Shown piece by piece: positions 1 through 64,000 of a DNA stretch of 64,000 bases. A program made the position numbers and the translations under genes. A model generated the notes under the pieces. It saw nothing but the letters and a program-made list of their open reading frames with translations. It made no database searches and was not told where the DNA came from. Numbering within the stretch: position 1 is the first letter of the stretch; the number at the start of each line of letters is the position of its first letter. Origin of the DNA: SAR202 cluster bacterium. Its GTDB lineage: Bacteria; Chloroflexota; Dehalococcoidia; Lucifugimonadales; VXLM01. The stretch lies in the NCBI GenBank assembly GCA_022448725.1, contig JAKUTR010000009.1, positions 1 to 64,000 of the forward strand. Reading direction: 5' to 3'.

Positions 1-110
1 TCTTTTTCGTCATGCTCGTCTTTTTCGTCTTTTTCGTCATGCTCGTCTTTTTCGTCATGCTCGTCATGCTCGTCATGCTCGTCATGCTCGTCATGCTCGT
101 CATGCTCGTC
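1..110 (-). repeat. 9-bp tandem repeat coding for DEH/DEK tripeptides
   Basis: Twelve complete 9-base units lie in frame inside the metal-binding lipoprotein gene. Read on the minus strand they give six DEH units and then DEK, DEH, DEK, DEK, DEH, DEK up to the window edge. The only differences are in the second and third codons of the unit (GAG CAT or GAA AAA). The array continues beyond position 1, so its full length is unknown. Whole-unit slippage would keep the reading frame. Confidence 0.95.
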
Positions 111-500
111 GATTTTGAACTCAATAGGGTCAATCTTGGGGCCAATTTCAACCAACACTTGTCCGGATTCAACTGAATTCTGAATTAACTTGGATAACGC
201 AGCTGTTTCATATTTCAAGCCTACATAGAAAACCAAATCGGCTTCATTGATTTTTTTTACATCTTGCGGGGAGGGTTCAAAATGGTGGGGGTCAGCGGCA
301 TGTGGTATTAAAACTTCTACTTGGACATTCTCTCCTGCCACTTGTTTAACGAATTCACCAAGCATCGGCGTTGTAGCGAGCACCGTTAATTCATTACCGG
401 AATCTTCAGTTGCAGTTGATCCTTCTTCCCCACTCAGACAGCCCACAACCAAAATAGCTGTACTTATTACTGCAAGTTTCACAATATATGCCAGTCGCAT
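1..500 (-). CDS. ZnuA-type metal ABC transporter substrate-binding lipoprotein, C-terminal part outside window
   Basis: This is the solute-binding protein of a zinc/manganese-type ABC importer (cluster A-I family), acting outside the membrane. The start is the ATG ending at 500. The first 20 residues form a lipoprotein signal with lipobox LVVGC. The mature part reads TVLATTPMLGEFVKQVAG and later IPHAADPHHFEPSP, which is the family's first metal-ligand histidine region. From about residue 131 the chain becomes a repeat of the tripeptides DEH and DEK and runs off the window, so the C-terminal lobe is not seen. Charged His-rich loops at this place are typical of zinc-binding members. It is divergent from a Fur-family regulator, with a Fur-like operator between them. 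Zinc is the likeliest metal; manganese or iron cannot be excluded. Confidence 0.88.
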   Translation of the reverse strand, partial: MRLAYIVKLAVISTAILVVGCLSGEEGSTATEDSGNELTVLATTPMLGEFVKQVAGENVQVEVLIPHAADPHHFEPSPQDVKKINEADLVFYVGLKYETAALSKLIQNSVESGQVLVEIGPKIDPIEFKIDEHDEHDEHDEHDEHDEHDEKDEHDEKDEKDEHDEK

Positions 501-519
501 TACACAACTCCTCGAATAT

Positions 520-538
520 GGGAATGGTTCTCATTCCT
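520..538. promoter_or_regulatory. Fur/Zur-like operator
   Basis: The interval contains GGAATG, a 5-base spacer GTTCT, and CATTCC, a perfect 6-bp inverted repeat. It fits the 7-5-7 geometry and the AATG...CATT core of Fur-family boxes. It sits 20 bases upstream of the metal-binding lipoprotein start at 500 and about 70 bases before the divergent Fur-family gene at 609, so one site could control both. The assignment rests on pattern alone. Confidence 0.65.
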
Positions 539-596
539 AGTATTCTAGGGTTGCTCTAATATGTCAACGTATTACTAATAATTCAATTGAAGTAGG

Positions 597-602
597 TATA
601 AT
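597..602 (+). promoter_or_regulatory. -10 element of the Fur-family gene
   Basis: A perfect TATAAT lies six bases before the ATG at 609, so the expected transcription start falls at or within a base or two of the start codon. No ribosome binding site precedes the ATG and no good -35 is visible. The messenger may be leaderless. Confidence 0.5.
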
Positions 603-608
603 AATCAG

Positions 609-1055
609 ATGGTTAAACAGAAAGATCTATCAGAACGGTGCCGACAGTTGTTGGTAGATCACAATATCCCTATAACTCGACCGAGAATAGTCTTACTTGA
701 AATTTTGCTCCAGAATAAAGGGCCACTAAAAGTAGAAGATGTAATCAAACTGTCGGAAGGTAAATTGGCGGTATCCTCTTTATATCGAATCATAAATATG
801 CTCAAAAACCTGAATTTGATTAGCGAATTTCAAACCCCTGACAACACGAAAGTCATAGAACTATCTAGCACAAAAAACGATCATCATCATCATATTTTCT
901 GTAAATCCTGTGGCGCAGTCGAAGATTTTGAATTAAACGAATCTTTAGAAGATCACCTGGAAACCGAAATAAAGCTAATCGAATCATCACATCACATTTC
1001 AGTCCTGTCCCATTCGTTAGAACTTTTCAGCATTTGCGACCAATGCAAAAACTGA
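609..1055 (+). CDS. Fur-family metalloregulator (Fur/Zur/PerR type)
   Basis: A 148-residue transcription repressor of the ferric/zinc uptake regulator family. The N-terminal winged helix includes PITRPRIVLLEILL and SSLYRIINMLKNLNLI, matching the recognition-helix region (TVYRTLNLL in classic Fur). The dimerisation part starts with the histidine run NDHHHHIFCKSCG (residues 91-103), the metal-sensing segment. Two CxxC pairs, CKSC and CDQC near the C-terminus, would hold a structural zinc. It is divergent from the ZnuA-type lipoprotein gene, which points to zinc uptake control (Zur), but sequence alone does not separate Zur from Fur. The frame closes with a normal stop at 1055 and no partner gene follows directly. 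Confidence 0.88.
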   Translation: MVKQKDLSERCRQLLVDHNIPITRPRIVLLEILLQNKGPLKVEDVIKLSEGKLAVSSLYRIINMLKNLNLISEFQTPDNTKVIELSSTKNDHHHHIFCKSCGAVEDFELNESLEDHLETEIKLIESSHHISVLSHSLELFSICDQCKN

Positions 1056-1252
1056 GGCAAGTAAAATAAGATAACCCTATACAAGAACAGATTGGTCCTG
1101 CGGGAGCCATAACGGAAAAATGCAGGCGAAGAACTCAGTCCGGATAATTCTGAGAGGTACAGAGCAAGTCCATATCGACACAATAGGTCCTTGATTTACT
1201 CTCATGCTAAAACCACAGGTCAAAGCCCTTTCCTCGTAACAATCCTAGCAAT

Positions 1253-2221
1253 ATGCTGACTAGACAACTTGGTAAAAATGGCCCTGAAGTCCCCGTGGTA
1301 TGCATTGGCACTTGGGGAATTGGTGGAGCGTACGGTCAGGTTGACGATAAAAGTGCTATCAACTTGTTGAGGACCGCTGTTGATAGCGGACTCACTTTCA
1401 TCGATACCGCTGAGATTTACAACGACAGCGAAAAATTGGTCGGGAAAGCAATAACCAATCACCGTGAACAGGTATTTCTAGCTACGAAACTTTCGTACGG
1501 TGACGACTCTTCAGAGCGTATAGAAACTGCGCTTCATACGAGTCTGAAACTATTACGGACCGATCATATCGATCTTTACCAGTTACATACACCCAGTAAG
1601 ATCGGCCGCCCTGTTGAAGATACGATGGCTGATCTTCTCAGGTACAAAGATGCAGGAAAAATTCGTTACATTGGGGTATCAAATTTTTCTCCTCAACAAA
1701 TAGATGAGGTCGCGCAGACAGGCATCGTTGATAGTTCTCAACCGAGATACAGCATGTTATTTCGAGATTCCGAGAAAGCTGAGTTACCAGCTTGCGTTCG
1801 CAACGGGATTGGCGCAATGGTCTATTCGGTGATGGCAAAAGGGCTCTTGGCTAGTAAGTACAAGCCTGGCCATATTTTTCCGGTAGAAGATGAACGGAGC
1901 AACTGGCCCCATTTCAAAGGTCAGCTCTTCGAACAAATTTATTCGGTCACCGAAAAACTCAAAGAATGGGCAGCTGACCACGGCCGTGACATGGCTCAAC
2001 TCTCCGTTGCCTGGGTGCTTACAAACCCAGCGGTTACTTCTGCGATTGTTGGGGTAACACGGCAAGACCAAATTCAGCAAAATGCTAGAGCAGGGGATTG
2101 GGTATTGAGTCCAAAGCAACTAGCTGAACTTGAAAACATTCAAGGTGACCTTAGGCTAAGCCAGGATCCTGCATGGCTAACAAGGCGACGCAAGGAGCAA
2201 GAACTTGAGAACCGAGATTGA
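1253..2221 (+). CDS. Aldo/keto reductase
   Basis: A 322-residue NAD(P)H-dependent oxidoreductase with the (alpha/beta)8 barrel of the AKR family. The catalytic tetrad is visible: D51 and Y56 in FIDTAEIYND, K79 in LATKLS, H112 in LYQLHTP. The cofactor-binding segments GVSNFSPQQID and AIVGVTRQDQI are also present, so the protein appears intact. Its substrate cannot be told from sequence; the family reduces aldehydes and ketones or acts on sugar derivatives. No strong ribosome binding site precedes the ATG. Its last codons overlap the start of the DUF6282 gene, and the AAGGAG for that gene lies inside this one, so the two are probably co-translated. Confidence 0.93.
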   Translation: MLTRQLGKNGPEVPVVCIGTWGIGGAYGQVDDKSAINLLRTAVDSGLTFIDTAEIYNDSEKLVGKAITNHREQVFLATKLSYGDDSSERIETALHTSLKLLRTDHIDLYQLHTPSKIGRPVEDTMADLLRYKDAGKIRYIGVSNFSPQQIDEVAQTGIVDSSQPRYSMLFRDSEKAELPACVRNGIGAMVYSVMAKGLLASKYKPGHIFPVEDERSNWPHFKGQLFEQIYSVTEKLKEWAADHGRDMAQLSVAWVLTNPAVTSAIVGVTRQDQIQQNARAGDWVLSPKQLAELENIQGDLRLSQDPAWLTRRRKEQELENRD

Positions 2222-2993
2222 AGAAATACTGATCGGCTCATTCGATTTCAGGGTTCATGCCAACCCCGATACAGACATAGAGCGCAGGGTCGATTTTCTT
2301 GAGGCAGGCCGAGATGCGCACGAGGCTCAAATGACTGGATTTGTATATTTGAGCCACCATCAACCTACAGCTCCTATGGCCTATGCGCTTAACCGTATGT
2401 ACCCAGGGTTGAAGACGATAGGATCTATTGCGCTTAATAAAGCAGTGGGTGGTATCAACCCTGATGCTGTTACAGTAGCAGCGAATCTAGGTGCAAGAGT
2501 AGTCTGGATGCCGACTCGAAGCGCAGATATTGTGCCTGTTACAGACACTGCAGGCGAACTCCTGCCCGAGGTTATAAACCTTCTGGATGTAGTGAAGGAG
2601 CATGATCTGGTACTCGCATCAACCCACATATCTGTTTCTGACACGATCAAATTATTTGATGAAGCAAAGTCTCGCGACATCGGTCGGTTGATTGTTAGTA
2701 ATCCTGCTACTCGGATGAATAACCAACATATCGAGTACCTCAAGTCACTGGGAGTTTTTTTTGAATTACCTTTTTATGCATACCAGCATGAGGCACCTAC
2801 AAAAATCGTCTCGGACATAGCGATGCTGGGAGCAGACCATTGCATCGTCGCAACCGACTTCGGACACTGGATGACGGCGCCTCCCGCAGAAGGGATGCGT
2901 CTCGCGATAGCAATGTTGCTACAAGGTGGATTGACTCCCAAAGAGGCTAGTCGATTGGTTGCAGATAATCCATTAGGCTTAGTTATTACCTAA
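2205..2993 (+). CDS. DUF6282 family protein, amidohydrolase-like
   Basis: A 262-residue protein that resembles the DUF6282 group, thought to share the metal-dependent hydrolase barrel. It opens with GSFDFRVHANPDTDIERR, where the histidine sits in the usual first-strand place, and has STHISVSD in the middle and VATDFGHW near the end, offering further candidate metal ligands. The start is TTG at 2205: AAGGAG at 2192-2197 lies 7 bases before it, inside the aldo/keto reductase gene, giving a 17-base overlap. The 3' end overlaps the convergent purH stop by 4 bases. The substrate is unknown. Family assignment is from memory of the motif pattern. Confidence 0.75.
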   Translation: MRTEIEEILIGSFDFRVHANPDTDIERRVDFLEAGRDAHEAQMTGFVYLSHHQPTAPMAYALNRMYPGLKTIGSIALNKAVGGINPDAVTVAANLGARVVWMPTRSADIVPVTDTAGELLPEVINLLDVVKEHDLVLASTHISVSDTIKLFDEAKSRDIGRLIVSNPATRMNNQHIEYLKSLGVFFELPFYAYQHEAPTKIVSDIAMLGADHCIVATDFGHWMTAPPAEGMRLAIAMLLQGGLTPKEASRLVADNPLGLVIT

Positions 2994-4531
2994 TGTTTAA
3001 AATGCCTGACACCTGTAAGTGCCATAGCCATTCCTAAACGATCAGCCGCTTCAATTACATCAGAATCCCGGACCGACCCTCCAGGCTGTACAACCGAAGT
3101 AACGCCGCCTGTTGCCGCTAATTCAACATTATCAGCAAACGGCATAAAGGCATCTGAAGCCATTGCACTTCCTTGAGCCTTATCTCCTGCAATCCGAAGA
3201 GCTAAGTGGACACTTGTCACTCGATTCGGTTGTCCAGCACCCATACCAACCATTGTGTTGTCTTTAGCGAGCACTATTGCGTTGGACTTGATATGCCTTG
3301 AAACCTGCCATGCAAATGCTAAGTCGAGTAACTCTTCATCTGTAGGAGAGCGCTTTGTAACAAACTCCCAGTCATCCGTCTCCTCTTGAATTGAATCGGC
3401 TGTTTGAAGAAGTGCTCCACCCGAGAGAAATCGCATCTCGAACCCAGTTAAGGAACTGCTGACCGCTGACACTTTCAATACGCGAGTTTGTTTTCGACCC
3501 TGTAACGCCTCAAGAACCCCTTCTTCGAATCCTGGTGCAATAATGATGTGGTACAGGACACCGCGCATGGCCTCAACCGTGGATAGGCTCAAAGGCCGGT
3601 TAAAAGCTACAATTCCCCCATAGGCTGAAGTTGAATCCCCTTGGAAAGCACGTTGATAGGCGGTGGGTTGATCATTATGTAATGCTAAGCCGCAAGGATT
3701 TAGGTGTTTGACTACGCACGCAGCAGGTTCACTAAAGTCCGAAACCGCCATCCAGGCCGCATCTGCATCAAGATAGTTCGTGTACGACATCTCGATCCCA
3801 TGCACCAACTCAGCACCTACAATCCCTGCTGATCCTGTTGGGTCGGCGTAAATTGAGGCATGCTGGTGAGGATTCTCCCCGTAACGGAGTTCTGAAACTT
3901 TATTAAGACCGATCGTCAGTTCCTTCGGAGTCAACAAGTCCCCGTCACTTAGATACCGAGATACCGCTGTATCGTAGTGGGCAACATGTTGAAAGGCTTT
4001 CATCGCAAGATCTTTCCGCTCGTCATAGGACAGCATAGAAGCACTTGGGGGGGCTTTCGCTTCATTGATCCGCTTTGAAACCCATTCATAGTCATTTGGG
4101 TCTACTAAAACAATAACGCCGGGAAAGTTCTTTGCGGCGGCTCTCAACATTGTTGGGCCACCGATATCAATATTCTCAAGAGCCTCTGCTTCACTTGTAC
4201 CTGTTTTCCGTATTGTTTCAACAAAGGGGTAGAGATTCGCCACAACGATGTCTATCTGATCGATATCATGAAAAGCCAGCTCAGATAAATCGTCTGCAAC
4301 ATCCCTCCGGGCTAGCAGTCCCGCATGGACAGTTGGATGAAGAGTCTTTACTCGACCATCCAGAATCTCCGGGAATCCCGTCAGCTCGGAGACTAACTGA
4401 ACCTTAAGACCTGCAGCAGTTAAATCTCGGTGAGTGCCTCCGGTACTTACCAGATCAAAACCCGCATCGACTAGTGCTCGTGCAAGCGAAGTAATACCTT
4501 GTTTGTCGTATGTGCTAATGAGTGCTTTCAT
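2990..4531 (-). CDS. purH: Bifunctional AICAR transformylase / IMP cyclohydrolase
   Basis: A 513-residue enzyme for the last two steps of IMP synthesis: formyl transfer from 10-formyl-THF to AICAR, then ring closure to IMP. The N-terminal IMPCH domain shows ALISTYDKQGI, STGGTHRDL and LDGRVKTLHPTVHAGLLARR. The transformylase domain shows SELRYGENPHQHA and VVKHLNPCGLAL, the latter with the catalytic Lys-His pair, and ends with QPGGSVRDSDVIEAAD and GVRHFKH. Length is normal. GAGG stands about 9 bases before the ATG. It is the last gene of purF-purM-purH. The 213-base spacer before it has no purN gene, which often sits at this place. Confidence 0.97.
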   Translation of the reverse strand: MKALISTYDKQGITSLARALVDAGFDLVSTGGTHRDLTAAGLKVQLVSELTGFPEILDGRVKTLHPTVHAGLLARRDVADDLSELAFHDIDQIDIVVANLYPFVETIRKTGTSEAEALENIDIGGPTMLRAAAKNFPGVIVLVDPNDYEWVSKRINEAKAPPSASMLSYDERKDLAMKAFQHVAHYDTAVSRYLSDGDLLTPKELTIGLNKVSELRYGENPHQHASIYADPTGSAGIVGAELVHGIEMSYTNYLDADAAWMAVSDFSEPAACVVKHLNPCGLALHNDQPTAYQRAFQGDSTSAYGGIVAFNRPLSLSTVEAMRGVLYHIIIAPGFEEGVLEALQGRKQTRVLKVSAVSSSLTGFEMRFLSGGALLQTADSIQEETDDWEFVTKRSPTDEELLDLAFAWQVSRHIKSNAIVLAKDNTMVGMGAGQPNRVTSVHLALRIAGDKAQGSAMASDAFMPFADNVELAATGGVTSVVQPGGSVRDSDVIEAADRLGMAMALTGVRHFKH

Positions 4532-4744
4532 AGTGACAATCCTCTGAAAATTATCTTCTCTGAATTTTACTTTCTGGGTAACATTTCAAATAGCCATCCC
4601 GTCTAATCAACATAATTCCGACACTGCTATTATCGGAGCCGATTTCCGGGAGATTTAGTCCTGAGACTGTTAGCTGCTCTCAACTGATGAGGAAAGAACC
4701 GGATCCTCCGTAGCCCAATTCCTTGGTTACTGTTGAAAACACTC
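4532..4744 (-). other. 213-base spacer between purM and purH
   Basis: There is no recognisable gene in this interval, which is long for the inside of an operon. One minus-strand frame is open on both sides of a single TGA and would read in part LPEIGSDNSSVGIMLIRRDG before a TAA close to purH. I do not recognise it as PurN, which would be expected at this place and needs about 190 residues. It may be a remnant of a lost gene or chance. No terminator hairpin was seen, so purH is probably read through from the purF promoter. Confidence 0.35.
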
Positions 4745-5758
4745 TTACCGTAGTACCACACGTACTCCGCTAACATTTTCAACTACGCTACCAACCACCG
4801 TAGCCTCGGGTATCAGGGTGCATATACTGTCCTTACTACCTTCATCACAGATAAGAACCATACCTAACCCCATATTGAACACTCGATACATTTCGCTACT
4901 ATCTATCCCTCCAATATCGCGTAATACCTCAAAGATCGGCGGTACTATCCAAGTCTGCATTTCGATATCAGCGCATAGATTTTTGGGTAGGGCGCGTGGC
5001 ACATTGTCCGACAAGCCTCCGCCAGTGATATGGGCAATGGATTTAACATAAGGAATTATTGGTTCTATTAATGGAAAGTAAGCACGGTGTGGTTCGAGTA
5101 GTGCTTCACCCAATGTGCAACCAAGACTTTCGTGATAGTGGAAGAGAGGAGACGGGTCATTATTTATATTCAGAACATGTCGGACCAGTGAATAACCATT
5201 GGTGTGTAATCCGGTTGAGGGCACTCCAATTAAGATGTCGCCTTGCCGCACCGACTCCGGGGCAAGAATTTCTTCTTTTTCAACAACACCGACTACAAAA
5301 CCCGACAGGTCGAATTCTTTTGGGGCAAACAAACCTGGCAACTCGGAAGTTTCTCCACCAATCAGCGCACAACCGTTTTCACGGCACGCCTTAACGACCC
5401 CCGTAATCAAAGCCTCCGTCAGACCAGAATCTACTTGGCCCGTTGCTATATAGTCCAAAAAGAATAATGGTTTTGCGCCAGATGTAATAACATCATTGAC
5501 ACATGCATTTACAACGTCTTCTCCCAGTCCTTGGTAACTCTCCATTGCGATTGCTATCTTCAGCTTGGTACCGACATTATCAGTACCGGAGACTAGGACG
5601 GGTGACTCGTACTTAGCTAACTGATACAAACCGCCGAAACCGCCCAATGCGGTAAGCACTTCGGGGCCGTGTGTGGAAGCGGCAAGATCAGCAATACGAC
5701 TTTTAACCTTATCTGCCGCTTCGACATCGACGCCAGCAGATTTATAGGTTGCAGTCAT
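4745..5758 (-). CDS. purM: Phosphoribosylformylglycinamidine cyclo-ligase (AIR synthase)
   Basis: A 337-residue ATP-dependent enzyme that closes FGAM to aminoimidazole ribotide, the fifth step of purine synthesis. Family segments are clear: YKSAGVDVEAADKVKSRI at the N-terminus, SGTDNVGTKLKIA, the substrate loop GLGEDVVNACVNDVITSGAKPLFFLDY, ALIGGETSELPG, and GVPSTGLHTNGYSLVR. The C-terminal ATP-grasp-like half contains HITGGGLSDNVPRALP. Length is normal. The gene lies 74 bases behind purF on the same strand and is followed by purH after a 213-base spacer. Confidence 0.97.
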   Translation of the reverse strand: MTATYKSAGVDVEAADKVKSRIADLAASTHGPEVLTALGGFGGLYQLAKYESPVLVSGTDNVGTKLKIAIAMESYQGLGEDVVNACVNDVITSGAKPLFFLDYIATGQVDSGLTEALITGVVKACRENGCALIGGETSELPGLFAPKEFDLSGFVVGVVEKEEILAPESVRQGDILIGVPSTGLHTNGYSLVRHVLNINNDPSPLFHYHESLGCTLGEALLEPHRAYFPLIEPIIPYVKSIAHITGGGLSDNVPRALPKNLCADIEMQTWIVPPIFEVLRDIGGIDSSEMYRVFNMGLGMVLICDEGSKDSICTLIPEATVVGSVVENVSGVRVVLR

Positions 5759-5832
5759 GTCCTTTACCTTGTTCTTCCACTCTATTGATCTGTATTGACA
5801 CAGGACAATGCGTATTAACTGTAAACAAATAT

Positions 5833-7245
5833 CTACTGCGGCTCAAAAGCAAGTTTATCCATCTCGAGTTGGACAGGTATGGGTGACTCACCGGAAAAGC
5901 AAGCCAAACAAGATTGTTGCTCCGTCGTTCCAACCGCCCGTAACAAACCTTCGACGCTTAGGTATCCAAGTGAGTCTGCTTCTACCAATTGTCGTACCTC
6001 TTCTACAGCACGATCGAATGCAGCGAGTTCACGTCTTGTGGGAAAATCGACTCCCAAATAGCAGGGGTGCTGGATCGGAGGACTACCAATACGGAGATGT
6101 ACCTCCTTGGCTCCTGCCCGTCGTAGCATCTGCACAACTTGACGCTGAGTAGTACCACGAACGATGCTATCGTCTATTACGATAAGAGATTTACCTTCGA
6201 TAAGCTCTTGCAGAGGATTAAGCTTCATCCGCACACCCATATCACGTAGACGCTGATCCGGCATAATAAAGGTTCGGCCGACATAACGGTTCTTTACTAG
6301 GCCCTCACCGTATGGGATTCCTGATTCCTCTGCGTAACCCACCGCCGCAGGGGTTCCTCCGTCTGGAACACCAATGACAACATCCGCAGCCACAGGGTGC
6401 TCCTTCGCTAGTTCCGCCCCCATCAATTTCCGGCTGTTGTACACCAATTTGTTGTCAAGAATGCTGTCCGGACGGGCGATATAGATGTGTTCGAAAATAC
6501 AAGGTGCGGGTTTACGCGTCAGCGTACGTTGATAGACCGTTCGTAAACCATTAGCGTCAATTATAACTGCTTCTCCTGGCTGGACCTCCCTAACAAACTC
6601 GGCGCCAGTTTGGTCAAAAGCGCATGTCTCGGAGGCTATCATCCATCCTCCATTATCCAATCTGCCAATCGAAAGAGGCCTGACACCAAGAGGATCACGT
6701 ATACCCAGGACAGCGTTGTTCGTAAGTACAACCAGTGAGTAGGCTCCCCTGAGCCGCTTCATCACGTGATCCAAACGGTCTGTCCAATTTTCCCCTGGGG
6801 AGTTTGCTAGGAGATGAGCTATGACCTCTGAGTCACTAGTGGAATCGAAATGCAAGCCCCATTCGATTAGCTCTTCACGCAGCGCAGCAGCATTAACAAT
6901 GTTGCCATTATGTCCGAGAGCTACTTCAACATTAGGCCCAACGGAACGAATCGGCTGAGCGTTACATATGTCGCTACTGCCGGTTGTGGAGTAACGGGTG
7001 TGCCCGATCCCTATATGTCCAGGTAGTTTAGATACGTCCTTCTCATCAAACGCCTGGGTTATAAGCCCCATTGCTGTACGGATTTCGATACCGTTACCGT
7101 TCACGGTTGCTATACCTGCACTCTCTTGACCACGATGTTGGAGCGCATGGAGTCCGAAGAAGGTTACTCGCGCCGCTTCCTCTTGGGGAAGATACACTCC
7201 GACAACGCCGCAGGCTTCCTTCGGGCTGTCGGATACAAAGGGCAA
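5833..7245 (-). CDS. purF: Amidophosphoribosyltransferase, iron-sulfur type
   Basis: A 470-residue enzyme that makes phosphoribosylamine from PRPP and glutamine, the first committed step of purine synthesis. The start is TTG at 7245 with GAGGG 8 bases ahead. The chain opens with an 11-residue propeptide before Cys12 in EACGVVGVY, which after cleavage becomes the N-terminal nucleophile of the glutaminase domain. HALQHRGQESAGIA follows. The phosphoribosyltransferase half contains the PRPP loop LIVIDDSIVRGTT. Cysteines in PCIFEHIYIARPDS, HPCYLGVDF and SCLACFSG match the four ligands of the 4Fe-4S cluster in Bacillus-type PurF. It heads the purF-purM-purH operon behind a good promoter. Confidence 0.97.
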   Translation of the reverse strand: MPFVSDSPKEACGVVGVYLPQEEAARVTFFGLHALQHRGQESAGIATVNGNGIEIRTAMGLITQAFDEKDVSKLPGHIGIGHTRYSTTGSSDICNAQPIRSVGPNVEVALGHNGNIVNAAALREELIEWGLHFDSTSDSEVIAHLLANSPGENWTDRLDHVMKRLRGAYSLVVLTNNAVLGIRDPLGVRPLSIGRLDNGGWMIASETCAFDQTGAEFVREVQPGEAVIIDANGLRTVYQRTLTRKPAPCIFEHIYIARPDSILDNKLVYNSRKLMGAELAKEHPVAADVVIGVPDGGTPAAVGYAEESGIPYGEGLVKNRYVGRTFIMPDQRLRDMGVRMKLNPLQELIEGKSLIVIDDSIVRGTTQRQVVQMLRRAGAKEVHLRIGSPPIQHPCYLGVDFPTRRELAAFDRAVEEVRQLVEADSLGYLSVEGLLRAVGTTEQQSCLACFSGESPIPVQLEMDKLAFEPQ

Positions 7246-7283
7246 GTGGTAATCCCTCAGAGATTGCTGTGGGGCTGTCAGGA

Positions 7284-7313
7284 ATTATAGGCTGCTTCCT
7301 TGGCCATGGTCAA
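7284..7313 (-). promoter_or_regulatory. Promoter of the purF operon
   Basis: On the minus strand TTGACC (7308-7313) is followed after 18 bases by a perfect TATAAT (7284-7289). Transcription would begin near 7277, leaving a leader of about 30 bases before the TTG start at 7245. This separates purF from the upstream MFS transporter gene. No PurR-box or riboswitch fold is evident in the short leader. Confidence 0.7.
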
Positions 7314-7344
7314 TGATGCATCTCTTCTTGGGAGTACACTCCCA

Positions 7345-8589
7345 TCATTGTGATATACGACTACGGAGTGCTGGCATCAAGACTCCAATTAGTGCAATAC
7401 CCAAGAATCCAATAGCAGCAGTGATAGTGAGAGCAAAGGCTGCATCGTAGCGCTCTGCCAGGGCTCCAACAATGATTGCTCCAACCGGAGCAGTCCCGAT
7501 GGCTAAACTGATGACGCCAAGGTTTTTACCACGCATGTTCTCAGGGGAAACAAGCATTGTGACGGTAGCTTGCATGGTCGCGAACCCTGATATCCCGGTG
7601 CCCAATAGGATCATTAGTGGTAACGAAACCCAGTAAAGCGGAGACAGGGAGAATAGTAGTAAGGAACCCATTGCTAACAGAGAACCCAGGACAAACAATC
7701 TGCCATGGTATTGAATCGCAGGTCTTGAGGCTATGATCATGGCGCCGAGTGATGCGCCAAAGCCATCCCCTGCCTGTAGTAGTCCCATCAACGCGGGTCC
7801 TACAAGCAGGATATCTCTTGCGACCACTGGGACCATATGACGATAAGAAAACAGCATAAGGTTCATTGTAATAGTTACTAGAATCACTGCTAAAAGCACC
7901 TTATGCGTCAAGGAATATGAAAGTCCTTGTACTAGGTCTTTACCCACTGTGACTGGTGCTATTGGTGGAACTTTTCTCGCTGGGGGTTGCACAAACCAGA
8001 TCAGTGTCGACGACACAAGATAGAGGCAACAAACAACAGAATAGCCTCCTTTTACTTCGATCTGACTAATCAGAACACCGGCTAATAAAGGGCCCAGCAT
8101 GGAACTGGCTGTCATGCCAATTGAGTCCAGTGCAAGTGCATTTGTAACTCTACGCGAGCCAATAAGATCAAATATCACTGTACGCCGCACAACAAGCTCT
8201 AGGCTCCAAGATGTGCCAATTACCAGAGCCATTACATATGCGTGCCAGTATTGTTCATTACCAGTAAACAGGACCCATGTCATAATTAATACAACAAAGA
8301 GATTGGTGCCCTGCGTTGCTCTTAGTAACTGTTTGCGGTTAAGAGAATCTGCCATAACTCCGCTGATTAACCCCAAAAAGAACATTGGGGTTAGAGAAAA
8401 TGTACCTACATGTGCCACTAGCCATGCAGAATCCGTAAGCTCTAGTACCATCCAAGCTAATAGGGTCATCTGCATCCAACGCGCTGTCAGTGAGAAAAAA
8501 TTCGCAGGCCATAGGATTCTATAAGCCGGATTTTTGAAGGCGTAAAACGTATGCGCCATTCCGGGTCGTTGGTAATTACGGAAGTGCAT
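7345..8589 (-). CDS. MFS transporter, EntS-like (MFS_3)
   Basis: A 414-residue membrane protein with about twelve hydrophobic segments, of the major facilitator type related to enterobactin exporter-like proteins. It opens with AFKNPAYRILWPANFFSLTARWMQ and has the MFS loop motif LISGVMADSLNRKQLL after the second helix and GVISLAIGTAPVGAIIVGAL in the C-terminal half. Such proteins are often drug or small-molecule exporters; the substrate cannot be told here. AGGT stands close before the ATG at 8589; an alternative ATG ten codons in (MAHTFYAF) has no better site. It lies 99 bases upstream of purF but purF has its own promoter, so a shared function is not implied. Confidence 0.88.
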   Translation of the reverse strand: MHFRNYQRPGMAHTFYAFKNPAYRILWPANFFSLTARWMQMTLLAWMVLELTDSAWLVAHVGTFSLTPMFFLGLISGVMADSLNRKQLLRATQGTNLFVVLIMTWVLFTGNEQYWHAYVMALVIGTSWSLELVVRRTVIFDLIGSRRVTNALALDSIGMTASSMLGPLLAGVLISQIEVKGGYSVVCCLYLVSSTLIWFVQPPARKVPPIAPVTVGKDLVQGLSYSLTHKVLLAVILVTITMNLMLFSYRHMVPVVARDILLVGPALMGLLQAGDGFGASLGAMIIASRPAIQYHGRLFVLGSLLAMGSLLLFSLSPLYWVSLPLMILLGTGISGFATMQATVTMLVSPENMRGKNLGVISLAIGTAPVGAIIVGALAERYDAAFALTITAAIGFLGIALIGVLMPALRSRISQ

Positions 8590-8720
8590 AATTTACCTGT
8601 GATTGTACCCTTGCTAAGTCGGTTTAAATAGTGAATGGACAGGTTAGCCGATTACATCTCCTGCCGAGACGGACGACGGTGAGAGCGGCATGCCTACGCG
8701 GCTAATGGACCTACAACACC

Positions 8721-8749
8721 TTGACACTATTCCCATATTTTATTAAGAT
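8721..8749 (+). promoter_or_regulatory. Promoter of the RNase Y gene
   Basis: TTGACA (8721-8726) is followed after 17 bases by TAAGAT (8744-8749), a good housekeeping-type promoter. Transcription would start near 8756, leaving about 55 bases of leader. The leader ends with a GGGGTGAG ribosome binding site just before the ATG at 8812. Confidence 0.7.
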
Positions 8750-8811
8750 TCTGGTTGTCGAAATCTAAGTTTATAAGACGATTTGAACAATATATCTAGG
8801 GGGGTGAGTTA

Positions 8812-10371
8812 ATGGAGACATTAACAGGAATTATTCTCGCCGTCCTCGCTAGCTTGGTAGGAATTGGATTAGGGTTCTTCGGTTTTTATCTTATATGGAA
8901 TAAAGTGTCTGGTGGGCGTATGGACCGCGCCAGACAACAGGCGGAGAGTCTTGTCAGCGACGCTCGGAAAGAAGAGAGTCGTGTTATACAAGATGCTCGT
9001 AATGAAGCCTCTAAGATCATAAGAGCCGGACAAACTCAAGCTAACGAGGCACGCGACGAGATTCGTGAACGACGCCGGGAATTACAGCAAGCAGGGCAAC
9101 GCCTTAGCAACCGTGAAGACAACTTAGAAAAGCGGGGCCGTAACCTTGACCGCCGGGAAGGTGAGTTGGAACAGAGAGACTTGGATAGCGCGTCTATCCA
9201 AGTAGAGCTCAGTGAGGCAAAGCAGCAGCAGATTAAAAAACTGGAAGTCATCGCTGATCTCACCGTTTCGGACGCGCAGACTGAACTGATGCGACAAGCC
9301 GAAGAAGACATGCAACATGAAATTGCAGTGCGGTACCGAGACTTGGAGGAAGAAGCACGATCCCAAGCAGACGACAATGCCCGTGAGATCATCGGTGAGG
9401 CTGTCCAGCGCCTTGCTTCCGATGTAATTTCCGAGGCTACGATTACTAATGTTGCAATCCCCAGCGATGAGATGAAAGGACGATTAATTGGCCGGGAAGG
9501 CCGGAATATTCGTGCCATCGAAAAGGCTACTGGGGTAGATTTGATCATTGATGACACGCCGGAGAATGTCACTGTATCTTGCTTTGACCCTATACGGAGA
9601 GAAGTTGCTCGCTTAGCGTTAACTAAATTGATATCCGACGGTCGTATCCATCCTGCCCGGATCGAAGATGTAGTTGCCAAAACTCAAAAAGATCTCCAGG
9701 AAACCATCAGGAAAACTGGGGACTCAACGGTAATGGATGTGGGAGTTCGAGGCTTAAATAAGGAGATGGTCACCTTACTTGGCCGGCTCAAATACCGGTT
9801 CAGCTACGGGGAAAACGTGCTGATGCATAGTATCGAAGTCGGGCATCTAGCCGCCACAATGGCTGCGGAATTAGGTGCTAACGTACGAACAGCAAAGATG
9901 GGTGGTTTATTACATGATATCGGCAAAGCGCTTACACACGAGGTTGAGGGTCCACACGCTGTTATAGGGGCCGACGTCGCAACTAGAAACAAGGTCCCAG
10001 GACCAGTCTGTACTGCGATCGCAGAACACCATGACGACGATCATAGTACAGTTGAATCATTCCTCGTCGCTGCTGCGGACGCTCTTAGTGCTGCGAGGCC
10101 TGGTGCTCGTCGAGACACCGTGGAGCATTACATAAAGCGACTTGAGGCCCTTGAGGAGGTAGCGTCTTCCTTCGAGGGTGTGGAGAAATGTTACGCCATC
10201 CAAGCAGGGCGCGAAGTGCGAATTCTTGTCCAACCCGATGACATCGATGACCTTGGCGCTAACCGTATGGCTAGAGATGTGGTAAAAAAAATCGAACAAG
10301 AGCTAACTTATCCAGGACAGATCAAGGTCACGGTAATACGCGAAAGCCGATCAGTCGATTACGCACGATAA
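8812..10371 (+). CDS. rny: Ribonuclease Y
   Basis: A 519-residue membrane-anchored endoribonuclease that starts bulk mRNA decay. In order: one transmembrane helix (about residues 5-28), a long charged coiled coil rich in Arg, Glu and Gln (about 35-190), a KH RNA-binding domain with GRLIGREGRNIRAIE at 222-236, and an HD hydrolase domain with H368-D369 in LLHDIGKAL. The C-terminus ends in VTVIRESRSVDYAR, typical of the family. Length is normal. The gene has its own promoter and a strong terminator directly downstream, so it is probably monocistronic. Confidence 0.97.
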   Translation: METLTGIILAVLASLVGIGLGFFGFYLIWNKVSGGRMDRARQQAESLVSDARKEESRVIQDARNEASKIIRAGQTQANEARDEIRERRRELQQAGQRLSNREDNLEKRGRNLDRREGELEQRDLDSASIQVELSEAKQQQIKKLEVIADLTVSDAQTELMRQAEEDMQHEIAVRYRDLEEEARSQADDNAREIIGEAVQRLASDVISEATITNVAIPSDEMKGRLIGREGRNIRAIEKATGVDLIIDDTPENVTVSCFDPIRREVARLALTKLISDGRIHPARIEDVVAKTQKDLQETIRKTGDSTVMDVGVRGLNKEMVTLLGRLKYRFSYGENVLMHSIEVGHLAATMAAELGANVRTAKMGGLLHDIGKALTHEVEGPHAVIGADVATRNKVPGPVCTAIAEHHDDDHSTVESFLVAAADALSAARPGARRDTVEHYIKRLEALEEVASSFEGVEKCYAIQAGREVRILVQPDDIDDLGANRMARDVVKKIEQELTYPGQIKVTVIRESRSVDYAR

Positions 10372-10393
10372 TAGTTCGAACACCATCTGAAGA

Positions 10394-10434
10394 AGAAGGC
10401 CGTTCTTGTTTTTTACGAGAACGGCCTTCTTTCT
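10394..10434 (+). terminator. Rho-independent terminator after rny
   Basis: A perfect 13-bp stem (AGAAGGCCGTTCT at 10394-10406 and its complement at 10418-10430) with an 11-base loop is followed by TTCT. It stands 22 bases after the RNase Y stop codon. The downstream T tract is short. Confidence 0.85.
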
Positions 10435-10464
10435 AAAGTTTGATGCGTCATAGAGGTCCGAAAC

Positions 10465-11325
10465 TTGGTTGAAGTCGATTTACACCTACATACCACGTAC
10501 TCCGATGGTACTCTAACACCTCGCGAACTTGTGCAGTCTTGCGCAGATCATGGGTTGAAAGTAATAGCTATCAGTGACCATGATTCCACCGAAGGATTAG
10601 CTGAGGCAGTTGAAGCAGGAGGTGAACTCGGAGTTAAGGTTATCAGCGCGATTGAACTTAGTACGGACGTGCCCAGAAGTGAAATTCACATGCTGGGTTA
10701 CTTCATAAACCCTGATGATGCCCAGTTCCAAACTGTTTTGTCGACTTTCCGAGAGGGTAGAAGAAATCGTGCCCGCAATATGGTAAAGAAATTGAATACT
10801 ATCGGGGTTGCCATTACGTGGACGGATGTCATCCAAATTGCAGGAGAAGCCGCAGTAGGCCGACCTCACATTGCTCAAGCAATCGTCGATAAAGGCTACG
10901 TTAAGCACAAGAAAGAGGCATTCGACAGGTACCTCGGACGTAACGGCGTAGCTTACGTAGAGCGTCCTCGCTTGAAACCCAGCGATGCCATCAGATTACT
11001 TGTTGATAACGGGGCCGCCCCTGTGATGGCTCACCCTCTGTATTACGAACAAGACTACTCGAAGTTACGTTCGACGATCTCAGACCTCAAAGAAGCAGGT
11101 ATGGTAGGCATAGAAGTCGAGTATGGCGAATTCTCTAGTCCGGACCGAAAGCTACTCGCATCCATTGCTGATGAATTCAAACTATTGCACTGTGGTGGTA
11201 GTGATTACCACGCGTCCGGAAACCCAGGTGAAGCTCCACTAGGTTCAGCTGGCCCAACACTGGAAACTGTAGCGAAACTAGAGAGTATGACAAAACACAA
11301 GCACGTATCTAGTACTCAGGATTGA
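10465..11325 (+). CDS. PHP-domain phosphoesterase (YciV / RNase AM-like)
   Basis: A 286-residue metal-dependent phosphoesterase of the PHP superfamily, resembling 3',5'-nucleoside bisphosphate phosphatase / RNase AM. The chain starts VDLHLHTTYSDGTLTPRELV, giving the first metal histidines H7 and H9. AISDHDSTEG, SAIELSTD, EIHMLGY, APVMAHPLYY and LHCGGSDYHASGNPGEAPLG follow in the expected order. The start is TTG at 10465 with AGAGG 8 bases ahead. Its own promoter was not identified; it follows the rny terminator by about 30 bases. Substrate is inferred from the family: short 5'-phosphorylated RNA or pAp. Confidence 0.88.
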   Translation: MVEVDLHLHTTYSDGTLTPRELVQSCADHGLKVIAISDHDSTEGLAEAVEAGGELGVKVISAIELSTDVPRSEIHMLGYFINPDDAQFQTVLSTFREGRRNRARNMVKKLNTIGVAITWTDVIQIAGEAAVGRPHIAQAIVDKGYVKHKKEAFDRYLGRNGVAYVERPRLKPSDAIRLLVDNGAAPVMAHPLYYEQDYSKLRSTISDLKEAGMVGIEVEYGEFSSPDRKLLASIADEFKLLHCGGSDYHASGNPGEAPLGSAGPTLETVAKLESMTKHKHVSSTQD

Positions 11326-11411
11326 ACATCCCGCGATCCATCATACTTTCGAATGGAATCTTAACTACGTGGATTAGCTTTCTCTAAGTTACAAATACAA
11401 CGGATTATTTA

Positions 11412-12074
11412 ATGGAAATCTCCACGTTACTGATTATTTCATCGTACTTTTGGGGCGCTATCCCTACAGCCTACTTAGCCGGACGTTATATCAATGGTGT
11501 AGATATCAGAACACACGGGTCAGGGAATGTGGGGGCAGCAAATCTTACGGAGACAACAAATCGGCTTGTTGGGACAACGGTAGGTGTATTCGACTGTATA
11601 GGTAAAGGCACCCTTCCAATATTTGTTGCAACCATGTTAGATATGCCTACGACCACACAAGTTGCGGTAGGTTTAGCCACAGTTTCTGGCCACAATTGGT
11701 CTCCCTATATGCGTTTTAAAGGCGGTAGGGGAGTCGCAACTTCAATCGGAGTATACCTAGGGTTTATGATGTGGCCGGAGCTGTTATTCGGGGTCATACT
11801 CTTGGGAATATGCGGCGCCCTGATAATGCGAGAAACTGCTCTGCTGACGCTACCGTTGATCGTGATACTCCCATTTATCGGAATGCTTTTCAACCGGCCT
11901 TCTGAACTCGTGACTATGGCTATAGCACTTGGGTTGATACTAATCGTCAAACGCCTACTGGCAAACTGGGAGACGTCATGGCACAGGTATCCCCTTTCTA
12001 AAGTACTCTTGTATCGATTACTCTGGGATCGAGACGTTCGATACAAAGACGAATGGACAAGTCGACAGCTTTGA
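11412..12074 (+). CDS. plsY: Glycerol-3-phosphate acyltransferase PlsY-like protein
   Basis: A 220-residue integral membrane protein that moves an acyl group from acyl-phosphate to glycerol 3-phosphate, starting phospholipid synthesis. Family motifs are present: GAIPTAYLAGR, then GSGNVGAANLTET (motif 1, normally GSGNxGATN), and GHNWSPYMRFKGGRGVAT (motif 2, GHxxPxxxxFxGGKGVA). Motif 1 has Ala for the usual Thr before Asn. About five hydrophobic segments are seen. Length is close to the usual 190-220. The adjacent zinc-ribbon membrane protein begins 33 bases downstream. Confidence 0.85.
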   Translation: MEISTLLIISSYFWGAIPTAYLAGRYINGVDIRTHGSGNVGAANLTETTNRLVGTTVGVFDCIGKGTLPIFVATMLDMPTTTQVAVGLATVSGHNWSPYMRFKGGRGVATSIGVYLGFMMWPELLFGVILLGICGALIMRETALLTLPLIVILPFIGMLFNRPSELVTMAIALGLILIVKRLLANWETSWHRYPLSKVLLYRLLWDRDVRYKDEWTSRQL

Positions 12075-12107
12075 CCCACGTCCAGCTGTCTTTTAGTTGG
12101 TGTATGG

Positions 12108-12728
12108 ATGGTATGTGCAAGCAAATATAAATGCTCTGAGTGCGATCGTGAGAATGATAGTAGAGATCAATTTTGCGGGGCATGTGGATCTCGATTATCA
12201 ATTTCCCGGCCTGAGACTCCAAGTGCCACTGATAATCAATCCAACCTAAGTACCCTCTATTGTAACGTCCACCAAGACACCCAGACCCAATTACGATGTG
12301 GGCGTTGTGATATCCCGGTATGTCCGAAATGCATGACGCACAGCCCTGTGGGAGTACGGTGTCCGCGATGTTCCAAGCCCACTCCCATGCCTCAATACGA
12401 GGTACAAACCCATCTATTATTGCGCGCTTTAGGTGTAGCAATTCTCATGGGGATTCTGGGGGGATTTGTTATTGGCTTTATAGTCGAACCACTATTCGGC
12501 CAACTATTCGCTGTGATATCGATAGCGGCTTGGGCATACCTATTAGCAGAAACTGTGAGTTTTTCGACAAATAAAAAACGGGGACCAAAGCTCACCATTA
12601 TTGCTTCTAGCGGCATCTTAATCTGCTCGATCATCATAGCCCTAATGCATCTTCCTTTTATCAGCCTGCTTGATTTAACTCTGTTACCAGCATTAGGTAT
12701 ATACATGGTATATTCACGTCTCCGCTAG
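12108..12728 (+). CDS. Zinc-ribbon / B-box-like membrane protein
   Basis: A 206-residue protein of unknown function. The N-terminus has a zinc ribbon (YKCSECDRE ... FCGACGSRL, residues about 7-33). A second cysteine/histidine cluster follows with YCNVHQDTQTQLRCGRC and VCPKCMTHSPVGVRCPRC (about 51-88), the B-box-like arrangement often found in front of rhomboid or other membrane domains. The C-terminal 110 residues form about four transmembrane helices and carry no rhomboid Ser-His motif that I can see. It follows plsY on the same strand. A role in membrane regulation or protein contact is possible but unproven. Confidence 0.75.
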   Translation: MVCASKYKCSECDRENDSRDQFCGACGSRLSISRPETPSATDNQSNLSTLYCNVHQDTQTQLRCGRCDIPVCPKCMTHSPVGVRCPRCSKPTPMPQYEVQTHLLLRALGVAILMGILGGFVIGFIVEPLFGQLFAVISIAAWAYLLAETVSFSTNKKRGPKLTIIASSGILICSIIIALMHLPFISLLDLTLLPALGIYMVYSRLR

Positions 12729-12808
12729 CGCATCAGACCTATCTGGATGACTTCCGTACAATTTATTGAACCAAGCTGTTGTGCGGGTTAAGATCAATAG
12801 TAATCATT

Positions 12809-12830
12809 AGCAGTTCTAACCAGAACAGCT
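12809..12830. promoter_or_regulatory. 22-bp imperfect palindrome upstream of the Lrp-type gene
   Basis: The interval reads as two half sites AGCxGTTCT and AGAACxGCT around a 4-base centre, matching its own complement at 16 of the 18 arm positions. It ends one base before the GGAG of the Lrp/AsnC-type gene, so it would overlap the leader or translation start region. Lrp-family regulators often control themselves; an mRNA hairpin is the alternative reading. Confidence 0.45.
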
Positions 12831-12843
12831 TGGAGCGTCAATT

Positions 12844-13284
12844 TTGGATCCTTTAGACAGTCAAATAATAGAGATCCTCAAAAAGGATGGCCGTGCCTCT
12901 AACGCCGGCATTGCACGAGATGTAAAGGTCAGCGAGGGCACGGTGCGGCGAAGACTCAAGCGACTCGTGGATGATGGATTTATACAGGTTATGGCTGTCC
13001 CTGATGCACAGAAAATGGGATTGAACTCGCGTGCCCTTGTTGGGCTACAGGTGGCTCCGGATCAGGTCGATGCCGCCGCTGCAGCGCTTGAGCAACTTCC
13101 AGAGGTCACTTGGGTTACGATGACCAGCGGGCAGTTCGATATATTCGCATGGGCAGCACTACCTAGTCCTGAAGAACTAGGATCCTTCCTTAGACAACAG
13201 GTGGGATCAATACCTGGGGTTAGACGTACCGAAACATTCGTAAATTTAGGTAATCACAGTGTAGGAAACGGGATCGTCGTTTAG
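12844..13284 (+). CDS. Lrp/AsnC family transcription regulator
   Basis: A 146-residue regulator. The N-terminal helix-turn-helix reads LDSQIIEILKKDGRASNAGIA, then VSEGTVRRRLKRLVDDGFI, the classic Lrp/AsnC DNA-binding unit. The rest is a RAM ligand-binding domain (about 65-140) with LVGLQVAPDQ and TSGQFDIFAWA. The start is TTG at 12844 with GGAG 8 bases ahead. Ligand and targets are unknown; amino acids are usual for the family. A palindrome lies directly upstream and a strong terminator follows, so it is a single-gene unit next to aspS. Confidence 0.9.
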   Translation: MDPLDSQIIEILKKDGRASNAGIARDVKVSEGTVRRRLKRLVDDGFIQVMAVPDAQKMGLNSRALVGLQVAPDQVDAAAAALEQLPEVTWVTMTSGQFDIFAWAALPSPEELGSFLRQQVGSIPGVRRTETFVNLGNHSVGNGIVV

Positions 13285-13303
13285 CCATTTGAAATAGTCG
13301 ATC

Positions 13304-13344
13304 AAGGGCCCCGTCTTCAGAATAGTAGACGGGGCCCTTTGTTT
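13304..13344 (+). terminator. Rho-independent terminator after the Lrp-type gene
   Basis: A perfect 13-bp GC-rich stem (AAGGGCCCCGTCT at 13304-13316 and its complement at 13327-13339) with a 10-base loop is followed by TGTTT. It lies 20 bases after the stop of the regulator and just ahead of the aspS promoter. Confidence 0.9.
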
Positions 13345-13368
13345 ATATACGCACAGGGTAGGTTCAAC

Positions 13369-13374
13369 TATAAT
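13369..13374 (+). promoter_or_regulatory. -10 element of aspS
   Basis: A perfect TATAAT lies 22 bases before the aspS ATG and shortly after the preceding terminator. No good -35 is visible at 17-18 bases upstream. The leader would be only about 16 bases, with AAAGGAG close to the start. Confidence 0.5.
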
Positions 13375-13396
13375 CCAGCTGGCAGTAAAGGAGAAA

Positions 13397-15193
13397 ATGG
13401 TGCTAAAGACCACTGAATGTGGGGAGTTGAGATCTGCTAACAGCGGACAAACAGTGCAACTAGCTGGTTGGGTTGATCGACGACGAGATCACGGTAACCT
13501 GATTTTCATTGACCTCCGTGACCGTTCCGGCATTGTACAGATAGTCTTCAATCCTGAGATCAACCCCGATCCTCACAGACTGGCAGAGTCCGTCCGGAAC
13601 GAATGGGTTCTACAGGTTTCCGGACAGGTAACTCCGCGTAGTGCCGATACGGTCAATACGAATATGCCTACCGGTACTATCGAAATCGTCGCTGAAGAAC
13701 TAGTCGTTTTGAATGAATCCAAAACACCCCCGTTTAACATCAATGAGGAGAGTGACGTAGACGAACTATTACGGATGCGATATCGATACCTTGACCTCCG
13801 TCGTCCAGGTATGCGTGACATGCTACAGATACGCCACAAAGCGGTTAAATATATACGGGACTTTCTCGACGCACGGGGGTTTCTCGATGTAGAGACTCCG
13901 ATCCTGATAAAAAGTACTCCAGAAGGTGCTAGGGACTATCTCGTTCCAAGCCGGTTGTATCCTGGTAAATTTTATGCTTTACCTCAGTCTCCTCAACAAC
14001 TGAAACAGTTGTTGATGGCAGCAGGTGTGGAGAAGTACTATCAGATCGCCAAATGCTTTCGCGATGAAGATCCACGCGGTGATAGGCAACCAGAGTTCAC
14101 CCAGTTAGACCTTGAAATGAGTTTCGCTGACGAAGAGGATATTCTCGATCTAATTGAAAGTCTGTATACAGAGTTGTTCGAAACCTTCGCGCCCGATCGG
14201 AGGATCCTTCAAAAACCCTTCCCACGTATCTCGTTCAACGAGGCAATGGAACGGTTTGGCACGGATCGGCCGGATATCCGTTACGGAATGGAAATGTCTG
14301 ACCTAGGAAGTTTAGTTGAGAATACGGATTTCCGTGTGTTCCAGAGCGCAATCAATACCGGCGGCATAGTGAAGGGATTTAGTGCCCCCGGACTGGGAGA
14401 AATGCCACGACGACAACTTGACGACCTTGTGGAATTCGTCAAAGGAGTAGGGGCACAAGGATTGGTCTACATTGCGCTGGCAAGCGATGCAAACTCCATA
14501 GCTGATCTTACTGAAGATAATATAAAATCACCCGTGGCCAAATTCATCAGCATTGATGTGGTTAAACAAATAGCCAGCAAAACCGGAGCAAATCCAGGTG
14601 ACTTACTATTGATTGTCGCTGGCCCCTCTAAATCAACAAATACTGCACTTGACGCACTGCGACGGGAACTGGCAGAAAGGCTTCACTTAGCCGATCCCAA
14701 TGTTCTTGCCTTCATGTTTGTCGTAGATTGGCCGCTTTTCATCTGGAATGAGGAAGAAAATCGGTGGGATTCGCCACACCATCCTTTCACTGCTCCTCAA
14801 GCGGGCTATGAGCAGGAATTGGAACTAGATCCCGGGGCTGCCATGTCGCGAGCTTACGATCTAGTATGCAATGGCCTGGAAGCCGGCGGTGGCAGTATCC
14901 GTATTCACCAACGTGATCTTCAAAATCGAGTATTTCAGATCCTGGGATATACACAAGAACAGACCGAGGCACGCTTTAAACAAATTCTGGATGCTTTTGA
15001 TTATGGAACTCCCCCACACGGTGGAATTGCCACCGGGATTGAACGTTTGATGATGTTGTTACTTAACAATGACAGCATCCGTGAGGTAATCGCGTTTCCC
15101 AAAACTCAGAGTTTCATAGACCCGCTTTTTGAGGCACCAGATTTCGTAGAAGAAGGCCAGCTAAAGGAGCTTGGCGTCCGTGTATTGGAATAA
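13397..15193 (+). CDS. aspS: Aspartyl-tRNA synthetase
   Basis: A 598-residue class II synthetase that charges tRNA-Asp (possibly also tRNA-Asn). The N-terminal OB fold reads LAGWVDRRRDHGNLIFIDLRDRSGIVQIVF. Class II motif 2 is in KCFRDEDPRGDRQPEFTQLDLEMSF and motif 3 in GGIATGIERLMMLL. The bacterial GAD insertion lies between them. HHPFTAP is the usual bacterial sequence before motif 3. Length fits the bacterial type. AAAGGAG ends 3 bases before the ATG, slightly close. Whether it discriminates Asp from Asn tRNA cannot be decided from the sequence alone. Confidence 0.97.
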   Translation: MVLKTTECGELRSANSGQTVQLAGWVDRRRDHGNLIFIDLRDRSGIVQIVFNPEINPDPHRLAESVRNEWVLQVSGQVTPRSADTVNTNMPTGTIEIVAEELVVLNESKTPPFNINEESDVDELLRMRYRYLDLRRPGMRDMLQIRHKAVKYIRDFLDARGFLDVETPILIKSTPEGARDYLVPSRLYPGKFYALPQSPQQLKQLLMAAGVEKYYQIAKCFRDEDPRGDRQPEFTQLDLEMSFADEEDILDLIESLYTELFETFAPDRRILQKPFPRISFNEAMERFGTDRPDIRYGMEMSDLGSLVENTDFRVFQSAINTGGIVKGFSAPGLGEMPRRQLDDLVEFVKGVGAQGLVYIALASDANSIADLTEDNIKSPVAKFISIDVVKQIASKTGANPGDLLLIVAGPSKSTNTALDALRRELAERLHLADPNVLAFMFVVDWPLFIWNEEENRWDSPHHPFTAPQAGYEQELELDPGAAMSRAYDLVCNGLEAGGGSIRIHQRDLQNRVFQILGYTQEQTEARFKQILDAFDYGTPPHGGIATGIERLMMLLLNNDSIREVIAFPKTQSFIDPLFEAPDFVEEGQLKELGVRVLE

Positions 15194-15272
15194 AACTTAA
15201 GCGATAAGGCACATACGATTCACACATCGGTTGGATGAGATTCGTAATCGAAACATCATCAGGAGGCGAACG

Positions 15273-16850
15273 TTGTTTGATGTATTAATTACAGGTGGAT
15301 CAATAATAGACGGTAGCGGTAGTGAGCGCTATCGAGCGGACATTGGCATCGTTAGCGACAAAATCGATGCTATTGGCGATTTGTCTGATGCTAGCGCGCG
15401 ACGTGTAATTGATGCATCCGGTCACGTAGTCTCTCCCGGATTCATCGATACTCACGTGCATTCCGATGCTGTACTCCTTAACGATCCACAGCACCCTCAA
15501 GGATTACGCCAAGGAATTACCACGGAAATTCTAGGCCAAGATGGTCTTTCATATGTGCCAACATCCCCTGAAAACTATAAGTTGTACAACCATTATCTTT
15601 CTGGAATTCTCGGCCGCGCACCTGACGGTCTCGACATGAGTAGTGTTGAGTCTTTTCGTGGCAACTATCACCAAAAATGTGCAATTAATACAGTAACAAA
15701 TATAGCCCATGGAGCGCTCAGGGTAGAGACTTGCGGGATGCAAGATGTCCCGATGACAGGTGCTCGTTTAGAACACGCTAAACGATTGGTTACAGAGGGG
15801 ATGGAACAGGGTGCGGTCGGTCTTGCCACCGGTATGTCATACCATCCACAGGCCTGGAGCACCACTGAAGAATTGATTGAGCTCTGCAAGATTGTTGCCG
15901 ACTTTGATGGCGTATACACGACACACCTCCGGGACGTGAACCCCGACCGTGGATTCGGCGGCGGCGGGGTGCCAGAAGCGCTTGAGATAGGACGTCGCTC
16001 AGGTGTCAAGGTCCATTTTTCACACACTCGTACTTCTCCTGATAACGCAGGCAAAGTAGCCGAGTTAATGGAGCAATTCGACGCGGCCAAAGATGAGGTC
16101 GATTTAACCCTAGAACTCTACCCGTACCCAACTGGAAGCTCGTTCGTACTTAGCAATTTACCATCCCAAGCACATAACGGCGGCCCGAGTGAGATCACCA
16201 CTCGGTTGAAGGATGATGACCAACGAAAAGATATAGCCAAGCATCTGGAAGGAAATGATAGAAGGGTTCTCCGTGATTTCGTTTACTCTCATATGCCAAA
16301 GACCCCTGAGCTTGAAGGGTTAACAGTTCCAGAAATTGCTCAACGGCGAGGGACGAGTATCGGCGAAGTAACAATGGATCTTTTACTGGAGAATGAATTG
16401 GAAGTGGGATTCTGGGGCGTTCCCCCTGGCGACATCGCAACCTGGCGTCAGGTCAGTCAGGATCAAGTGGACCTACTGTCCCGACCAGACTACATGATCG
16501 GTAGTGACTCTATCCACGTAGGCGGGCACCCACACCCTAGAGCCTGGGGGACTTTCCCTCGGTTTTTGGGTCGACTTCGAAGACAATTCTCAGCCATTAG
16601 TCTAGAACAAATGGTACAACGTGCCACTGAGAACCCCGCAGTTCGATTCGGCCTCAACGGACGTGGCCTAATAGCGGAAGGATACTTTGCAGACGTAGTA
16701 GTCTTTGACGCTGACCGCATGATTGACACGGCTACCTACGACGATCCTAAACAGTACCCTGTTGGGATACCGTTCGTGTTAGTAAATGGCCAAGTTGCTG
16801 TCGACCATGAACGTTGTACCGGAGTGATGGCTGGTCAGGCGATCCCCTAG
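15273..16850 (+). CDS. N-acyl-D-amino-acid deacylase (amidohydrolase)
   Basis: A 525-residue amidohydrolase of the D-aminoacylase family, releasing D-amino acids from N-acyl forms. It opens LITGGSIIDGSGSERYRADI, continues with SPGFIDTHVHSDAVLLNDPQ (the first metal motif HxH) and ITTEILGQDGLS, and has GSDSIHVGGHPHPRAWGTFPR near the end, a family hallmark. The start chosen is TTG at 15273, because AGGAGG at 15261-15266 stands 6 bases before it; an upstream in-frame TTG at 15231 has no such site. It begins a run of same-strand genes (TauE permease, enolases, dehydrogenase). Substrate not determinable. Confidence 0.87.
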   Translation: MFDVLITGGSIIDGSGSERYRADIGIVSDKIDAIGDLSDASARRVIDASGHVVSPGFIDTHVHSDAVLLNDPQHPQGLRQGITTEILGQDGLSYVPTSPENYKLYNHYLSGILGRAPDGLDMSSVESFRGNYHQKCAINTVTNIAHGALRVETCGMQDVPMTGARLEHAKRLVTEGMEQGAVGLATGMSYHPQAWSTTEELIELCKIVADFDGVYTTHLRDVNPDRGFGGGGVPEALEIGRRSGVKVHFSHTRTSPDNAGKVAELMEQFDAAKDEVDLTLELYPYPTGSSFVLSNLPSQAHNGGPSEITTRLKDDDQRKDIAKHLEGNDRRVLRDFVYSHMPKTPELEGLTVPEIAQRRGTSIGEVTMDLLLENELEVGFWGVPPGDIATWRQVSQDQVDLLSRPDYMIGSDSIHVGGHPHPRAWGTFPRFLGRLRRQFSAISLEQMVQRATENPAVRFGLNGRGLIAEGYFADVVVFDADRMIDTATYDDPKQYPVGIPFVLVNGQVAVDHERCTGVMAGQAIP

Positions 16851-16876
16851 AGACAAATTCAGCGAGGATTTCAGCT

Positions 16877-17614
16877 TTGGATCCTATTGAATTCATAGTC
16901 GCTGCAATCGTGATGTTCGCAGGCGGCGTAGTACTGAGTGTCAGTAGTTTTGGGATTGGTCTTGTCGCCTCACCAATTTATTTGCTTTTCTTGGATACTC
17001 AATCAGTAGTCCTTACAGTCAATGTAGTGGGGAGCATCCTGTTGGCCGTGATACTCTCCAAATCACGCCAACACGTTTCGATCCAGCAAATGAGTCCAGC
17101 AGTAATAGGAGGCATCGTTGGTGCACCACTAGGTGTCTGCGCTCTTACTTTTATTGACCCAACGGATTTGAAAATAGGTATCGTAGCCATGGTGCTAATC
17201 CTCGCGATTGTATCTGCCCTTAATTTGCAATTACGGATACCTCGGCCAAGAGTCTTAGGGGCACCAGTCGGGTTCATAACGTCAATACTTGTTACAAGTA
17301 TGTCGATCGGTGGGCCGTTCATGGTGATCTACTTGCTAAATTGGTTAAAGAACCGGCACGCGGTTCGCGCATCGATGGCCTTATTTTATCTAGGGCTCTC
17401 GCTAAGTGCCATGCTCGCTTACTGGGTAGCTGGACTTTACACGCTCGAACGCCTTACGCTAATCGCTGTAGTTGCTGTTCCAGGACTGTTAGGAGTTTTA
17501 GTCGGATCAAGGTTAACTCGGAATCTTAGTGAACATCTATTCCGACAGCTTGTCATCACGTTTATATCAACTACCAGCGTGGTAGTACTAGTGCGTGAGA
17601 TAGTACTGCTTTAA
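16877..17614 (+). CDS. TauE/SafE-type membrane permease
   Basis: A 245-residue membrane protein of the TauE/SafE (DUF81) family with about seven to eight hydrophobic segments. It shows two related halves, each with a glycine-rich first helix (GGVVLSVSSFGIGLVASPIY and TSMSIGGPFMVIYLLNWL). Members export sulfite, sulfoacetate or other organic anions. The start chosen is TTG at 16877, with GAGG 9 bases ahead; a longer frame from ATG at 16814 would overlap the deacylase by 37 bases. Its position between a deacylase and enolase-superfamily genes suggests transport of an organic acid related to that pathway, which is inference. Confidence 0.82.
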   Translation: MDPIEFIVAAIVMFAGGVVLSVSSFGIGLVASPIYLLFLDTQSVVLTVNVVGSILLAVILSKSRQHVSIQQMSPAVIGGIVGAPLGVCALTFIDPTDLKIGIVAMVLILAIVSALNLQLRIPRPRVLGAPVGFITSILVTSMSIGGPFMVIYLLNWLKNRHAVRASMALFYLGLSLSAMLAYWVAGLYTLERLTLIAVVAVPGLLGVLVGSRLTRNLSEHLFRQLVITFISTTSVVVLVREIVLL

Positions 17615-17660
17615 TTATTAATCAGTATCATACCGGTGTCTGTAAATCGAAAGGGGCAAT

Positions 17661-18797
17661 ATGATAATTACTGCTGTAGAACCGCTCGCTGTGGACAGAT
17701 ATTTATTCGTCAAAGTTCATACCGATGCAGGCATCACCGGTATCGGCGAGTCCGGGACGTGGGGTTTCCTTGAAGCATCCGAAGCAGCAATAGAGAAATT
17801 CGGGAGATACCTAGTAGGAAAGGATCCTCTTCTCATAGAACACCACTGGCAATACATGTATCGTTTCGCCCACTTCAGAGGGGCTGCGATCATGGGAGCC
17901 TTGAGTGCCCTCGATATAGCGATGTGGGACATTGCCGGCAAGCATTTTGGTGTTCCTTCGTATCAATTAATGGGCGGTAAAGTACGGGACAAAGCCCGGG
18001 TTTACTATCATGTTCTTGGAGATTCCCGGTCCAAACTTGTAACTGGAGTCACCGAAGCTGTCGAAGCTGGTTTTACTGCAGTTGGCCATCTCACTCCTTT
18101 TCTTGATGAAGAGCGCCACGTGCCTTACTTCAAAACACATGTGGAAAAGATTCGGGACGCAATTGATGCTGTGGGGCTTTACCGTGAAGCAGCGGGCGAT
18201 GCTGACATCTGTATCGAGATTCATCGGCAGTTGACCCCCGCAGAAGCCGTTGTACTGGGCCGTGGAATCGAGCAATATCACCCCATGTTTTATGAAGATC
18301 CTACTTTGCCAGACAATCTGGACGCGATGGCCTATATCGCTAGTAAGCTATCAGTGCCTATCGCTACTGGCGAGCGTATTCATACTATCCATGAGTTTCA
18401 GATGCTGCTGGAGCGTCGAGCTGTCCAATATGTTCGTCCTGACGTATGTATGGCTGGCGGATTGACCCATACAAAAAAGATTGCTGCCCTCGCTGAAGCA
18501 CATTATGTTGGTGTGATTCCCCATAATCCACTCGGCCCGGTAAGCACAGCTGCGTGTCTACAGTTAGCAGCTTGTATTCCGAATTTCGCGATTCAAGAAT
18601 ATCCTCTAGGCGAGCACGAACCACCAAAGAGCGAAATCGTTAAGCAGCCGCTCCAACTTGAAAATGGATTTTTGATCATCCCCGATGGCCCAGGCATTGG
18701 TATTGAATTAGCAGATGATGCTCTCGAAAAATATCCACCTATACCGAAGGAAGTGGATACCCGGCTCCACCTCGATGGATCTGTAGTCGACCAATAA
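17661..18797 (+). CDS. Mandelate racemase / muconate lactonizing enzyme family, mannonate dehydratase-like
   Basis: A 378-residue enolase-superfamily enzyme, probably dehydrating a sugar acid. The N-terminal cap domain includes VHTDAGITGIGESG. The barrel carries metal ligands E186 in CIEIHRQ, E212 in FYEDP and E238 in TGERIH, with H188 and H288 (IPHNPLGPV) as candidate acid/base residues. The pattern HxR after the first ligand and the PHNPLGPVSTAA segment resemble mannonate/galactonate dehydratases; E186 replaces the more usual Asp. AAAGGGG precedes the ATG. The dehydrogenase gene follows after 3 bases, so the two are co-transcribed and may act in sequence. Confidence 0.88.
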   Translation: MIITAVEPLAVDRYLFVKVHTDAGITGIGESGTWGFLEASEAAIEKFGRYLVGKDPLLIEHHWQYMYRFAHFRGAAIMGALSALDIAMWDIAGKHFGVPSYQLMGGKVRDKARVYYHVLGDSRSKLVTGVTEAVEAGFTAVGHLTPFLDEERHVPYFKTHVEKIRDAIDAVGLYREAAGDADICIEIHRQLTPAEAVVLGRGIEQYHPMFYEDPTLPDNLDAMAYIASKLSVPIATGERIHTIHEFQMLLERRAVQYVRPDVCMAGGLTHTKKIAALAEAHYVGVIPHNPLGPVSTAACLQLAACIPNFAIQEYPLGEHEPPKSEIVKQPLQLENGFLIIPDGPGIGIELADDALEKYPPIPKEVDTRLHLDGSVVDQ

Positions 18798-18800
18798 CCG

Positions 18801-19739
18801 ATGGTAAAACAAATTCAAACTGTTGCAGTGATTGGTGCTGGTCTGATGGGCCATGGCATCGCGTTGGACTTCGCTCTCAGTGGGTATGATGTGTGTTTAC
18901 AAACTCGGACACAGGAAAGCCTGATCCGCTGTCGCTCGATGGTAGAAACGAGTGCGAAACTTCTCGTAGATCTAGGGAAAACCACTAAAGAAAAAACCTT
19001 TAACATCAATGACCAAATCCAATTTACAACTAACTTGGAGACTGCGGCCTCTGCGGCAGACATTGTCATCGAATCAATTTATGAGGACCTTGATCTCAAG
19101 AGGAGTCTATTTCGAGAATTGGGCGCCGTATCCCGAGCAGACACCGTTTTAGCGAGCAACACATCTAGCTTTCTACCAAGTAAGTTAGCTGAAGTTACAA
19201 AAAACCCGGAACGAGTCCTAAACGTTCATTACCTAAATCCTCCCCATATCGCTCCTTTCGTAGAAGTAGTCCCGTCCCCTCTCACATTGAATGAAAACAC
19301 AGAGAGTGTGATGTCACTGTTGAGAGTGATTGGGAAGAAGCCAATACTTTTGAAACATGAGGTTGAGGGCTTCGTAGCAAGTCGACTACAGGCGGCATTA
19401 CTCCGTGAAGCTTTGTGGTTGATCGAGAACGACATCGCCTCCGCAAATGATGTTGACATGGCAATTAGCACTGGACTGGGCCCTAGATGGTCTGCTGCAG
19501 GTGTTTTAAAGGTATTAGAATTTGCAGGCTGGGATCTTCTATATAGAATAGAAAAGGAACTCTTCCCCCACCTATCTACAGCCGCCGACTCGACGCTCCT
19601 TCGGGAAATGGTGGACCGAGGCGAAATTGGTGTGAAATCGGGATTAGGCTTCTATGTATGGACCCCAGAAAAGGCGGAATCGGTCAAACGGATGATAGCT
19701 ACAGAACTAGCACGAGATGACCATGGAACAAAAAGTTAA
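18801..19739 (+). CDS. 3-hydroxyacyl-CoA dehydrogenase family protein, lambda-crystallin / L-gulonate dehydrogenase-like
   Basis: A 312-residue NAD-dependent dehydrogenase. The Rossmann fold starts VAVIGAGLMGHGIALDFALSGYDV. IVIESIYEDLDLKRSLF and LASNTSSFLPSKLAE follow, and the active-site region is NVHYLNPPHIAPFVEVVPSP. The NPPH..P.VE.VP pattern and the length of about 315 are closer to lambda-crystallin/L-gulonate 3-dehydrogenase than to fatty-acid HAD enzymes. The C-terminal domain has GFVASRLQAALLREALWL and GVKSGLGFY. It sits between two enolase-superfamily genes, 3 bases after the first and overlapping the second, so oxidation of a hydroxy acid made or used by a dehydratase is a reasonable inference. 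Confidence 0.85.
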   Translation: MVKQIQTVAVIGAGLMGHGIALDFALSGYDVCLQTRTQESLIRCRSMVETSAKLLVDLGKTTKEKTFNINDQIQFTTNLETAASAADIVIESIYEDLDLKRSLFRELGAVSRADTVLASNTSSFLPSKLAEVTKNPERVLNVHYLNPPHIAPFVEVVPSPLTLNENTESVMSLLRVIGKKPILLKHEVEGFVASRLQAALLREALWLIENDIASANDVDMAISTGLGPRWSAAGVLKVLEFAGWDLLYRIEKELFPHLSTAADSTLLREMVDRGEIGVKSGLGFYVWTPEKAESVKRMIATELARDDHGTKS

Positions 19740-20871
19740 TCTGACTAGAGTTGAATTTGGTTGGGTCATGGCAAACAAGGTTAAGCCTTGGTCCTTCGTA
19801 CAGATTTGGGACTCTAACGCAGTATCTGTGATCGTTGAGATTCAAAGCGTCGAGCCGGATAGTACTCGTGCTAATGTGTTTATGGAGTTACTGGGCCGCC
19901 TCCGAAAGCAACCAGTCCAATACGACTATGAAGTCCAATCAGCCCTCGGCTTAACCGATGAAGAGTGCCAGGCAGATGCTGATTTATCTAGGACCGTAAG
20001 CGCTTTAAGTACTGCAATCGTAGAGTTTCAATCCATTTACCAGGGTGTAAGTATGACCACCACTTTAGGTGGTGAGCAGAAAGACAGCCAGCTATTGTAT
20101 GCTAATCTCAATCGCTATCTTCGTGATGTTCTTGGAGATCGTACACCCAAAGCCTTCGGGGAGGCAGCAGAACGGGCTGCGAGAGAAGGCTTCACAATTG
20201 TCAAGACAGACCCGTTCGACGAAGTTCGCCCAACCCATAGCACCAGCGAAATTTTGGAAGTGGCAGCACCGAGCCTCGAACGGCTAAAAGCCATGCGCAC
20301 AGGCGGTGGCCCCAAGCTTGCGTTACAAGTGGACTGCCATGGATCCTTTAACACCAACACAGCAGCCATAATTGAGGCTGAGTTACAAGAGATTGGGGTT
20401 ACCTGGTTTGAAGATCCTGTCAGAGAAAGGGACATGCCAGGTGCAACTGCTAAGGTTGCGGCAACCTCAGTAATACCGGTATCGGTTGGGGGTGATTCGT
20501 ACGGCGAGCTTGCATTCTCAAGGATGGCTGATTGGGGTGTCAAATATACGATGCAAGATGTTATGCGCTGTGGCGGCGTTGGTGTTGCAGCACGATCTGG
20601 TCAGCGACTAGCTAACCGGGGGATTCAAATATCTTGCCACAGCCCGTTTGGCCCACTCCAAAATCTAGTCAGTGCACATGCACATGCAGCCACCCCCAAT
20701 CCTCATGCCCTGGAACACGCCGTGTGGGAGAATGACTGGCGCGCAGATTTACTAGACCCGCCCGAACAGGTTCAGCGCGGCCGACTTATTTTCCCCGGGG
20801 GTGTGGGTTCAGGAGCCTCAATCAACTGGAACACCCTAGAGCGAGTTGGAGGCGTCCGCTGGACACCTTAA
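19717..20871 (+). CDS. Divergent enolase-superfamily protein
   Basis: A 384-residue protein with the enolase-superfamily fold. The cap domain is atypical (FGWVMANKVKPWSFVQIWD near the start). In the barrel, D in LQVDCHGSF, E in WFEDPVRE and D in SVGGDSYGE stand at the three metal positions; the third is Asp rather than the usual Glu of the GE motif. QDVMRCGG and ISCHSPFGPLQ provide the Asp-His dyad of the mandelate racemase subgroup. Start ATG at 19717 overlaps the dehydrogenase by 23 bases; a second ATG at 19723 is possible. The partner enzyme 17661-18797 is a distant paralog. Substrate unknown. Confidence 0.8.
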   Translation: MTMEQKVNLTRVEFGWVMANKVKPWSFVQIWDSNAVSVIVEIQSVEPDSTRANVFMELLGRLRKQPVQYDYEVQSALGLTDEECQADADLSRTVSALSTAIVEFQSIYQGVSMTTTLGGEQKDSQLLYANLNRYLRDVLGDRTPKAFGEAAERAAREGFTIVKTDPFDEVRPTHSTSEILEVAAPSLERLKAMRTGGGPKLALQVDCHGSFNTNTAAIIEAELQEIGVTWFEDPVRERDMPGATAKVAATSVIPVSVGGDSYGELAFSRMADWGVKYTMQDVMRCGGVGVAARSGQRLANRGIQISCHSPFGPLQNLVSAHAHAATPNPHALEHAVWENDWRADLLDPPEQVQRGRLIFPGGVGSGASINWNTLERVGGVRWTP

Positions 20872-20872
20872 T

Positions 20873-22246
20873 CTACTTAGCAGCCAACATGTTATAAGCG
20901 AGTGCAAGCATTATTTTTGTACTCGTTATCAACGTTCTAATACTTATTGATTCATCGGTTCCATGAACATTTTCTTCCATTGGATTGTCATCCGGATGAC
21001 TCCCACTAAACCCATACGTTACAACCCCTAGTGGACGAGTGAATCGTGAATCAGTAAATCCCACGCATAGCCCTGGTATCCACTCGACAGACCTATCTCC
21101 TAAAACAAACTCAGTAGCCTCACGGACGTGATCCATCAAAGGAGTATCAAACTCAGATGCGTTTGGCACAGCCATGTAATCAATATCGAAATCAACCCCA
21201 GGTATACCGTCAAATAATTTTATGAGTTCCGTCCTAAGGTATGCATCGTCCTGATGGGGCAAGGTCCGAACATCACAAGTTACATGTATGGATTCCGGCA
21301 CGCTGTTTGATTTAATGCCTCCTTGAATGATCGTCGGTGTGAGGGTCATCCTTGAAGATGCGCGCAGCGTTGAAGCCATGTTAGGGTCAGTCTCCTCTAA
21401 GTCTTGAACAATCTCGTCAATGTTCTCAGCTGTAGGCACATCCTCTATCGCAAATTTTGACAGGTGGCCAAAAATCGCCGCTGAGGTGTCTCGCTCAGGC
21501 TCATAAGCCTCTATCCGTTGAAGGACTTGTGTTAGACGATACATCGCGTTAGTTCCTTGCCACGGAGTTGACGCGTGAGCACTAACACCCTTAATCTCAA
21601 CTTCAACCTGCAGTCTCCCTTTCTCACCAAGGTTCACCACATATGCTAGGTTGCCCGCAGCATCAGCTGGTTGTCCTCCCCCTTCATTGATAGCGTACGG
21701 CGCGGTGATCTTTTCGGGATAGTGTTCAGCCATCCAGCCCGCTCCATATCGTCCTCCATGCTCTTCGTCAGCAAAGCTAACAAGAAGAAGTCCTTGATCC
21801 AACTTGATGTCGTTACGTTTCAATATACGAACTGCCATCATTTGAGCAGCTAATAAAGCTTTGCAGTCTGACGCACCCCGACCATAAACTCGTCCGTTGG
21901 CGATCGTTCCCGCGAAGGGTTCGAAGGACCATTTTGACTGGTCTTCGACAGGCACCACGTCTGTGTGTGAAACAAACATCAACCCTGGATCACCAGAGCT
22001 ACCTTCCAATTGCGCGACGATGTTGCCCCGATTTGGAGCAGATTCAAGGATCTCGCTATTGATACCATCTTCAGCGAGCCACTCTTGAACAAATTTGCAC
22101 ACAGGGGTCTCGTCACCTGTGGGCATAAAGCCTGAGTTGACAGACGGTATTTGCACTAGACTCTGTTCAAGTTCCACTATATCGGACACAGATGAGTCCA
22201 CTTGGACTAGTAGCTCTGCTAGGGTTGGCATCACGCTATACTCCAT
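20873..22246 (-). CDS. M20 family metallopeptidase / deacylase
   Basis: A 457-residue zinc hydrolase of the M20 (ArgE/DapE/CPG2) family. Metal-site motifs are LMFVSHTDVVP (first zinc histidine), YGRGASDCKALLAA (bridging Asp), SFADEEHGG (catalytic Glu pair) and, near the C-terminus, FSGSHPDDNPMEENVHGTDE (last histidine). The dimerisation domain with VEIKGVSAHASTPWQGTNA lies between. Start chosen is ATG at 22246; a minus-strand TATAGT just upstream (22262-22267) suggests a very short leader, and longer in-frame TTG or shorter ATG (22231) starts are possible. Its stop is one base from the convergent enolase-like gene. Substrate: an N-acyl amino acid or dipeptide. Confidence 0.88.
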   Translation of the reverse strand: MEYSVMPTLAELLVQVDSSVSDIVELEQSLVQIPSVNSGFMPTGDETPVCKFVQEWLAEDGINSEILESAPNRGNIVAQLEGSSGDPGLMFVSHTDVVPVEDQSKWSFEPFAGTIANGRVYGRGASDCKALLAAQMMAVRILKRNDIKLDQGLLLVSFADEEHGGRYGAGWMAEHYPEKITAPYAINEGGGQPADAAGNLAYVVNLGEKGRLQVEVEIKGVSAHASTPWQGTNAMYRLTQVLQRIEAYEPERDTSAAIFGHLSKFAIEDVPTAENIDEIVQDLEETDPNMASTLRASSRMTLTPTIIQGGIKSNSVPESIHVTCDVRTLPHQDDAYLRTELIKLFDGIPGVDFDIDYMAVPNASEFDTPLMDHVREATEFVLGDRSVEWIPGLCVGFTDSRFTRPLGVVTYGFSGSHPDDNPMEENVHGTDESISIRTLITSTKIMLALAYNMLAAK

Positions 22247-22409
22247 TGTATGAATAGACCCACTATACAAGTGCAGTAGCCGAGTAAGCTAGTTGCCGCT
22301 GTCATAAGTTGACGCAGACAGTTGTACGGGTTGATAGATGAGACCATTTTCTACGCAATTGATCCAGTGATCTGGTAACGTATCGTCGCTGCTTGGAAGG
22401 GAGGTACTC

Positions 22410-22871
22410 TTGAAGGTCACGGAACATATAATCATTGATCGGCCTATACAGCTCGTTTTTGATTACCTCGCACAACCTGAGAGCGCTATGAAATGGCAGA
22501 GCAGTGTGATCGGCTCAGAAAAACTTACCGATGGGCCACCAAGCGTAAACATGAAGGCAAAGGTCGTTCAAACACTGGCTGGCCAAGAGGTCACTTTTAT
22601 CTTCAGAACGACATCATATATACCCAACAGTGTCTTGGCATTCACTACTGAATCCGGTCCAGCTCATATCGATGGACTGGTTGAGTGCAAAGAGTTGAAA
22701 AGTTCCACTCGAGTAACTTTTACCTTAGTCACTCACCTGTCTGGATTTTTCAGACTGGTGGGCCCCGCTGTACAAAATTTGATGCAAAACGAGATGCAAA
22801 ACGATACCCGACGTCTAAAATCTATTCTTGAGAGCCCTTGCAATGAATACACACCAACATCGACCACTTAA
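22410..22871 (+). CDS. SRPBCC (START-like) family protein
   Basis: A 153-residue single-domain protein of the SRPBCC / polyketide cyclase-like fold. It opens VTEHIIIDRPIQLVFDYLAQPESAMKW and continues with the alternating strands and the long C-terminal helix (VQNLMQNEMQNDTRRLKSIL) of this fold. Members bind hydrophobic ligands or act as cyclases; no function is certain. The start is TTG at 22410 with GGGAGG 5 bases ahead, a strong site. It overlaps the next gene, a hotdog thioesterase, by 29 bases, so the two are probably co-translated. Confidence 0.78.
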   Translation: MKVTEHIIIDRPIQLVFDYLAQPESAMKWQSSVIGSEKLTDGPPSVNMKAKVVQTLAGQEVTFIFRTTSYIPNSVLAFTTESGPAHIDGLVECKELKSSTRVTFTLVTHLSGFFRLVGPAVQNLMQNEMQNDTRRLKSILESPCNEYTPTSTT

Positions 22872-23325
22872 TGACAATACTGACTATGGCCTTTGTTTCG
22901 TATGTGGGCCTCGCAACCCATGGGGGTTGAAGCTCCACTTCGAGCGTGATGGTCTCCGGGTTAAGAGTTCCTTTGTTGCTCGCGAGGTGTACCAAGGATT
23001 TCCTGGCTTACTACATGGAGGCATAATCACAGCGCTACTTGATGAAGTTATGAGTAGAGTTTTGCTTATCCTTGAGAACCGCTGGACTATGACCGCGAAA
23101 ATGGAGACTCAGTTTCGTAAACCTGTTCATATTGGCAGCCAGATCACGATGTTTGGAGAGATCGATGAAGTTAACAAACGGATGCCAAGAGTGAAAGGCA
23201 AATTACTGCTTCCGGATGGGTCAGTCGCTGCTACAGCTCAAGGGTCTTTCGTTTATGTCCCTGAGACTCAACTTTCACAAATGACTTGTGGGTACCCCGA
23301 ATTAGCCGCTAGTTGGATGAAGTAG
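22843..23325 (+). CDS. PaaI-type hotdog thioesterase
   Basis: A 160-residue protein with the hotdog fold of acyl-CoA thioesterases. The N-terminal LCFVCGPRNPWGLKLHF is common in this subgroup. YQGFPGLLHGGIITALLDEVM is the fold's HGG motif region with the central helix, and Asp in LLDEVMS is the usual catalytic acid. AKMETQFRKPVHIGSQI follows. Start chosen is ATG at 22843; an in-frame TTG at 22828 has no better ribosome binding site. It overlaps the SRPBCC gene by 29 bases. It probably hydrolyses an acyl-CoA; the acyl group is unknown. Confidence 0.85.
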   Translation: MNTHQHRPLNDNTDYGLCFVCGPRNPWGLKLHFERDGLRVKSSFVAREVYQGFPGLLHGGIITALLDEVMSRVLLILENRWTMTAKMETQFRKPVHIGSQITMFGEIDEVNKRMPRVKGKLLLPDGSVAATAQGSFVYVPETQLSQMTCGYPELAASWMK

Positions 23326-23475
23326 AACTTTCATCTAAATCATCACATTGTCTAACCGTTCGATCGCTAAACAGTGGTAACCCACGGCCGCCCGTCATCC
23401 CCTAGAATAGGTAACAGGCCTCGATATATACCTACAGCCAACCGTGCACGCCCAAGCAGGACACCGATCTATAGC

Positions 23476-24291
23476 TTAAGAGCCAAGTTCATTCCAAAAC
23501 AGGCGCTCTGCAGTACCCCGCAGTATCTGGTCACGTTCAGTTTCTGATAGCCCAAGCTTATCCCGTACAACTGAGATCGAGTCCTCCATAGTTTCTTTGA
23601 CGACCTGATAAGGGGAATCACTACCCCACATGCATCGTTCCACACCGAACGCACCAACAACTCGCTTGATCATCGGTATAAGGTCATCATGAGGGGCACC
23701 GTCCCCCAGACTATGCAGACGCGATATCTTAATATTTGTGTTAGGCAACTTTGCTATTTCTTCCAACTGGGTAATATGCGCGTCGTTAATTGGCTCCATT
23801 TCGCCGATCCGAGTCATGTGATCAACTACCACAGTGGTGTCAGGATGCTTGGCAGCCATATCCCGAATATTCGGAGCACCAGCGGGGTGGGTGATTGGAC
23901 ACATTGCCTGTCCAGTGCGTGCAGCTGCCTTCCATAATCGGTCCCACTGTGGCCCATCATAATCTGCTCCAATACGGAACCCCATCACTCCTTGAGGTTT
24001 CAGTTCCCACATATCCTCTTCCACATCTTCTTTTGTCTCATCAACTATGCCGATTACACGAAAGTTGTTTGGCATGCGCTGGACGGCATCGAGGGCATAG
24101 CTGTTATCAAACTGGTGATAGCCTGTCTGGACGATAATTACCCTTTCGATACCTGAGGGTCGGGCATGACGCAAGTACGTCTCAGGAGTGAAATCTGCAG
24201 GATCGAGATCAGCAGCTGTCTGCTGACCCGCCAACGGAAAAGCATTTGTATCTGAAGTCCAGAGGTGGATATGTGCATCAATCCAAGTCAC
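23476..24291 (-). CDS. Amidohydrolase family 2 protein (TIM-barrel lactonase/decarboxylase-like)
   Basis: A 271-residue metal-dependent hydrolase of the Amidohydro_2 family. It starts WIDAHIHLWTSD (HxH metal motif), has CPITHPAG in the middle, VVDHMTRIG as the next histidine strand, and ends with MWGSDSPYQVV, where Asp is the catalytic residue. Such proteins include lactonases (2-pyrone-4,6-dicarboxylate, sugar lactones) and decarboxylases. The start is GTG at 24291, with GGAG about 7 bases ahead. It is the last gene of a minus-strand series with three NHL propellers, two DUF1800 and one DUF1501 gene, 82 bases behind the third propeller. Confidence 0.85.
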   Translation of the reverse strand: MTWIDAHIHLWTSDTNAFPLAGQQTAADLDPADFTPETYLRHARPSGIERVIIVQTGYHQFDNSYALDAVQRMPNNFRVIGIVDETKEDVEEDMWELKPQGVMGFRIGADYDGPQWDRLWKAAARTGQAMCPITHPAGAPNIRDMAAKHPDTTVVVDHMTRIGEMEPINDAHITQLEEIAKLPNTNIKISRLHSLGDGAPHDDLIPMIKRVVGAFGVERCMWGSDSPYQVVKETMEDSISVVRDKLGLSETERDQILRGTAERLFWNELGS

Positions 24292-24373
24292 AGTTTATCT
24301 CCTATAAAGGATTTTGAGTTAGGATCATCCGCCGATACGGTACGAGGCCCGGCGTATTATGCCACATGGAAAA

Positions 24374-25387
24374 CTACTTCGCGAGCTTGATGTGACGACC
24401 TCCCACAAGCCATTCTGCAATGTAGATATTCCCGTCAGCATCTACAGCCATCCCATGAGGGCTATTGAATTTACCAGAGGCCAGAGATTTGGGCCGGATT
24501 GGCTTTCCAGTTTCATCAAGATCATTCGGCCATCCCTCTGTGTCTGCGACCTCTGGGTCGCCACCGAGACCTGTAACTAATCTGTCTTCACCATCTAGCA
24601 ATAGAAGTCGAGCTTTAAGTTCCGCTACAACCATCAATGTACCATGCGTAGCGAATCCGCTCGGACTAGTCATAAAGTCTTCTCCGAATACTCGTATGAA
24701 ATTACCTTCAGCATCATAAACCTGGACCCTTCCGTTACTACGGTCTGCGATGTAAAGTTCCGGGTTACCTTTTCGGAAATCGAAAAATATGGCGTGAGGT
24801 GTGTTAAATGCTCCAGCGTTTCCCTCTAAACCATTAATGCTCAATAAAAAGTTGCCACGCTTATCGTATCGGTGAACATGGTGTTGGCCATACCCATCCG
24901 CAACCCAAATATCACCATTACCACCATTACGCTCTTCATTAACAGCAACCCACGTCGGCATGTAGTCTGCATCTCTATAGATTGGCAGTGGGGGAGTACT
25001 CAACGAGACTACCTCTTCTCCCTGAAGAGTAGTCTTCACAACTTGCCCATGTATAGGTGCCTCCGGCGTACCCTCTGGATACTCGTAGTCGTATTTTGAT
25101 AGTCGCTTACGGCCATTATCAGCGATCCAAAGGTATTCGATACCATCTTCTTCTACCAAAGTAATCCCATGTGCGTCTTCAAACCAACCCTTCCAAGTAC
25201 TTTTCAATTCGCCCTCTGCGCTAAACCGAAGTACTGTCCCATCCTCCTGGTGATAAGTAATCATGTCGCCGGTTTTACTTGCCACTATTCCATGATGTGA
25301 CCAGCCAAGGCGAGTTGCAGACGAGTCCGGTACTTTTGCCCAATTTTCCACCCATTCATATGTGTGCTCACCACTACCTATTTTCAT
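24374..25387 (-). CDS. NHL-repeat six-bladed beta-propeller protein (third copy)
   Basis: A 337-residue beta-propeller of the NHL / SMP-30-like type. Blades are marked by repeats such as GDIWVADGYGQHHVHRYDKRG, ELYIADRSNGRVQVYDAEG and GNIYIAEWLVGGRH, each preceded by a PxG/PHGxxxD strand (FNTPHAIFFD, FNSPHGMAVD). No signal peptide is present. It is less similar to the other two NHL proteins of the cluster than these are to each other, and lacks their C-terminal FWGP / NRHRIQ(I/V)YK segment. NHL propellers act as scaffolds, RNA/protein binders or lactonase-like enzymes; its role here is unknown. It lies between NHL copy 2 (163-base gap) and the amidohydrolase. Confidence 0.8.
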   Translation of the reverse strand: MKIGSGEHTYEWVENWAKVPDSSATRLGWSHHGIVASKTGDMITYHQEDGTVLRFSAEGELKSTWKGWFEDAHGITLVEEDGIEYLWIADNGRKRLSKYDYEYPEGTPEAPIHGQVVKTTLQGEEVVSLSTPPLPIYRDADYMPTWVAVNEERNGGNGDIWVADGYGQHHVHRYDKRGNFLLSINGLEGNAGAFNTPHAIFFDFRKGNPELYIADRSNGRVQVYDAEGNFIRVFGEDFMTSPSGFATHGTLMVVAELKARLLLLDGEDRLVTGLGGDPEVADTEGWPNDLDETGKPIRPKSLASGKFNSPHGMAVDADGNIYIAEWLVGGRHIKLAK

Positions 25388-25550
25388 GATGGTATTACCT
25401 CATATTGATAAAGTTAGTATCCAAATTACTGAGTAAACTAGCTATCAAAACAGTAGAACATCCTACAAGAATCCTACACAGGAACTTTCACACCCACGTA
25501 CCTTAAGTCGCCTAAAAGAGAATGAGCAGACTTTATTGAAGAAAGGTGCG

Positions 25551-26573
25551 TCAGGACCTCTTATAGATCTGTATACGATGTCGATTACTTTCGACCACAT
25601 ACACTCGATCTTCGTTATCCACAGTTACTGCAACAGGTCCCCAGAAATACGGCTCAGTTTGGGAAGATACATGGTAGGGATCGTTGGAATACTCGGGGGG
25701 AAGATCCGGAATAAGATTAGCTTTATCTCGGACGGTAGTTTCATCCGGGTTTGATGAGAAATAGTCAATCGCCCACTTCGATAGAGTCGCTCGACCTCGC
25801 TCGTCTGCGTACCCAAGACCATCTGGGGTCAAAACGCAAAGACGCTCGTTCCCCCAATCTGTAACATATATATACCCTTCGCTATCTACAGCAACTCCTG
25901 AGGGACGATTGAACCGAACATCTCCACCACCACCATAAGTCTCAAGATAAGTACCGTCTGAACCAAATTTTTTAACTAAATCGTTTCGCCAGTCAGCCAC
26001 GTATATATTGTCACCATCATCGATTCCAACACCCCAAGGCTGATTCAAGCCGCGTCCATCTTCATCACTTCCAAAGTTAGAAACATGCTCACCAGTGGAA
26101 GTGAATTTTTTGATGCTATTGCTCCCTTGATCAGCAACATAAACGTTGCCGGAGGAATCGATAGCAATGCCAGCAGGTCCATCAAACTCATGGGGTTCGC
26201 TACCGCCCTGACCCCACTGGGTGAGAAATTTCCCCTTAGCATCATAGACAACAACACGGTTATTATGCTCATCGGTAATGTAAAGCTCGTCATCACCACT
26301 GAAGGCAACCGCAACAGGAAGCACAAACTGACCAGGACCGCTCCCGTAGCCTTCGCTAAATTCAAACAGGAAATTTTCGTCAAAATCTTGAACACTAGCC
26401 CTGATCGCACGTGCCCGGACAGGGTCACACCGGTTAATAACATAACTATTGCCGGAACTGTCAATGGCAATACTGTAGGGGTTAGCGAAACCTCTCCCAT
26501 TATCGCCATTGTTCGTAACACCAATGGTCTTGATATATTCCAATGTTCCCAGTTTAGCAGCCGTAGCCGTCAT
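25551..26573 (-). CDS. NHL-repeat beta-propeller protein, copy 2
   Basis: A 340-residue six-bladed NHL propeller. Repeats include ELYITDEHNNRVVVYDAKG, NVYVADQGSNSIKKFTSTG, NIYVADWRNDLVKKFGSDG and YIYVTDWGNERLCVLTPDG. The last blade is interrupted by a helical insertion (about residues 255-300) with IDYFSSNPDETTVRDKANL, after which TEPYFWGPVAV and NRHRIQIYK close the propeller. The same insertion is present in copy 1. No signal peptide is seen. It starts 18 bases after the second DUF1800 gene stops, so the DUF1800-NHL pair is a translational unit. Function unknown. Confidence 0.83.
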   Translation of the reverse strand: MTATAAKLGTLEYIKTIGVTNNGDNGRGFANPYSIAIDSSGNSYVINRCDPVRARAIRASVQDFDENFLFEFSEGYGSGPGQFVLPVAVAFSGDDELYITDEHNNRVVVYDAKGKFLTQWGQGGSEPHEFDGPAGIAIDSSGNVYVADQGSNSIKKFTSTGEHVSNFGSDEDGRGLNQPWGVGIDDGDNIYVADWRNDLVKKFGSDGTYLETYGGGGDVRFNRPSGVAVDSEGYIYVTDWGNERLCVLTPDGLGYADERGRATLSKWAIDYFSSNPDETTVRDKANLIPDLPPEYSNDPYHVSSQTEPYFWGPVAVTVDNEDRVYVVESNRHRIQIYKRS

Positions 26574-26591
26574 AGTTACGCTCCAAATGAA

Positions 26592-28007
26592 CTAAGCAAG
26601 TTGGTATTCCCGGCTCGCGCCGATCAGGCCTAGTAATTCTGCAATCCGACTTCCCAATTCATTTTTGTCATCAGTCGCTTTTTCTATTCCAGCAACGTGG
26701 TCGTGAAGGACATTGAGGGTGTCGCGCGATACATCGAGAGACCCCATGGCTTCCAAACAATCGTCTACAAGTTGTTCCGCAGTAACGCCAGACTCTTTAT
26801 TTTCAGTTAGACGGTTGATAATCGTCCTAACACCCGGTTGATCCGGGTTCGATAGTTCGTTAGCAACAAAGTTAACTCGCTCAACTAGCGCACCGCTATC
26901 AATCCATTCATCACCCTCATGCCACCCTTCAACGGTTGGAGGGTTTAGCAAACCCTGGCCCATAAAAAATGCTTGTTGAGCTACATCGTCAACACCAAGG
27001 GTTGGCTTAGTGTAACTGCCAGCAGTTCTAACAGCTCCTACAACTAACTCCACAGGACCTTTAACGCGCGCATACCTAGCTTCTTCGGATTTAAAGTAAC
27101 TAGAATTAAACAAGGTGCGTAATACAGTTCTTATCTCGTAGTTAGATTCAAAGTAAGACCGCTTCATTTCATCTATGCAAACCTGCCCGTTTTCAGTCAC
27201 TTGATCTGCTGCAAAGAACTGGAATAAGCGAGTACAAATAAACTGGGCCGCCGCATCCTGTTTACAAATTATCTTTACAATATCTTCACCGTTAAAGTTT
27301 CCGGTTTCTCCTAAAAATGTCTTCTCTCCTGCATCATGATCACCCTCATCAAAGTTGAAATGCCAAGCAATACGACTGTATGGCCAGATAGAATCCTTCA
27401 TTGCTCGCATCGCCATGTAATCGACGTTGCCTAGAGTCCACCCAGTGAATGCGCGAGACGCTTCTTTAATGTCGTCTTCGCTGTAGTTGCCAATCCCCAT
27501 CGAAAACAACTCAAGGAGTTCACGCCCGTAGTTCTCATTTATATGGCCATTATGGTTCTCGTTGTTATCAAGCCATAACAACATTGCTGGGTCTTTCGAA
27601 AGCTCAATCAACAGGGTGTCGAAAGGCCCAAACCCGTGTCGCCGGAACATCTCTATTTGGTTTAATAAGGCTCTGGCTTGGTTAAGTTTCGTATAGCCAG
27701 TCGCGAAAAGCCCGTGGAAAAAAAGAGCCAGTCGTTCTTCCAAAGGGTTAGCAGAGGTCACCATACGGTAGACCCAATTTCCTGCAGCGGAGAATGGTTG
27801 TCGCAACTCCGACTGATCTACATGGTAACGTCGAATAATGTCCTGCGGTATGTCACCAGCCTCACCAGGATGTAGCAACTCTTCCACCGTAGTTGCGTAT
27901 CCTTTGGCAGCCCGAGCCTCCAACTCTCCTATTGTCGCCCCGAAGCCTGCACGACGCATTAAATGGGCCATCAATTTTATTTCTTGGCGGCTGGCTGTTG
28001 TAGTCAT
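26592..28007 (-). CDS. DUF1800 family protein, copy 2
   Basis: A 471-residue protein of the DUF1800 family. Hallmarks are LMAHLMRRAGFGATIGELE at the N-terminus, LERLALFFHGLFATGYTKL-like segment after about residue 90, NENYGRELLELFSMG followed by EASRAFTGWTLGN, and LLNPPTVEGWHEGDEWIDSG near residue 365. Most DUF1800 proteins that I know from Planctomycetes and Proteobacteria carry secretion signals and pair with DUF1501; this one starts directly with the core domain. It is clearly a paralog of the protein at 29117-30547. The biochemical role of the family is not established. AGGAGG-like sequence precedes the ATG (plus strand cctcct at 28012-28017). Confidence 0.85.
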   Translation of the reverse strand: MTTTASRQEIKLMAHLMRRAGFGATIGELEARAAKGYATTVEELLHPGEAGDIPQDIIRRYHVDQSELRQPFSAAGNWVYRMVTSANPLEERLALFFHGLFATGYTKLNQARALLNQIEMFRRHGFGPFDTLLIELSKDPAMLLWLDNNENHNGHINENYGRELLELFSMGIGNYSEDDIKEASRAFTGWTLGNVDYMAMRAMKDSIWPYSRIAWHFNFDEGDHDAGEKTFLGETGNFNGEDIVKIICKQDAAAQFICTRLFQFFAADQVTENGQVCIDEMKRSYFESNYEIRTVLRTLFNSSYFKSEEARYARVKGPVELVVGAVRTAGSYTKPTLGVDDVAQQAFFMGQGLLNPPTVEGWHEGDEWIDSGALVERVNFVANELSNPDQPGVRTIINRLTENKESGVTAEQLVDDCLEAMGSLDVSRDTLNVLHDHVAGIEKATDDKNELGSRIAELLGLIGASREYQLA

Positions 28008-28086
28008 TAGGACCTCCTAAATCGATACGAAGTGGGTAATGTTTTTTCCAAACGTTACAGGGATGAATTACTTTCCAGTATCACGA

Positions 28087-29103
28087 TTAATTATTCTTTT
28101 TGTACACTTGAATTCTGTGTCTGTTTCGCTCCAGAATGAAAAGTTTGTCATCAAATAACTCTACGCAGATGGGGCTCCAAAATATAGGCTCTATATGGGA
28201 TGCGATCTCATGTGGATCATCTGTATCAAGGAGATGATACTGTTCTAGATCCGACTGAGAACGTGCTCCCTTTTCGTCCGGGTTAGAATCCAAATAGTCC
28301 TGTGCCCATACCGAATCGGTCGCCTCCCCATAGATTTTCTGTACAAAGCAACCATCCGGATCAAGGATTTGGACCCGCTCATTTGCCCAGTCAGCGATAT
28401 ATAGATAACCATCTTCATCGACGGCTACACTGGCAGGACGGTTGAGTTGTCCATCACCACTACCTGACTCCCCATAAGTTCGAACAAACTGTCCTTCTGT
28501 TGTGAATCTCTGGATACGGTCATTTCGCCAGTCGGCTACGAACAGGTCTCCTCCCGGAGCAACAGTGATCCCCCATGGCAAATTGAGTTGGCCCACTCCA
28601 TCCCCCGGCGAGCCGAAGGCTCTTATAAATTCGCCATCAGTGGTAAACACCTGGATACGTCCGTTTCTGTGGTCAGAGACGTATAGGTTGTCCTCATAAT
28701 CTAGCGTGAGTCCAGCCGGGCCATTAATTTGACCGGGGCCCGAACCTTTCACTCCCCACTTGTTAACGAAGTTTACTTCGCGGTCAAATTTCGAGATACG
28801 CTGCAAGTATTCGTCAGCAACGTATAGGTTATTCTCGGAATCTACAGCAATATCAGTTGGCCATGTAAACTGACCATCATTACTTCCGTAGCTCCCGAAA
28901 TCTCCGCCATAATTGGATTCGTAATCCATCACGGTTATTCGAGCGCCTCGGGTGTCTCCGTCGTGAGATCTTCCCTGGATGAACATCTGACCGTCAGGTC
29001 GAATCGTCAGGCTGACAGGGTAGTAAAAACCGCGAGCGTCCATCGCGGCGTAGCCCAGGGTCCGATCGTACTTCAAGTGTTGTGTTGCCGTTTGAGTAGC
29101 CAT
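28087..29103 (-). CDS. NHL-repeat beta-propeller protein, copy 1
   Basis: A 338-residue six-bladed NHL propeller. Blades include NLYVADEYLQRISKFDREV, NLYVSDHRNGRIQVFTTDG, DLFVADWRNDRIQRFTTEG and YLYIADWANERVQILDPDG. As in copy 2, the last blade holds a helical insertion (LDSNPDEKGARSQSDLEQYH), then IEPIFWSPICV and NRHRIQVYKKN. No signal peptide is present. Its start is 13 bases after the stop of DUF1800 copy 1. The N-terminal segment LGYAAMDARGFYYPVSLTI resembles the start of the tiny protein at 48388-48582. Function unknown. Confidence 0.83.
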   Translation of the reverse strand: MATQTATQHLKYDRTLGYAAMDARGFYYPVSLTIRPDGQMFIQGRSHDGDTRGARITVMDYESNYGGDFGSYGSNDGQFTWPTDIAVDSENNLYVADEYLQRISKFDREVNFVNKWGVKGSGPGQINGPAGLTLDYEDNLYVSDHRNGRIQVFTTDGEFIRAFGSPGDGVGQLNLPWGITVAPGGDLFVADWRNDRIQRFTTEGQFVRTYGESGSGDGQLNRPASVAVDEDGYLYIADWANERVQILDPDGCFVQKIYGEATDSVWAQDYLDSNPDEKGARSQSDLEQYHLLDTDDPHEIASHIEPIFWSPICVELFDDKLFILERNRHRIQVYKKNN

Positions 29104-29116
29104 ACTGGAAATGGTA

Positions 29117-30547
29117 TTAACCTTTTTGGAACTCGGGAGTTGCAGCGATTAGTTGGAACATTTCGGCCACCCGTCTACGGCCAGCATCTTCACCGTTGAC
29201 TTCTAAGCTGCCATCCCTTGCAGCATGTGCTACAAGATGTCCTTGACTCTCATGGCTGATCTGCACTGCGCCCATTTGATCAAGACATACCTCGACAAGT
29301 CTTTCGGGACTTGCGTGCCCGCCTGTAGATAGCACAAAGCCATCAATCATCTGCCGCACTCCGGGCTTGGTAACATCATTGAAATGAGAAGAAGCGAAAT
29401 TCACTCGTTCAACAAGGTTTCCAGTATCTATCCACTCATCACCCCAGTGCCAGCCTTCGACAGAAGGAGGATTCACTAACGATTGGCCCATGACACCTAC
29501 GGAGCCTGCTTCAGCATTCATTGCAGGATCATAATCATCGTACTCGCCAGTTAACCTAAGAACCCCTGCCACTACTTCTGAGGGGCTCTTAACCTTCTCG
29601 TACCAAACGGTTTCATCTTTGAAAAAGTCTGCCTGGAAAAGTCTTTGAAGCATTGGCTTAATCTGGTACCCATTTTCAAAATATGCCTCAACTAACATCT
29701 CAATCGCTTTAGGGTCACGAGGAGGGGTATACGGCCAGGATGGTACAGGGGGTTCATCCGCCACAAAAAAACTGTACATATGGCGAGCTATAAATATGGC
29801 TGTTGCTTCCTGCTGACAAATGATATCCACGACAGATTCACCTGCCGATTTATCTCGGTGTCCTAGAAAATCGATCTCAAGTTGGTCGTGGTCATTCTCA
29901 CGGAATTCGAAATGTAGGTTCAGGCGACCATAGGGCCAGAGGGAGTCGTTACGAGCTTTCATGGTCATGTAGTCAGTGTTAGCAACGGTCCAACCAGTGA
30001 ACGCTCGAGAGGCTTCTTTTACATCATCTTCAGTGTAGTTACCGACACCCATAGAGAAAAGTTCGAGAAGCTCTCGTCCATAGTTTTCGTTGATCGCTCC
30101 ACTGTGGTTATCATTATTATCTAGCCAAAGAATCATTGAAGGTTCTTTGGACAACTTAACAAGTAGGTTAGGGAGGTCTCCAAATCCATGTTCTCGAAAC
30201 ATTTCGATCTGGTCCATCAATACCCGACCCTGAGCAAGTTTGGCATATCCCGTCGCAAAAACCCCATGCCAGAATAGTGTTGTTTTTTCAACAAGAGGGG
30301 TCTGACTATTGATCATGCGATGGAGCCAAAATGCATTGAACCCGGCCATGCCCAAACCGCCCGAGTAGTCTGGGTGATAGCGGCGTGCCAAATCAATCTC
30401 AATCCCATCGTCTTTCTCAGTATTAAAGAGCCAATCAATAGTCGCCTCGTACCCTTGCGCCGCTAATTCTTCGAGCTCAGTACGAGTAGCACCGAAACCA
30501 GCCCGCCTCATCAGATGGGCAATTAACTCAACATTCTTTGTTTCCAT
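29117..30547 (-). CDS. DUF1800 family protein, copy 1
   Basis: A 476-residue DUF1800 protein. LIAHLMRRAGFGATRTELE, EKTTLFWHGVFATGYAKL, NENYGRELLELFSMGVGNY, EASRAFTGWTVAN and LVNPPSVEGWHWGDEWIDTG are all shared with copy 2 at 26592-28007, and the two align over their whole length. There is no signal peptide or membrane segment, so the protein is predicted cytoplasmic, unlike most members I know. It follows DUF1501 after 185 bases and precedes NHL copy 1 by 13 bases. No catalytic residues are established for the family. Confidence 0.85.
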   Translation of the reverse strand: METKNVELIAHLMRRAGFGATRTELEELAAQGYEATIDWLFNTEKDDGIEIDLARRYHPDYSGGLGMAGFNAFWLHRMINSQTPLVEKTTLFWHGVFATGYAKLAQGRVLMDQIEMFREHGFGDLPNLLVKLSKEPSMILWLDNNDNHSGAINENYGRELLELFSMGVGNYTEDDVKEASRAFTGWTVANTDYMTMKARNDSLWPYGRLNLHFEFRENDHDQLEIDFLGHRDKSAGESVVDIICQQEATAIFIARHMYSFFVADEPPVPSWPYTPPRDPKAIEMLVEAYFENGYQIKPMLQRLFQADFFKDETVWYEKVKSPSEVVAGVLRLTGEYDDYDPAMNAEAGSVGVMGQSLVNPPSVEGWHWGDEWIDTGNLVERVNFASSHFNDVTKPGVRQMIDGFVLSTGGHASPERLVEVCLDQMGAVQISHESQGHLVAHAARDGSLEVNGEDAGRRRVAEMFQLIAATPEFQKG

Positions 30548-30732
30548 ATTGACTCCATGTTAGGGGCCTGCCTGGAAAACCAAACCCCGATGTTCATCTT
30601 TTACTAAGAAGCTTCCTTATAGATACCACACCACATCACCGTGATTTGTGGTCCGCTTTTTGCCAGCCCTCAGTCTAACCACGATTGCCCGGTCGACAAT
30701 GATTTTCAGCACGACCGGAACTATTTGGATCA

Positions 30733-31890
30733 TTAGTGTGCTCCGTTCGACCCATTTCCATTCGCAAAGAAGTCAAACTTCTCAAACGTCCCATTTACGA
30801 TAGGAACGGCATCAAGCCCGAACCAGTCTTCAAGCAAAGTTGTATACGTCATACGGAAGTCGTTATTGAAGCGCAAATCACCTTCAAGGTGATCCTTTTC
30901 CTTAATTGAGGGATAGTAAGAGTATTGCCCACCTTTTACCGAGTTACCGATCAAGAACGCGACTCCTCCTGAACCGTGATCTGTTCCGGAGCCGTTGTCC
31001 TTGATCCTACGACCGAATTCAGAGAAGACCATAATCACAGTGTCATCAGCAGCGTCATGTTCATCCATGTCATCAACGAAGTCGCCGATAGCTCCGTCAA
31101 GATCACTCCAAAGCTTCTGGTGAGTAGCTAACTCGCCCGCATGCGTGTCGTATGAACCCTGCTGGGTGTAGAAAATACGGGTGCCCAGATCAGCAAACAT
31201 AACCTGAGCTGCATCTCGCATACTTGAGGCTATGGAATTCCCTGCATACTCCACATTGGACTGATATCTCTCAACGGCAGTGCGCAAGATATCAGCTCCC
31301 TTCATAGCGTCTGTGCCTGTCTGGCCAAGAAACTCCATCACAGGTCCACCCGCTCCAGCTGCTCCATACATTTTGGAGAAGGTGTCTAAGGCGAATTTTC
31401 GGAGATCATCATCCTGCATGTCAGGGAATAGTCCGTACGTTTCAAGGTTCCCAACAGACGCAACGGGTACCCCTCTACAACCAAGAGCCCTCGGAAGTCC
31501 TCGGCCGAAGTTAACTGCCGTAAGGACATTCTCACCTTTTGGATCGAGATCACGAGTTGTGCGCCCCAGCCATCCTTCATTACCAATGTCTTCAGGAAGG
31601 GCAGTGTGCCAAATATCCATTGACCGGAAATGCGACCTGTTAGGATTTGCATAGCCAATTCCGTGAATAATGGCCACTTTACCCTGATCCCACAATCTCT
31701 TAATGGAGTTAAGTCCCGGACGCAAGCCGATCTCGTCGTCAATCGGAATGACATCTTCTGGATCAATTTTTATGGAGCCTCTGAAATCGTAGTAGTCGCC
31801 ACTTGCGTATGGAACAACCGTGTTCAGGTAATCATTACCACCACTGAGTTGAACCACCACAAGTTTTTTATCTTCAGTTGTCGAGACCAT
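30733..31890 (-). CDS. DUF1501 family protein
   Basis: A 385-residue protein of the DUF1501 family, which is related to the alkaline phosphatase/sulfatase fold. Core motifs are LVVVQLSGGNDYLNTVVPY at the N-terminus, NRSHFRSMDIWHTA, GSYDTHAGELATHQKLW, and VIMVFSEFGRRIKDNG followed by GTDHGSGG, which includes likely metal ligands. The family usually has a Tat signal with an RR motif; here the chain starts only nine residues before the core, so it should stay in the cytoplasm. GGAG precedes the ATG. It is the first gene of the DUF1800/NHL cluster and is divergent from leuS. Confidence 0.87.
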   Translation of the reverse strand: MVSTTEDKKLVVVQLSGGNDYLNTVVPYASGDYYDFRGSIKIDPEDVIPIDDEIGLRPGLNSIKRLWDQGKVAIIHGIGYANPNRSHFRSMDIWHTALPEDIGNEGWLGRTTRDLDPKGENVLTAVNFGRGLPRALGCRGVPVASVGNLETYGLFPDMQDDDLRKFALDTFSKMYGAAGAGGPVMEFLGQTGTDAMKGADILRTAVERYQSNVEYAGNSIASSMRDAAQVMFADLGTRIFYTQQGSYDTHAGELATHQKLWSDLDGAIGDFVDDMDEHDAADDTVIMVFSEFGRRIKDNGSGTDHGSGGVAFLIGNSVKGGQYSYYPSIKEKDHLEGDLRFNNDFRMTYTTLLEDWFGLDAVPIVNGTFEKFDFFANGNGSNGAH

Positions 31891-32137
31891 TACGCTCCAC
31901 CCCCCATACTTTTCGTTTTTGATAAGTTTCGTAGCTATCCGGTAAGGCGTAAGTTACACCATACGAGACGATCCTTTCAATACCTCGTGAGGCCCAAAGT
32001 TAACCTGTAACCTAGTAATCAACAATGCTAACAACCCTATCGGTAGAAATTTGAGTAGCACCGCAGGGCTAAGTGTCACATTTTTAAATGCCAGACATAG
32101 ATAAACCGGTGTATGGTATTTAGATGGAGTACGGCAA

Positions 32138-34612
32138 ATGACGGCAACGCCAGAACACGGTAACGAGACCCGATATCCCGCAACAAAAGTGGAACGTAAA
32201 TGGCAGGACCGCTGGGACAAAGATGGTCTCTACCAAGTCAGTGATGATGACCCTCGTCCAAAGTGGTACGAACTTACTATGTACCCATATCCATCAGGCG
32301 ACCTACATATCGGCCACTGGTACACATTGGCAGGTGCAGATGCCCACGCCCGTCTAGTACGTATGAAAGGGTACAACGTCATGCACCCGATGGGATTCGA
32401 CTCTTTCGGTCTGCCTGCGGAGAACGCGGCTATCAAGGGAGGAGTTCACCCATACGAAAGCACGATGGCTAACATCGACAAGATGAGAAAACAGTTACGA
32501 TCCATGGGGACTATCTATGACTGGAACCGTGAGATAGTAACTTCAGATCCTGAGTACTACAAATGGAATCAGTGGCTATTCCTCAAACTATACGAAAAGG
32601 GTTTAGCATACCGCGCTTTTGCACCCGCAAATTGGTGTCCGACTGATAACACAGTCCTCGCGAACGAACAGGTTGAAGATGGCCGTTGCGAGAGGTGTGA
32701 TACCGAGGTTGAACGACGAGAACTCAATCAATGGTTCTTCCGAATCACAGAGTACGCAGATGAACTGTTAGAACACTCGGATAAAGACTGGCCAGAACGT
32801 GTGGACACTATGCAAACAAACTGGATCGGCCGCAGTGAGGGTGTAGATATTCAGTTTGACATCTCAGAGTATGGTCTCGATGAAAAAATACTCACTACCT
32901 TTACGACTCGAATCGATACAGTATTCGGGGTCACATTCTTGGTAATGGCTCCTGAGCACCCACTCGTCAATCAACTTACGACTGAAGAGAACCGCGAGCC
33001 AGTAGAAGCCTATTTAGACCAAGCACGAAAACAGTCTGAGATCGAACGTCTATCCACCGAAAAAGTGAAGACTGGTGTACCTACAGGTGCTTACGCCACC
33101 AACAGGCTTAATGGTGAACGAGTCCCCATTCTGGTCGGTGATTATGTACTGCTTACATATGGTACCGGCATCGTAATGGGTGTCCCTGCACACGATAGCC
33201 GTGACTTCCAGTTTGCTATGAAATATGGCCTGCCGGTCAAAGTCGTTATTGCACCCGACAACTGGAATGGTGAGTCCCTTGAAGAGGCTTATCTTGAACC
33301 AGGGACTCAGGTAAATTCGGGGCAATTCGATGGGATGGACAGTAAAACGGGTTGGCATGCCATCGCGAGCTTTATCGAAGCAAATGATTGGGGGTCTCGC
33401 ACGGTTCAATACCGCATGCGTGACTGGCTTATCTCACGCCAACGCTATTGGGGTACGCCGATACCCATCATCTATTGTGACGACTGTGGCACGGTGCCGG
33501 TCCAAGAGAGCGACCTCCCTGTCACGCTGCCAAAAGACGCTGAGTTTCGGCCAACCGGCGAATCTCCTCTTAAGCTAAACAAAGCGTTTGTTAACACCAC
33601 ATGTCCCAAATGCAGTCAACCTGCTACTCGAGAAACCGACACGATGGACACGTTTGTCGATTCCTCATGGTACCAATTTCGCTATGCCAACCCGCACTAC
33701 AAGGACGGCCCTGTTGATCCAGTTACCATGAACATATGGGGCGCTGTTGACCAGTACACTGGTGGGGCTGAGCATGCAGTAATGCACCTGCTGTACGCGC
33801 GTTTTTTCACCAAGGCTATGCGTGACCTCGGTTTATTAGCAGTTAATGAGCCCTTCAAACGATTATTTAATCAGGGCCACATCCTCTCACAGGGAGAGAA
33901 GATGTCGAAGTCACGGGGCAACGTGGTCGCACCAGACCAATTTGTCGAATCACTGGGGGCGGACGCTGTTCGATGCTATCTGATGTTCATCGGCCCATGG
34001 GACCAAGGGGGTGATTGGAACAACGAAGGAGCTAAGGGCATGTCCCGATGGCTAAACCGCGTATGGGAAATTGGTCAGCGTGATTCATCCATACTGAATT
34101 CCAATACAACGAACACTGACTTGGACCGGGAAATGGTCCGCGCAACTCACAAAACGATTAAGCGGGTAATCACTGATCTTGAGCGCTTCAAATTCAATAC
34201 CGGCATCGCTGCATTAATGGAACTGACCAACTCTATGAACAAGTACTGGGATTCACAAGCCGTAGCATCAACAACTTGGGACGATACTGTGAAGATATTG
34301 TTAACTTTACTTTCACCGATGGCCCCACACATAACTGAGGAACTTTGGGAACGTCAGGGGCACACCTACAGTATTCACAACGAACGCATACCGCAATACG
34401 ACGACCACCTAGCAGCCGACGATGTGATAACTCTAGTAGTACAGGTGAATGGGCGCCTACGTGACACAATAGAAGTTGAAGCAACGCTCAATGAAAAAGA
34501 AGCTACAGAAATCGCACTGACCTCAGAGAACGTGATGCGCTTCATAGAAGAGCAGGAAATAGTAAAAGTAATCTATGTACCTGGTAAGCTAGTCAATATT
34601 GTTGCAAAGTAA
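32138..34612 (+). CDS. leuS: Leucyl-tRNA synthetase
   Basis: An 824-residue class I synthetase that charges tRNA-Leu. The HIGH signature lies at residues 57-60 in SGDLHIGHWYTLAGADAH. The CP1 editing domain (about 220-420) includes TTFTTRIDTVFGVTFLVMAPEHP and GIVMGVPAHDSRDFQFA, the latter with the conserved editing Asp. WYQFRYANP and GEKMSKSRGNVVAPD (KMSKS) mark the catalytic core, and the C-terminus has the anticodon-binding helices and VQVNGRLRD. Length is normal for bacterial LeuRS. GGAG stands 8 bases before the ATG. It is divergent from the DUF1501 gene across 247 bases. Confidence 0.97.
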   Translation: MTATPEHGNETRYPATKVERKWQDRWDKDGLYQVSDDDPRPKWYELTMYPYPSGDLHIGHWYTLAGADAHARLVRMKGYNVMHPMGFDSFGLPAENAAIKGGVHPYESTMANIDKMRKQLRSMGTIYDWNREIVTSDPEYYKWNQWLFLKLYEKGLAYRAFAPANWCPTDNTVLANEQVEDGRCERCDTEVERRELNQWFFRITEYADELLEHSDKDWPERVDTMQTNWIGRSEGVDIQFDISEYGLDEKILTTFTTRIDTVFGVTFLVMAPEHPLVNQLTTEENREPVEAYLDQARKQSEIERLSTEKVKTGVPTGAYATNRLNGERVPILVGDYVLLTYGTGIVMGVPAHDSRDFQFAMKYGLPVKVVIAPDNWNGESLEEAYLEPGTQVNSGQFDGMDSKTGWHAIASFIEANDWGSRTVQYRMRDWLISRQRYWGTPIPIIYCDDCGTVPVQESDLPVTLPKDAEFRPTGESPLKLNKAFVNTTCPKCSQPATRETDTMDTFVDSSWYQFRYANPHYKDGPVDPVTMNIWGAVDQYTGGAEHAVMHLLYARFFTKAMRDLGLLAVNEPFKRLFNQGHILSQGEKMSKSRGNVVAPDQFVESLGADAVRCYLMFIGPWDQGGDWNNEGAKGMSRWLNRVWEIGQRDSSILNSNTTNTDLDREMVRATHKTIKRVITDLERFKFNTGIAALMELTNSMNKYWDSQAVASTTWDDTVKILLTLLSPMAPHITEELWERQGHTYSIHNERIPQYDDHLAADDVITLVVQVNGRLRDTIEVEATLNEKEATEIALTSENVMRFIEEQEIVKVIYVPGKLVNIVAK

Positions 34613-34693
34613 ATGCTACACAACATGGATTGCACTGGTTGATACATTTCATCTCCCCACACCACAAATCGTAACCGCCAGCTTATTAATCCC

Positions 34694-35863
34694 TCACGCT
34701 ATGACCCGGAAATCATAGGTAATCCCATTTAGGTCCCCATCTGTAAATCGTGACATCCGTAGGGGAGATATATCCACAAGTTTGGCTTCTCCCTCAAGTA
34801 TCAGTTGCGCCATACATGTGCCAATCGCTGGAGAAAGTTTGAATCCATGTCCACTAAATCCAGTACATACATATAACCCATTTATCCCTTCAACCTTATC
34901 AACCACAGGATGCAAGTCTGGTGTAGAAGTATAGAGACCTGCATATCCTGTGAAGTATTCGCCATCAGCGATATCAGGGATACGTTGAGCAAGCCGCATC
35001 CAAATATTTTCGAGATAATCCATCGAGGGCTTCGGGTTATAAGTGTCGGGATCAACCTCTTGTTCTACGTTACCGTTACCAACTAGGGTGAGGTCAGTCC
35101 CTTCCGGCCTGAAATATGTCAAATTAGCTATGTCAGCTCCACCAGGATGATGTGGTAATCGATCTAGTGGACGCTTTATGAAAAACACTTCATGGCGGGT
35201 TGCTTCGAGTGGAATTTCGATACCTAATTTAGGGAAAAATCGAGCCGACCATGGACCTGTCGCTAGAACGACTATTGGCGTTTCGTAACGCTCTGTAGCA
35301 GTAGTGACCGCAACTACCCGATCTCCCTCTATCTCGACATTGGTGACTGGTGACTCGAGTTGCACATCAGCACCGAGTTCACGAGCACGCTGAGCAAAGG
35401 CCAGAGCGGTCCCAGACGGGTCTGCATGGCCAGATTCTGGTTCCCATGCGTACGTTTCACCATCGTTCAATTTAAAGCCTGGAGCAACTTCTTGAGCTTC
35501 ATCTTTGGAAATTAACGAAACCGGAACACCCACCCGTTGTTGTATTGCTGTGTTATGTGCAATACCACCAGCTTGCTCATCAGGAGCGATGACAATAAAT
35601 CCGCACTTCACAAAAGCAGGGTCGCCGCCTACAACATCGTCGAAGTTTTTAAACACCTTGTAACTTTCCCAAGCAAGTCGAGTGTTTACTTCAGTTGAAT
35701 AGTGCATACGGATGAGTCCGGACGATCTACCCGTCGACCCCGAGCCCAGAGTTTCGCGCTCCAAAAGTAGGGGAGACCGTACTCCTTGTTTCGCCAAGTT
35801 GTATAGTATGCTCGTCCCCATCACTCCACCACCGACGATGACGGCGTCTGTCGTTACAGTCAT
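34694..35863 (-). CDS. FAD-dependent amine oxidoreductase (DadA / sarcosine oxidase beta-like)
   Basis: A 389-residue flavoprotein of the DAO family. The dinucleotide fold is AVIVGGGVMGTSILYNLAKQG, followed by LGSGSTGRSSGLIRMHY, which resembles the SoxB-type flavin segment. IVVLATGPWS and the C-terminal GLYVCTGFSGHGFKLSPAIG complete the FAD site. Members oxidise secondary amines such as sarcosine, glycine betaine derivatives or D-amino acids; the substrate is not clear. GGAG precedes the ATG. It is divergent from leuB across 66 bases and near a second amine oxidase gene at 37829, which suggests methylated-amine or amino-acid use. Confidence 0.87.
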   Translation of the reverse strand: MTVTTDAVIVGGGVMGTSILYNLAKQGVRSPLLLERETLGSGSTGRSSGLIRMHYSTEVNTRLAWESYKVFKNFDDVVGGDPAFVKCGFIVIAPDEQAGGIAHNTAIQQRVGVPVSLISKDEAQEVAPGFKLNDGETYAWEPESGHADPSGTALAFAQRARELGADVQLESPVTNVEIEGDRVVAVTTATERYETPIVVLATGPWSARFFPKLGIEIPLEATRHEVFFIKRPLDRLPHHPGGADIANLTYFRPEGTDLTLVGNGNVEQEVDPDTYNPKPSMDYLENIWMRLAQRIPDIADGEYFTGYAGLYTSTPDLHPVVDKVEGINGLYVCTGFSGHGFKLSPAIGTCMAQLILEGEAKLVDISPLRMSRFTDGDLNGITYDFRVIA

Positions 35864-35876
35864 ATTCTTAATCTCC

Positions 35877-35913
35877 TAATACTTGACGTTATAATACTTG
35901 ACGGTTTTTGACA
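35877..35913 (+). promoter_or_regulatory. leuB upstream region with repeated TTGAC motifs and a TATAAT
   Basis: The 12-base sequence TAATACTTGACG occurs twice with a 15-base period (35877-35888 and 35892-35903), and a further TTGACA stands at 35908-35913. A perfect TATAAT lies at 35890-35895 between the copies. The region is the short divergent spacer between the FAD oxidoreductase and leuB. The TTGAC elements do not have -10 elements at the right distance downstream, so they could be operator half sites rather than -35 boxes. Confidence 0.4.
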
Positions 35914-35929
35914 TCACCAAGGAGCAACA

Positions 35930-37030
35930 ATGAACTACACGGTCACCGTACTGCCTGGAGACGGAATCGGTCCTGAAGTAATTGGGGAAACGATCAAGGT
36001 ATTCGAATCTATAAGTTCCCGGTATGGGCATCAATTTAATTTTCGCACAGGTGTAATTGGCGGCGCCGCAATTGATCAGTTTGGTACAGCGCTACCAGAC
36101 GATACCCTGCAAATGTGTAAAGACACGGATGCGGTACTTTTCGGAGCGGTAGGTGGACCAAAGTGGGACCACGTAAATGCTGCAGTGAGGCCAGAGCAAG
36201 GTATCCTCGCAATCCGCAAGGGTCTTGGCCTCTATGCGAACGTAAGACCAGTGAAAGTGTACCCCGCGATTATCAACTCGAGTCCAATAAAGCCGGAACT
36301 CCTCCAGAATGTCGACATGATTATCCTGAGAGAATTGACGGGCGGACTTTACTTTGGCAAACCCAAAAAGAGGTGGAAGACCCCCACAGGTAAACGCCGT
36401 GGAGTTGACACATTGAAATATACAGAAGAAGAGGTTGAACGAATCGTCCGTATGGGTTTTGAGATGGCGCGCGCCAGACGTAAGCGACTTACTTCAACCG
36501 ACAAGTTCAACGTTCTCGAATCATCACGTATGTGGAGAGAAGTTACAACGGAAGTTGCAACTGATTACCCCGATGTTGAACTCGAGCACATCTTAGCCGA
36601 CAACCTCGCTATGCAAATCATCCAAGACCCCGAGCGTTTCGATGTCATCGTAGCGGAGAACACATTTGGAGACATAATCTCTGATGAAGCCTCTGTATTA
36701 TGCGGATCACTGGGAATGCTTCCTTCAGCAAGTCTGTCAGGCCTAACCAGCACAAGTACTAGCGGTTCTCCAACTGTTAGTTTGTACGAGCCGATCCATG
36801 GTAGTGCTCCTGACATTGCCGGGAAAGGTATTGCAAATCCCATAGGTACGATCCTCAGTGGGGCTATGCTTCTACGCTATTCTTTCGGCCTACATGAGGA
36901 GGCGAATGCCATAGAGGCATCAGTTGAGGGGGTCCTTGCTGAGGGATATAGGACAGCAGATATCGCTAGTGTCGAAGATACTGTCGTGAGTACTCGTGAA
37001 ATAGGCGACGTTATAGCCGGCAGTCTGTAG
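35930..37030 (+). CDS. leuB: 3-isopropylmalate dehydrogenase
   Basis: A 366-residue NAD-dependent decarboxylating dehydrogenase of leucine synthesis. It starts VTVLPGDGIGPEVIGETIKV, has LRELTGGLYFGKPKKR, then TSTDKFNVLESSRMWREV and the substrate/metal segment DNLAMQIIQDPERFDVIVAENTFGDIISDEASVL (conserved Asp pair), and EPIHGSAPDIAGKGIANPIGTILSGAMLL for NAD binding. Tyr in the GGLYFG loop and the Leu-type substrate pocket favour LeuB over isocitrate or tartrate enzymes. Length is normal. AAGGAG stands 5 bases before the ATG. No other leu genes are in the window. Confidence 0.95.
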   Translation: MNYTVTVLPGDGIGPEVIGETIKVFESISSRYGHQFNFRTGVIGGAAIDQFGTALPDDTLQMCKDTDAVLFGAVGGPKWDHVNAAVRPEQGILAIRKGLGLYANVRPVKVYPAIINSSPIKPELLQNVDMIILRELTGGLYFGKPKKRWKTPTGKRRGVDTLKYTEEEVERIVRMGFEMARARRKRLTSTDKFNVLESSRMWREVTTEVATDYPDVELEHILADNLAMQIIQDPERFDVIVAENTFGDIISDEASVLCGSLGMLPSASLSGLTSTSTSGSPTVSLYEPIHGSAPDIAGKGIANPIGTILSGAMLLRYSFGLHEEANAIEASVEGVLAEGYRTADIASVEDTVVSTREIGDVIAGSL

Positions 37031-37116
37031 TCCCAATTGGGCAAGGAAAAAACACCACGGCCTAACCGAAGAGTTCGTTCGAGAACTGCATAATGCGTAT
37101 TCATCAGGTGCCTATG

Positions 37117-37587
37117 TCATCTACTTGCAAGTTCCATAATAATCTCCCACTCTTGCTCAGTCACAGGATGAATGGAAAGACGAGCTCGTTTCAGGAGTGA
37201 CATATTCTCGAGTCCGGGTGTTGCCTTAATTTGCGCCAAGCTAACATCATTGGACAGTGGTGCTTCAGCTCTAATATCAACCATGAACCAGCGGGGATTG
37301 TCCGGGGTGCTTTTGGGATCCGGATGAGCAGAATTCACATCCCATGCAGTACAGTCTGGATATGAATCTCTGATAACGATTGCAGTACCAACGATAGATG
37401 GGGGTTGGATATTGGAATGGTAGACCAGCACACCGTCCCCTACCTGGACGTCATCGCGTAGGTGGTTTCGTGCGGTATAGTTACGTACTCCGTCCCATTC
37501 AGCAGTCTGGTTATCTTCACTCACCAAGTCATCAAATGAGTAGTCGGACGGTTCGGACTTGAATAGCCAGTATCGTCGCGTGACCAT
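37117..37587 (-). CDS. EVE domain protein (modified-base / RNA-binding fold)
   Basis: A 156-residue EVE-domain protein, related to the PUA/YTH fold that reads modified nucleotides. It starts TRRYWLFKSEPSDYSFDDL and contains WDGVRNYTARNHLRDDVQVGDGVLVYHSN, then VGTAIVIRDSYPD and PRWFMVDIRAE, all typical. The start chosen is ATG at 37587, because AAGGAG lies 7 bases before it; a longer frame has no support. Bacterial EVE proteins are of unknown partner; some are fused to restriction enzymes, but no such gene is nearby. It is convergent with leuB. Confidence 0.9.
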   Translation of the reverse strand: MVTRRYWLFKSEPSDYSFDDLVSEDNQTAEWDGVRNYTARNHLRDDVQVGDGVLVYHSNIQPPSIVGTAIVIRDSYPDCTAWDVNSAHPDPKSTPDNPRWFMVDIRAEAPLSNDVSLAQIKATPGLENMSLLKRARLSIHPVTEQEWEIIMELASR

Positions 37588-37673
37588 AAATTCTCTCCTT
37601 ACGTTGATTACCTTGCATTGTAGCCGTTCTAATGCGACTATCACCGCCAATCGATTCGGAGACCAAGCTACCT

Positions 37674-37826
37674 ATGTATGTCACAAAGAATTGTAGAGTC
37701 GTTGTTATCGGTGCTGGCATAGCGGGTGCCACGGTAGAGATCCCACACTTCGGTAGGATTCATCAAGCAACGGTTCATCGAGCCCCTTTATGGGCTCCGA
37801 ACCATAAACGTATAACAAAGGAGTAG
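37674..37826 (+). pseudogene. Fragment of an FAD/NAD-binding oxidoreductase
   Basis: This 50-codon frame encodes CRVVVIGAGIAGATVE, a complete GxGxxG dinucleotide-binding start, and then about 28 residues that match no oxidoreductase and a stop. The following intact gene at 37829 begins with a comparable segment (VQVAVIGGGIVGCSVAYHL). The fragment has no ribosome binding site of its own, and its stop lies next to the ribosome binding site of the next gene. It looks like the broken remnant of a related FAD gene, from deletion or partial duplication. A short leader-like coding role cannot be excluded. Confidence 0.5.
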
Positions 37827-37828
37827 TT

Positions 37829-40282
37829 GTGAAACATGATCTGCCTAAACACGTCCAAGTTGCAGTTATAGGTGGCGGTATCGTGGGTTGCAGTGTTGCT
37901 TATCACCTTACAAAACTAGGATGGAACGATGTCATAGTTCTTGATCGCAAGACCATAGCGGGAGGGACCACTTGGCACGCTGCTGGCCTAGTCACCCAAT
38001 TGAGGGCGACTAGAACGATGATTGATATCAATCGGGTCGCAACTGATCTCTATCCGACTCTACACAAAGAAACAGGCATTGCTACGGGGTTTACTCAGAC
38101 TGGCAGTGTAACAGTGACACGTACTCAAGACCGGATGGATGAACTTAAAAGAACCCTTTCTTTAGGTCGGTGTTATGGGATCGAGATCAATGAGATCACT
38201 GCCGCTGAAGCGGGAGAGATGTGGCCACTAATGAGAATTGATGACCTTGAAGGCGGAATCTTTATACCCAAGGACGGCCAAACTATACCGGCTAGCACAG
38301 CTTTATCTGTTGCTAAGGGGGCCGAAATGGGTGGCGCCCGGATTTTCGAAAATGTTGGGGTGACCAATGTTAAAACTAAGGACGGACTGGTTACCGGTTT
38401 AACCACTGAGCAAGGGGAGATCTCTTGCGAGATAGTTGTACTGGCCGCAGGAATGTGGTCACAACAAATAGGCCTCAATACGGGCGTCAATGTCCCATTA
38501 CATGGCGCAGAGCATATGTGGCTAGTTACCAACAAGATGGGTATCCCTGCGGATATCACTTCTCTACGTGATCCGGACGAACAAATCTACTTCCGGCGTG
38601 ATGCCGAAGACCAAGGTGCAATCCTGATGGGAGGTTTCGAGTCTAGCGCGAAACCCTGGGGTGATGATGCAATCCCTAGTGACTACCACTTCGGTCTTTT
38701 AGAGCCAGACTGGGAACACTTCAAGGTCTTCTGGGAAAACGCGGTTCACCGTGTCCCAGCTATGAAAGATGCTGGCATAAACAGATTTTGTGTTAGTGCA
38801 GAAAGCTTTACACCAGATAATCGCTACCTAATGGGAGAGGCCCCCGAGGTGAAAAACTTTTACCTTGCCACCGGACTCAACTCGACAGGAATCGCAGCTG
38901 CACCCGGCGTGGGTAAAGCGATGGCTGAGTGGATAGTCAATGGTGCACCAACTATGGATCTTTGGGAAGTTGATATTAAACGATTCCATGCTTTCCAGGG
39001 CACGAAAAAATACCTACATGACCGCACAGTTGAAACAGTTGGAACGCTGTACGACAAACATTACCCACATCGACAAATGGAATCAGCTAGAGGGGCCCGG
39101 ACTTCTCCATTACATGATCGAATTGCAAACTTGGGTGCATGCTTCGGAGAGGTGACAGGCTTTGAGCGCCCCATGTGGTACGCACCCCCTGGACATTCCC
39201 CTAAGTATCACTACTCCTTTGGACGACAGAACTGGTTTGAATACTCTGCTAACGAGCACCAAGCGGTAAGAGAGACCGTTGGATTATTTGATCAGACGTC
39301 ATTCGGCAAATTATTACTGCAAGGTACAGACTCAGAGAGCGTTGCCCAAAAAATCTTTGCTGGTGACCTAGGAGTTGAACCAGGAACAGTGGTTTACACC
39401 GGGATGCTCAACGAGCGCGGAGGTTTTGAGGCTGACCTTACGGTCACCCGCACAGCAGAGGATCAATATCTAATTGTGACTGGGGGAGCTAGTACAACGC
39501 ATGACCTTACATGGATCAATGCTCACATCCCATCTGGCTCTCACGCATTCGTAACCAACGTAAGTTCAGCTCAAGTGGTGCTAGGACTCATGGGGCCCAA
39601 TTCCCGTGCACTCCTTACGGACCTATCTGGTGCGAACCTTACAAACCAAGAATTCCCTTTCATGACCTCCCGTATCATCTCCATCGGATATGCGCCAGTA
39701 CGAGCTACTCGAATCACCTACGTTGGTGAACTTGGCTGGGAACTTTACATACCGTCCGAGTTCGCATCCCACGTCTTCGATCACGTTATGGCATTAGCTA
39801 ACAAATATGAACTACGCACTGCAGGCTTTCATGCAATGGAATCCCTGAGACTAGAAAAAGCATACCGGGCGTGGGGACATGACATCGTGGATGTTGATAC
39901 TCCGATTGAGGCTGGGCTTTCCTTTGCTGTGGCATACGATAAAGATATTAATTTCATTGGACGAGAGGCCCTGTTACGACAACTTGACCAGGGGGTTACT
40001 CGCCGGTTTGCTTCTTTCACTCTAGCCGATCCAGAACCGCTACTACTCGGCAATGAACCCATCTACCGGAATAACAAGCTATGTGGACGTATTAGCTCAG
40101 GTGCGTTCGGCCATACTTTGGGGAAGTCTGTCGGGCTTGGTTACATTGAGAACCCCGAGGGGGTAACACCACCATGGATACGAGAAGGGGAGTATGAACT
40201 AGAACTAGCAGGTGAGCGACTGCCAGCGCATGTTTCTTTACGCGCACCATATGACCCTGAAGGCCAACGAGTACGAGCCTAG
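37829..40282 (+). CDS. Sarcosine/dimethylglycine dehydrogenase-like protein, FAD and GcvT domains
   Basis: An 817-residue two-domain enzyme that demethylates glycine derivatives. The FAD domain (about 1-400) starts VAVIGGGIVGCSVAYHLTKLG and has AGGTTWHAAGLVTQLR, where H50 is the likely covalent flavin attachment. The C-terminal half (about 420-817) is a GcvT/aminomethyltransferase domain that binds tetrahydrofolate, with ETVGLFDQTSFGKLLLQG, GELGWELYIPSEFA and FHAMESLRLEKAYRAWGHD. This matches sarcosine and dimethylglycine dehydrogenases, which pass the methyl group to THF. The start is GTG at 37829 with AAAGGAG 5 bases ahead. Exact substrate is not decided. Confidence 0.92.
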   Translation: MKHDLPKHVQVAVIGGGIVGCSVAYHLTKLGWNDVIVLDRKTIAGGTTWHAAGLVTQLRATRTMIDINRVATDLYPTLHKETGIATGFTQTGSVTVTRTQDRMDELKRTLSLGRCYGIEINEITAAEAGEMWPLMRIDDLEGGIFIPKDGQTIPASTALSVAKGAEMGGARIFENVGVTNVKTKDGLVTGLTTEQGEISCEIVVLAAGMWSQQIGLNTGVNVPLHGAEHMWLVTNKMGIPADITSLRDPDEQIYFRRDAEDQGAILMGGFESSAKPWGDDAIPSDYHFGLLEPDWEHFKVFWENAVHRVPAMKDAGINRFCVSAESFTPDNRYLMGEAPEVKNFYLATGLNSTGIAAAPGVGKAMAEWIVNGAPTMDLWEVDIKRFHAFQGTKKYLHDRTVETVGTLYDKHYPHRQMESARGARTSPLHDRIANLGACFGEVTGFERPMWYAPPGHSPKYHYSFGRQNWFEYSANEHQAVRETVGLFDQTSFGKLLLQGTDSESVAQKIFAGDLGVEPGTVVYTGMLNERGGFEADLTVTRTAEDQYLIVTGGASTTHDLTWINAHIPSGSHAFVTNVSSAQVVLGLMGPNSRALLTDLSGANLTNQEFPFMTSRIISIGYAPVRATRITYVGELGWELYIPSEFASHVFDHVMALANKYELRTAGFHAMESLRLEKAYRAWGHDIVDVDTPIEAGLSFAVAYDKDINFIGREALLRQLDQGVTRRFASFTLADPEPLLLGNEPIYRNNKLCGRISSGAFGHTLGKSVGLGYIENPEGVTPPWIREGEYELELAGERLPAHVSLRAPYDPEGQRVRA

Positions 40283-40380
40283 GTATTCATCCTTGATATT
40301 GATAACAAAATCTGTAGAATTCGATATGCTCGAGAGCACACGCTAAAACTCCTACATCAATACGAATCTGGAGGGTCACT

Positions 40381-41268
40381 ATTCCTACATATAGCCTCGC
40401 ATCCGCGTTGTTTAGTCTAGCTGATGGAGAATTTGACGGTGATCACATCAGCGCGATTCGATCCGTCGCTGCCACTGGCTTTACAGAGACCGAATTATCC
40501 GCAGAAGGACCTGAATGGCAGCGCGTTGCCGGACCTGATCCACGGCCATATAGAAAAACGTTGGAAGAGTCAGGAGTTTGGGCACATACCATCCACGCGC
40601 CATTCACAACCGTAAACCTCGCGAGCTTCAACGAAGATGAACGACTGGACGGGGTTGAACGAGTAGCAGGCGCTATGCGCTTTCTTGCTGAACTAGGTGG
40701 CAGGACGATCATTGTACACTCCACCGGTAAACCAACCGATCCCAAAGCAGAGCCGTACTACACTTTAACCAACGTTGGGAAAGCAACTGAAAACGCTCAT
40801 CGATCCATCGCTGATCTGATACCTGTAGCAGAGGAAACAAACGTCCGATTAGCCTTAGAAAACCTGCCCGGTCGTGGATCGCCACGACCACTGGAAACCA
40901 TGCAGGAGCTGCGCTCTTTCATGGCAGACCTCCCAGAGAAGTATGTCGGTATTTGCCACGATATTGGTCATTCTCGACTTCGTCATCTCGATATCGCTGA
41001 TGAGGCGCGTATCGCATCCGAACGCTTATACGCATTACATATTCAAGACGGTTCGACCACAGACGATGACCATCTACCGCCAGGGCACGGTGTGCTGAAT
41101 TTTGACGCCTTTGGCAAGGCATTAAATGACATAAATTTTGACGGAGCTTGGACACTAGAAGTACTCGGGCAAAACCACCCCGGCACTATAGAGGACGTCG
41201 CGATAGAGTGTGCCGCAATTCACGATCAATGGCGAGAACAAGGAATGGGTGACGTCAAGCCAAGGTAG
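40381..41268 (+). CDS. Sugar phosphate isomerase/epimerase-like TIM-barrel protein (AP_endonuc_2)
   Basis: A TIM-barrel protein of the xylose isomerase-like family, 295 residues if started at ATT. GWAHTIHAP-like strand (VWAHTIHAPFTTVNL), RTIIVHSTGK, VRLALENLPGRG, GICHDIGHSRL and ALHIQDG carry the usual Glu, His and Asp metal ligands in order. The ATT at 40381 is favoured because GGAGGG (40370-40375) stands 5 bases before it and the segment PTYSLASALFSL extends the first strand; the alternative TTG at 40408 has no such site and no ATG, GTG or TTG lies between the upstream in-frame stop and ATT. It may act on a sugar or hydroxy acid; function is not known. Confidence 0.8.
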   Translation: MPTYSLASALFSLADGEFDGDHISAIRSVAATGFTETELSAEGPEWQRVAGPDPRPYRKTLEESGVWAHTIHAPFTTVNLASFNEDERLDGVERVAGAMRFLAELGGRTIIVHSTGKPTDPKAEPYYTLTNVGKATENAHRSIADLIPVAEETNVRLALENLPGRGSPRPLETMQELRSFMADLPEKYVGICHDIGHSRLRHLDIADEARIASERLYALHIQDGSTTDDDHLPPGHGVLNFDAFGKALNDINFDGAWTLEVLGQNHPGTIEDVAIECAAIHDQWREQGMGDVKPR

Positions 41269-41392
41269 GGGTTATGGAGTCTCATATCTGATACTTCTCA
41301 CAACCGCACAACTCGATGAGGATCACCCGAACTCCACATCCGTGGGATTCCTAAACTGGTCATCCGAAGTGCACACCGGTCGCTTGTAGTGC

Positions 41393-41433
41393 CGGAAAAT
41401 GCGGAACCGTTAAGAGAACTCCCGCATTTTCCG
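41393..41433 (+). terminator. Likely terminator after the TIM-barrel isomerase gene
   Basis: A perfect 12-bp stem (CGGAAAATGCGG at 41393-41404 and its complement at 41422-41433) with a 17-base loop is followed by TTTG. It lies in the spacer between two convergent genes. The loop is long and the T tract short, so its strength is uncertain. Confidence 0.5.
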
Positions 41434-41461
41434 TTTGATGCTACGTAGTTTAGCTACTCAA

Positions 41462-43519
41462 CTATAAGAACAGTGGGGCAAACACAAGAGCCACGATCGA
41501 CATCAGCTTGAGTAAGATATTCAGCGCAGGGCCTGAAGTATCCTTGAACGGATCTCCCACTGTATCTCCAACCACTACTGCCGCATGCTGATCAGTACCC
41601 TTCCCGCCATGGTGTCCCGCCTCAACGTACTTTTTAGCATTGTCCCAAGCGCCCCCAGCATTTGCCATCATAATCGCTAACAAAAACCCGGTTGCGATCG
41701 CCCCTACAAGCATACCGCCCAGAGCCTCTGCTCCAAGAAGTGATCCTACAACTACAGGAGCTGCTATAGCTATCAGGCCTGGAACTACCATCTCTCGCAT
41801 CGCTCCGCGTGTACTGATGTCAACGGCGCGCGCATAGTCAGCTTCAGCAGTACCATCCATCAAGCCAGCAATCTCACGGAACTGACGCCTGACCTCTTGT
41901 ACCATCGCTCCAGCAGCCCGCCCAACCGCCTGCATAGTGAGCGCAGCAAATAGGAAAGGCATCAAGCTACCCAGAATGAGGCCCATCAGAACGTTTATAT
42001 CCAGAAGGTCAAAAACTTCAACCTTTGTCACTTCTGCATACGCCGCTAGTAGCGCTAGCGCAGTGAGTACTGCTGAACCTATCGCAAACCCCTTTCCTGT
42101 CGCCGCGGTAGTATTGCCAAGAGAGTCGAGGGCGTCTGTACGTTCGCGAACTTCGGGGTCAAGCCCTGCCTGCTCCGCAATACCTCCAGCATTTTAGGCA
42201 ACAGGTCCATAATCGTCTGTAGCCAAAGTAATCCCAAGCGTTGAAAGCATTCCAACGGCTGCAAGAGCTACACCGTAGGTGTCAGCCAAACTGTACGCCA
42301 ACCACATCGCGATTACCACCACGATTCCAGGGACCAACGTGCTCAGCATGCCAAGCCCTAATCCTCCAATAATAACCGTAGCCGGGCCTGTTTCAGACTG
42401 CGCAGCTAAATCTCGAGTAAATCGATACTCATAGGAGGTCGCCACCTCTGAAGCCGTGCCTATCACCTGTCCAGCAACCAAGCCTGTAAGAATTACCCAG
42501 AAAAGTTCAAACGGTAGTTCGAGCAAGGGGATGAGGATACCAGCCCCAATTAGTACTAGAATCCCTGATGAGAATATCCCGATTCGAAGAGCCCACAATA
42601 ACCGCCCCATGGAGGCCCCTTCACTGGTCCTAATCAGGAATGTCCCTATAATCGAAGCGACTATACCAATTGATGCAATCAGAATAGGGAGAAGGAAGAG
42701 ATTATGATCAAAGTTGCCTTTCACATCAGTTAAATCAGCGGATAAACCTAATGCACCAGCACCCACTGCGGCGAGTGCAAGGGTCGCAATAATTGAGCCC
42801 ACGTACGACTCGAAGAGGTCTGCTCCCATCCCAGCAACGTCGCCGACGTTATCGCCTACGTTGTCCGCTATTGTCGCTGGGTTCCGAGGGTCATCTTCAG
42901 GGATCCCTGCCTCCACCTTACCTACGAGGTCTGCTCCTACGTCTGCTGCTTTGGTGTATATGCCACCACCAACTCGGGCAAAGAGCGCTATTGAGGACGC
43001 TCCCATTCCAAAACCCGCAACAACACCGATATCTTTGAAAACCCAGTATAGGACAACCACACCGATCAACCCGATCCCAACGACTGAAAGTCCCATCACA
43101 GTGCCACTGTTAAATGCAAGGCGTAGAGCTGGATTTAAGCCTTCCTGCGCCTTAACGGTAGTCCGAGTATTGGCTCGAACCGCAATGCTCATCCCGATGT
43201 ACCCCGCGAGAGCTGAACCAACCGCGCCCACTAGGTAAGCGATAGCAGTCCAAGGAACATTCCGCTCCTCGGATAGGTTAACTTTACCAAGTATGTCGTA
43301 GTCAATGAACGCGGCAATAATGACAACAACCGCGACAACGAAAATTGCGAGGAACGTATACTCTCGTCGCAGAAACGCATTGGCTCCTTCCTGCACAGCC
43401 TGGCCTATGAATCGGACTCGCTCATTGCCCTGTCCCTCTTTGAGGATCCTGAGAGTTAAATACAGAGCGAACAGCAGACCTATAACAGCGGCTGCTATAG
43501 CGGCATAGAGAATTTCCAT
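41462..43519 (-). pseudogene. hppA: K+-dependent membrane pyrophosphatase, interrupted by an in-frame TAA
   Basis: Read through, this is a 685-codon membrane-bound pyrophosphatase that pumps H+ or Na+ with energy from PPi. The part before the stop has many helices and VGKVEAGIPEDDPRNPATIADNVGDNVGD, the PPi-binding loop. The TAA at 42194-42196 replaces the Asp of GPVADNAGGIAE, a conserved substrate-site motif. The same frame continues with [20 protein letters not shown] and [16 protein letters not shown]; Ala in GNTTAA marks the K+-dependent type. [19 protein letters not shown] ends the protein. A GGGGG site precedes the ATG at 43519. The rest shows no decay. It is either a fresh null allele, a consensus error or a recoded gene. 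Confidence 0.8.
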
Positions 43520-43665
43520 TTTCCCCCCTTAAAACAACCTGTCGCCATCAGTATCGGAGACTGGTATAAGAAACGTCCAGAAAAGCGCGGATAAAGGTAG
43601 CACAGGGGCTTATGGAGGTCAATGACATCCAAGAATAATACCCCTCAATGCCCATTCCCAATAAC

Positions 43666-44310
43666 TTAGGAGTCTTGCAATTCAAGTAGTTTTGACTCTA
43701 GGTGCCTCTGTCTCAAAGAGAGCGTCAAGTCACCCCTGGTACGCTCCATCGTCCCTCTTACCATATCAGTGCTACGTCTCAAACCACGAGTTACTGCTTC
43801 GGGAAAATCCATCGATGCCAAAACGGAATATATCTCATCCATCGCATCAAGTAGTTCCTCGCAACGCGTGAAATCATTATGTCGAAGAGAGTCCAGAATA
43901 TGGCGCCGCAATTCCCCAACCGTGTCGGCTAATCCTGCAAGGTATGGGCCAGCCCCTACCTGCAATTCATGGGGCATAGGTAGCGTTTTTCCTTCAATAA
44001 AGGCCAGTGTTGTTGCTAGCTCAACATACTCCTTAAGGGCATCCTCAACATACCCTCCGTAGTAGACGTTTGGATAACTGTCCTTGAACCTACCGATATC
44101 CTTCACTAACTTTTGCACCTCAGAAAGAAGCTGATGAGCCTGGTCAAACTCTTTTCTGTGTGTCGCTCGGATACCGTTAGCCGAGTTCCTAACAACAGAT
44201 CTCGAGATATTTAAGGCTTCTTCACGAGCAGAATGTATCTCGGCAAAGTTTCCTTGGCTAAACTCTGCTATTTCCCCCAATTCTGTTTTGCGGTCAGGTA
44301 TATTCCCCAC
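43666..44310 (-). CDS. Translin family protein
   Basis: A 214-residue helical protein of the translin/TRAX family, nucleic-acid-binding proteins common in eukaryotes and archaea and uncommon in bacteria. YVEDALKEYVELATTLAFIEG, GAGPYLAGLADTVGELRRHIL and GLRRSTDMVRGTMERTRGDLTLSLRQRHLESKL match the family, including acidic residues at the places used by TRAX-type RNases (Glu in KEYVE, Asp in STDMVR). The start chosen is GTG at 44310, 13 bases after the thiE stop, with AGAGG 6 bases ahead; a longer frame would overlap thiE. It may be an RNA-binding protein or a nuclease. Confidence 0.83.
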   Translation of the reverse strand: MGNIPDRKTELGEIAEFSQGNFAEIHSAREEALNISRSVVRNSANGIRATHRKEFDQAHQLLSEVQKLVKDIGRFKDSYPNVYYGGYVEDALKEYVELATTLAFIEGKTLPMPHELQVGAGPYLAGLADTVGELRRHILDSLRHNDFTRCEELLDAMDEIYSVLASMDFPEAVTRGLRRSTDMVRGTMERTRGDLTLSLRQRHLESKLLELQDS

Positions 44311-44323
44311 TTCACACCTCTTG

Positions 44324-45298
44324 TTAAGCATTATTGATGACGTCAGAGAGTTTGCTAGCTGCTGATTGCACATCATCTTTCATTGTTACGGCACTGATTA
44401 CAGAAACAGCGTCAGCTCCAGCACGAACAACTTGTGCAGCGTTCTCTAGGTTGATGCCGCCAATTGCCACCACAGGCTTCGATACGGTGGCCTTAGCTTG
44501 TTCTACTCCAACGATCCCAATCGCCCGTCTATTACCTTTACCTACGGTCTGGGTAGCAAAGACCGCTCCGACCGCAACGTAATCAACCCCATGTTGCACA
44601 GAAGCTAACACCTCATGAAGCGAGTTGTTTGAGCGCCCCACCAACTGCCCACAGCGTAGTATCTGCCGAACATCAGCTACTGATAGATCTTCTTGACCAA
44701 TATGCAGCCCCGATGCATTACTGAGCTTAGCTACAGTCGGGTCGTCATTACAGATAAACAAACGTTGGTAATCATCACATATCATTTTTAGCATCTTCGC
44801 AGTCTTCAAAAACTCGGCAGAAGCACCACTTTTGTTCCTTAACTGAAGAACGTTTGCTCCTCCTTTTAAAGCGGCTTCCGAAACCTCGATCACAGATCGT
44901 CCTTTTGTTGCCTCAGGATCCACAATCACATATAAGCCCTGAATCTGCCTCCCAACCGCTGTTCGATGATCTTCTATTACCCTCTGGGTTGCCCGCCCCA
45001 TGACTGTGCTTACCCTCGCACACCATTGCTTCAATGTCGGCATATCGGCAATGGTTTCTAATACAGCCACTGCTTCACGAGTTTGGTGGATATTGGTATC
45101 TAAAGTTGTAGATCGTTCTCCCGCCGGAAATCTGCCAGTGGGTTGTTTAATCACCAAATCAACACCTTTTACTAGGTTGATTGACTGTCGAACCCTCTGA
45201 ATGTCTGATTCCAGACTAGGAGACCCACAAAAAGACGTTTCAACTAAGTACAGGTTCTCAATAACTGTTTGGATCTGACCGGTTATTAAAGAGTTCAT
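44324..45298 (-). CDS. thiE: Thiamine-phosphate synthase with N-terminal ThiD2-like domain
   Basis: A 324-residue protein. The C-terminal part (about 117-324) is a thiamine-phosphate synthase: GLYVIVDPEA, GGANVLQLRNKSG, LFICNDDPTVA, GLHIGQEDLSV, VGRSNNSLHEV, YVAVGAVFATQT and PVVAIGGINLENA. It joins HMP-PP and THZ-P to make thiamine phosphate. The first 115 residues resemble the ThiD2 domain found before ThiE in some bacteria (STTLDTNIHQTREAVAVLE and ATQRVIEDHRTAVG match that domain's LDANxxRAREGLRVxE and R..H). In ThiE the SNNS loop differs from the usual S.H, so the pyrophosphate end may be altered. Translin follows 13 bases later. Confidence 0.87.
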   Translation of the reverse strand: MNSLITGQIQTVIENLYLVETSFCGSPSLESDIQRVRQSINLVKGVDLVIKQPTGRFPAGERSTTLDTNIHQTREAVAVLETIADMPTLKQWCARVSTVMGRATQRVIEDHRTAVGRQIQGLYVIVDPEATKGRSVIEVSEAALKGGANVLQLRNKSGASAEFLKTAKMLKMICDDYQRLFICNDDPTVAKLSNASGLHIGQEDLSVADVRQILRCGQLVGRSNNSLHEVLASVQHGVDYVAVGAVFATQTVGKGNRRAIGIVGVEQAKATVSKPVVAIGGINLENAAQVVRAGADAVSVISAVTMKDDVQSAASKLSDVINNA

Positions 45299-45356
45299 AG
45301 CAGGGTAAGATTTATCGTATCAGCACAGGTAAAGATGTTAGCTCTCAAAAACCTTT

Positions 45357-46043
45357 TCATTGGACAGGCCACTGTAAGTTCCGCGTATATCCCCGATCGC
45401 GCACTGGAGCAAAAGAGTACCTATGAATAGGGCAGGGACCTAAACGCTTTAGCGCGTCCAAATGCGCGGCCGAACCATAGCCTTTATTCTCACGGAAACC
45501 ATACTCAGGGTATTGCTGATCAAAGTCGCGCATCATCTGATCGCGTTCAACTTTAGCAACAACCGACGCAGCTGCAATCGACAGAGATTTAGAATCACCT
45601 TTTACAATCGGCTTTTGTGGAATTGTAATTCCAGGAATCTCAAAGGCATCAACAAGTAGGAATTCTGGTTGGATCGGCAGTAAACTGAGTGCGCGTTGCA
45701 TTGCTAGAAATGTTGCCGGGCTGATACCTATTCCATCTATCTCTTCGGGGGAAACTATGCCTATTGCTATTGCCATCGCGTTCTTGTGAATCCGGTGGTA
45801 GGCTGCTTCACGTTGTATAACAGTCATCGCCTTACTATCGCGAATAGAAGTCATCCAACTACCTTGGGATCCCGAAGACAAGACCACCACTCCAGCAACA
45901 ACGGGTCCTGCTAATGGCCCTCTACCGACCTCGTCAACACCACCAACAAAATTGTGCCCGCTTCGATGAAGTGCTCGCTCCTCTGTCAGAGGCGCCCTGT
46001 TTTTTACACGTCTCCGGCGGTGAATCTTTACTGCCATTCCCAT
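45357..46043 (-). CDS. rnhB: Ribonuclease HII
   Basis: A 228-residue endonuclease that removes ribonucleotides from RNA-DNA hybrids. GGVDEVGRGPLAGPVVAGVVVL provides the first catalytic Asp and Glu, DSKAMTVIQREAAYHRI follows, LLVDAF carries the next Asp, and the last part has PIVKGDSKSLSIAAASVVAKVERD and YPEYGFRENKGYGSAAH with the remaining acidic residue. A 20-residue basic N-terminal extension precedes the core. The start is uncertain: ATG at 46043 is given, TTG at 46052 and ATG at 46037 are possible. It overlaps the end of the mutarotase-like gene. Confidence 0.93.
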   Translation of the reverse strand: MGMAVKIHRRRRVKNRAPLTEERALHRSGHNFVGGVDEVGRGPLAGPVVAGVVVLSSGSQGSWMTSIRDSKAMTVIQREAAYHRIHKNAMAIAIGIVSPEEIDGIGISPATFLAMQRALSLLPIQPEFLLVDAFEIPGITIPQKPIVKGDSKSLSIAAASVVAKVERDQMMRDFDQQYPEYGFRENKGYGSAAHLDALKRLGPCPIHRYSFAPVRDRGYTRNLQWPVQ

Positions 46044-46912
46044 CGTGTCCAAGCTGAGAAAGGATGATCTCCGTCCACATACACGGTACCTGTGTTAGAA
46101 ACACCCTGAGAATCGAGGCGGAATGCGTCAACAGTACACGACACAGGCTCTACGCAGACGGCATGCTCAGGAGTGTAGACCACGACCTTTGAAACATTGT
46201 TCGAGGACCACATCTGGAGATCCAGCGAACCTGGCCAGCTGATGTTTACCGGGTAATCAGTTTGCACATCAAAACAGTGATTGAACTCACCAAACAAAGG
46301 TACTGTCTTGTCGAGTAAATTTAGATGATCTTCTATTTCGATACTACAACCAGTAGCGTGTTGTTCAATTTCCCAGACCGAGAGTTGACCAGGCATATGA
46401 AGTTGGAGACGACCGTCACCAAGGTCGGGACGGAACCATGGGTGCCAACCCACGCCGACAGGAAATCGATGTTCCTTTCCCGCACTTATAGACAATGCCA
46501 TAGTTAATGACCTGTTTCGCAACTCTACATCTAGGGTGACATCGCCCTGGAATGGCCAAGGATCGGATAATTCGGTAGTCAATCTTGCACTCGTGTCCTG
46601 AAGATCCACAACACACCACTCTCGATCACGAGTTAACCCATGTATAGCATTGGGCGGTCTATTAACAGGCATCTTATACGTTCGTTCATTCGCATATAGA
46701 ACGCCTTGCAACATATTCGATGGCCAGGGGCACATGATGAAACTCCCTGTACCTTGAGGTAACACCGATGGATTGTGAGGCCCGTCACCTCCCACTAGTA
46801 GTTCGTGAGTCCGTCCACTTGAGGAAACAACACGCAGCGAACGTAAGCTAGCACCGGCAAGGGGTGAAAGTAGCAGACGCGCATACTCATTTTCTAAACA
46901 GACTTCATCCAT
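46028..46912 (-). CDS. Galactose mutarotase-like (aldose 1-epimerase family) protein
   Basis: A 294-residue beta-sandwich protein of the aldose 1-epimerase / YeaD family. Candidate catalytic residues are His in NAIHGLTRDREW, His in VGVGWHPWFRPD and Glu in VCVEPVSCTVD, in the expected order. WPSNMLQG and the ending ENEYARLLLSPLAGASLRSL at the N-terminus fit the family. It may interconvert anomers of a sugar or a phosphosugar; substrate unknown. It starts just after mnmA (62 bases between) and overlaps rnhB by 16 bases, so the gene order mnmA - mutarotase-like - rnhB forms a likely operon. Confidence 0.85.
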   Translation of the reverse strand: MDEVCLENEYARLLLSPLAGASLRSLRVVSSSGRTHELLVGGDGPHNPSVLPQGTGSFIMCPWPSNMLQGVLYANERTYKMPVNRPPNAIHGLTRDREWCVVDLQDTSARLTTELSDPWPFQGDVTLDVELRNRSLTMALSISAGKEHRFPVGVGWHPWFRPDLGDGRLQLHMPGQLSVWEIEQHATGCSIEIEDHLNLLDKTVPLFGEFNHCFDVQTDYPVNISWPGSLDLQMWSSNNVSKVVVYTPEHAVCVEPVSCTVDAFRLDSQGVSNTGTVYVDGDHPFSAWTRWEWQ

Positions 46913-46974
46913 CTACACCCTCCAAACTATGGTGCCCCATGGTGCCAATCGTTTAGCAGTGAAGTCAAAGTCGC

Positions 46975-48099
46975 TTAAACGGTAGCGAGCAGTTCCTGGT
47001 TTTGGACATTGTCTGGGACATCAGGGCCTAACTCTATCAAGCCGCCACCGATAAGCTGATCCCCCTTGTAAAAAACAACGGCCTGTCCAGGCGTGACTGC
47101 ACGTTGAGGCTCATCGAACTTGATCGACGCCCCCGCTCCATGTGGAACGACCACCGCCTTCGCCTCAGATGCTTTGTAGCGAATCTTCGCTGTTACATCC
47201 AGGGGCACGCCTTCTTTTACCGATGCCACATAGTTAACCCTGGAAGCCCACATTCGATCCTGGTAAAGATGCTCTTTTGACGCAAGCGTTACCACATTCG
47301 TCTCGGCGTCAATCTTGGTAACGAACAGCGGATCTTTCGTATTACCCTCTAAGCCCAGCTTACGTCTTTGGCCAATGGTGAAGAACTGGACTCCAGGATG
47401 CTCGCCGATTACCTTGCCTTGGATATCGACGTATGCTCCTTTCTGGGGTTGGCTACGCTCGCCTACAAATTTACGATAATCCCCGTCAGGAATAAAACAA
47501 ATTTCCTGGCTATCAGGCTTGTCGGCCACTGGCAAATCGGCTTCGCTTGCGATCTCACGTATCCGAGTCTTGGGATATTCCCCTACAGGAAACAAAAGCC
47601 GGCTCAATTCAGGTTGCCGCAGCGTGAAAAGAACGTACGATTGGTCTTTACTGGTATCAATCCCTTTTAGAAGTTGGTACTCCGCTTCCTCGGACCGGAT
47701 ACGGGCATAGTGTCCCGTTGCGATGAAATCAGCATCAAGGAGCATCGCTCGCCGTAGCAAAAAGTCAAACTTGATCTTGTCATTACATGCCAAACATGGG
47801 TGCGGCGTCCTGCCACGTTCATATTCTCGAACGAAATACTCTACGACATTCTCTTGAAATTCACGTTCGAAATTTTGGACGTAGTGGGGTACCCCAATGG
47901 TCTGGCAAACTCGACGAGCATCATCAACATCCTCAACAGAGCAGCAGCGCTTACTATGCTTTGGCACATCTTCTTGGTCTGCCGTCCACAAGCGCATGGT
48001 CACGCCAATTACGTCGTAACCCTGCCTATGAAGCAATAGAGCAGCAACGGAGGAATCTACTCCGCCACTCATCGCTACTATCACACGCCCCTTCGTCAT
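46975..48099 (-). CDS. mnmA: tRNA-specific 2-thiouridylase
   Basis: A 374-residue enzyme that thiolates U34 of Lys, Glu and Gln tRNAs. The PP-loop SGGVDSSVAALLLHRQGYDVIGVTMRLW starts the chain, and CCSVEDVDDARRVCQTIGVPHY, PCLACNDKIKFDFLL (first active cysteine, Cys of the NxxCN-type region), GHYARI, and PDSQEICFIPDGDYRKFV (second active cysteine) follow. The C-terminal part has GEHPGVQFFTIGQRRKLGL. The start given is ATG at 48099 (MTKGRVIVAMSGG) by family length; a longer frame from ATG at 48135 is possible. Divergent from the tiny genes at 48213 onward. Confidence 0.95.
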   Translation of the reverse strand: MTKGRVIVAMSGGVDSSVAALLLHRQGYDVIGVTMRLWTADQEDVPKHSKRCCSVEDVDDARRVCQTIGVPHYVQNFEREFQENVVEYFVREYERGRTPHPCLACNDKIKFDFLLRRAMLLDADFIATGHYARIRSEEAEYQLLKGIDTSKDQSYVLFTLRQPELSRLLFPVGEYPKTRIREIASEADLPVADKPDSQEICFIPDGDYRKFVGERSQPQKGAYVDIQGKVIGEHPGVQFFTIGQRRKLGLEGNTKDPLFVTKIDAETNVVTLASKEHLYQDRMWASRVNYVASVKEGVPLDVTAKIRYKASEAKAVVVPHGAGASIKFDEPQRAVTPGQAVVFYKGDQLIGGGLIELGPDVPDNVQNQELLATV

Positions 48100-48212
48100 G
48101 CGTCCCAGCCTAGCACAGCGATTAGTTGTCATCAATGAAAGAAAACACCCGGTTTGAGACTGTTCTCACTATTGTCCTTAGGTTATTATGAACAGTATGA
48201 CAAGGAGCACGG

Positions 48213-48374
48213 ATGCGACTGAGTAAAATTGCCTGGGCTGTGACGGTATCTGGCATCGTTCTGGTTGCAGTGAGTGTAGTACTGCAAAGTGATGATATCC
48301 GTCGTGCCGGCCTGATAATCTTACTGACAGGTACTGTCTGGGTGTGGACTCTAAGAATCCGTGATAGGACTTAA
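48213..48374 (+). CDS. Small two-helix membrane protein
   Basis: A 53-residue open frame with AAGGAG about 5 bases before its ATG. It encodes two hydrophobic stretches, IAWAVTVSGIVLVAVSVVL and AGLIILLTGTVWVWTL, separated by QSDDIRR and closed by a basic end (RIRDRT). I recognise no family. The next small gene starts 13 bases later with its own AGGAGG, so the two are probably co-transcribed. The good ribosome binding site and the membrane topology support a real gene despite its size. Confidence 0.6.
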   Translation: MRLSKIAWAVTVSGIVLVAVSVVLQSDDIRRAGLIILLTGTVWVWTLRIRDRT

Positions 48375-48387
48375 TCAGGAGGCAACA

Positions 48388-48582
48388 ATGGGATACTCTG
48401 CAATGGATAGCGTCGATGAAGGCAAAGATTTCGTGTCCCCAGCTGGACTTTCAATAAGAACAACTGGCACTACTGTACTAGTGGACAGCCACGATATGTA
48501 CGTCCATGAGGTAGAGATTACAGATGGAGTCGGTGAGGGTAACAGATACCTTCTGAACCTCGACTCTGCCCAGGAATCCTAA
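48388..48582 (+). CDS. Small protein with NHL-propeller-like N-terminus
   Basis: A 64-residue frame whose ATG has AGGAGG 5 bases ahead. It starts MGYSAMDSVDEGKDFVSPAG and continues LSIRTTGTTVLVDSHDMYVHEVEI. The beginning resembles LGYAAMDARGFYYPVSLTI of the NHL propeller at 28087-29103, as if only the first blade remained. It may be a truncated descendant of such a gene or a short protein that pairs with the membrane protein in front of it. Its stop overlaps the convergent gene at 48579 by 4 bases. Function unknown. Confidence 0.6.
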   Translation: MGYSAMDSVDEGKDFVSPAGLSIRTTGTTVLVDSHDMYVHEVEITDGVGEGNRYLLNLDSAQES

Positions 48583-49763
48583 TCACACGAGACCGCTCTC
48601 ACGGCTTGTCCAACGAACCCAAGCTGCTCCTCACGGAGAAGTCCGTAGTTGTAGAAAAGGGCACCATTCGCCCCAACATTCTTCGCATCCTTTGTTCGCT
48701 CGATTAGAGGACCAGCTTCGAGAACATTACCCGGACCGACCGGTACGAACACTTCTCCGTCAGTTGCTATCATTTCTAAATAGGACTGCAACTCTTCAGC
48801 CGAGCTTGGTGTGCCTACCGTCAGCCGGTCAATTTCCCGGTTGATACTTGGTTTCAGACCATTGATCCAAGTCCGCCCAGGACCTGTTAGATAATCGGAC
48901 TGTACTTTACCTCCTGCATTCTTGATCACCTGGGCAACCCGAACCCACAGACTCGTTGTTACGGCGTTTAGTGAGTCAACGTACTGACGAAGTCGTCCTT
49001 CAAAGGCCTCATTTAGCCAATCTTCATCTACTGGCAGTAAATCTTCATCTCTCGGAAGTCGGGCCATTCGAGGTCGTAGCCATTCCACAACGTCATCACG
49101 AAAAGTTTGGACATCTAGTCCACCCTCCTCAGCATTTGCCATCGATGCAGAATTGAAACATATCCCCAGTAAAAACTGACATCGCTCACTGATATCGCCG
49201 ACGAACTTGTTTTTTAGTAACCCGTGCCTCCACATTTGCCTCTGAAGCGCCTCTATGCGTACAGCATGTGGTTGATAACGTTCCATAATCTCCGCGGTAA
49301 GGGCCACCGCATACTCCTGAGCCGACGCAGACGATGGGCTAATCTGTCCCACGTAAGGAGTACCGAACGCATCCTGTTTCGCAAACTCCGGGTATTTCGA
49401 GCTTACGTAGTGGTTGAAAAAATATACGATCCAAGCAGAGAACGTAAGACCTCTATCGCGAATAGCATCGACAATTCGATCAAAATAGGCAGCGTCAACA
49501 ACATCTGGGCTAACCCGAGGTTTGATAGCTATACCAGCATAGCGCTCAACTTCAGGCTGAAAATATACTGCCCCGTTATCCCCTAAGTGAATAGGCCGTA
49601 GTGGATTGTGCGGTGAGAAGTAGTTTGAGACGTGATAGCTAGGTGTTAGGAGAACCTCCGTACAACCCGTCAGATCGGTAATCTTACTAAGGGCAGTATC
49701 GATGCCCTCATCCGCTATATCCCAAGGATATGTATACATGACGCTAGTGAAGGTTTTACTCAT
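48579..49763 (-). CDS. Uncharacterised protein, possible TIM-barrel hydrolase
   Basis: A 394-residue protein I do not recognise. It opens SVMYTYPWDIADEGIDTALS and has DRGLTFSAWIVYFFNHYVSSKYP, KQDAFGTPYVGQISPSSASAQEYAVALTA and VRIEALQRQMW, a pattern reminiscent of glycoside hydrolase-like barrels (strand, then acidic or aromatic ends), but no catalytic pair is certain. The C-terminal part has IATDGEVFVPVGPGNV and GANGALFYNYGLL. The start is ATG at 49763, overlapping the bicupin stop by 8 bases, so both proteins are made from one message. Function is unknown. Confidence 0.7.
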   Translation of the reverse strand: MSKTFTSVMYTYPWDIADEGIDTALSKITDLTGCTEVLLTPSYHVSNYFSPHNPLRPIHLGDNGAVYFQPEVERYAGIAIKPRVSPDVVDAAYFDRIVDAIRDRGLTFSAWIVYFFNHYVSSKYPEFAKQDAFGTPYVGQISPSSASAQEYAVALTAEIMERYQPHAVRIEALQRQMWRHGLLKNKFVGDISERCQFLLGICFNSASMANAEEGGLDVQTFRDDVVEWLRPRMARLPRDEDLLPVDEDWLNEAFEGRLRQYVDSLNAVTTSLWVRVAQVIKNAGGKVQSDYLTGPGRTWINGLKPSINREIDRLTVGTPSSAEELQSYLEMIATDGEVFVPVGPGNVLEAGPLIERTKDAKNVGANGALFYNYGLLREEQLGFVGQAVRAVSCD

Positions 49764-50415
49764 CGGTGTGCCCAATATCAATTGGCGCGTCTACAAACAT
49801 CGTATACCGCTGGGTTTTAGGCTTCTCTGCATCCTCGGCCCGTACATATCTTATTGAGCTCTGTCCCAAAAGTCTGCGAGGAAGAATCATTACTCGAATA
49901 AACGCAGTTAGATCCGTGGCTGAGGCTTCTGCATAAACTGGGTCAGGGCCTGCCTCGAACCAGGCTTCACCCGGCTCAATATGACTATTTGTTCCCTCGG
50001 TGGCAACTTCAAACTCGCCCGTGTACAAACAGCTGATCCCTGGTCCCTGATGAGTGTGGGTATATGCAACCCCGCTGAGTGGGAAATCGACTCGATCGCA
50101 TCGCATCAAGTACTCACCTTCAGCCTCCAACTGAATTGTTGCCACCATTTTCATACCCGCTTCCTCACTACGTGCTGGCGCGGCTACCCCTTCGTTTAAT
50201 TCCCAACGCCACATAGTTGCCCCCGCTTCGCCTGCCGTGATGGATACTGGCATCGCACTATATACAGCTTCGTTCTCTGAAAGCTGATTCGATTTGTCGC
50301 CAAAGATCACCCTCGCAGATCCCGAAGCCACAAATACCACCCGATTGGTTTTTCTATAGGAAACCTGGTGTCCTGGGGAGATGTTGTCTTCAAATAAACT
50401 AAGTGTGTAATCCAC
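49756..50415 (-). CDS. Two-domain cupin protein
   Basis: A 219-residue protein with two cupin-like barrels. The first (about 1-70) has RVVFVASGSARVIFGDKSNQL and ENEAVYSAMPVSITAG; the second (about 95-180) has VAYTHTHQGPGISCLYTGEFEV and EPGEAWFEAGPDPVYAEAS, where THTHQGPG supplies the histidines of a metal site. Only the second barrel keeps such residues. It may bind a small molecule or catalyse a simple conversion; the downstream gene of unknown function is translated from its end. The start was not examined further; no strong ribosome binding site was noted. Confidence 0.78.
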   Translation of the reverse strand: MDYTLSLFEDNISPGHQVSYRKTNRVVFVASGSARVIFGDKSNQLSENEAVYSAMPVSITAGEAGATMWRWELNEGVAAPARSEEAGMKMVATIQLEAEGEYLMRCDRVDFPLSGVAYTHTHQGPGISCLYTGEFEVATEGTNSHIEPGEAWFEAGPDPVYAEASATDLTAFIRVMILPRRLLGQSSIRYVRAEDAEKPKTQRYTMFVDAPIDIGHTDE

Positions 50416-50498
50416 AATCCTACCTTTAGTACAGATAGTCGGTCATCCTAACACACAGTCGTTGACCCGCCCGTAGTCCCAAACTACAATGCTCGCAC

Positions 50499-51071
50499 AT
50501 GCTTAATTCGCTCTTCAGACGTAATAAGCGGAAGCCGGTTGGTAGTGCCCCTACTGATGACGGCATCAGTTCGGCCGAGGTTAGCGACGTATTCACCGTC
50601 TCCGGGTTTGACGTAGAACTCGATACCGGTTATTACCTGGTTGAATCCAAACATCGGTACAAGACCGTCTATGCAGAATGGTTCGAGATTATTGGAGCCG
50701 AGGGAGACAAGAAACTGTGGGTCTACTGGTCACACGATGCAGGACAATTATTTGTTTCGGTCACTGCTGACAACACACCTCTCAGCAGCAATGCCCTAGG
50801 CCTATCCCATGAAGATTTAGTGAAACTGGACGAGGAACACTCCATCGACAACTACTTCACATACAACGGTACGGAGTACTACTATACCAACAGTGGGGAA
50901 GCTTTCTATTTCCAAGAGAACGCGGGTGAGGGGAGTGGGTATTATACTTGGGATTTCATCAGCTCTGACGAGACGATGGTACTATCTGTAGACAAGTTTG
51001 AAGGGCGTCCCTTCGAAGGATACATTAGTGAAATCGTCAGGCCTGACAGTATTACCGTTTATAAACAATAA
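50499..51071 (+). CDS. DUF4178 family protein
   Basis: A 190-residue protein that resembles DUF4178. After a basic N-terminus (LFRRNKRKPVG) it shows DTGYYLVESKHRYKTVYAEWFEIIG, KKLWVYWSHDAGQLFVSVTAD, NYFTYNGTEYYYTNSGEAFYFQENAGEGSGYYTWDFIS and SVDKFEGRPFEGYISEIVRPDSITVYKQ, all fitting the family pattern of repeated aromatic strands. No signal peptide. DUF4178 genes commonly sit next to DUF350 genes, as here (31 bases apart). Function is unknown; a role in a membrane stress or polyamine-linked system has been proposed for the neighbourhood, from memory. Confidence 0.75.
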   Translation: MLNSLFRRNKRKPVGSAPTDDGISSAEVSDVFTVSGFDVELDTGYYLVESKHRYKTVYAEWFEIIGAEGDKKLWVYWSHDAGQLFVSVTADNTPLSSNALGLSHEDLVKLDEEHSIDNYFTYNGTEYYYTNSGEAFYFQENAGEGSGYYTWDFISSDETMVLSVDKFEGRPFEGYISEIVRPDSITVYKQ

Positions 51072-51102
51072 GTGATCGGGCAACAATGAGGAGTACAATT
51101 CG

Positions 51103-52005
51103 ATGCTAGACGCCTTCTACGACACGTTTGAATTATTGCCCCGCGGATTGATCTATGTCGCTCTCGGGATATTGGTGGTCTACTTTGCCAAGTTAATACA
51201 GGATTGGATTACTCCATACCGGATCGGTGACCAGGTTGGTACCGGCAAGAACAACGCACTAGGCCTAAGTCTATCCGGCTACTTTGTTGGCGTGATCATA
51301 GTCTTTGTAGCTGTTCTCTACACGCCATTTAGTAGCGGTGGATCAAACCTTACCTTTGATATTGACTTTGCCACTGAAGTCTTGCAGGTGTTCTTGTATT
51401 CCATGGGTGGCATTCTAGTACTGAACTTGACCCGTTATCTTATCGACCACTTAGTACTCCGAAAATTCAAAGTTGAAAAAGCTATCATAGAGGATCAGAA
51501 TATCGGGACGGGTGCCGTTGAGTTTGGGATCTACATCGCCGTAGCACTAGTGATAGCTTCATCCTTGGCAGGAGAAGCAGCTGCCACGAGTATCGTTGAG
51601 GAGATCCTACGATCCGTGGTCTTTTTCCTGCTTGGGATGGTTGTACTGGTAGCGTACACCTATTTCTACCAGTTCACGACGCGCTACGACATTCACGATG
51701 AGATCGAGCGCGCCAATCCTGCAGTAGGGATCACTGTTGCAGCGAACCTTATAGCGATCGCTATAGTGACCTTTAAAGCAGTGTATGGGGTGTTCATGGG
51801 GTGGGGAGAAAGCCTAGTCTCATTCGTAACATTCGCAATCACTGGATTTATCCTTTTACTTGTGGTCCGGTGGATAGTGGATAAAGTAATCTTCCCACGT
51901 ATCAAAATCCCGGCAGAGTTATCTGAATCCCAAAACACCGGGGTAGCGTTCATAGTTGGGGGTGTAGTCATCAGCGCTTCGCTAGTACTTTATTTCGCAA
52001 TTTAA
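51103..52005 (+). CDS. DUF350 family membrane protein (YjfL-like), duplicated
   Basis: A 300-residue protein with about eight hydrophobic segments arranged as repeated DUF350 units. Each unit has a polar N/G-rich motif before a helix: KNNALGLSLSGYFVGV, QNIGTGAVEFGIYIA, NPAVGITVAANLIAI and SQNTGVAFIVGGVV. DUF350 (YjfL in Escherichia coli) is a membrane protein of unknown function. It follows the DUF4178 gene, and its stop is 9 bases from the convergent operon 52015-61016, whose K+ channel is also often encoded near DUF350. Confidence 0.85.
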   Translation: MLDAFYDTFELLPRGLIYVALGILVVYFAKLIQDWITPYRIGDQVGTGKNNALGLSLSGYFVGVIIVFVAVLYTPFSSGGSNLTFDIDFATEVLQVFLYSMGGILVLNLTRYLIDHLVLRKFKVEKAIIEDQNIGTGAVEFGIYIAVALVIASSLAGEAAATSIVEEILRSVVFFLLGMVVLVAYTYFYQFTTRYDIHDEIERANPAVGITVAANLIAIAIVTFKAVYGVFMGWGESLVSFVTFAITGFILLLVVRWIVDKVIFPRIKIPAELSESQNTGVAFIVGGVVISASLVLYFAI

Positions 52006-52014
52006 CCGCAGATA

Positions 52015-53004
52015 CTAGCGATCCAAGTAACGAAGGAGTCGACGATGACGCTCATCGGCTTCGTGTGCTTCCATGTCTTCTTCAATTAGAGTCAGTCCCT
52101 CATTGATCACATCATCAAGAATCGTGGCTGCAACCTCATCACGATTTACGACTGGTTCTATGGATTTTGAGAAAAACTCCTCATCACAAAGTGCACCTAT
52201 CAACTTAAGGTCGGTTTCTCTACCTACACCACTGTCATATAACATCCTTGAAAAGACCGCTCTTATCGGGTCTATACCTTCCGCCTCATAAACTTGAACA
52301 CGAATGTCCAGCCCCCTAGCTAACCCGAAAGCTGTTTCACTTGTCTCTTCATCGATATCTACATCTGCAAAAATATCGTACCGCTCGATCATCATCTCAG
52401 TATCAGCGGCCTGGACCTCCATGGCCCTGTAACCAGCTTCTGTAATCTGATAACCCTCCTGACCTCCTCCGTACTCTAGGAGATCATCCTCAACGAGACG
52501 GTTAGCAGTAGCAAATAAGCCTGAGTGGCTTTCATCACCAGCTAAATTAGACAAGATATGGTTGTAACGATCTAAATAATGAATCATCAGTTGAGTCTGT
52601 AGCGAGTCAATTATTTTTTTACACGTTTCGTAATAGCTTCGAGCTACGGCATATTGAAAAGGGGTATATTGATAATTCACAATCAGGTTTAGGATTCCAT
52701 TATGAATGTGAGCATCTATGGTGTCTGTGTGACCAATTGCCCCCATCCCTGTCTTAAAGCTAATCGAACATTTCTGTGAGCGTGAGTCGCTGATAGCACG
52801 TCCACATAGCCGGTAGATTTCTCCACTGTCCGGGTTCTTACCTTCGTCAAAATCCGGCTCAGAATACGGCCCCTCACATGGCGGCCACAGGTAGTTAATC
52901 AAGTCCGCGACGCTTAGATTGCGTTGCGCCAATGCAATTACCATCTCGAAATCGTTTTCGTCAGATGGTCCAGCTAGATGTACTTGAAGTATGAAATCAC
53001 TCAA
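52015..53004 (-). CDS. Uncharacterised protein with possible winged-helix segment
   Basis: A 329-residue protein that I do not recognise. The N-terminal part starts SDFILQVHLAGPSDENDFEMVIALAQRN; the middle has VARSYYETCKKIIDSLQTQLMIHYLDRYNHIL; a possible winged helix follows with ANRLVEDDLLEYGGGQEGYQITEAGYRAME; the C-terminal 110 residues are acidic and helical. The start chosen is TTG at 53004, because the longer frame would overlap the lipoprotein gene by 61 bases; the ribosome binding site is weak, so this start is uncertain. It is the last gene of the SecA-like operon, 23 bases behind the lipoprotein. Confidence 0.6.
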   Translation of the reverse strand: MSDFILQVHLAGPSDENDFEMVIALAQRNLSVADLINYLWPPCEGPYSEPDFDEGKNPDSGEIYRLCGRAISDSRSQKCSISFKTGMGAIGHTDTIDAHIHNGILNLIVNYQYTPFQYAVARSYYETCKKIIDSLQTQLMIHYLDRYNHILSNLAGDESHSGLFATANRLVEDDLLEYGGGQEGYQITEAGYRAMEVQAADTEMMIERYDIFADVDIDEETSETAFGLARGLDIRVQVYEAEGIDPIRAVFSRMLYDSGVGRETDLKLIGALCDEEFFSKSIEPVVNRDEVAATILDDVINEGLTLIEEDMEAHEADERHRRLLRYLDR

Positions 53005-53027
53005 ACAGCACCCATACCTAGCCGAAT

Positions 53028-53852
53028 CTACAGTTCTTTGTCGCGCATGGATCCTACGATCATTTGGCCCCCACCTCCGCCACGGCACCCCCCTCCACTG
53101 CTAGCACGCCCAAAACTCGAACCACGACCAGAAGAGCCCCAACTACTTCGGACACCTGTCGAACTTGTCCGAAAGCTGCCTCTGCTTTTTGACCTGGATT
53201 GGTAGGTTTGCCTGCTCTGGCTAAGTTTGCGACCTGATTCAGAATAGCGCGATCCGGCGAAACTCTTTTGTCGATTGAAGTAAGACGAGTTATTGTTTAC
53301 CTGATTACGATATTGGTTCGTTGTTCTGTAACGATTTCGATGTGCCCTCACTGAATAGTTACCGGGCGGGGAGCTATAGAAATACCCTCTCGGGCTCAAA
53401 GATGAAATCATCATGTAGGTGAACAGGAAATTCCCAGCACCAAAGTTTGAGTGGTAATAGGAGTTAGCATGATAACCCCTTGTTTCATAGTTGTTGTCTT
53501 TGTGTTGAGTTATTGAAAATAACTGATCGTCTGCCTGCTCACTAATCAAGGTATTTGAGTCTAGGTCCTCCCATCCTTCAAGGATCAGTTGACCATCAGC
53601 CTGCTGGGCACGAACTAGAATGAACCCATCACCTTCGTATATCTCGTTAACGCGTTTTTCAAAATCAGTAGCGCTCTTAGAAGCCTTGAACGCTTCCTGT
53701 ACAGCGTCAAGATTTATCCTTCCCGCCGCACCGTCTGTCTCTGCCCACTCCTCATACGACGGTCCTGTACTACACGCTGCTAAAGTTGGACCGGTAGCCA
53801 CAGCGAGTCCAACCATTGATCGAGTTCCCAACCGTTTGAGCTTAGTCTTCAT
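53028..53852 (-). CDS. Lipoprotein with Arg/Ser/Gly-rich low-complexity tail
   Basis: A 274-residue lipoprotein of unknown family. The signal runs KTKLKRLGTRSMVGLAVATG with lipobox LAAC at about residue 27. The mature domain (about 35-150) includes EYEGDGFILV-like IYEGDGFILVRAQQADGQLIL and GWEDLDSN, then YETRGYHANSYYHSNFGAGNFLFTYMMISS. The C-terminal 120 residues are rich in Arg, Ser, Tyr and Gly with no Glu or Asp until the end and close with GGGGGQMIVGSMRDKEL. GGGAGG precedes the ATG. It sits 17 bases after the SecA-like gene, which makes it a candidate partner or substrate of that ATPase. Confidence 0.75.
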   Translation of the reverse strand: MKTKLKRLGTRSMVGLAVATGPTLAACSTGPSYEEWAETDGAAGRINLDAVQEAFKASKSATDFEKRVNEIYEGDGFILVRAQQADGQLILEGWEDLDSNTLISEQADDQLFSITQHKDNNYETRGYHANSYYHSNFGAGNFLFTYMMISSLSPRGYFYSSPPGNYSVRAHRNRYRTTNQYRNQVNNNSSYFNRQKSFAGSRYSESGRKLSQSRQTYQSRSKSRGSFRTSSTGVRSSWGSSGRGSSFGRASSGGGCRGGGGGQMIVGSMRDKEL

Positions 53853-53869
53853 AAGATCCTCCCGGAAAA

Positions 53870-56800
53870 CTACACAAGTATCGTCTCGATTTCTTCAGTC
53901 ATTTCATCCGATAATCTTTCAATAGGTGGCTCAGCGAAATTAGAAGTCAGCATCGTCGAAAGAAGTTTTTGATGTACACGTGAAATAAACGTGCGATATT
54001 CACGGCTAGCTTCCAGAGCAAACCAGGCGACCCCAGATGAGTGACCGTTGCTCGAAAGACTGGCACTTGTCATCATCCCTTGCAACTCCTGTAGATGTCC
54101 GGTCCACAGATCATCCCCTGTCATCAAAAACAGATTTTGGGACAGTTGATCAAACTTGTGAGGCCCCAAGCTATCTCGTAAACCACTAAGGCCCTGAGCC
54201 ATCAATTGGGAAACGCCAATCCCTAAGTTGTCGGAACCAAGACCCCATAAGTTACTGGCATCAATACCAAAGTCATGCATCAACTCTTCGGCCATCTTAT
54301 TGAAACTCTGATCGTAGGTATGGTCAGTCCGGACTTGAAAATACTTCCCTAGAATCTGCCGTGCCACTTGTGTAACCAAATCTAGACAATCATCAAAGCA
54401 GTGGTTGCTTTTAGTCACCGAACGCCTTAACGCATAGTAAGTATTAGTCTGCTGTTCTATCACCCTATCGTAATCCCGACCAACGTTACGGATAGACTCT
54501 GCATCCTGCTCAACAGCCGATTGGAGCCTGCTGATTAGGCGCGGAGCTTCGGAATCGCTTACCGAACCATCTCCTGACGTATGCGCACCAGTGATACCTC
54601 TGTAGACAACAGGCTGATCTTCTAGAGAGACAATCAGCTTTGAACTTCCATATGCCCCTTGGCGTCCTGCACGGCCACGCAACTGGAGGTCCACACGATA
54701 CGAGTCGTTCACTTCTGTTCCGATGACATGTAGGCCAAGCCCGAACTGAATCCGGACTGGTTCAAGACCCGAGTCCAATCCGCGATCGTTAGCAATCACT
54801 ACTGTCTTGTCATCTGGTATTTTGCAAGCAAAGTCGGCTGATTCTCTAATCTGTGTAAGTAGTACGGCCGCCACCTGGGAGGTAGCACACTCAACTACAA
54901 CTGATTCCCCGGAAAAAAGCTGGGGACGTACTTGCGCTAGGAAGGTTGCTAAAACCCGTTCGTCGAGATCCTCATCAAGCAAGATGTCTGTACCACGACC
55001 AGCCATATTGGTTGCGACGGTTACGACCCCGTATGAACCTGCACGGCGAATTAGTTCAGCTTCATCCTCATTGGTAACCGCGTTGAGTACCTGGTGTTCG
55101 ATACCAGCAGCCTTCAAGGCTTGGCTCATTTCTTCGGACTGTTCTACCGTGAGCGTACCTACCAACACTGGACGGCCCATTGCATTTACGGCTTTGGTTT
55201 CTCTTACGATTTTCTCGAGCTTCTGCAGACGGGTCGAACATACCAGTGGCTCATAGTCGGTACGTTTCGACGCTTGGCTGGACGGTACTCGAACGATACT
55301 TACTCCGTAATTGCGACTAAATTCCGCCTCGGCTTGAAGCGCCGTCCCCGTCATTCCAGATAATCGACCGTAGTGACGTGCAAAGCCTTCGACGGTGAGA
55401 TAGGCGAGGAGTTCATTTTCCGGAGTAATTGGCAGTCCTTCTTTCGCTTGCAGAGCTGCCTGAAGACCATGCTGATACTTCGTGTCGACCCTTCTACGAC
55501 CTGTGAACCGATCGACCAAGACGATCTCGTCATTCGCAATGATATAGTCCTGGTCCCTATCTAGTAATAGGTACGCACGGAGAAGTTGGTACACCTGATT
55601 AATACGGTTATGGCATCGCGAAATCCGCCGCTGTATTCGTTCAGATTTGAGTCTTATCTCATCAAAACTAAGGCATTCGTCAGCAGCAAGTGCGTCCAAC
55701 ATCGCCTCAAGATTGACTGTGTCAAACAGAGGACCCAGTTGCTCCTCAAGAAACCGTTGGCCACGCTCTGTCAAAGTCACCACGCCTTTACGAAGATCCA
55801 ATTCGTAATACAAATCATGTGTTATCGAATTGTCGGAATCCTCATGGAAATCTTCCACAACCCCAACGATTCGGGTAAGGAGTCGCTTATCACTGGCGAT
55901 CCGCTCTGTGATAACCGGATTGGATGGATCCGCGACGTATACCTTGGCAAGAGAAGTTATGGTGTCCAGCTTGGTCTTTTTGATCAGTGATTCAGTTACC
56001 CGTTTTTGTCGCTTGATGATTTCCTCGATAACTCGCCGAGGTGCGTGGATCGAGCGCCCGTCCACTCTTGGGCGCCCAGCAATAATAAGAGGCGTCCTTG
56101 CCTCATCAATGAGAGTGTGGTCAGCTTCATCAACGATCATTACTTGACGTTTCCCCTGAACATTCGAGTCCGGGGTGTGACGCAAGTTGTCTCGCAAAAA
56201 ATCGAATCCAAATTCACGCAGCGTCCCATACACAACTTGTTTGCGATACGCAGTCCTACGGGTATCCTCGCTCATATACGACAGAACGGTGGACAGATCC
56301 AATCCCAGAAACTCATAAAGCGGGGCGAGCATTTCTGCATCCCGAAGCGCCAGGTAATCATTTGCAGTCACTACATGGACGTTCTCGCCGGATAAACCAC
56401 TCGCCGCGACGGCAAAGGCCGCAGCTAAAGTTTTTCCTTCCCCTGCGTCCATTTCCACAACGTTGCGTCCCATCAATAGCCTACCGGCCCAAATCTGCTC
56501 GTCAGTAGGTTCAAAAGTCAGAACGCCAGAGCGATCTCGTTCGCGGATCGCTTTATAAAACTGTGGGGACAAATCTATATCGGCGTGGTAACTCACTTCC
56601 ATCTTCGAAAGAACCCAAGCTAAAGTCTTTACGATCTCTGTGTCGAGCTCATCCAATTGGTAACGCGCAACGCCGTCGGAGATGACTCCCAAGAACCTAT
56701 CACTGTCCAGGTACTGGTCATCAGTATAGAATTCGATTTCGGATCTGTGCAGACTCGTCTTATTAATTTCGTTCGCCAAATCCCGGTAGTGATTAAGGGA

Positions 56801-57022
56801 TTGTTGATTGAATTCAGAATCAAAGATTTGCCATATCCCGAGTCGTCTCCGGATCGCTTCAGTTGCAGCCGCGAAAAAATACTCGTCATCTGGCCTGTCA
56901 GCATACTCCTGAAAAACAGCTCGCAGTTCCACATCAGAAGTCTCTGTAAGATGGTAGCTTCTAACTTTCTTTAAAAAGTGGCGGCTATCAGAATCAGTAA
57001 ACTCCCAACCGATGATTTTCAT
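53870..57022 (-). CDS. Divergent SecA-like translocase ATPase
   Basis: A 1050-residue SecA-type motor. Walker A is MDAGEGKTLAAA (residues 191-202), Walker B MIVDEADHTLIDEARTPLIIAG (295-315), then GRLSGMTGTALQAEAEFS, VATNMAGRGTDILLDED and GLHVIGTEVNDSYRVDLQLRGRAGRQGAYGSSKLIVSLED. The C-terminal scaffold end is recognisable (LWTGHLQELQGMM...WFALEASREYRTFISRVHQKLL). Two oddities: about 100 residues (70-170) are inserted between the usual RRxLGxxxFD segment and the Q motif (PTDEQIWAGRLL), and no C-terminal zinc motif is present. It overlaps the GNAT gene by 4 bases (ATGA). It is more likely an accessory SecA than the housekeeping copy, but this cannot be shown from one window. Confidence 0.88.
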   Translation of the reverse strand: MKIIGWEFTDSDSRHFLKKVRSYHLTETSDVELRAVFQEYADRPDDEYFFAAATEAIRRRLGIWQIFDSEFNQQSLNHYRDLANEINKTSLHRSEIEFYTDDQYLDSDRFLGVISDGVARYQLDELDTEIVKTLAWVLSKMEVSYHADIDLSPQFYKAIRERDRSGVLTFEPTDEQIWAGRLLMGRNVVEMDAGEGKTLAAAFAVAASGLSGENVHVVTANDYLALRDAEMLAPLYEFLGLDLSTVLSYMSEDTRRTAYRKQVVYGTLREFGFDFLRDNLRHTPDSNVQGKRQVMIVDEADHTLIDEARTPLIIAGRPRVDGRSIHAPRRVIEEIIKRQKRVTESLIKKTKLDTITSLAKVYVADPSNPVITERIASDKRLLTRIVGVVEDFHEDSDNSITHDLYYELDLRKGVVTLTERGQRFLEEQLGPLFDTVNLEAMLDALAADECLSFDEIRLKSERIQRRISRCHNRINQVYQLLRAYLLLDRDQDYIIANDEIVLVDRFTGRRRVDTKYQHGLQAALQAKEGLPITPENELLAYLTVEGFARHYGRLSGMTGTALQAEAEFSRNYGVSIVRVPSSQASKRTDYEPLVCSTRLQKLEKIVRETKAVNAMGRPVLVGTLTVEQSEEMSQALKAAGIEHQVLNAVTNEDEAELIRRAGSYGVVTVATNMAGRGTDILLDEDLDERVLATFLAQVRPQLFSGESVVVECATSQVAAVLLTQIRESADFACKIPDDKTVVIANDRGLDSGLEPVRIQFGLGLHVIGTEVNDSYRVDLQLRGRAGRQGAYGSSKLIVSLEDQPVVYRGITGAHTSGDGSVSDSEAPRLISRLQSAVEQDAESIRNVGRDYDRVIEQQTNTYYALRRSVTKSNHCFDDCLDLVTQVARQILGKYFQVRTDHTYDQSFNKMAEELMHDFGIDASNLWGLGSDNLGIGVSQLMAQGLSGLRDSLGPHKFDQLSQNLFLMTGDDLWTGHLQELQGMMTSASLSSNGHSSGVAWFALEASREYRTFISRVHQKLLSTMLTSNFAEPPIERLSDEMTEEIETILV

Positions 57023-57684
57023 CCCGATACCTCACTCAAGGTTAGCGACTGAATCATTGATTGAAATTGGTCATCTCTATCTAATCTATCTACCCTATAA
57101 ACTTCCCGGTAAATTTCTGAAAGTATATTTTCCATATTAAGCTCGATCTCGATCCGGCCGATACTGACAGGCTGAATTACTAGGTTGAGTACGTTTTCAT
57201 GTAAGCCTTGAACCGCTGGTTGTAGATACTCACAATCGACCACGAAGGCTCCCCATTCATGAAGATACTTTTCCATTAGCAGACTCGTATCAGCCAACTC
57301 GGAGATTACGAAATCGACTCCCTTTTTTGCATGGGCATGAGATTGGGCATGAAATTCTTTAATCAACTTATGCCTCATCTCACCATAGAATCCGTTACCC
57401 CTATTTGCTGATCGCACCCCCGCGTAGATTACCATCCCAGCGTTAAGTTTGGTTAGATAGTTTCCGAACATGGCGCCGACCAAAACGTTACCTTTCTTTG
57501 CAACTAAGAGCAGTGGGACAAGCTTGTCAGTCCGTACCAAAGAGTGTTTGAAAGATTCAAGGGTCTCAACGTCTCGGCCTCCGATTGCCACCTTCAATAG
57601 GTCATGTACATCTGCAACCAAGGTAGAATCTAGCTTAGTAGGGTCCACAGATTCTACGGTCAAAGAACCCCTATTTCCCGTCAT
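57019..57684 (-). CDS. GNAT family acetyltransferase-like protein
   Basis: A 221-residue protein with a GNAT-like fold. The acetyl-CoA-binding segment is LVGAMFGNYLTKLNAGMVIYAGVRSANRGNGFYGEMRHKLI, where RGNG matches the Q/RxxGxG/A loop. The C-terminal 60 residues (IELNMENILSEIYREVYRVDRLDRD) are extra and helical. The start chosen is ATG at 57684, which overlaps the channel gene's stop as ATGA; a longer frame would extend 27 bases further. It overlaps the SecA-like gene by 4 bases as well, so the three proteins are translated in coupled fashion. Its acceptor is unknown; modifying the secreted partner or the motor is possible. Confidence 0.75.
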   Translation of the reverse strand: MTGNRGSLTVESVDPTKLDSTLVADVHDLLKVAIGGRDVETLESFKHSLVRTDKLVPLLLVAKKGNVLVGAMFGNYLTKLNAGMVIYAGVRSANRGNGFYGEMRHKLIKEFHAQSHAHAKKGVDFVISELADTSLLMEKYLHEWGAFVVDCEYLQPAVQGLHENVLNLVIQPVSIGRIEIELNMENILSEIYREVYRVDRLDRDDQFQSMIQSLTLSEVSG

Positions 57685-58745
57685 GAAAACATCGCACTTA
57701 ACTCTTTCCAACTCCGTCGCTGGCTGTCGATGTATATAAGTAAGTCATCTAACCTGCAAGTTTCTCCCGTGAAGCTGAGCATAGGTTTTCCGTCCCTGAT
57801 AATGCCTACAAGGTTCACATTGTGATCGAGTAAGCACTTGGCTACTTCATCGTAATTCGTTGTATTAACAGGCTGTAAATCAACGAGGGTACTTGCAAAA
57901 GTCCCTTCAATTTCGTTGCTCGTAATCGCCTGAGCTAAAGTGGTGACCCCAGGATCCTGAGCCTCCTGTACCAGCAAATTATTCGCAACGCTAATGGTAT
58001 ATACAAGCGAGACATGCTCAGAACTGGAAAAGAGGATAGCGTGTCTGGGATTCAAGCACTCTGCGACAATCTTTGTATTAGGATTCAGACTCTCGATCAC
58101 AAATGCAACCGAAGCAACAAAGCTATCACTACGGGGATCACTGTACCCGGTGCTCAGAATGATCGCCTGTGAAGCATGTTTAATACTTGCACGCGTATAG
58201 GTATCCCTCTCTAAGGGGGATCCCCTTACGAACGATACATTCGGCATTCCAAACGGCAGGCGCTCAAGCTGATCGGTTACAACGACAACCTCTCGACCTT
58301 TGTGTTGCTCATCACTTGAAAATTCCTCAATGATTTGCCTGACTCGTTCCTCGCCAGGAAAGTTCACAACGAGCAGATGGCCTCTGGCAGTGGGGGTACC
58401 CATACCTAGTTTCTCCTTTTCCCGGATGTCGACAACCCACTCAACCAACGTTCCTACAGCGGTAGTAAACGCAGTGAGCCCAGTCAAAATAATGAAAATG
58501 ACCGTAGCCGCTCGTGCACCAAGGGTCGTCGCCTGTAAATCTCCGTAACCTATAGTGGTAATTGAAACGGCGCTATACCAGAATGCATCCCCAACGGTGA
58601 CTGAGGGGACGACAACTCGTTCAAAATAATAGAAGCAAATCGTATTCCCAAGGACACTCAGTGCTAGCACAGAAAGAATGAACATTACGCCCAGTCGGCG
58701 GCGGCGGCGCATTTGACGTAGTAGTCGGGCTATTGAGTAGTACAT
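57681..58745 (-). CDS. Potassium channel with RCK (TrkA-N) domain
   Basis: A 354-residue two-helix K+ channel subunit. The N-terminus is basic (RRRRRLG), then a transmembrane helix (about 18-40), the pore with selectivity filter SITTIGYGDL at about 61-70, and the inner helix (about 76-105). The cytoplasmic part (from about 120) is an RCK domain with GHLLVVNFPGEERVRQIIEE and several alternating strands and helices, ending in a TrkA-C-like region with LVGIIRDGKPMLS. AAGGA stands 5 bases before the ATG, which overlaps the end of the upstream gene by 16 bases. Ligand of the RCK domain is unknown. Confidence 0.92.
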   Translation of the reverse strand: MYYSIARLLRQMRRRRRLGVMFILSVLALSVLGNTICFYYFERVVVPSVTVGDAFWYSAVSITTIGYGDLQATTLGARAATVIFIILTGLTAFTTAVGTLVEWVVDIREKEKLGMGTPTARGHLLVVNFPGEERVRQIIEEFSSDEQHKGREVVVVTDQLERLPFGMPNVSFVRGSPLERDTYTRASIKHASQAIILSTGYSDPRSDSFVASVAFVIESLNPNTKIVAECLNPRHAILFSSSEHVSLVYTISVANNLLVQEAQDPGVTTLAQAITSNEIEGTFASTLVDLQPVNTTNYDEVAKCLLDHNVNLVGIIRDGKPMLSFTGETCRLDDLLIYIDSQRRSWKELSAMFS

Positions 58746-60145
58746 GGTCTTCCTTGAAGGGAGATCACTGCCAGTCCTGCTTCGTAAGGTCTTCCCATAC
58801 TCTGCTCATATCTATCCAGTAAATGTTTCTTCGACGCTATAATCTGTTCACTGCTGTAAGGGTCTCGCTCGGCAAATTCGCATCCCATAGGCCCGTTTAA
58901 GCTCCAGTCACCTAACACTTCACATGTAAGACCAGCTTCGGCACACGCCTTCTCATACTGGGTACGTATTGTATCGAAACCCTCTTCAGTTCTGTACATC
59001 ACTGGGGTCACCATAAACTCTTTTCCTATAAAGAGACCAAGCTCATTATCAAAAACCTGGACGAGATCAACGTAAGGTATCCATCCTTCCAGTGCAAAAA
59101 GCAGGTCATTTACGATTTGTTGAGACACCTGATGATAGTAGTAATCTTCGGAATTTACTGCCATCCTTACGTGCACAGGTTGCTTGGCTTCATAGCCAAG
59201 CACTTGCTCAACTTCATGCCCGCCTAGGAAAAGGTACGGGATGTTACCGTTCGTAGCGTCAACAAGAAAATCCCCCGTGTCCAAGTGGTACAGCAATGCA
59301 ATGTGCTGCCAATACCGCATATAGCGCTTGGAAGCGGTAAAGTCAAAGGTTGTGAGTAACTCCCGTAACTGTTCCTCCGGAACTGGCCCCGGAGAATATG
59401 GTCCAGCGAGAACATATTCAGACTCTAAAGCATAGTGGTCGGTCAGAAATTTCAAGGCCTGTACTTTCTCAGTACAAATTCCACCACCGCCATCGCAAAT
59501 TGAGCGGATAGTCTCGTCCCCAGTCTTGAAAGGCAAACGGCTGCCTGTAAATCGAGAGAAATTCTCAAACGGAGCCTCCCATATCCTACGTGCTAGGGCG
59601 TCCACGAAATTCCTCTCGGCCTCACTACTATCACGGGCTAAGACTTCATCCGGGTCATATGAAGACTGGTTTTGAATTACGGCCTCACGAACAAACGCTT
59701 CATACATTGGAGCGTCCCGATCCCACCTTCGCCTATGAAAGCCTACCCAGTTACGGTCGTAGCCAATACCGGTACGATCGATCTCAATTTCAATGAGTTT
59801 TACTACTTGACCATCTACACGGACATCGCGAGATGCTACGGTGTCGTCCAGTCGAATAGGATTACCATCTTGGATGAACTCGATCCCATCAAAGGGATCA
59901 TGTAGAACTCCACTATCAGAAGAAAGATACACATAGTCCTGTATCACTTTAATTTGACTAATCACACCCTCTGAAATCCGTCCCTGGCGAAGTAGCTCTG
60001 AGATTGAAGGGTTTTTGAGATATAAATCCATAAGTCCGGCCAAGGAGACAGCAGCGTGTTCCTCAATGATGCGAACTGCAAACCGACGACTCGTCAAGGA
60101 GTCGGTGAATTGAACAACGGTATTCTCGCTGCGGCGATCACTCAT
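58730..60145 (-). CDS. Transglutaminase / arylamine N-acetyltransferase-like cysteine enzyme
   Basis: A 471-residue protein with a papain-like catalytic triad. GGGGICTEKVQALKFLTDHY holds the cysteine (about residue 224), WQHIALLYHLDTGDFLVDATNGNIPYLF holds the histidine (about 281 or 287) and Asp (about 296), which is the order used by transglutaminase-like proteins and arylamine N-acetyltransferases. The first 200 residues and last 130 have no relation I can name. The start chosen is ATG at 60145, overlapping the DegV stop by 8 bases; a TTG two codons earlier (60151) is possible. It overlaps the channel gene by 16 bases. It may cross-link, hydrolyse or acylate a peptide or amine. Confidence 0.65.
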   Translation of the reverse strand: MSDRRSENTVVQFTDSLTSRRFAVRIIEEHAAVSLAGLMDLYLKNPSISELLRQGRISEGVISQIKVIQDYVYLSSDSGVLHDPFDGIEFIQDGNPIRLDDTVASRDVRVDGQVVKLIEIEIDRTGIGYDRNWVGFHRRRWDRDAPMYEAFVREAVIQNQSSYDPDEVLARDSSEAERNFVDALARRIWEAPFENFSRFTGSRLPFKTGDETIRSICDGGGGICTEKVQALKFLTDHYALESEYVLAGPYSPGPVPEEQLRELLTTFDFTASKRYMRYWQHIALLYHLDTGDFLVDATNGNIPYLFLGGHEVEQVLGYEAKQPVHVRMAVNSEDYYYHQVSQQIVNDLLFALEGWIPYVDLVQVFDNELGLFIGKEFMVTPVMYRTEEGFDTIRTQYEKACAEAGLTCEVLGDWSLNGPMGCEFAERDPYSSEQIIASKKHLLDRYEQSMGRPYEAGLAVISLQGRPCTTQ

Positions 60146-61016
60146 CCTCAACCCAGTACGCTACGCCCAGTAAACCAGGCCCCGTGTGCGCTCCCATAAC
60201 CGGTGAGAATTCGCTGACATAAATCTCTGGAGCATTACATTCCATTCTAAACCGAGTCCGTATGTCATCCGCGCCCACAGGATCATCTCCATGTAGCACT
60301 GCGATATGTGCCTTTCTCGATCCAACATCTCTAAGACTAAGATCAACCATCCGGGTTAAAGCGCGACGACGACTCCGCACGCGAGCAATTACCTTAACGT
60401 TACTTCGGTGCATTTCGAAAAGGGGTTTTATTTGTAGAAGACGGGTTCCCCAATGGGCGATAACCGGCACTCGGCCACTTTTCCACAGGAAGCGCAGGGT
60501 ATCGAGGAAAGCAAGAAGTCGCACCTGTGGGGTTAATCGTTTAAGAACGTTGGAAATTTGATCAATTGAATATCCCGCAGTGGCGAGACGAACTGCCTCT
60601 AAAACTATCAGTCCTTGACCACCGGCCGCGGTTTCCGAATCGACAATTTGGATATCTGCTCCCGGTTGTTCAGCCTTTACCAGCCCCAATGCTAGATTAG
60701 CCGCCCTATAAGTTGAACTGAATTCCGGGGAGACCGTTATACATAGTACTGACATTCCTTCTACCGTCGCTGAGCGAAACGCCTCAGCAAAGGAAACGGG
60801 TGAGGGGGCTGAGGTAGTAGGCATCGTTTTCATATCAGGAAGGCTTCGGTAGAATTGGCGGTGGGTGATACCTTGACCATCCAAAAAGCTCTGACCATCG
60901 ACGACAATTTGTTGAGGAACGACTCGCAGAATCGAAGTGTTCAAGAGAATATCACTAGTTTCCGGGAGTGATGCCCCACTATCAGTAACGATCGCGACAG
61001 GAACCTTAGCTTCCAT
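60138..61016 (-). CDS. DegV family fatty-acid-binding protein
   Basis: A 292-residue DegV-family protein, which binds a fatty acid and, as FakB, presents it to the FakA kinase. Family segments are AIVTDSGASLPE (start), MPTTSAPSPVSFAEAF, ITVSPEFSSTYRAANLA, IVDSETAAGGQGLIVLEA, RLLAFLDTLRFLWKSGRVP and HTGPGLLGVAYW at the end, where His and Gly contact the acyl head. Length is normal. No fakA is in the window. It is the first gene of the coupled minus-strand operon, and its stop overlaps the next start by 8 bases. GGGG lies ahead of the ATG. Confidence 0.9.
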   Translation of the reverse strand: MEAKVPVAIVTDSGASLPETSDILLNTSILRVVPQQIVVDGQSFLDGQGITHRQFYRSLPDMKTMPTTSAPSPVSFAEAFRSATVEGMSVLCITVSPEFSSTYRAANLALGLVKAEQPGADIQIVDSETAAGGQGLIVLEAVRLATAGYSIDQISNVLKRLTPQVRLLAFLDTLRFLWKSGRVPVIAHWGTRLLQIKPLFEMHRSNVKVIARVRSRRRALTRMVDLSLRDVGSRKAHIAVLHGDDPVGADDIRTRFRMECNAPEIYVSEFSPVMGAHTGPGLLGVAYWVEDE

Positions 61017-61127
61017 ATCAGCTAACCCCTATGCCATTGGGCTCGCATGATAGCATCGATATACACCGATACGGGTTTTCTTCGGTTAATTGAACAGAAT
61101 ATGTCACCTATCCAGGGAGTAGGTCAT

Positions 61128-61868
61128 TTGCCTAACCTTGCCACACATATTGAATTAGCCTTTCGTCTAGCCCCACGTCTTAAATGTTCGGCTATCCAGA
61201 CTCATATAGGATACTATTTGTTAGGCTCAACGGCTCCAGACATGCGGTCGATGACCAAGAAGCCGCGAGAACACTACCACTTCGTGTCGTTGGACTTCGA
61301 GGAAATAGGCGAGGGTGTTGAACAATTATTCAAGACATACCCTCAATATCGGAGTATCTCCGAACCTTCTGTCGCGGCGTTTATGGCCGGGTACCTAACA
61401 CACCTTACGGTTGACGAGACTTGGATCACTAAAATGTATCGACGTTACTTCGCTGGTGAAATCTTTGAGAATGATACCGAAGGTAAAGTGATGGATCGTG
61501 TTATTCAATTGGAACTTGAGAGACAATACCCGCCTGGCGCATACCTACTTAATAAAATGGACGAAGCAGTAGCTGTACCCGACCTCGGGTTCGCTTCATC
61601 TGATGAGATCACAGCATGGAGAGGATGGGTAACCGATTTCCTTAGCAAGGATTTTTCATGGGATCGTTTAAGGTTTATGGCAAACCGTGTAGCCAGACAC
61701 GATGATCAACACCCCGCCCACGAGGTTGCTGAGAAGTTTATCTGCCAACTACCGGACAGCCTGGATAATCTTTGGGAAAAGGTGCCGCGAGACACTCTGT
61801 CTCTATTCGAAAGACATGCCGAAAACGCTATCCTAGAGCACGTAGGGAGGCGGCTCGCATGCGACTAG
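61128..61868 (+). CDS. Zinc-dependent phospholipase C-like family protein
   Basis: A 246-residue protein of the PF00882-like zinc-dependent phospholipase C group. It starts PNLATHIELAFRLAPRL, with histidine in the place of the first ligand, and shows YYLLGSTAPDMRSMTKKPREHYHFVSLDF and AAFMAGYLTHLTVDETWI, where the histidines and Asp match the metal positions (H in REHYH, H in LTHLTVDE). The start chosen is TTG at 61128, because GGGAG lies 8 bases before it and the family usually begins MPNLATH; a longer frame from ATG at 61047 is not supported. It overlaps hisD by 10 bases. Confidence 0.78.
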   Translation: MPNLATHIELAFRLAPRLKCSAIQTHIGYYLLGSTAPDMRSMTKKPREHYHFVSLDFEEIGEGVEQLFKTYPQYRSISEPSVAAFMAGYLTHLTVDETWITKMYRRYFAGEIFENDTEGKVMDRVIQLELERQYPPGAYLLNKMDEAVAVPDLGFASSDEITAWRGWVTDFLSKDFSWDRLRFMANRVARHDDQHPAHEVAEKFICQLPDSLDNLWEKVPRDTLSLFERHAENAILEHVGRRLACD

Positions 61869-63169
61869 TACACGGCTATGAAATGACGAAGAAGGTGTTG
61901 CTTGAAAACCGAGGTTTACAACTTAACCTAACCACCTCTTCAGAAGCCTTCGGTAAACCAATGACTCCACTTGCTACTGTCGAGCACATAATTGCCGACG
62001 TGAGACAGCGGGGTGACGATGCGGTGCGTGATATAACCAAACAAGTTGACGGCGTTGTACTGCAGGATCTAGAAATACCTACCGCAGATATAATCTCAGC
62101 GCGTGACAAAGTCGCGCCTGAAGTAGTTGACGCTCTCGAGATCGCTGCCAGCCGTATTCAAAACTTCCATGAACGCAGCAGACCTCATAGTTGGATCGAT
62201 TCTGAGGAAGGGTATGGTGAATCCGTTACATCGATCGAACGTGCTGGCATCTATATCCCGGGTGGTACGGCAAGGTTCCCTTCCACGGTTTTGATGTCAG
62301 CAATTCCAGCTCGAGTCGCGGGGGTTGACGAGATCATAATCGCTACTAACCCTAGTGCAGATCAGGGCATACACCCTGTAGTACTTGTCGCAGCAGAGAT
62401 CGCAAAGGTTGACCGTGTTTACCAAGTTGGCGGAGCGCAAGCGATCGCAGCACTCGCCTATGGCACGGAAACCATTCCGAAGGTTGACATAGTGTGCGGG
62501 CCGGGTGGACTCTTCACTACACTGGCAAAGAAGCTAGTTTTTGGGGATGTAGGTGTTGAAGGCATTTACGGACCAACCGAGACTCTAATCATAGCTGATG
62601 AGACCGCTAACGCTACACTGTGCGCAGCTGATCTTCTCGCCCAGGCTGAACATGATGTTCTGGCAAAGCCGGTGCTTATAACAACATCAGATACCCTAGC
62701 TAGCAACGTCGCCAGAGAAGTTCAAACAAGGGCCGACCATCTTGATCGATCAGCAACAGCAATGACCTCCGTGACAGATCATGGACTAATTGCAGTCGTG
62801 GAATCTTTGCAAGATGCGTTCGCACTATCCAACGAATTCGCTCCGGAGCACGTGAGTCTTATGGTGAATGATCCTTGGAACGAACTAGGTAATATTCGGC
62901 ACGCTGGTGCGATCTTCCTTGGAGAGTTCTCCCATGAAGTACTAGGTGACTACGTTGCCGGTCCAAGCCATGTCATGCCTACAAGTGGGACTGCTAAATT
63001 CAGTTCGGGGCTCAACGTACGCTCCTTTCTGAAATTTAGCCCCGTTGTAGGATTAGACGATAAAACAGCGGTGAACTTAAGTAGAACAGCTGCGGTGCTA
63101 GGTAGAGCAGAAGGGTTTACCGCACATGCCGAAGCAGCGGAAATACGAGATGAACTTACAAGAGGTTAG
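61859..63169 (+). CDS. hisD: Histidinol dehydrogenase
   Basis: A 436-residue enzyme for the final two NAD-dependent oxidations of histidine synthesis. Its segments are GIYIPGGTARFPSTVLMSAIPARVAGV, YQVGGAQAIAALAYGTETIPKVDIVCGPGG, YGPTETLIIADETAN, LLAQAEHDVLAKPVLIT (Gln-x-x-His zinc ligands), EFAPEHVSLM and GAIFLGEFSHEVLGDYVAGPSHVMPTSGTAKFSSGL. The start chosen is ATG at 61859 with GGGAGG 8 bases ahead; the longest frame from 61772 would run through the upstream gene. hisC follows after 3 bases. It carries GPTET and GPGGLF where some relatives have GPS and GPGN, so it belongs to the HisD superfamily with slight differences. Confidence 0.93.
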   Translation: MRLVHGYEMTKKVLLENRGLQLNLTTSSEAFGKPMTPLATVEHIIADVRQRGDDAVRDITKQVDGVVLQDLEIPTADIISARDKVAPEVVDALEIAASRIQNFHERSRPHSWIDSEEGYGESVTSIERAGIYIPGGTARFPSTVLMSAIPARVAGVDEIIIATNPSADQGIHPVVLVAAEIAKVDRVYQVGGAQAIAALAYGTETIPKVDIVCGPGGLFTTLAKKLVFGDVGVEGIYGPTETLIIADETANATLCAADLLAQAEHDVLAKPVLITTSDTLASNVAREVQTRADHLDRSATAMTSVTDHGLIAVVESLQDAFALSNEFAPEHVSLMVNDPWNELGNIRHAGAIFLGEFSHEVLGDYVAGPSHVMPTSGTAKFSSGLNVRSFLKFSPVVGLDDKTAVNLSRTAAVLGRAEGFTAHAEAAEIRDELTRG

Positions 63170-63172
63170 CGT

Positions 63173-64000
63173 ATGCCAAACACCGACTTTAAAAGATTGA
63201 TCCGACCTCACCTCCTGCAACTAGAGCACTTCAGCCCTGCAGATCCTCCTGAGGAACAAGCACGACGAGCAGGCATCCCAGAGGAAGAGATCATTCGTCT
63301 AAATGCAAACGAAAACCCGTATGGGCCATCTCCCAAGGTGTCAGACGCAGTTGCTCAAGTCGACTACAGTATCTACCCAGACCCTGAGCAGAGGCGAGTA
63401 CGTGAAGCCATCTCGGACTTCACTAGCATACCCATCGAAAGACTCATAGTCGGAGCAGGTAGCGATGAGATCATCGACCTTGTATTCCGCCTGGTCATGG
63501 AGCTTGGCGACCAAATCGTAGACAGTGACCCCACCTTCGGGATGTATCGATTCGATGCGGCTGTTAACGGTGTTGAGACAGTCCTTGTCCAGCGTGACGA
63601 TGCTTTTGAGCTTGACGTGAAAGCTATAACCAGTGCAATCGATAAGCGAACTAAAGTTATCTTTATTTGCTCGCCGAATAACCCGACGGGAAACGTAGCT
63701 TCACACGAACAAATCAAAGCTCTACTAGATACGGGTTTATTGGTGGTAGTTGACGAAGCATACTGGGAATTTTCACAGCAGACGGTTGCACCAATGGTTT
63801 ACGACCACGATAACCTGATCGTTCTTCGTACCCTCAGTAAATGGGGTGGAATTGCAGGCCTAAGAGCCGGTTTTGGCATCATGAACCCTGAACTTATAAA
63901 TCGTCTGTTCGGCATGAAACAGCCTTACAACATCACAACGGCAACGGAGGCGGCCGTAATAGCATCATTTGAGGATGCCGACTATCTAAACTGCAATGCT
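63173..64000 (+). CDS. hisC: Histidinol-phosphate aminotransferase, C-terminal part outside window
   Basis: The first 276 residues of a PLP-dependent class I/II aminotransferase, cut by the window end. EIIRLNANENPYGPSPKV is the HisC N-terminal motif, IVGAGSDEIIDLVFRLV the cofactor phosphate site, FICSPNNPTGNV contains the conserved Asn-Pro, VVVDEAYWEF the cofactor Asp/Tyr, and TLSKWGGIAGLRAGFGI holds the Schiff-base lysine. It makes histidinol phosphate from imidazole acetol phosphate and glutamate. ATG at 63173 has AGAGG 7 bases ahead and lies 3 bases after hisD. Confidence 0.95.
   Translation, partial: MPNTDFKRLIRPHLLQLEHFSPADPPEEQARRAGIPEEEIIRLNANENPYGPSPKVSDAVAQVDYSIYPDPEQRRVREAISDFTSIPIERLIVGAGSDEIIDLVFRLVMELGDQIVDSDPTFGMYRFDAAVNGVETVLVQRDDAFELDVKAITSAIDKRTKVIFICSPNNPTGNVASHEQIKALLDTGLLVVVDEAYWEFSQQTVAPMVYDHDNLIVLRTLSKWGGIAGLRAGFGIMNPELINRLFGMKQPYNITTATEAAVIASFEDADYLNCNA

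Follow-up and report, generated by a model that had tools for sequence, protein, structure and literature searches.

The divergent SecA gene of a SAR202 cluster bacterium belongs to a real, recurring gene cassette, which is a variant of known envelope cassettes and is undescribed in the PMC-indexed text searched; the dedicated SecA is its distinctive part. The cassette lies in a window of 64,000 nucleotides (GenBank assembly GCA_022448725.1, contig JAKUTR010000009.1, positions 1 to 64,000) from a member of the SAR202 bacteria, which are abundant in the deep ocean. Its core consists of a cysteine enzyme resembling arylamine N-acetyltransferases (NAT-like), the SecA, a lipoprotein, a protein referred to here as F4, DUF4178 and DUF350. 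The frequent partners are an NspC-like decarboxylase, DUF3326, a PaaK-like adenylating pair, a K+ channel or PspA, and a GNAT. The tentatively preferred reading is an envelope cassette specific to the lineage of SAR202-type Chloroflexota, in which the dedicated SecA would export the adjacent lipoprotein while the accompanying chemistry would modify the lipoprotein tail or make a membrane-active polyamine conjugate.

Organization of the gene run

As listed in Table 1, the seven open reading frames originally predicted between 52015 and 61016 are all present on the minus strand, and the spacings quoted for them are reproduced with internal starts: overlaps of 8 bases between DegV and the cysteine enzyme (ATG start at 60145), 16 between the cysteine enzyme and the channel, 4 between the channel and GNAT (start at 57684) and 4 between GNAT and SecA, followed by gaps of 17 between SecA and the lipoprotein and 23 between the lipoprotein and F4 (TTG start at 53004). 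DegV, the channel (Ion_trans_2 and Slo-like RCK) and SecA score above the Pfam cut-offs, and their original assignments stand; the other four proteins have no match at that level. The GNAT call corresponds to a weak match, and the cysteine enzyme, initially described as transglutaminase-like, is nearer to the arylamine N-acetyltransferases. Just outside this run, the plus strand encodes DUF350 and DUF4178, both of which are part of the conserved unit. These two genes and the polyamine genes, which the original prediction did not include, hold most of the functional information.

Table 1. Features of the SecA locus and the evidence for their assignment.
Feature	Position	Strand	Evidence
DegV (FakB-like fatty-acid-binding) protein, peripheral	60138..61016	-	Pfam DegV 7.9e-65
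NAT-like cysteine enzyme, 473 aa, triad C226-H283-D298	58730..60145	-	C/H/D invariant in 30 sequences
Two-helix K+ channel with RCK domain	57681..58745	-	Ion_trans_2 1.1e-12, Slo-like_RCK 9.6e-9
GNAT-like acyltransferase	57019..57684	-	Weak Acetyltransf_1/6 matches in relatives
Divergent second SecA, 1050 aa	53870..57022	-	SecA Pfam domains, AF2 model, Foldseek
Lipoprotein, lipobox and Ser/Arg/Gln/Tyr/Gly-rich tail	53028..53852	-	Family alignment, co-occurrence with SecA
F4, putative ubiquitin-like beta-grasp domain, winged-helix-like and helical C-terminal parts	52015..53004	-	AF2 pLDDT 86.8
DUF350 (YjfL) membrane protein, convergent with the operon	51103..52005	+	Pfam 1e-53
DUF4178 protein	50499..51071	+	Pfam 1.1e-9

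The assembly (2.09 Mb, 95% complete) contains two SecA genes, the canonical one on contig C8 and the divergent one in the window, and a single copy of SecY; no SecY2 is found. A tight run of the ligase-like half protein, the NspC-like decarboxylase, DUF3326 and the PaaK-like ligase is located on contig C15 of the same genome (L131, G000:C15, 5146-9724), unlike in relatives, where the NspC-like, DUF3326 and ligase genes adjoin the SecA operon. PspA is not found in the stretches of this genome that were read. The NAT-like gene is distant from SecA in some genomes, either by itself or together with ligase genes (L096, L123 and L124), which recalls the placement of the chemistry genes in the window genome.

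Recurrence and co-occurrence in the order

The divergent SecA was searched in 197 genomes of the order, with a match clearly better than that to canonical SecA counted as positive, and 41 genomes (picked by reading the match table) carry it. From these, 40 neighborhoods were taken, in which open reading frames were predicted, clustered and re-scored with profiles; many of these loci end at contig ends. The original proposal that the neighbors of SecA recur in other genera holds: the NAT-like enzyme is present in 33 of the 40 loci, F4 in 29, the channel in 17 and GNAT, which adjoins the divergent SecA in relatives, in 11. The lipoprotein is present in 36 loci, in 35 of which it is the next marked gene downstream of SecA. 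DUF350 (31 loci) and DUF4178 (27 loci) are always on the strand opposite to SecA, and the lipoprotein, F4, NAT-like, channel, ligase and GNAT genes are on the SecA strand without exception. The remaining partners are the NspC-like decarboxylase and DUF3326 (27 loci each), the PaaK-like ligase (16 loci), the ligase-like half protein (11 loci) and PspA (11 loci). In a few loci, a type III glutamine synthetase (family F26; L053, 17631-18992) follows DUF3326 and is another candidate amide-forming enzyme.

The unit originally proposed is retained in part, for SecA, the lipoprotein, the cysteine enzyme and F4. DegV (5 of 40 loci) is conserved in close relatives and in few other cases and is rejected as a core member, and a universal-stress protein appears in 3 loci. 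Instead of the channel, PspA is often present: the two are nearly mutually exclusive, with one locus containing both (L045-L084; 17 and 11 loci, respectively), which hints at interchangeable roles. No locus contains both GNAT and PspA.

The lipoprotein profile matches 38 of the 197 genomes, all of them among the 41 with the divergent SecA. Both genes are thus found in 38 genomes, SecA only in 3, the lipoprotein only in none, and neither in 156 (Fisher's test 1.6e-37, a value that ignores relatedness). In the three SecA-only genomes, SecA sits at a contig end. The distribution is patchy within genus g235, where four genomes have both genes and seven have neither, which indicates that the association is not a single inherited event. 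The gene order is retained in about 11 families of the order and in one distant Chloroflexota contig; it recurs in about 40 genomes and is therefore far beyond chance. The order is not unique to one genome, the divergent gene is not the sole SecA, and free variation of its neighbors is not seen.

Distribution beyond the order

A scan with the single SecA sequence had returned no match, and the NAT-like alignment was used to scan 84,980 GTDB species genomes. The 43 loci obtained are all from Chloroflexota (titled Dehalococcoidia, SAR202 cluster, or Chloroflexi/Chloroflexota). The most distant locus, on contig CAUJGQ010000168 (L126/L167), contains the NAT-like enzyme, both ligase proteins, GNAT, SecA, the lipoprotein and F4 in the same order. 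An apparently standalone NAT-like gene (G056) proved to be an artefact of a short locus, the core being present in the wider stretch. The divergent SecA is not found in the DUF4178 loci read from other Chloroflexota. One such locus, from another lineage (L163, 7645-11226), has DUF4178, PspA and DUF350 followed by a spermidine-synthase-like (SpeE-like) membrane protein, the latter identified by inspection, and no SecA.

Features of the divergent SecA

The divergent protein contains the SecA DEAD, PPXD, P-loop and wing/scaffold domains in Pfam, and its AF2 model (pLDDT 85) matches SecA structures in Foldseek with an E value of 1e-44. In the aligned divergent sequences, Walker A (GEGKT), Walker B of the DEAD type and the motifs that follow are kept, with few exceptions. 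Three regions are longer than in E. coli SecA: the stretch before the Q motif (169 residues vs 80; family median 188), the DEAD-PPXD junction (91 vs 37; median 98) and an NBD2 loop (86 vs 44; median 90). The two-helix-finger tip [AG]Q[KR]DP (AQKDP or GQRDP) is present in both the canonical SecA of the same genome and E. coli SecA, whereas it is found in none of the 35 divergent sequences that cover the region (two more are not covered there). The loss of the usual substrate-contacting tip suggests that the motor may not translocate in the ordinary way. The divergent SecA also lacks the zinc-binding tail seen in E. coli SecA. All NCBIfam SecA2 models score below their cut-offs, the best reaching 473 bits against an equivalog cut-off of 1085.

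The NAT-like cysteine enzyme

The GGxCxE and FEN motifs and the H-x14-D spacing of the cysteine enzyme agree with those of E. coli NhoA. In hhalign, the comparison with NhoA scores 29.1, exceeding the values obtained with four unrelated proteins and with 100 shuffles (maximum 26.1), and Acetyltransf_2 gives weak matches in 5 of 30 members (best 0.004), which are below the Pfam gathering score. These features point to a NAT-like acyl- or amide-forming enzyme rather than a transglutaminase, with the family assignment lying below established cut-offs. GGxC, FEN and H-x14-D are shared with the arylamine N-acetyltransferases, from which this enzyme differs in its length of about 470 residues with extra parts.

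The lipoprotein, F4 and partner proteins

In the lipoprotein, a lipobox and a globular part are combined with a long tail that carries a GGGG motif near the terminus, and the family alignment has a mean column identity of 52%. Its layout is similar to that of YjfM/YgiB. Membership in DUF1190 is rejected, as shuffled controls outscore YjfM/YgiB; the Pfam model gives weak matches in 3 of 29 members (best 0.023).

Residues 1-115 of F4 match ubiquitin folds, with a best Z of 6.8 over 79 residues, which is below the cautionary value of 8; Foldseek matches F4 to SUMO with a probability of 1.0 and an E value of about 0.04. A relationship to EccD of type VII secretion was considered and rejected, the match being weak, of low probability and absent among the 50 VIA-align entries listed. 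Profile searches of solved structures with the NAT-like, F4 and lipoprotein families give no significant match.

The filter motif of the K+ channel is kept in 34 of 36 relatives. The NspC-like decarboxylase matches TIGR01047 at 2.4e-81, below the equivalog cut-off, and the CLAGD motif is found in 49 of 50 sequences.

Possible function and alternative explanations

No proposed function for the cassette is found in the PMC-indexed text searched. The linkage and adjacency make the lipoprotein the suggested client of the second SecA, with SecY shared. The second SecA would drive export of the lipoprotein through the sole SecYEG of the cell, and F4 may act as an adaptor between SecA and its client. 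The NspC-like decarboxylase may make a polyamine, the PaaK-like ligase may activate a carboxylate, and the NAT-like enzyme, sometimes with GNAT, may transfer acyl groups to amines; together, the chemistry genes suggest that an activated acid is joined to an amine through an amide or ester bond. If E. coli YjfC is taken as a guide, the target is likely either the tail of the lipoprotein or a membrane-acting polyamine. Acyl or polyamine chemistry would then modify the Ser/Arg/Gly-rich tail or yield a polyamine conjugate that is active on membranes and handled by the lipoprotein, and DUF350 and DUF4178, with PspA or the K+ channel, may couple the cassette to the membrane state. Counted against this explanation are the absence of GNAT, the channel, the ligases and PspA, each from many loci, the lost finger tip, and the lack of DUF1190 homology. 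In a narrower version, which would amount to a dedicated export pathway of a new kind, the low-complexity tail of a single lipoprotein would first be acylated or polyaminated by an adenylating-ligase/NAT-like relay, and a SecA whose substrate-contacting element has been remodelled would then translocate this lipoprotein. Such a pathway would parallel the peptide-spermidine ligase route of E. coli without homology to it and is considered quite unlikely.

The lost finger tip, the new domains, the nearby envelope-stress genes (PspA, DUF350 and DUF4178) and the single, shared SecY would also be compatible with a general accessory SecA, similar to SecA2, that serves many envelope proteins under stress, with the lipoprotein as a membrane-side partner or sensor rather than a client. 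This explanation is rather unlikely; a dedicated client would be expected to co-occur one-to-one with SecA and to lie next to it, as the single lipoprotein does, and no other secreted family is seen recurring in most loci. It is similarly somewhat doubtful that the cassette serves the biosynthesis of a small acyl-polyamine or acyl-amine whose envelope target is placed or protected by SecA, the lipoprotein and DUF350. The NspC-like decarboxylase, the adenylating ligase and the NAT-like and GNAT acyltransferases provide a complete N-acyl amine logic, and the chemistry genes move as a unit, as on contig C15, but the ligase pair and GNAT are absent from the majority of loci, where SecA and the lipoprotein persist without them. 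The variable presence of DegV, the universal-stress protein and GNAT might suggest a chance operon without functional coupling, which is very improbable given that the order is held over the families and the distant contig described above and that the lipoprotein never occurs without the divergent SecA.

The cassette connects a protein-translocation motor with the DUF350/DUF4178/PspA/polyamine envelope cassettes, which are poorly understood, and supplies a concrete client candidate. Additionally, a SecA with its ATPase but without the finger-tip motif is a natural test of how the finger tip works.

Comparison with known systems

In the accessory Sec system (SecA2, aSec) of Gram-positive bacteria, a second SecA lies beside a Ser-rich client and its modifying enzymes. 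The likeness is one of analogy, as the SecA described here also adjoins a Ser-rich client candidate and potential modifying enzymes; it differs in scoring below the SecA2 cut-offs, in the absence of SecY2 from the genome, and in that the client candidate is a lipoprotein.

The E. coli yjfIJKLMC operon encodes PspA, DUF350, a lipoprotein and YjfC, which is annotated as a peptide-spermidine ligase and was characterised by Pederick et al. 2023, as cited in PMC12568646. PspA, DUF350, a lipoprotein-like partner with a Ser/Arg/Gly tail and an amide-forming polyamine enzyme are similar in both. The E. coli operon is without SecA and uses an ATP-grasp ligase, whereas an adenylating ligase and the NAT-like enzyme are found here, and the lipoproteins are not detectably homologous.

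Another close counterpart is formed by operons of DUF350 (YjfL), DUF4178, lipoprotein, PspA and spermidine synthase, which are the second CesT/Tir-PspA group of Ravi et al. 2024 (PMC11237479); SecA is unmentioned in the text of that article. The arrangement at L163 is the plain form of these operons in another Chloroflexota genome. In the loci described here, DUF350 and DUF4178 adjoin each other, with lipoprotein and polyamine or PspA genes (in the window genome, the polyamine genes are on another contig), and neither a membrane spermidine synthase nor an ATP-grasp ligase is among the recurring families identified in the 40 loci. The two kinds of cassette have in common DUF350, DUF4178, a lipoprotein, often PspA, and a polyamine enzyme, whereas the membrane spermidine synthase of the described operons is replaced here by SecA, the NAT-like enzyme, the NspC-like decarboxylase, DUF3326 and F4.
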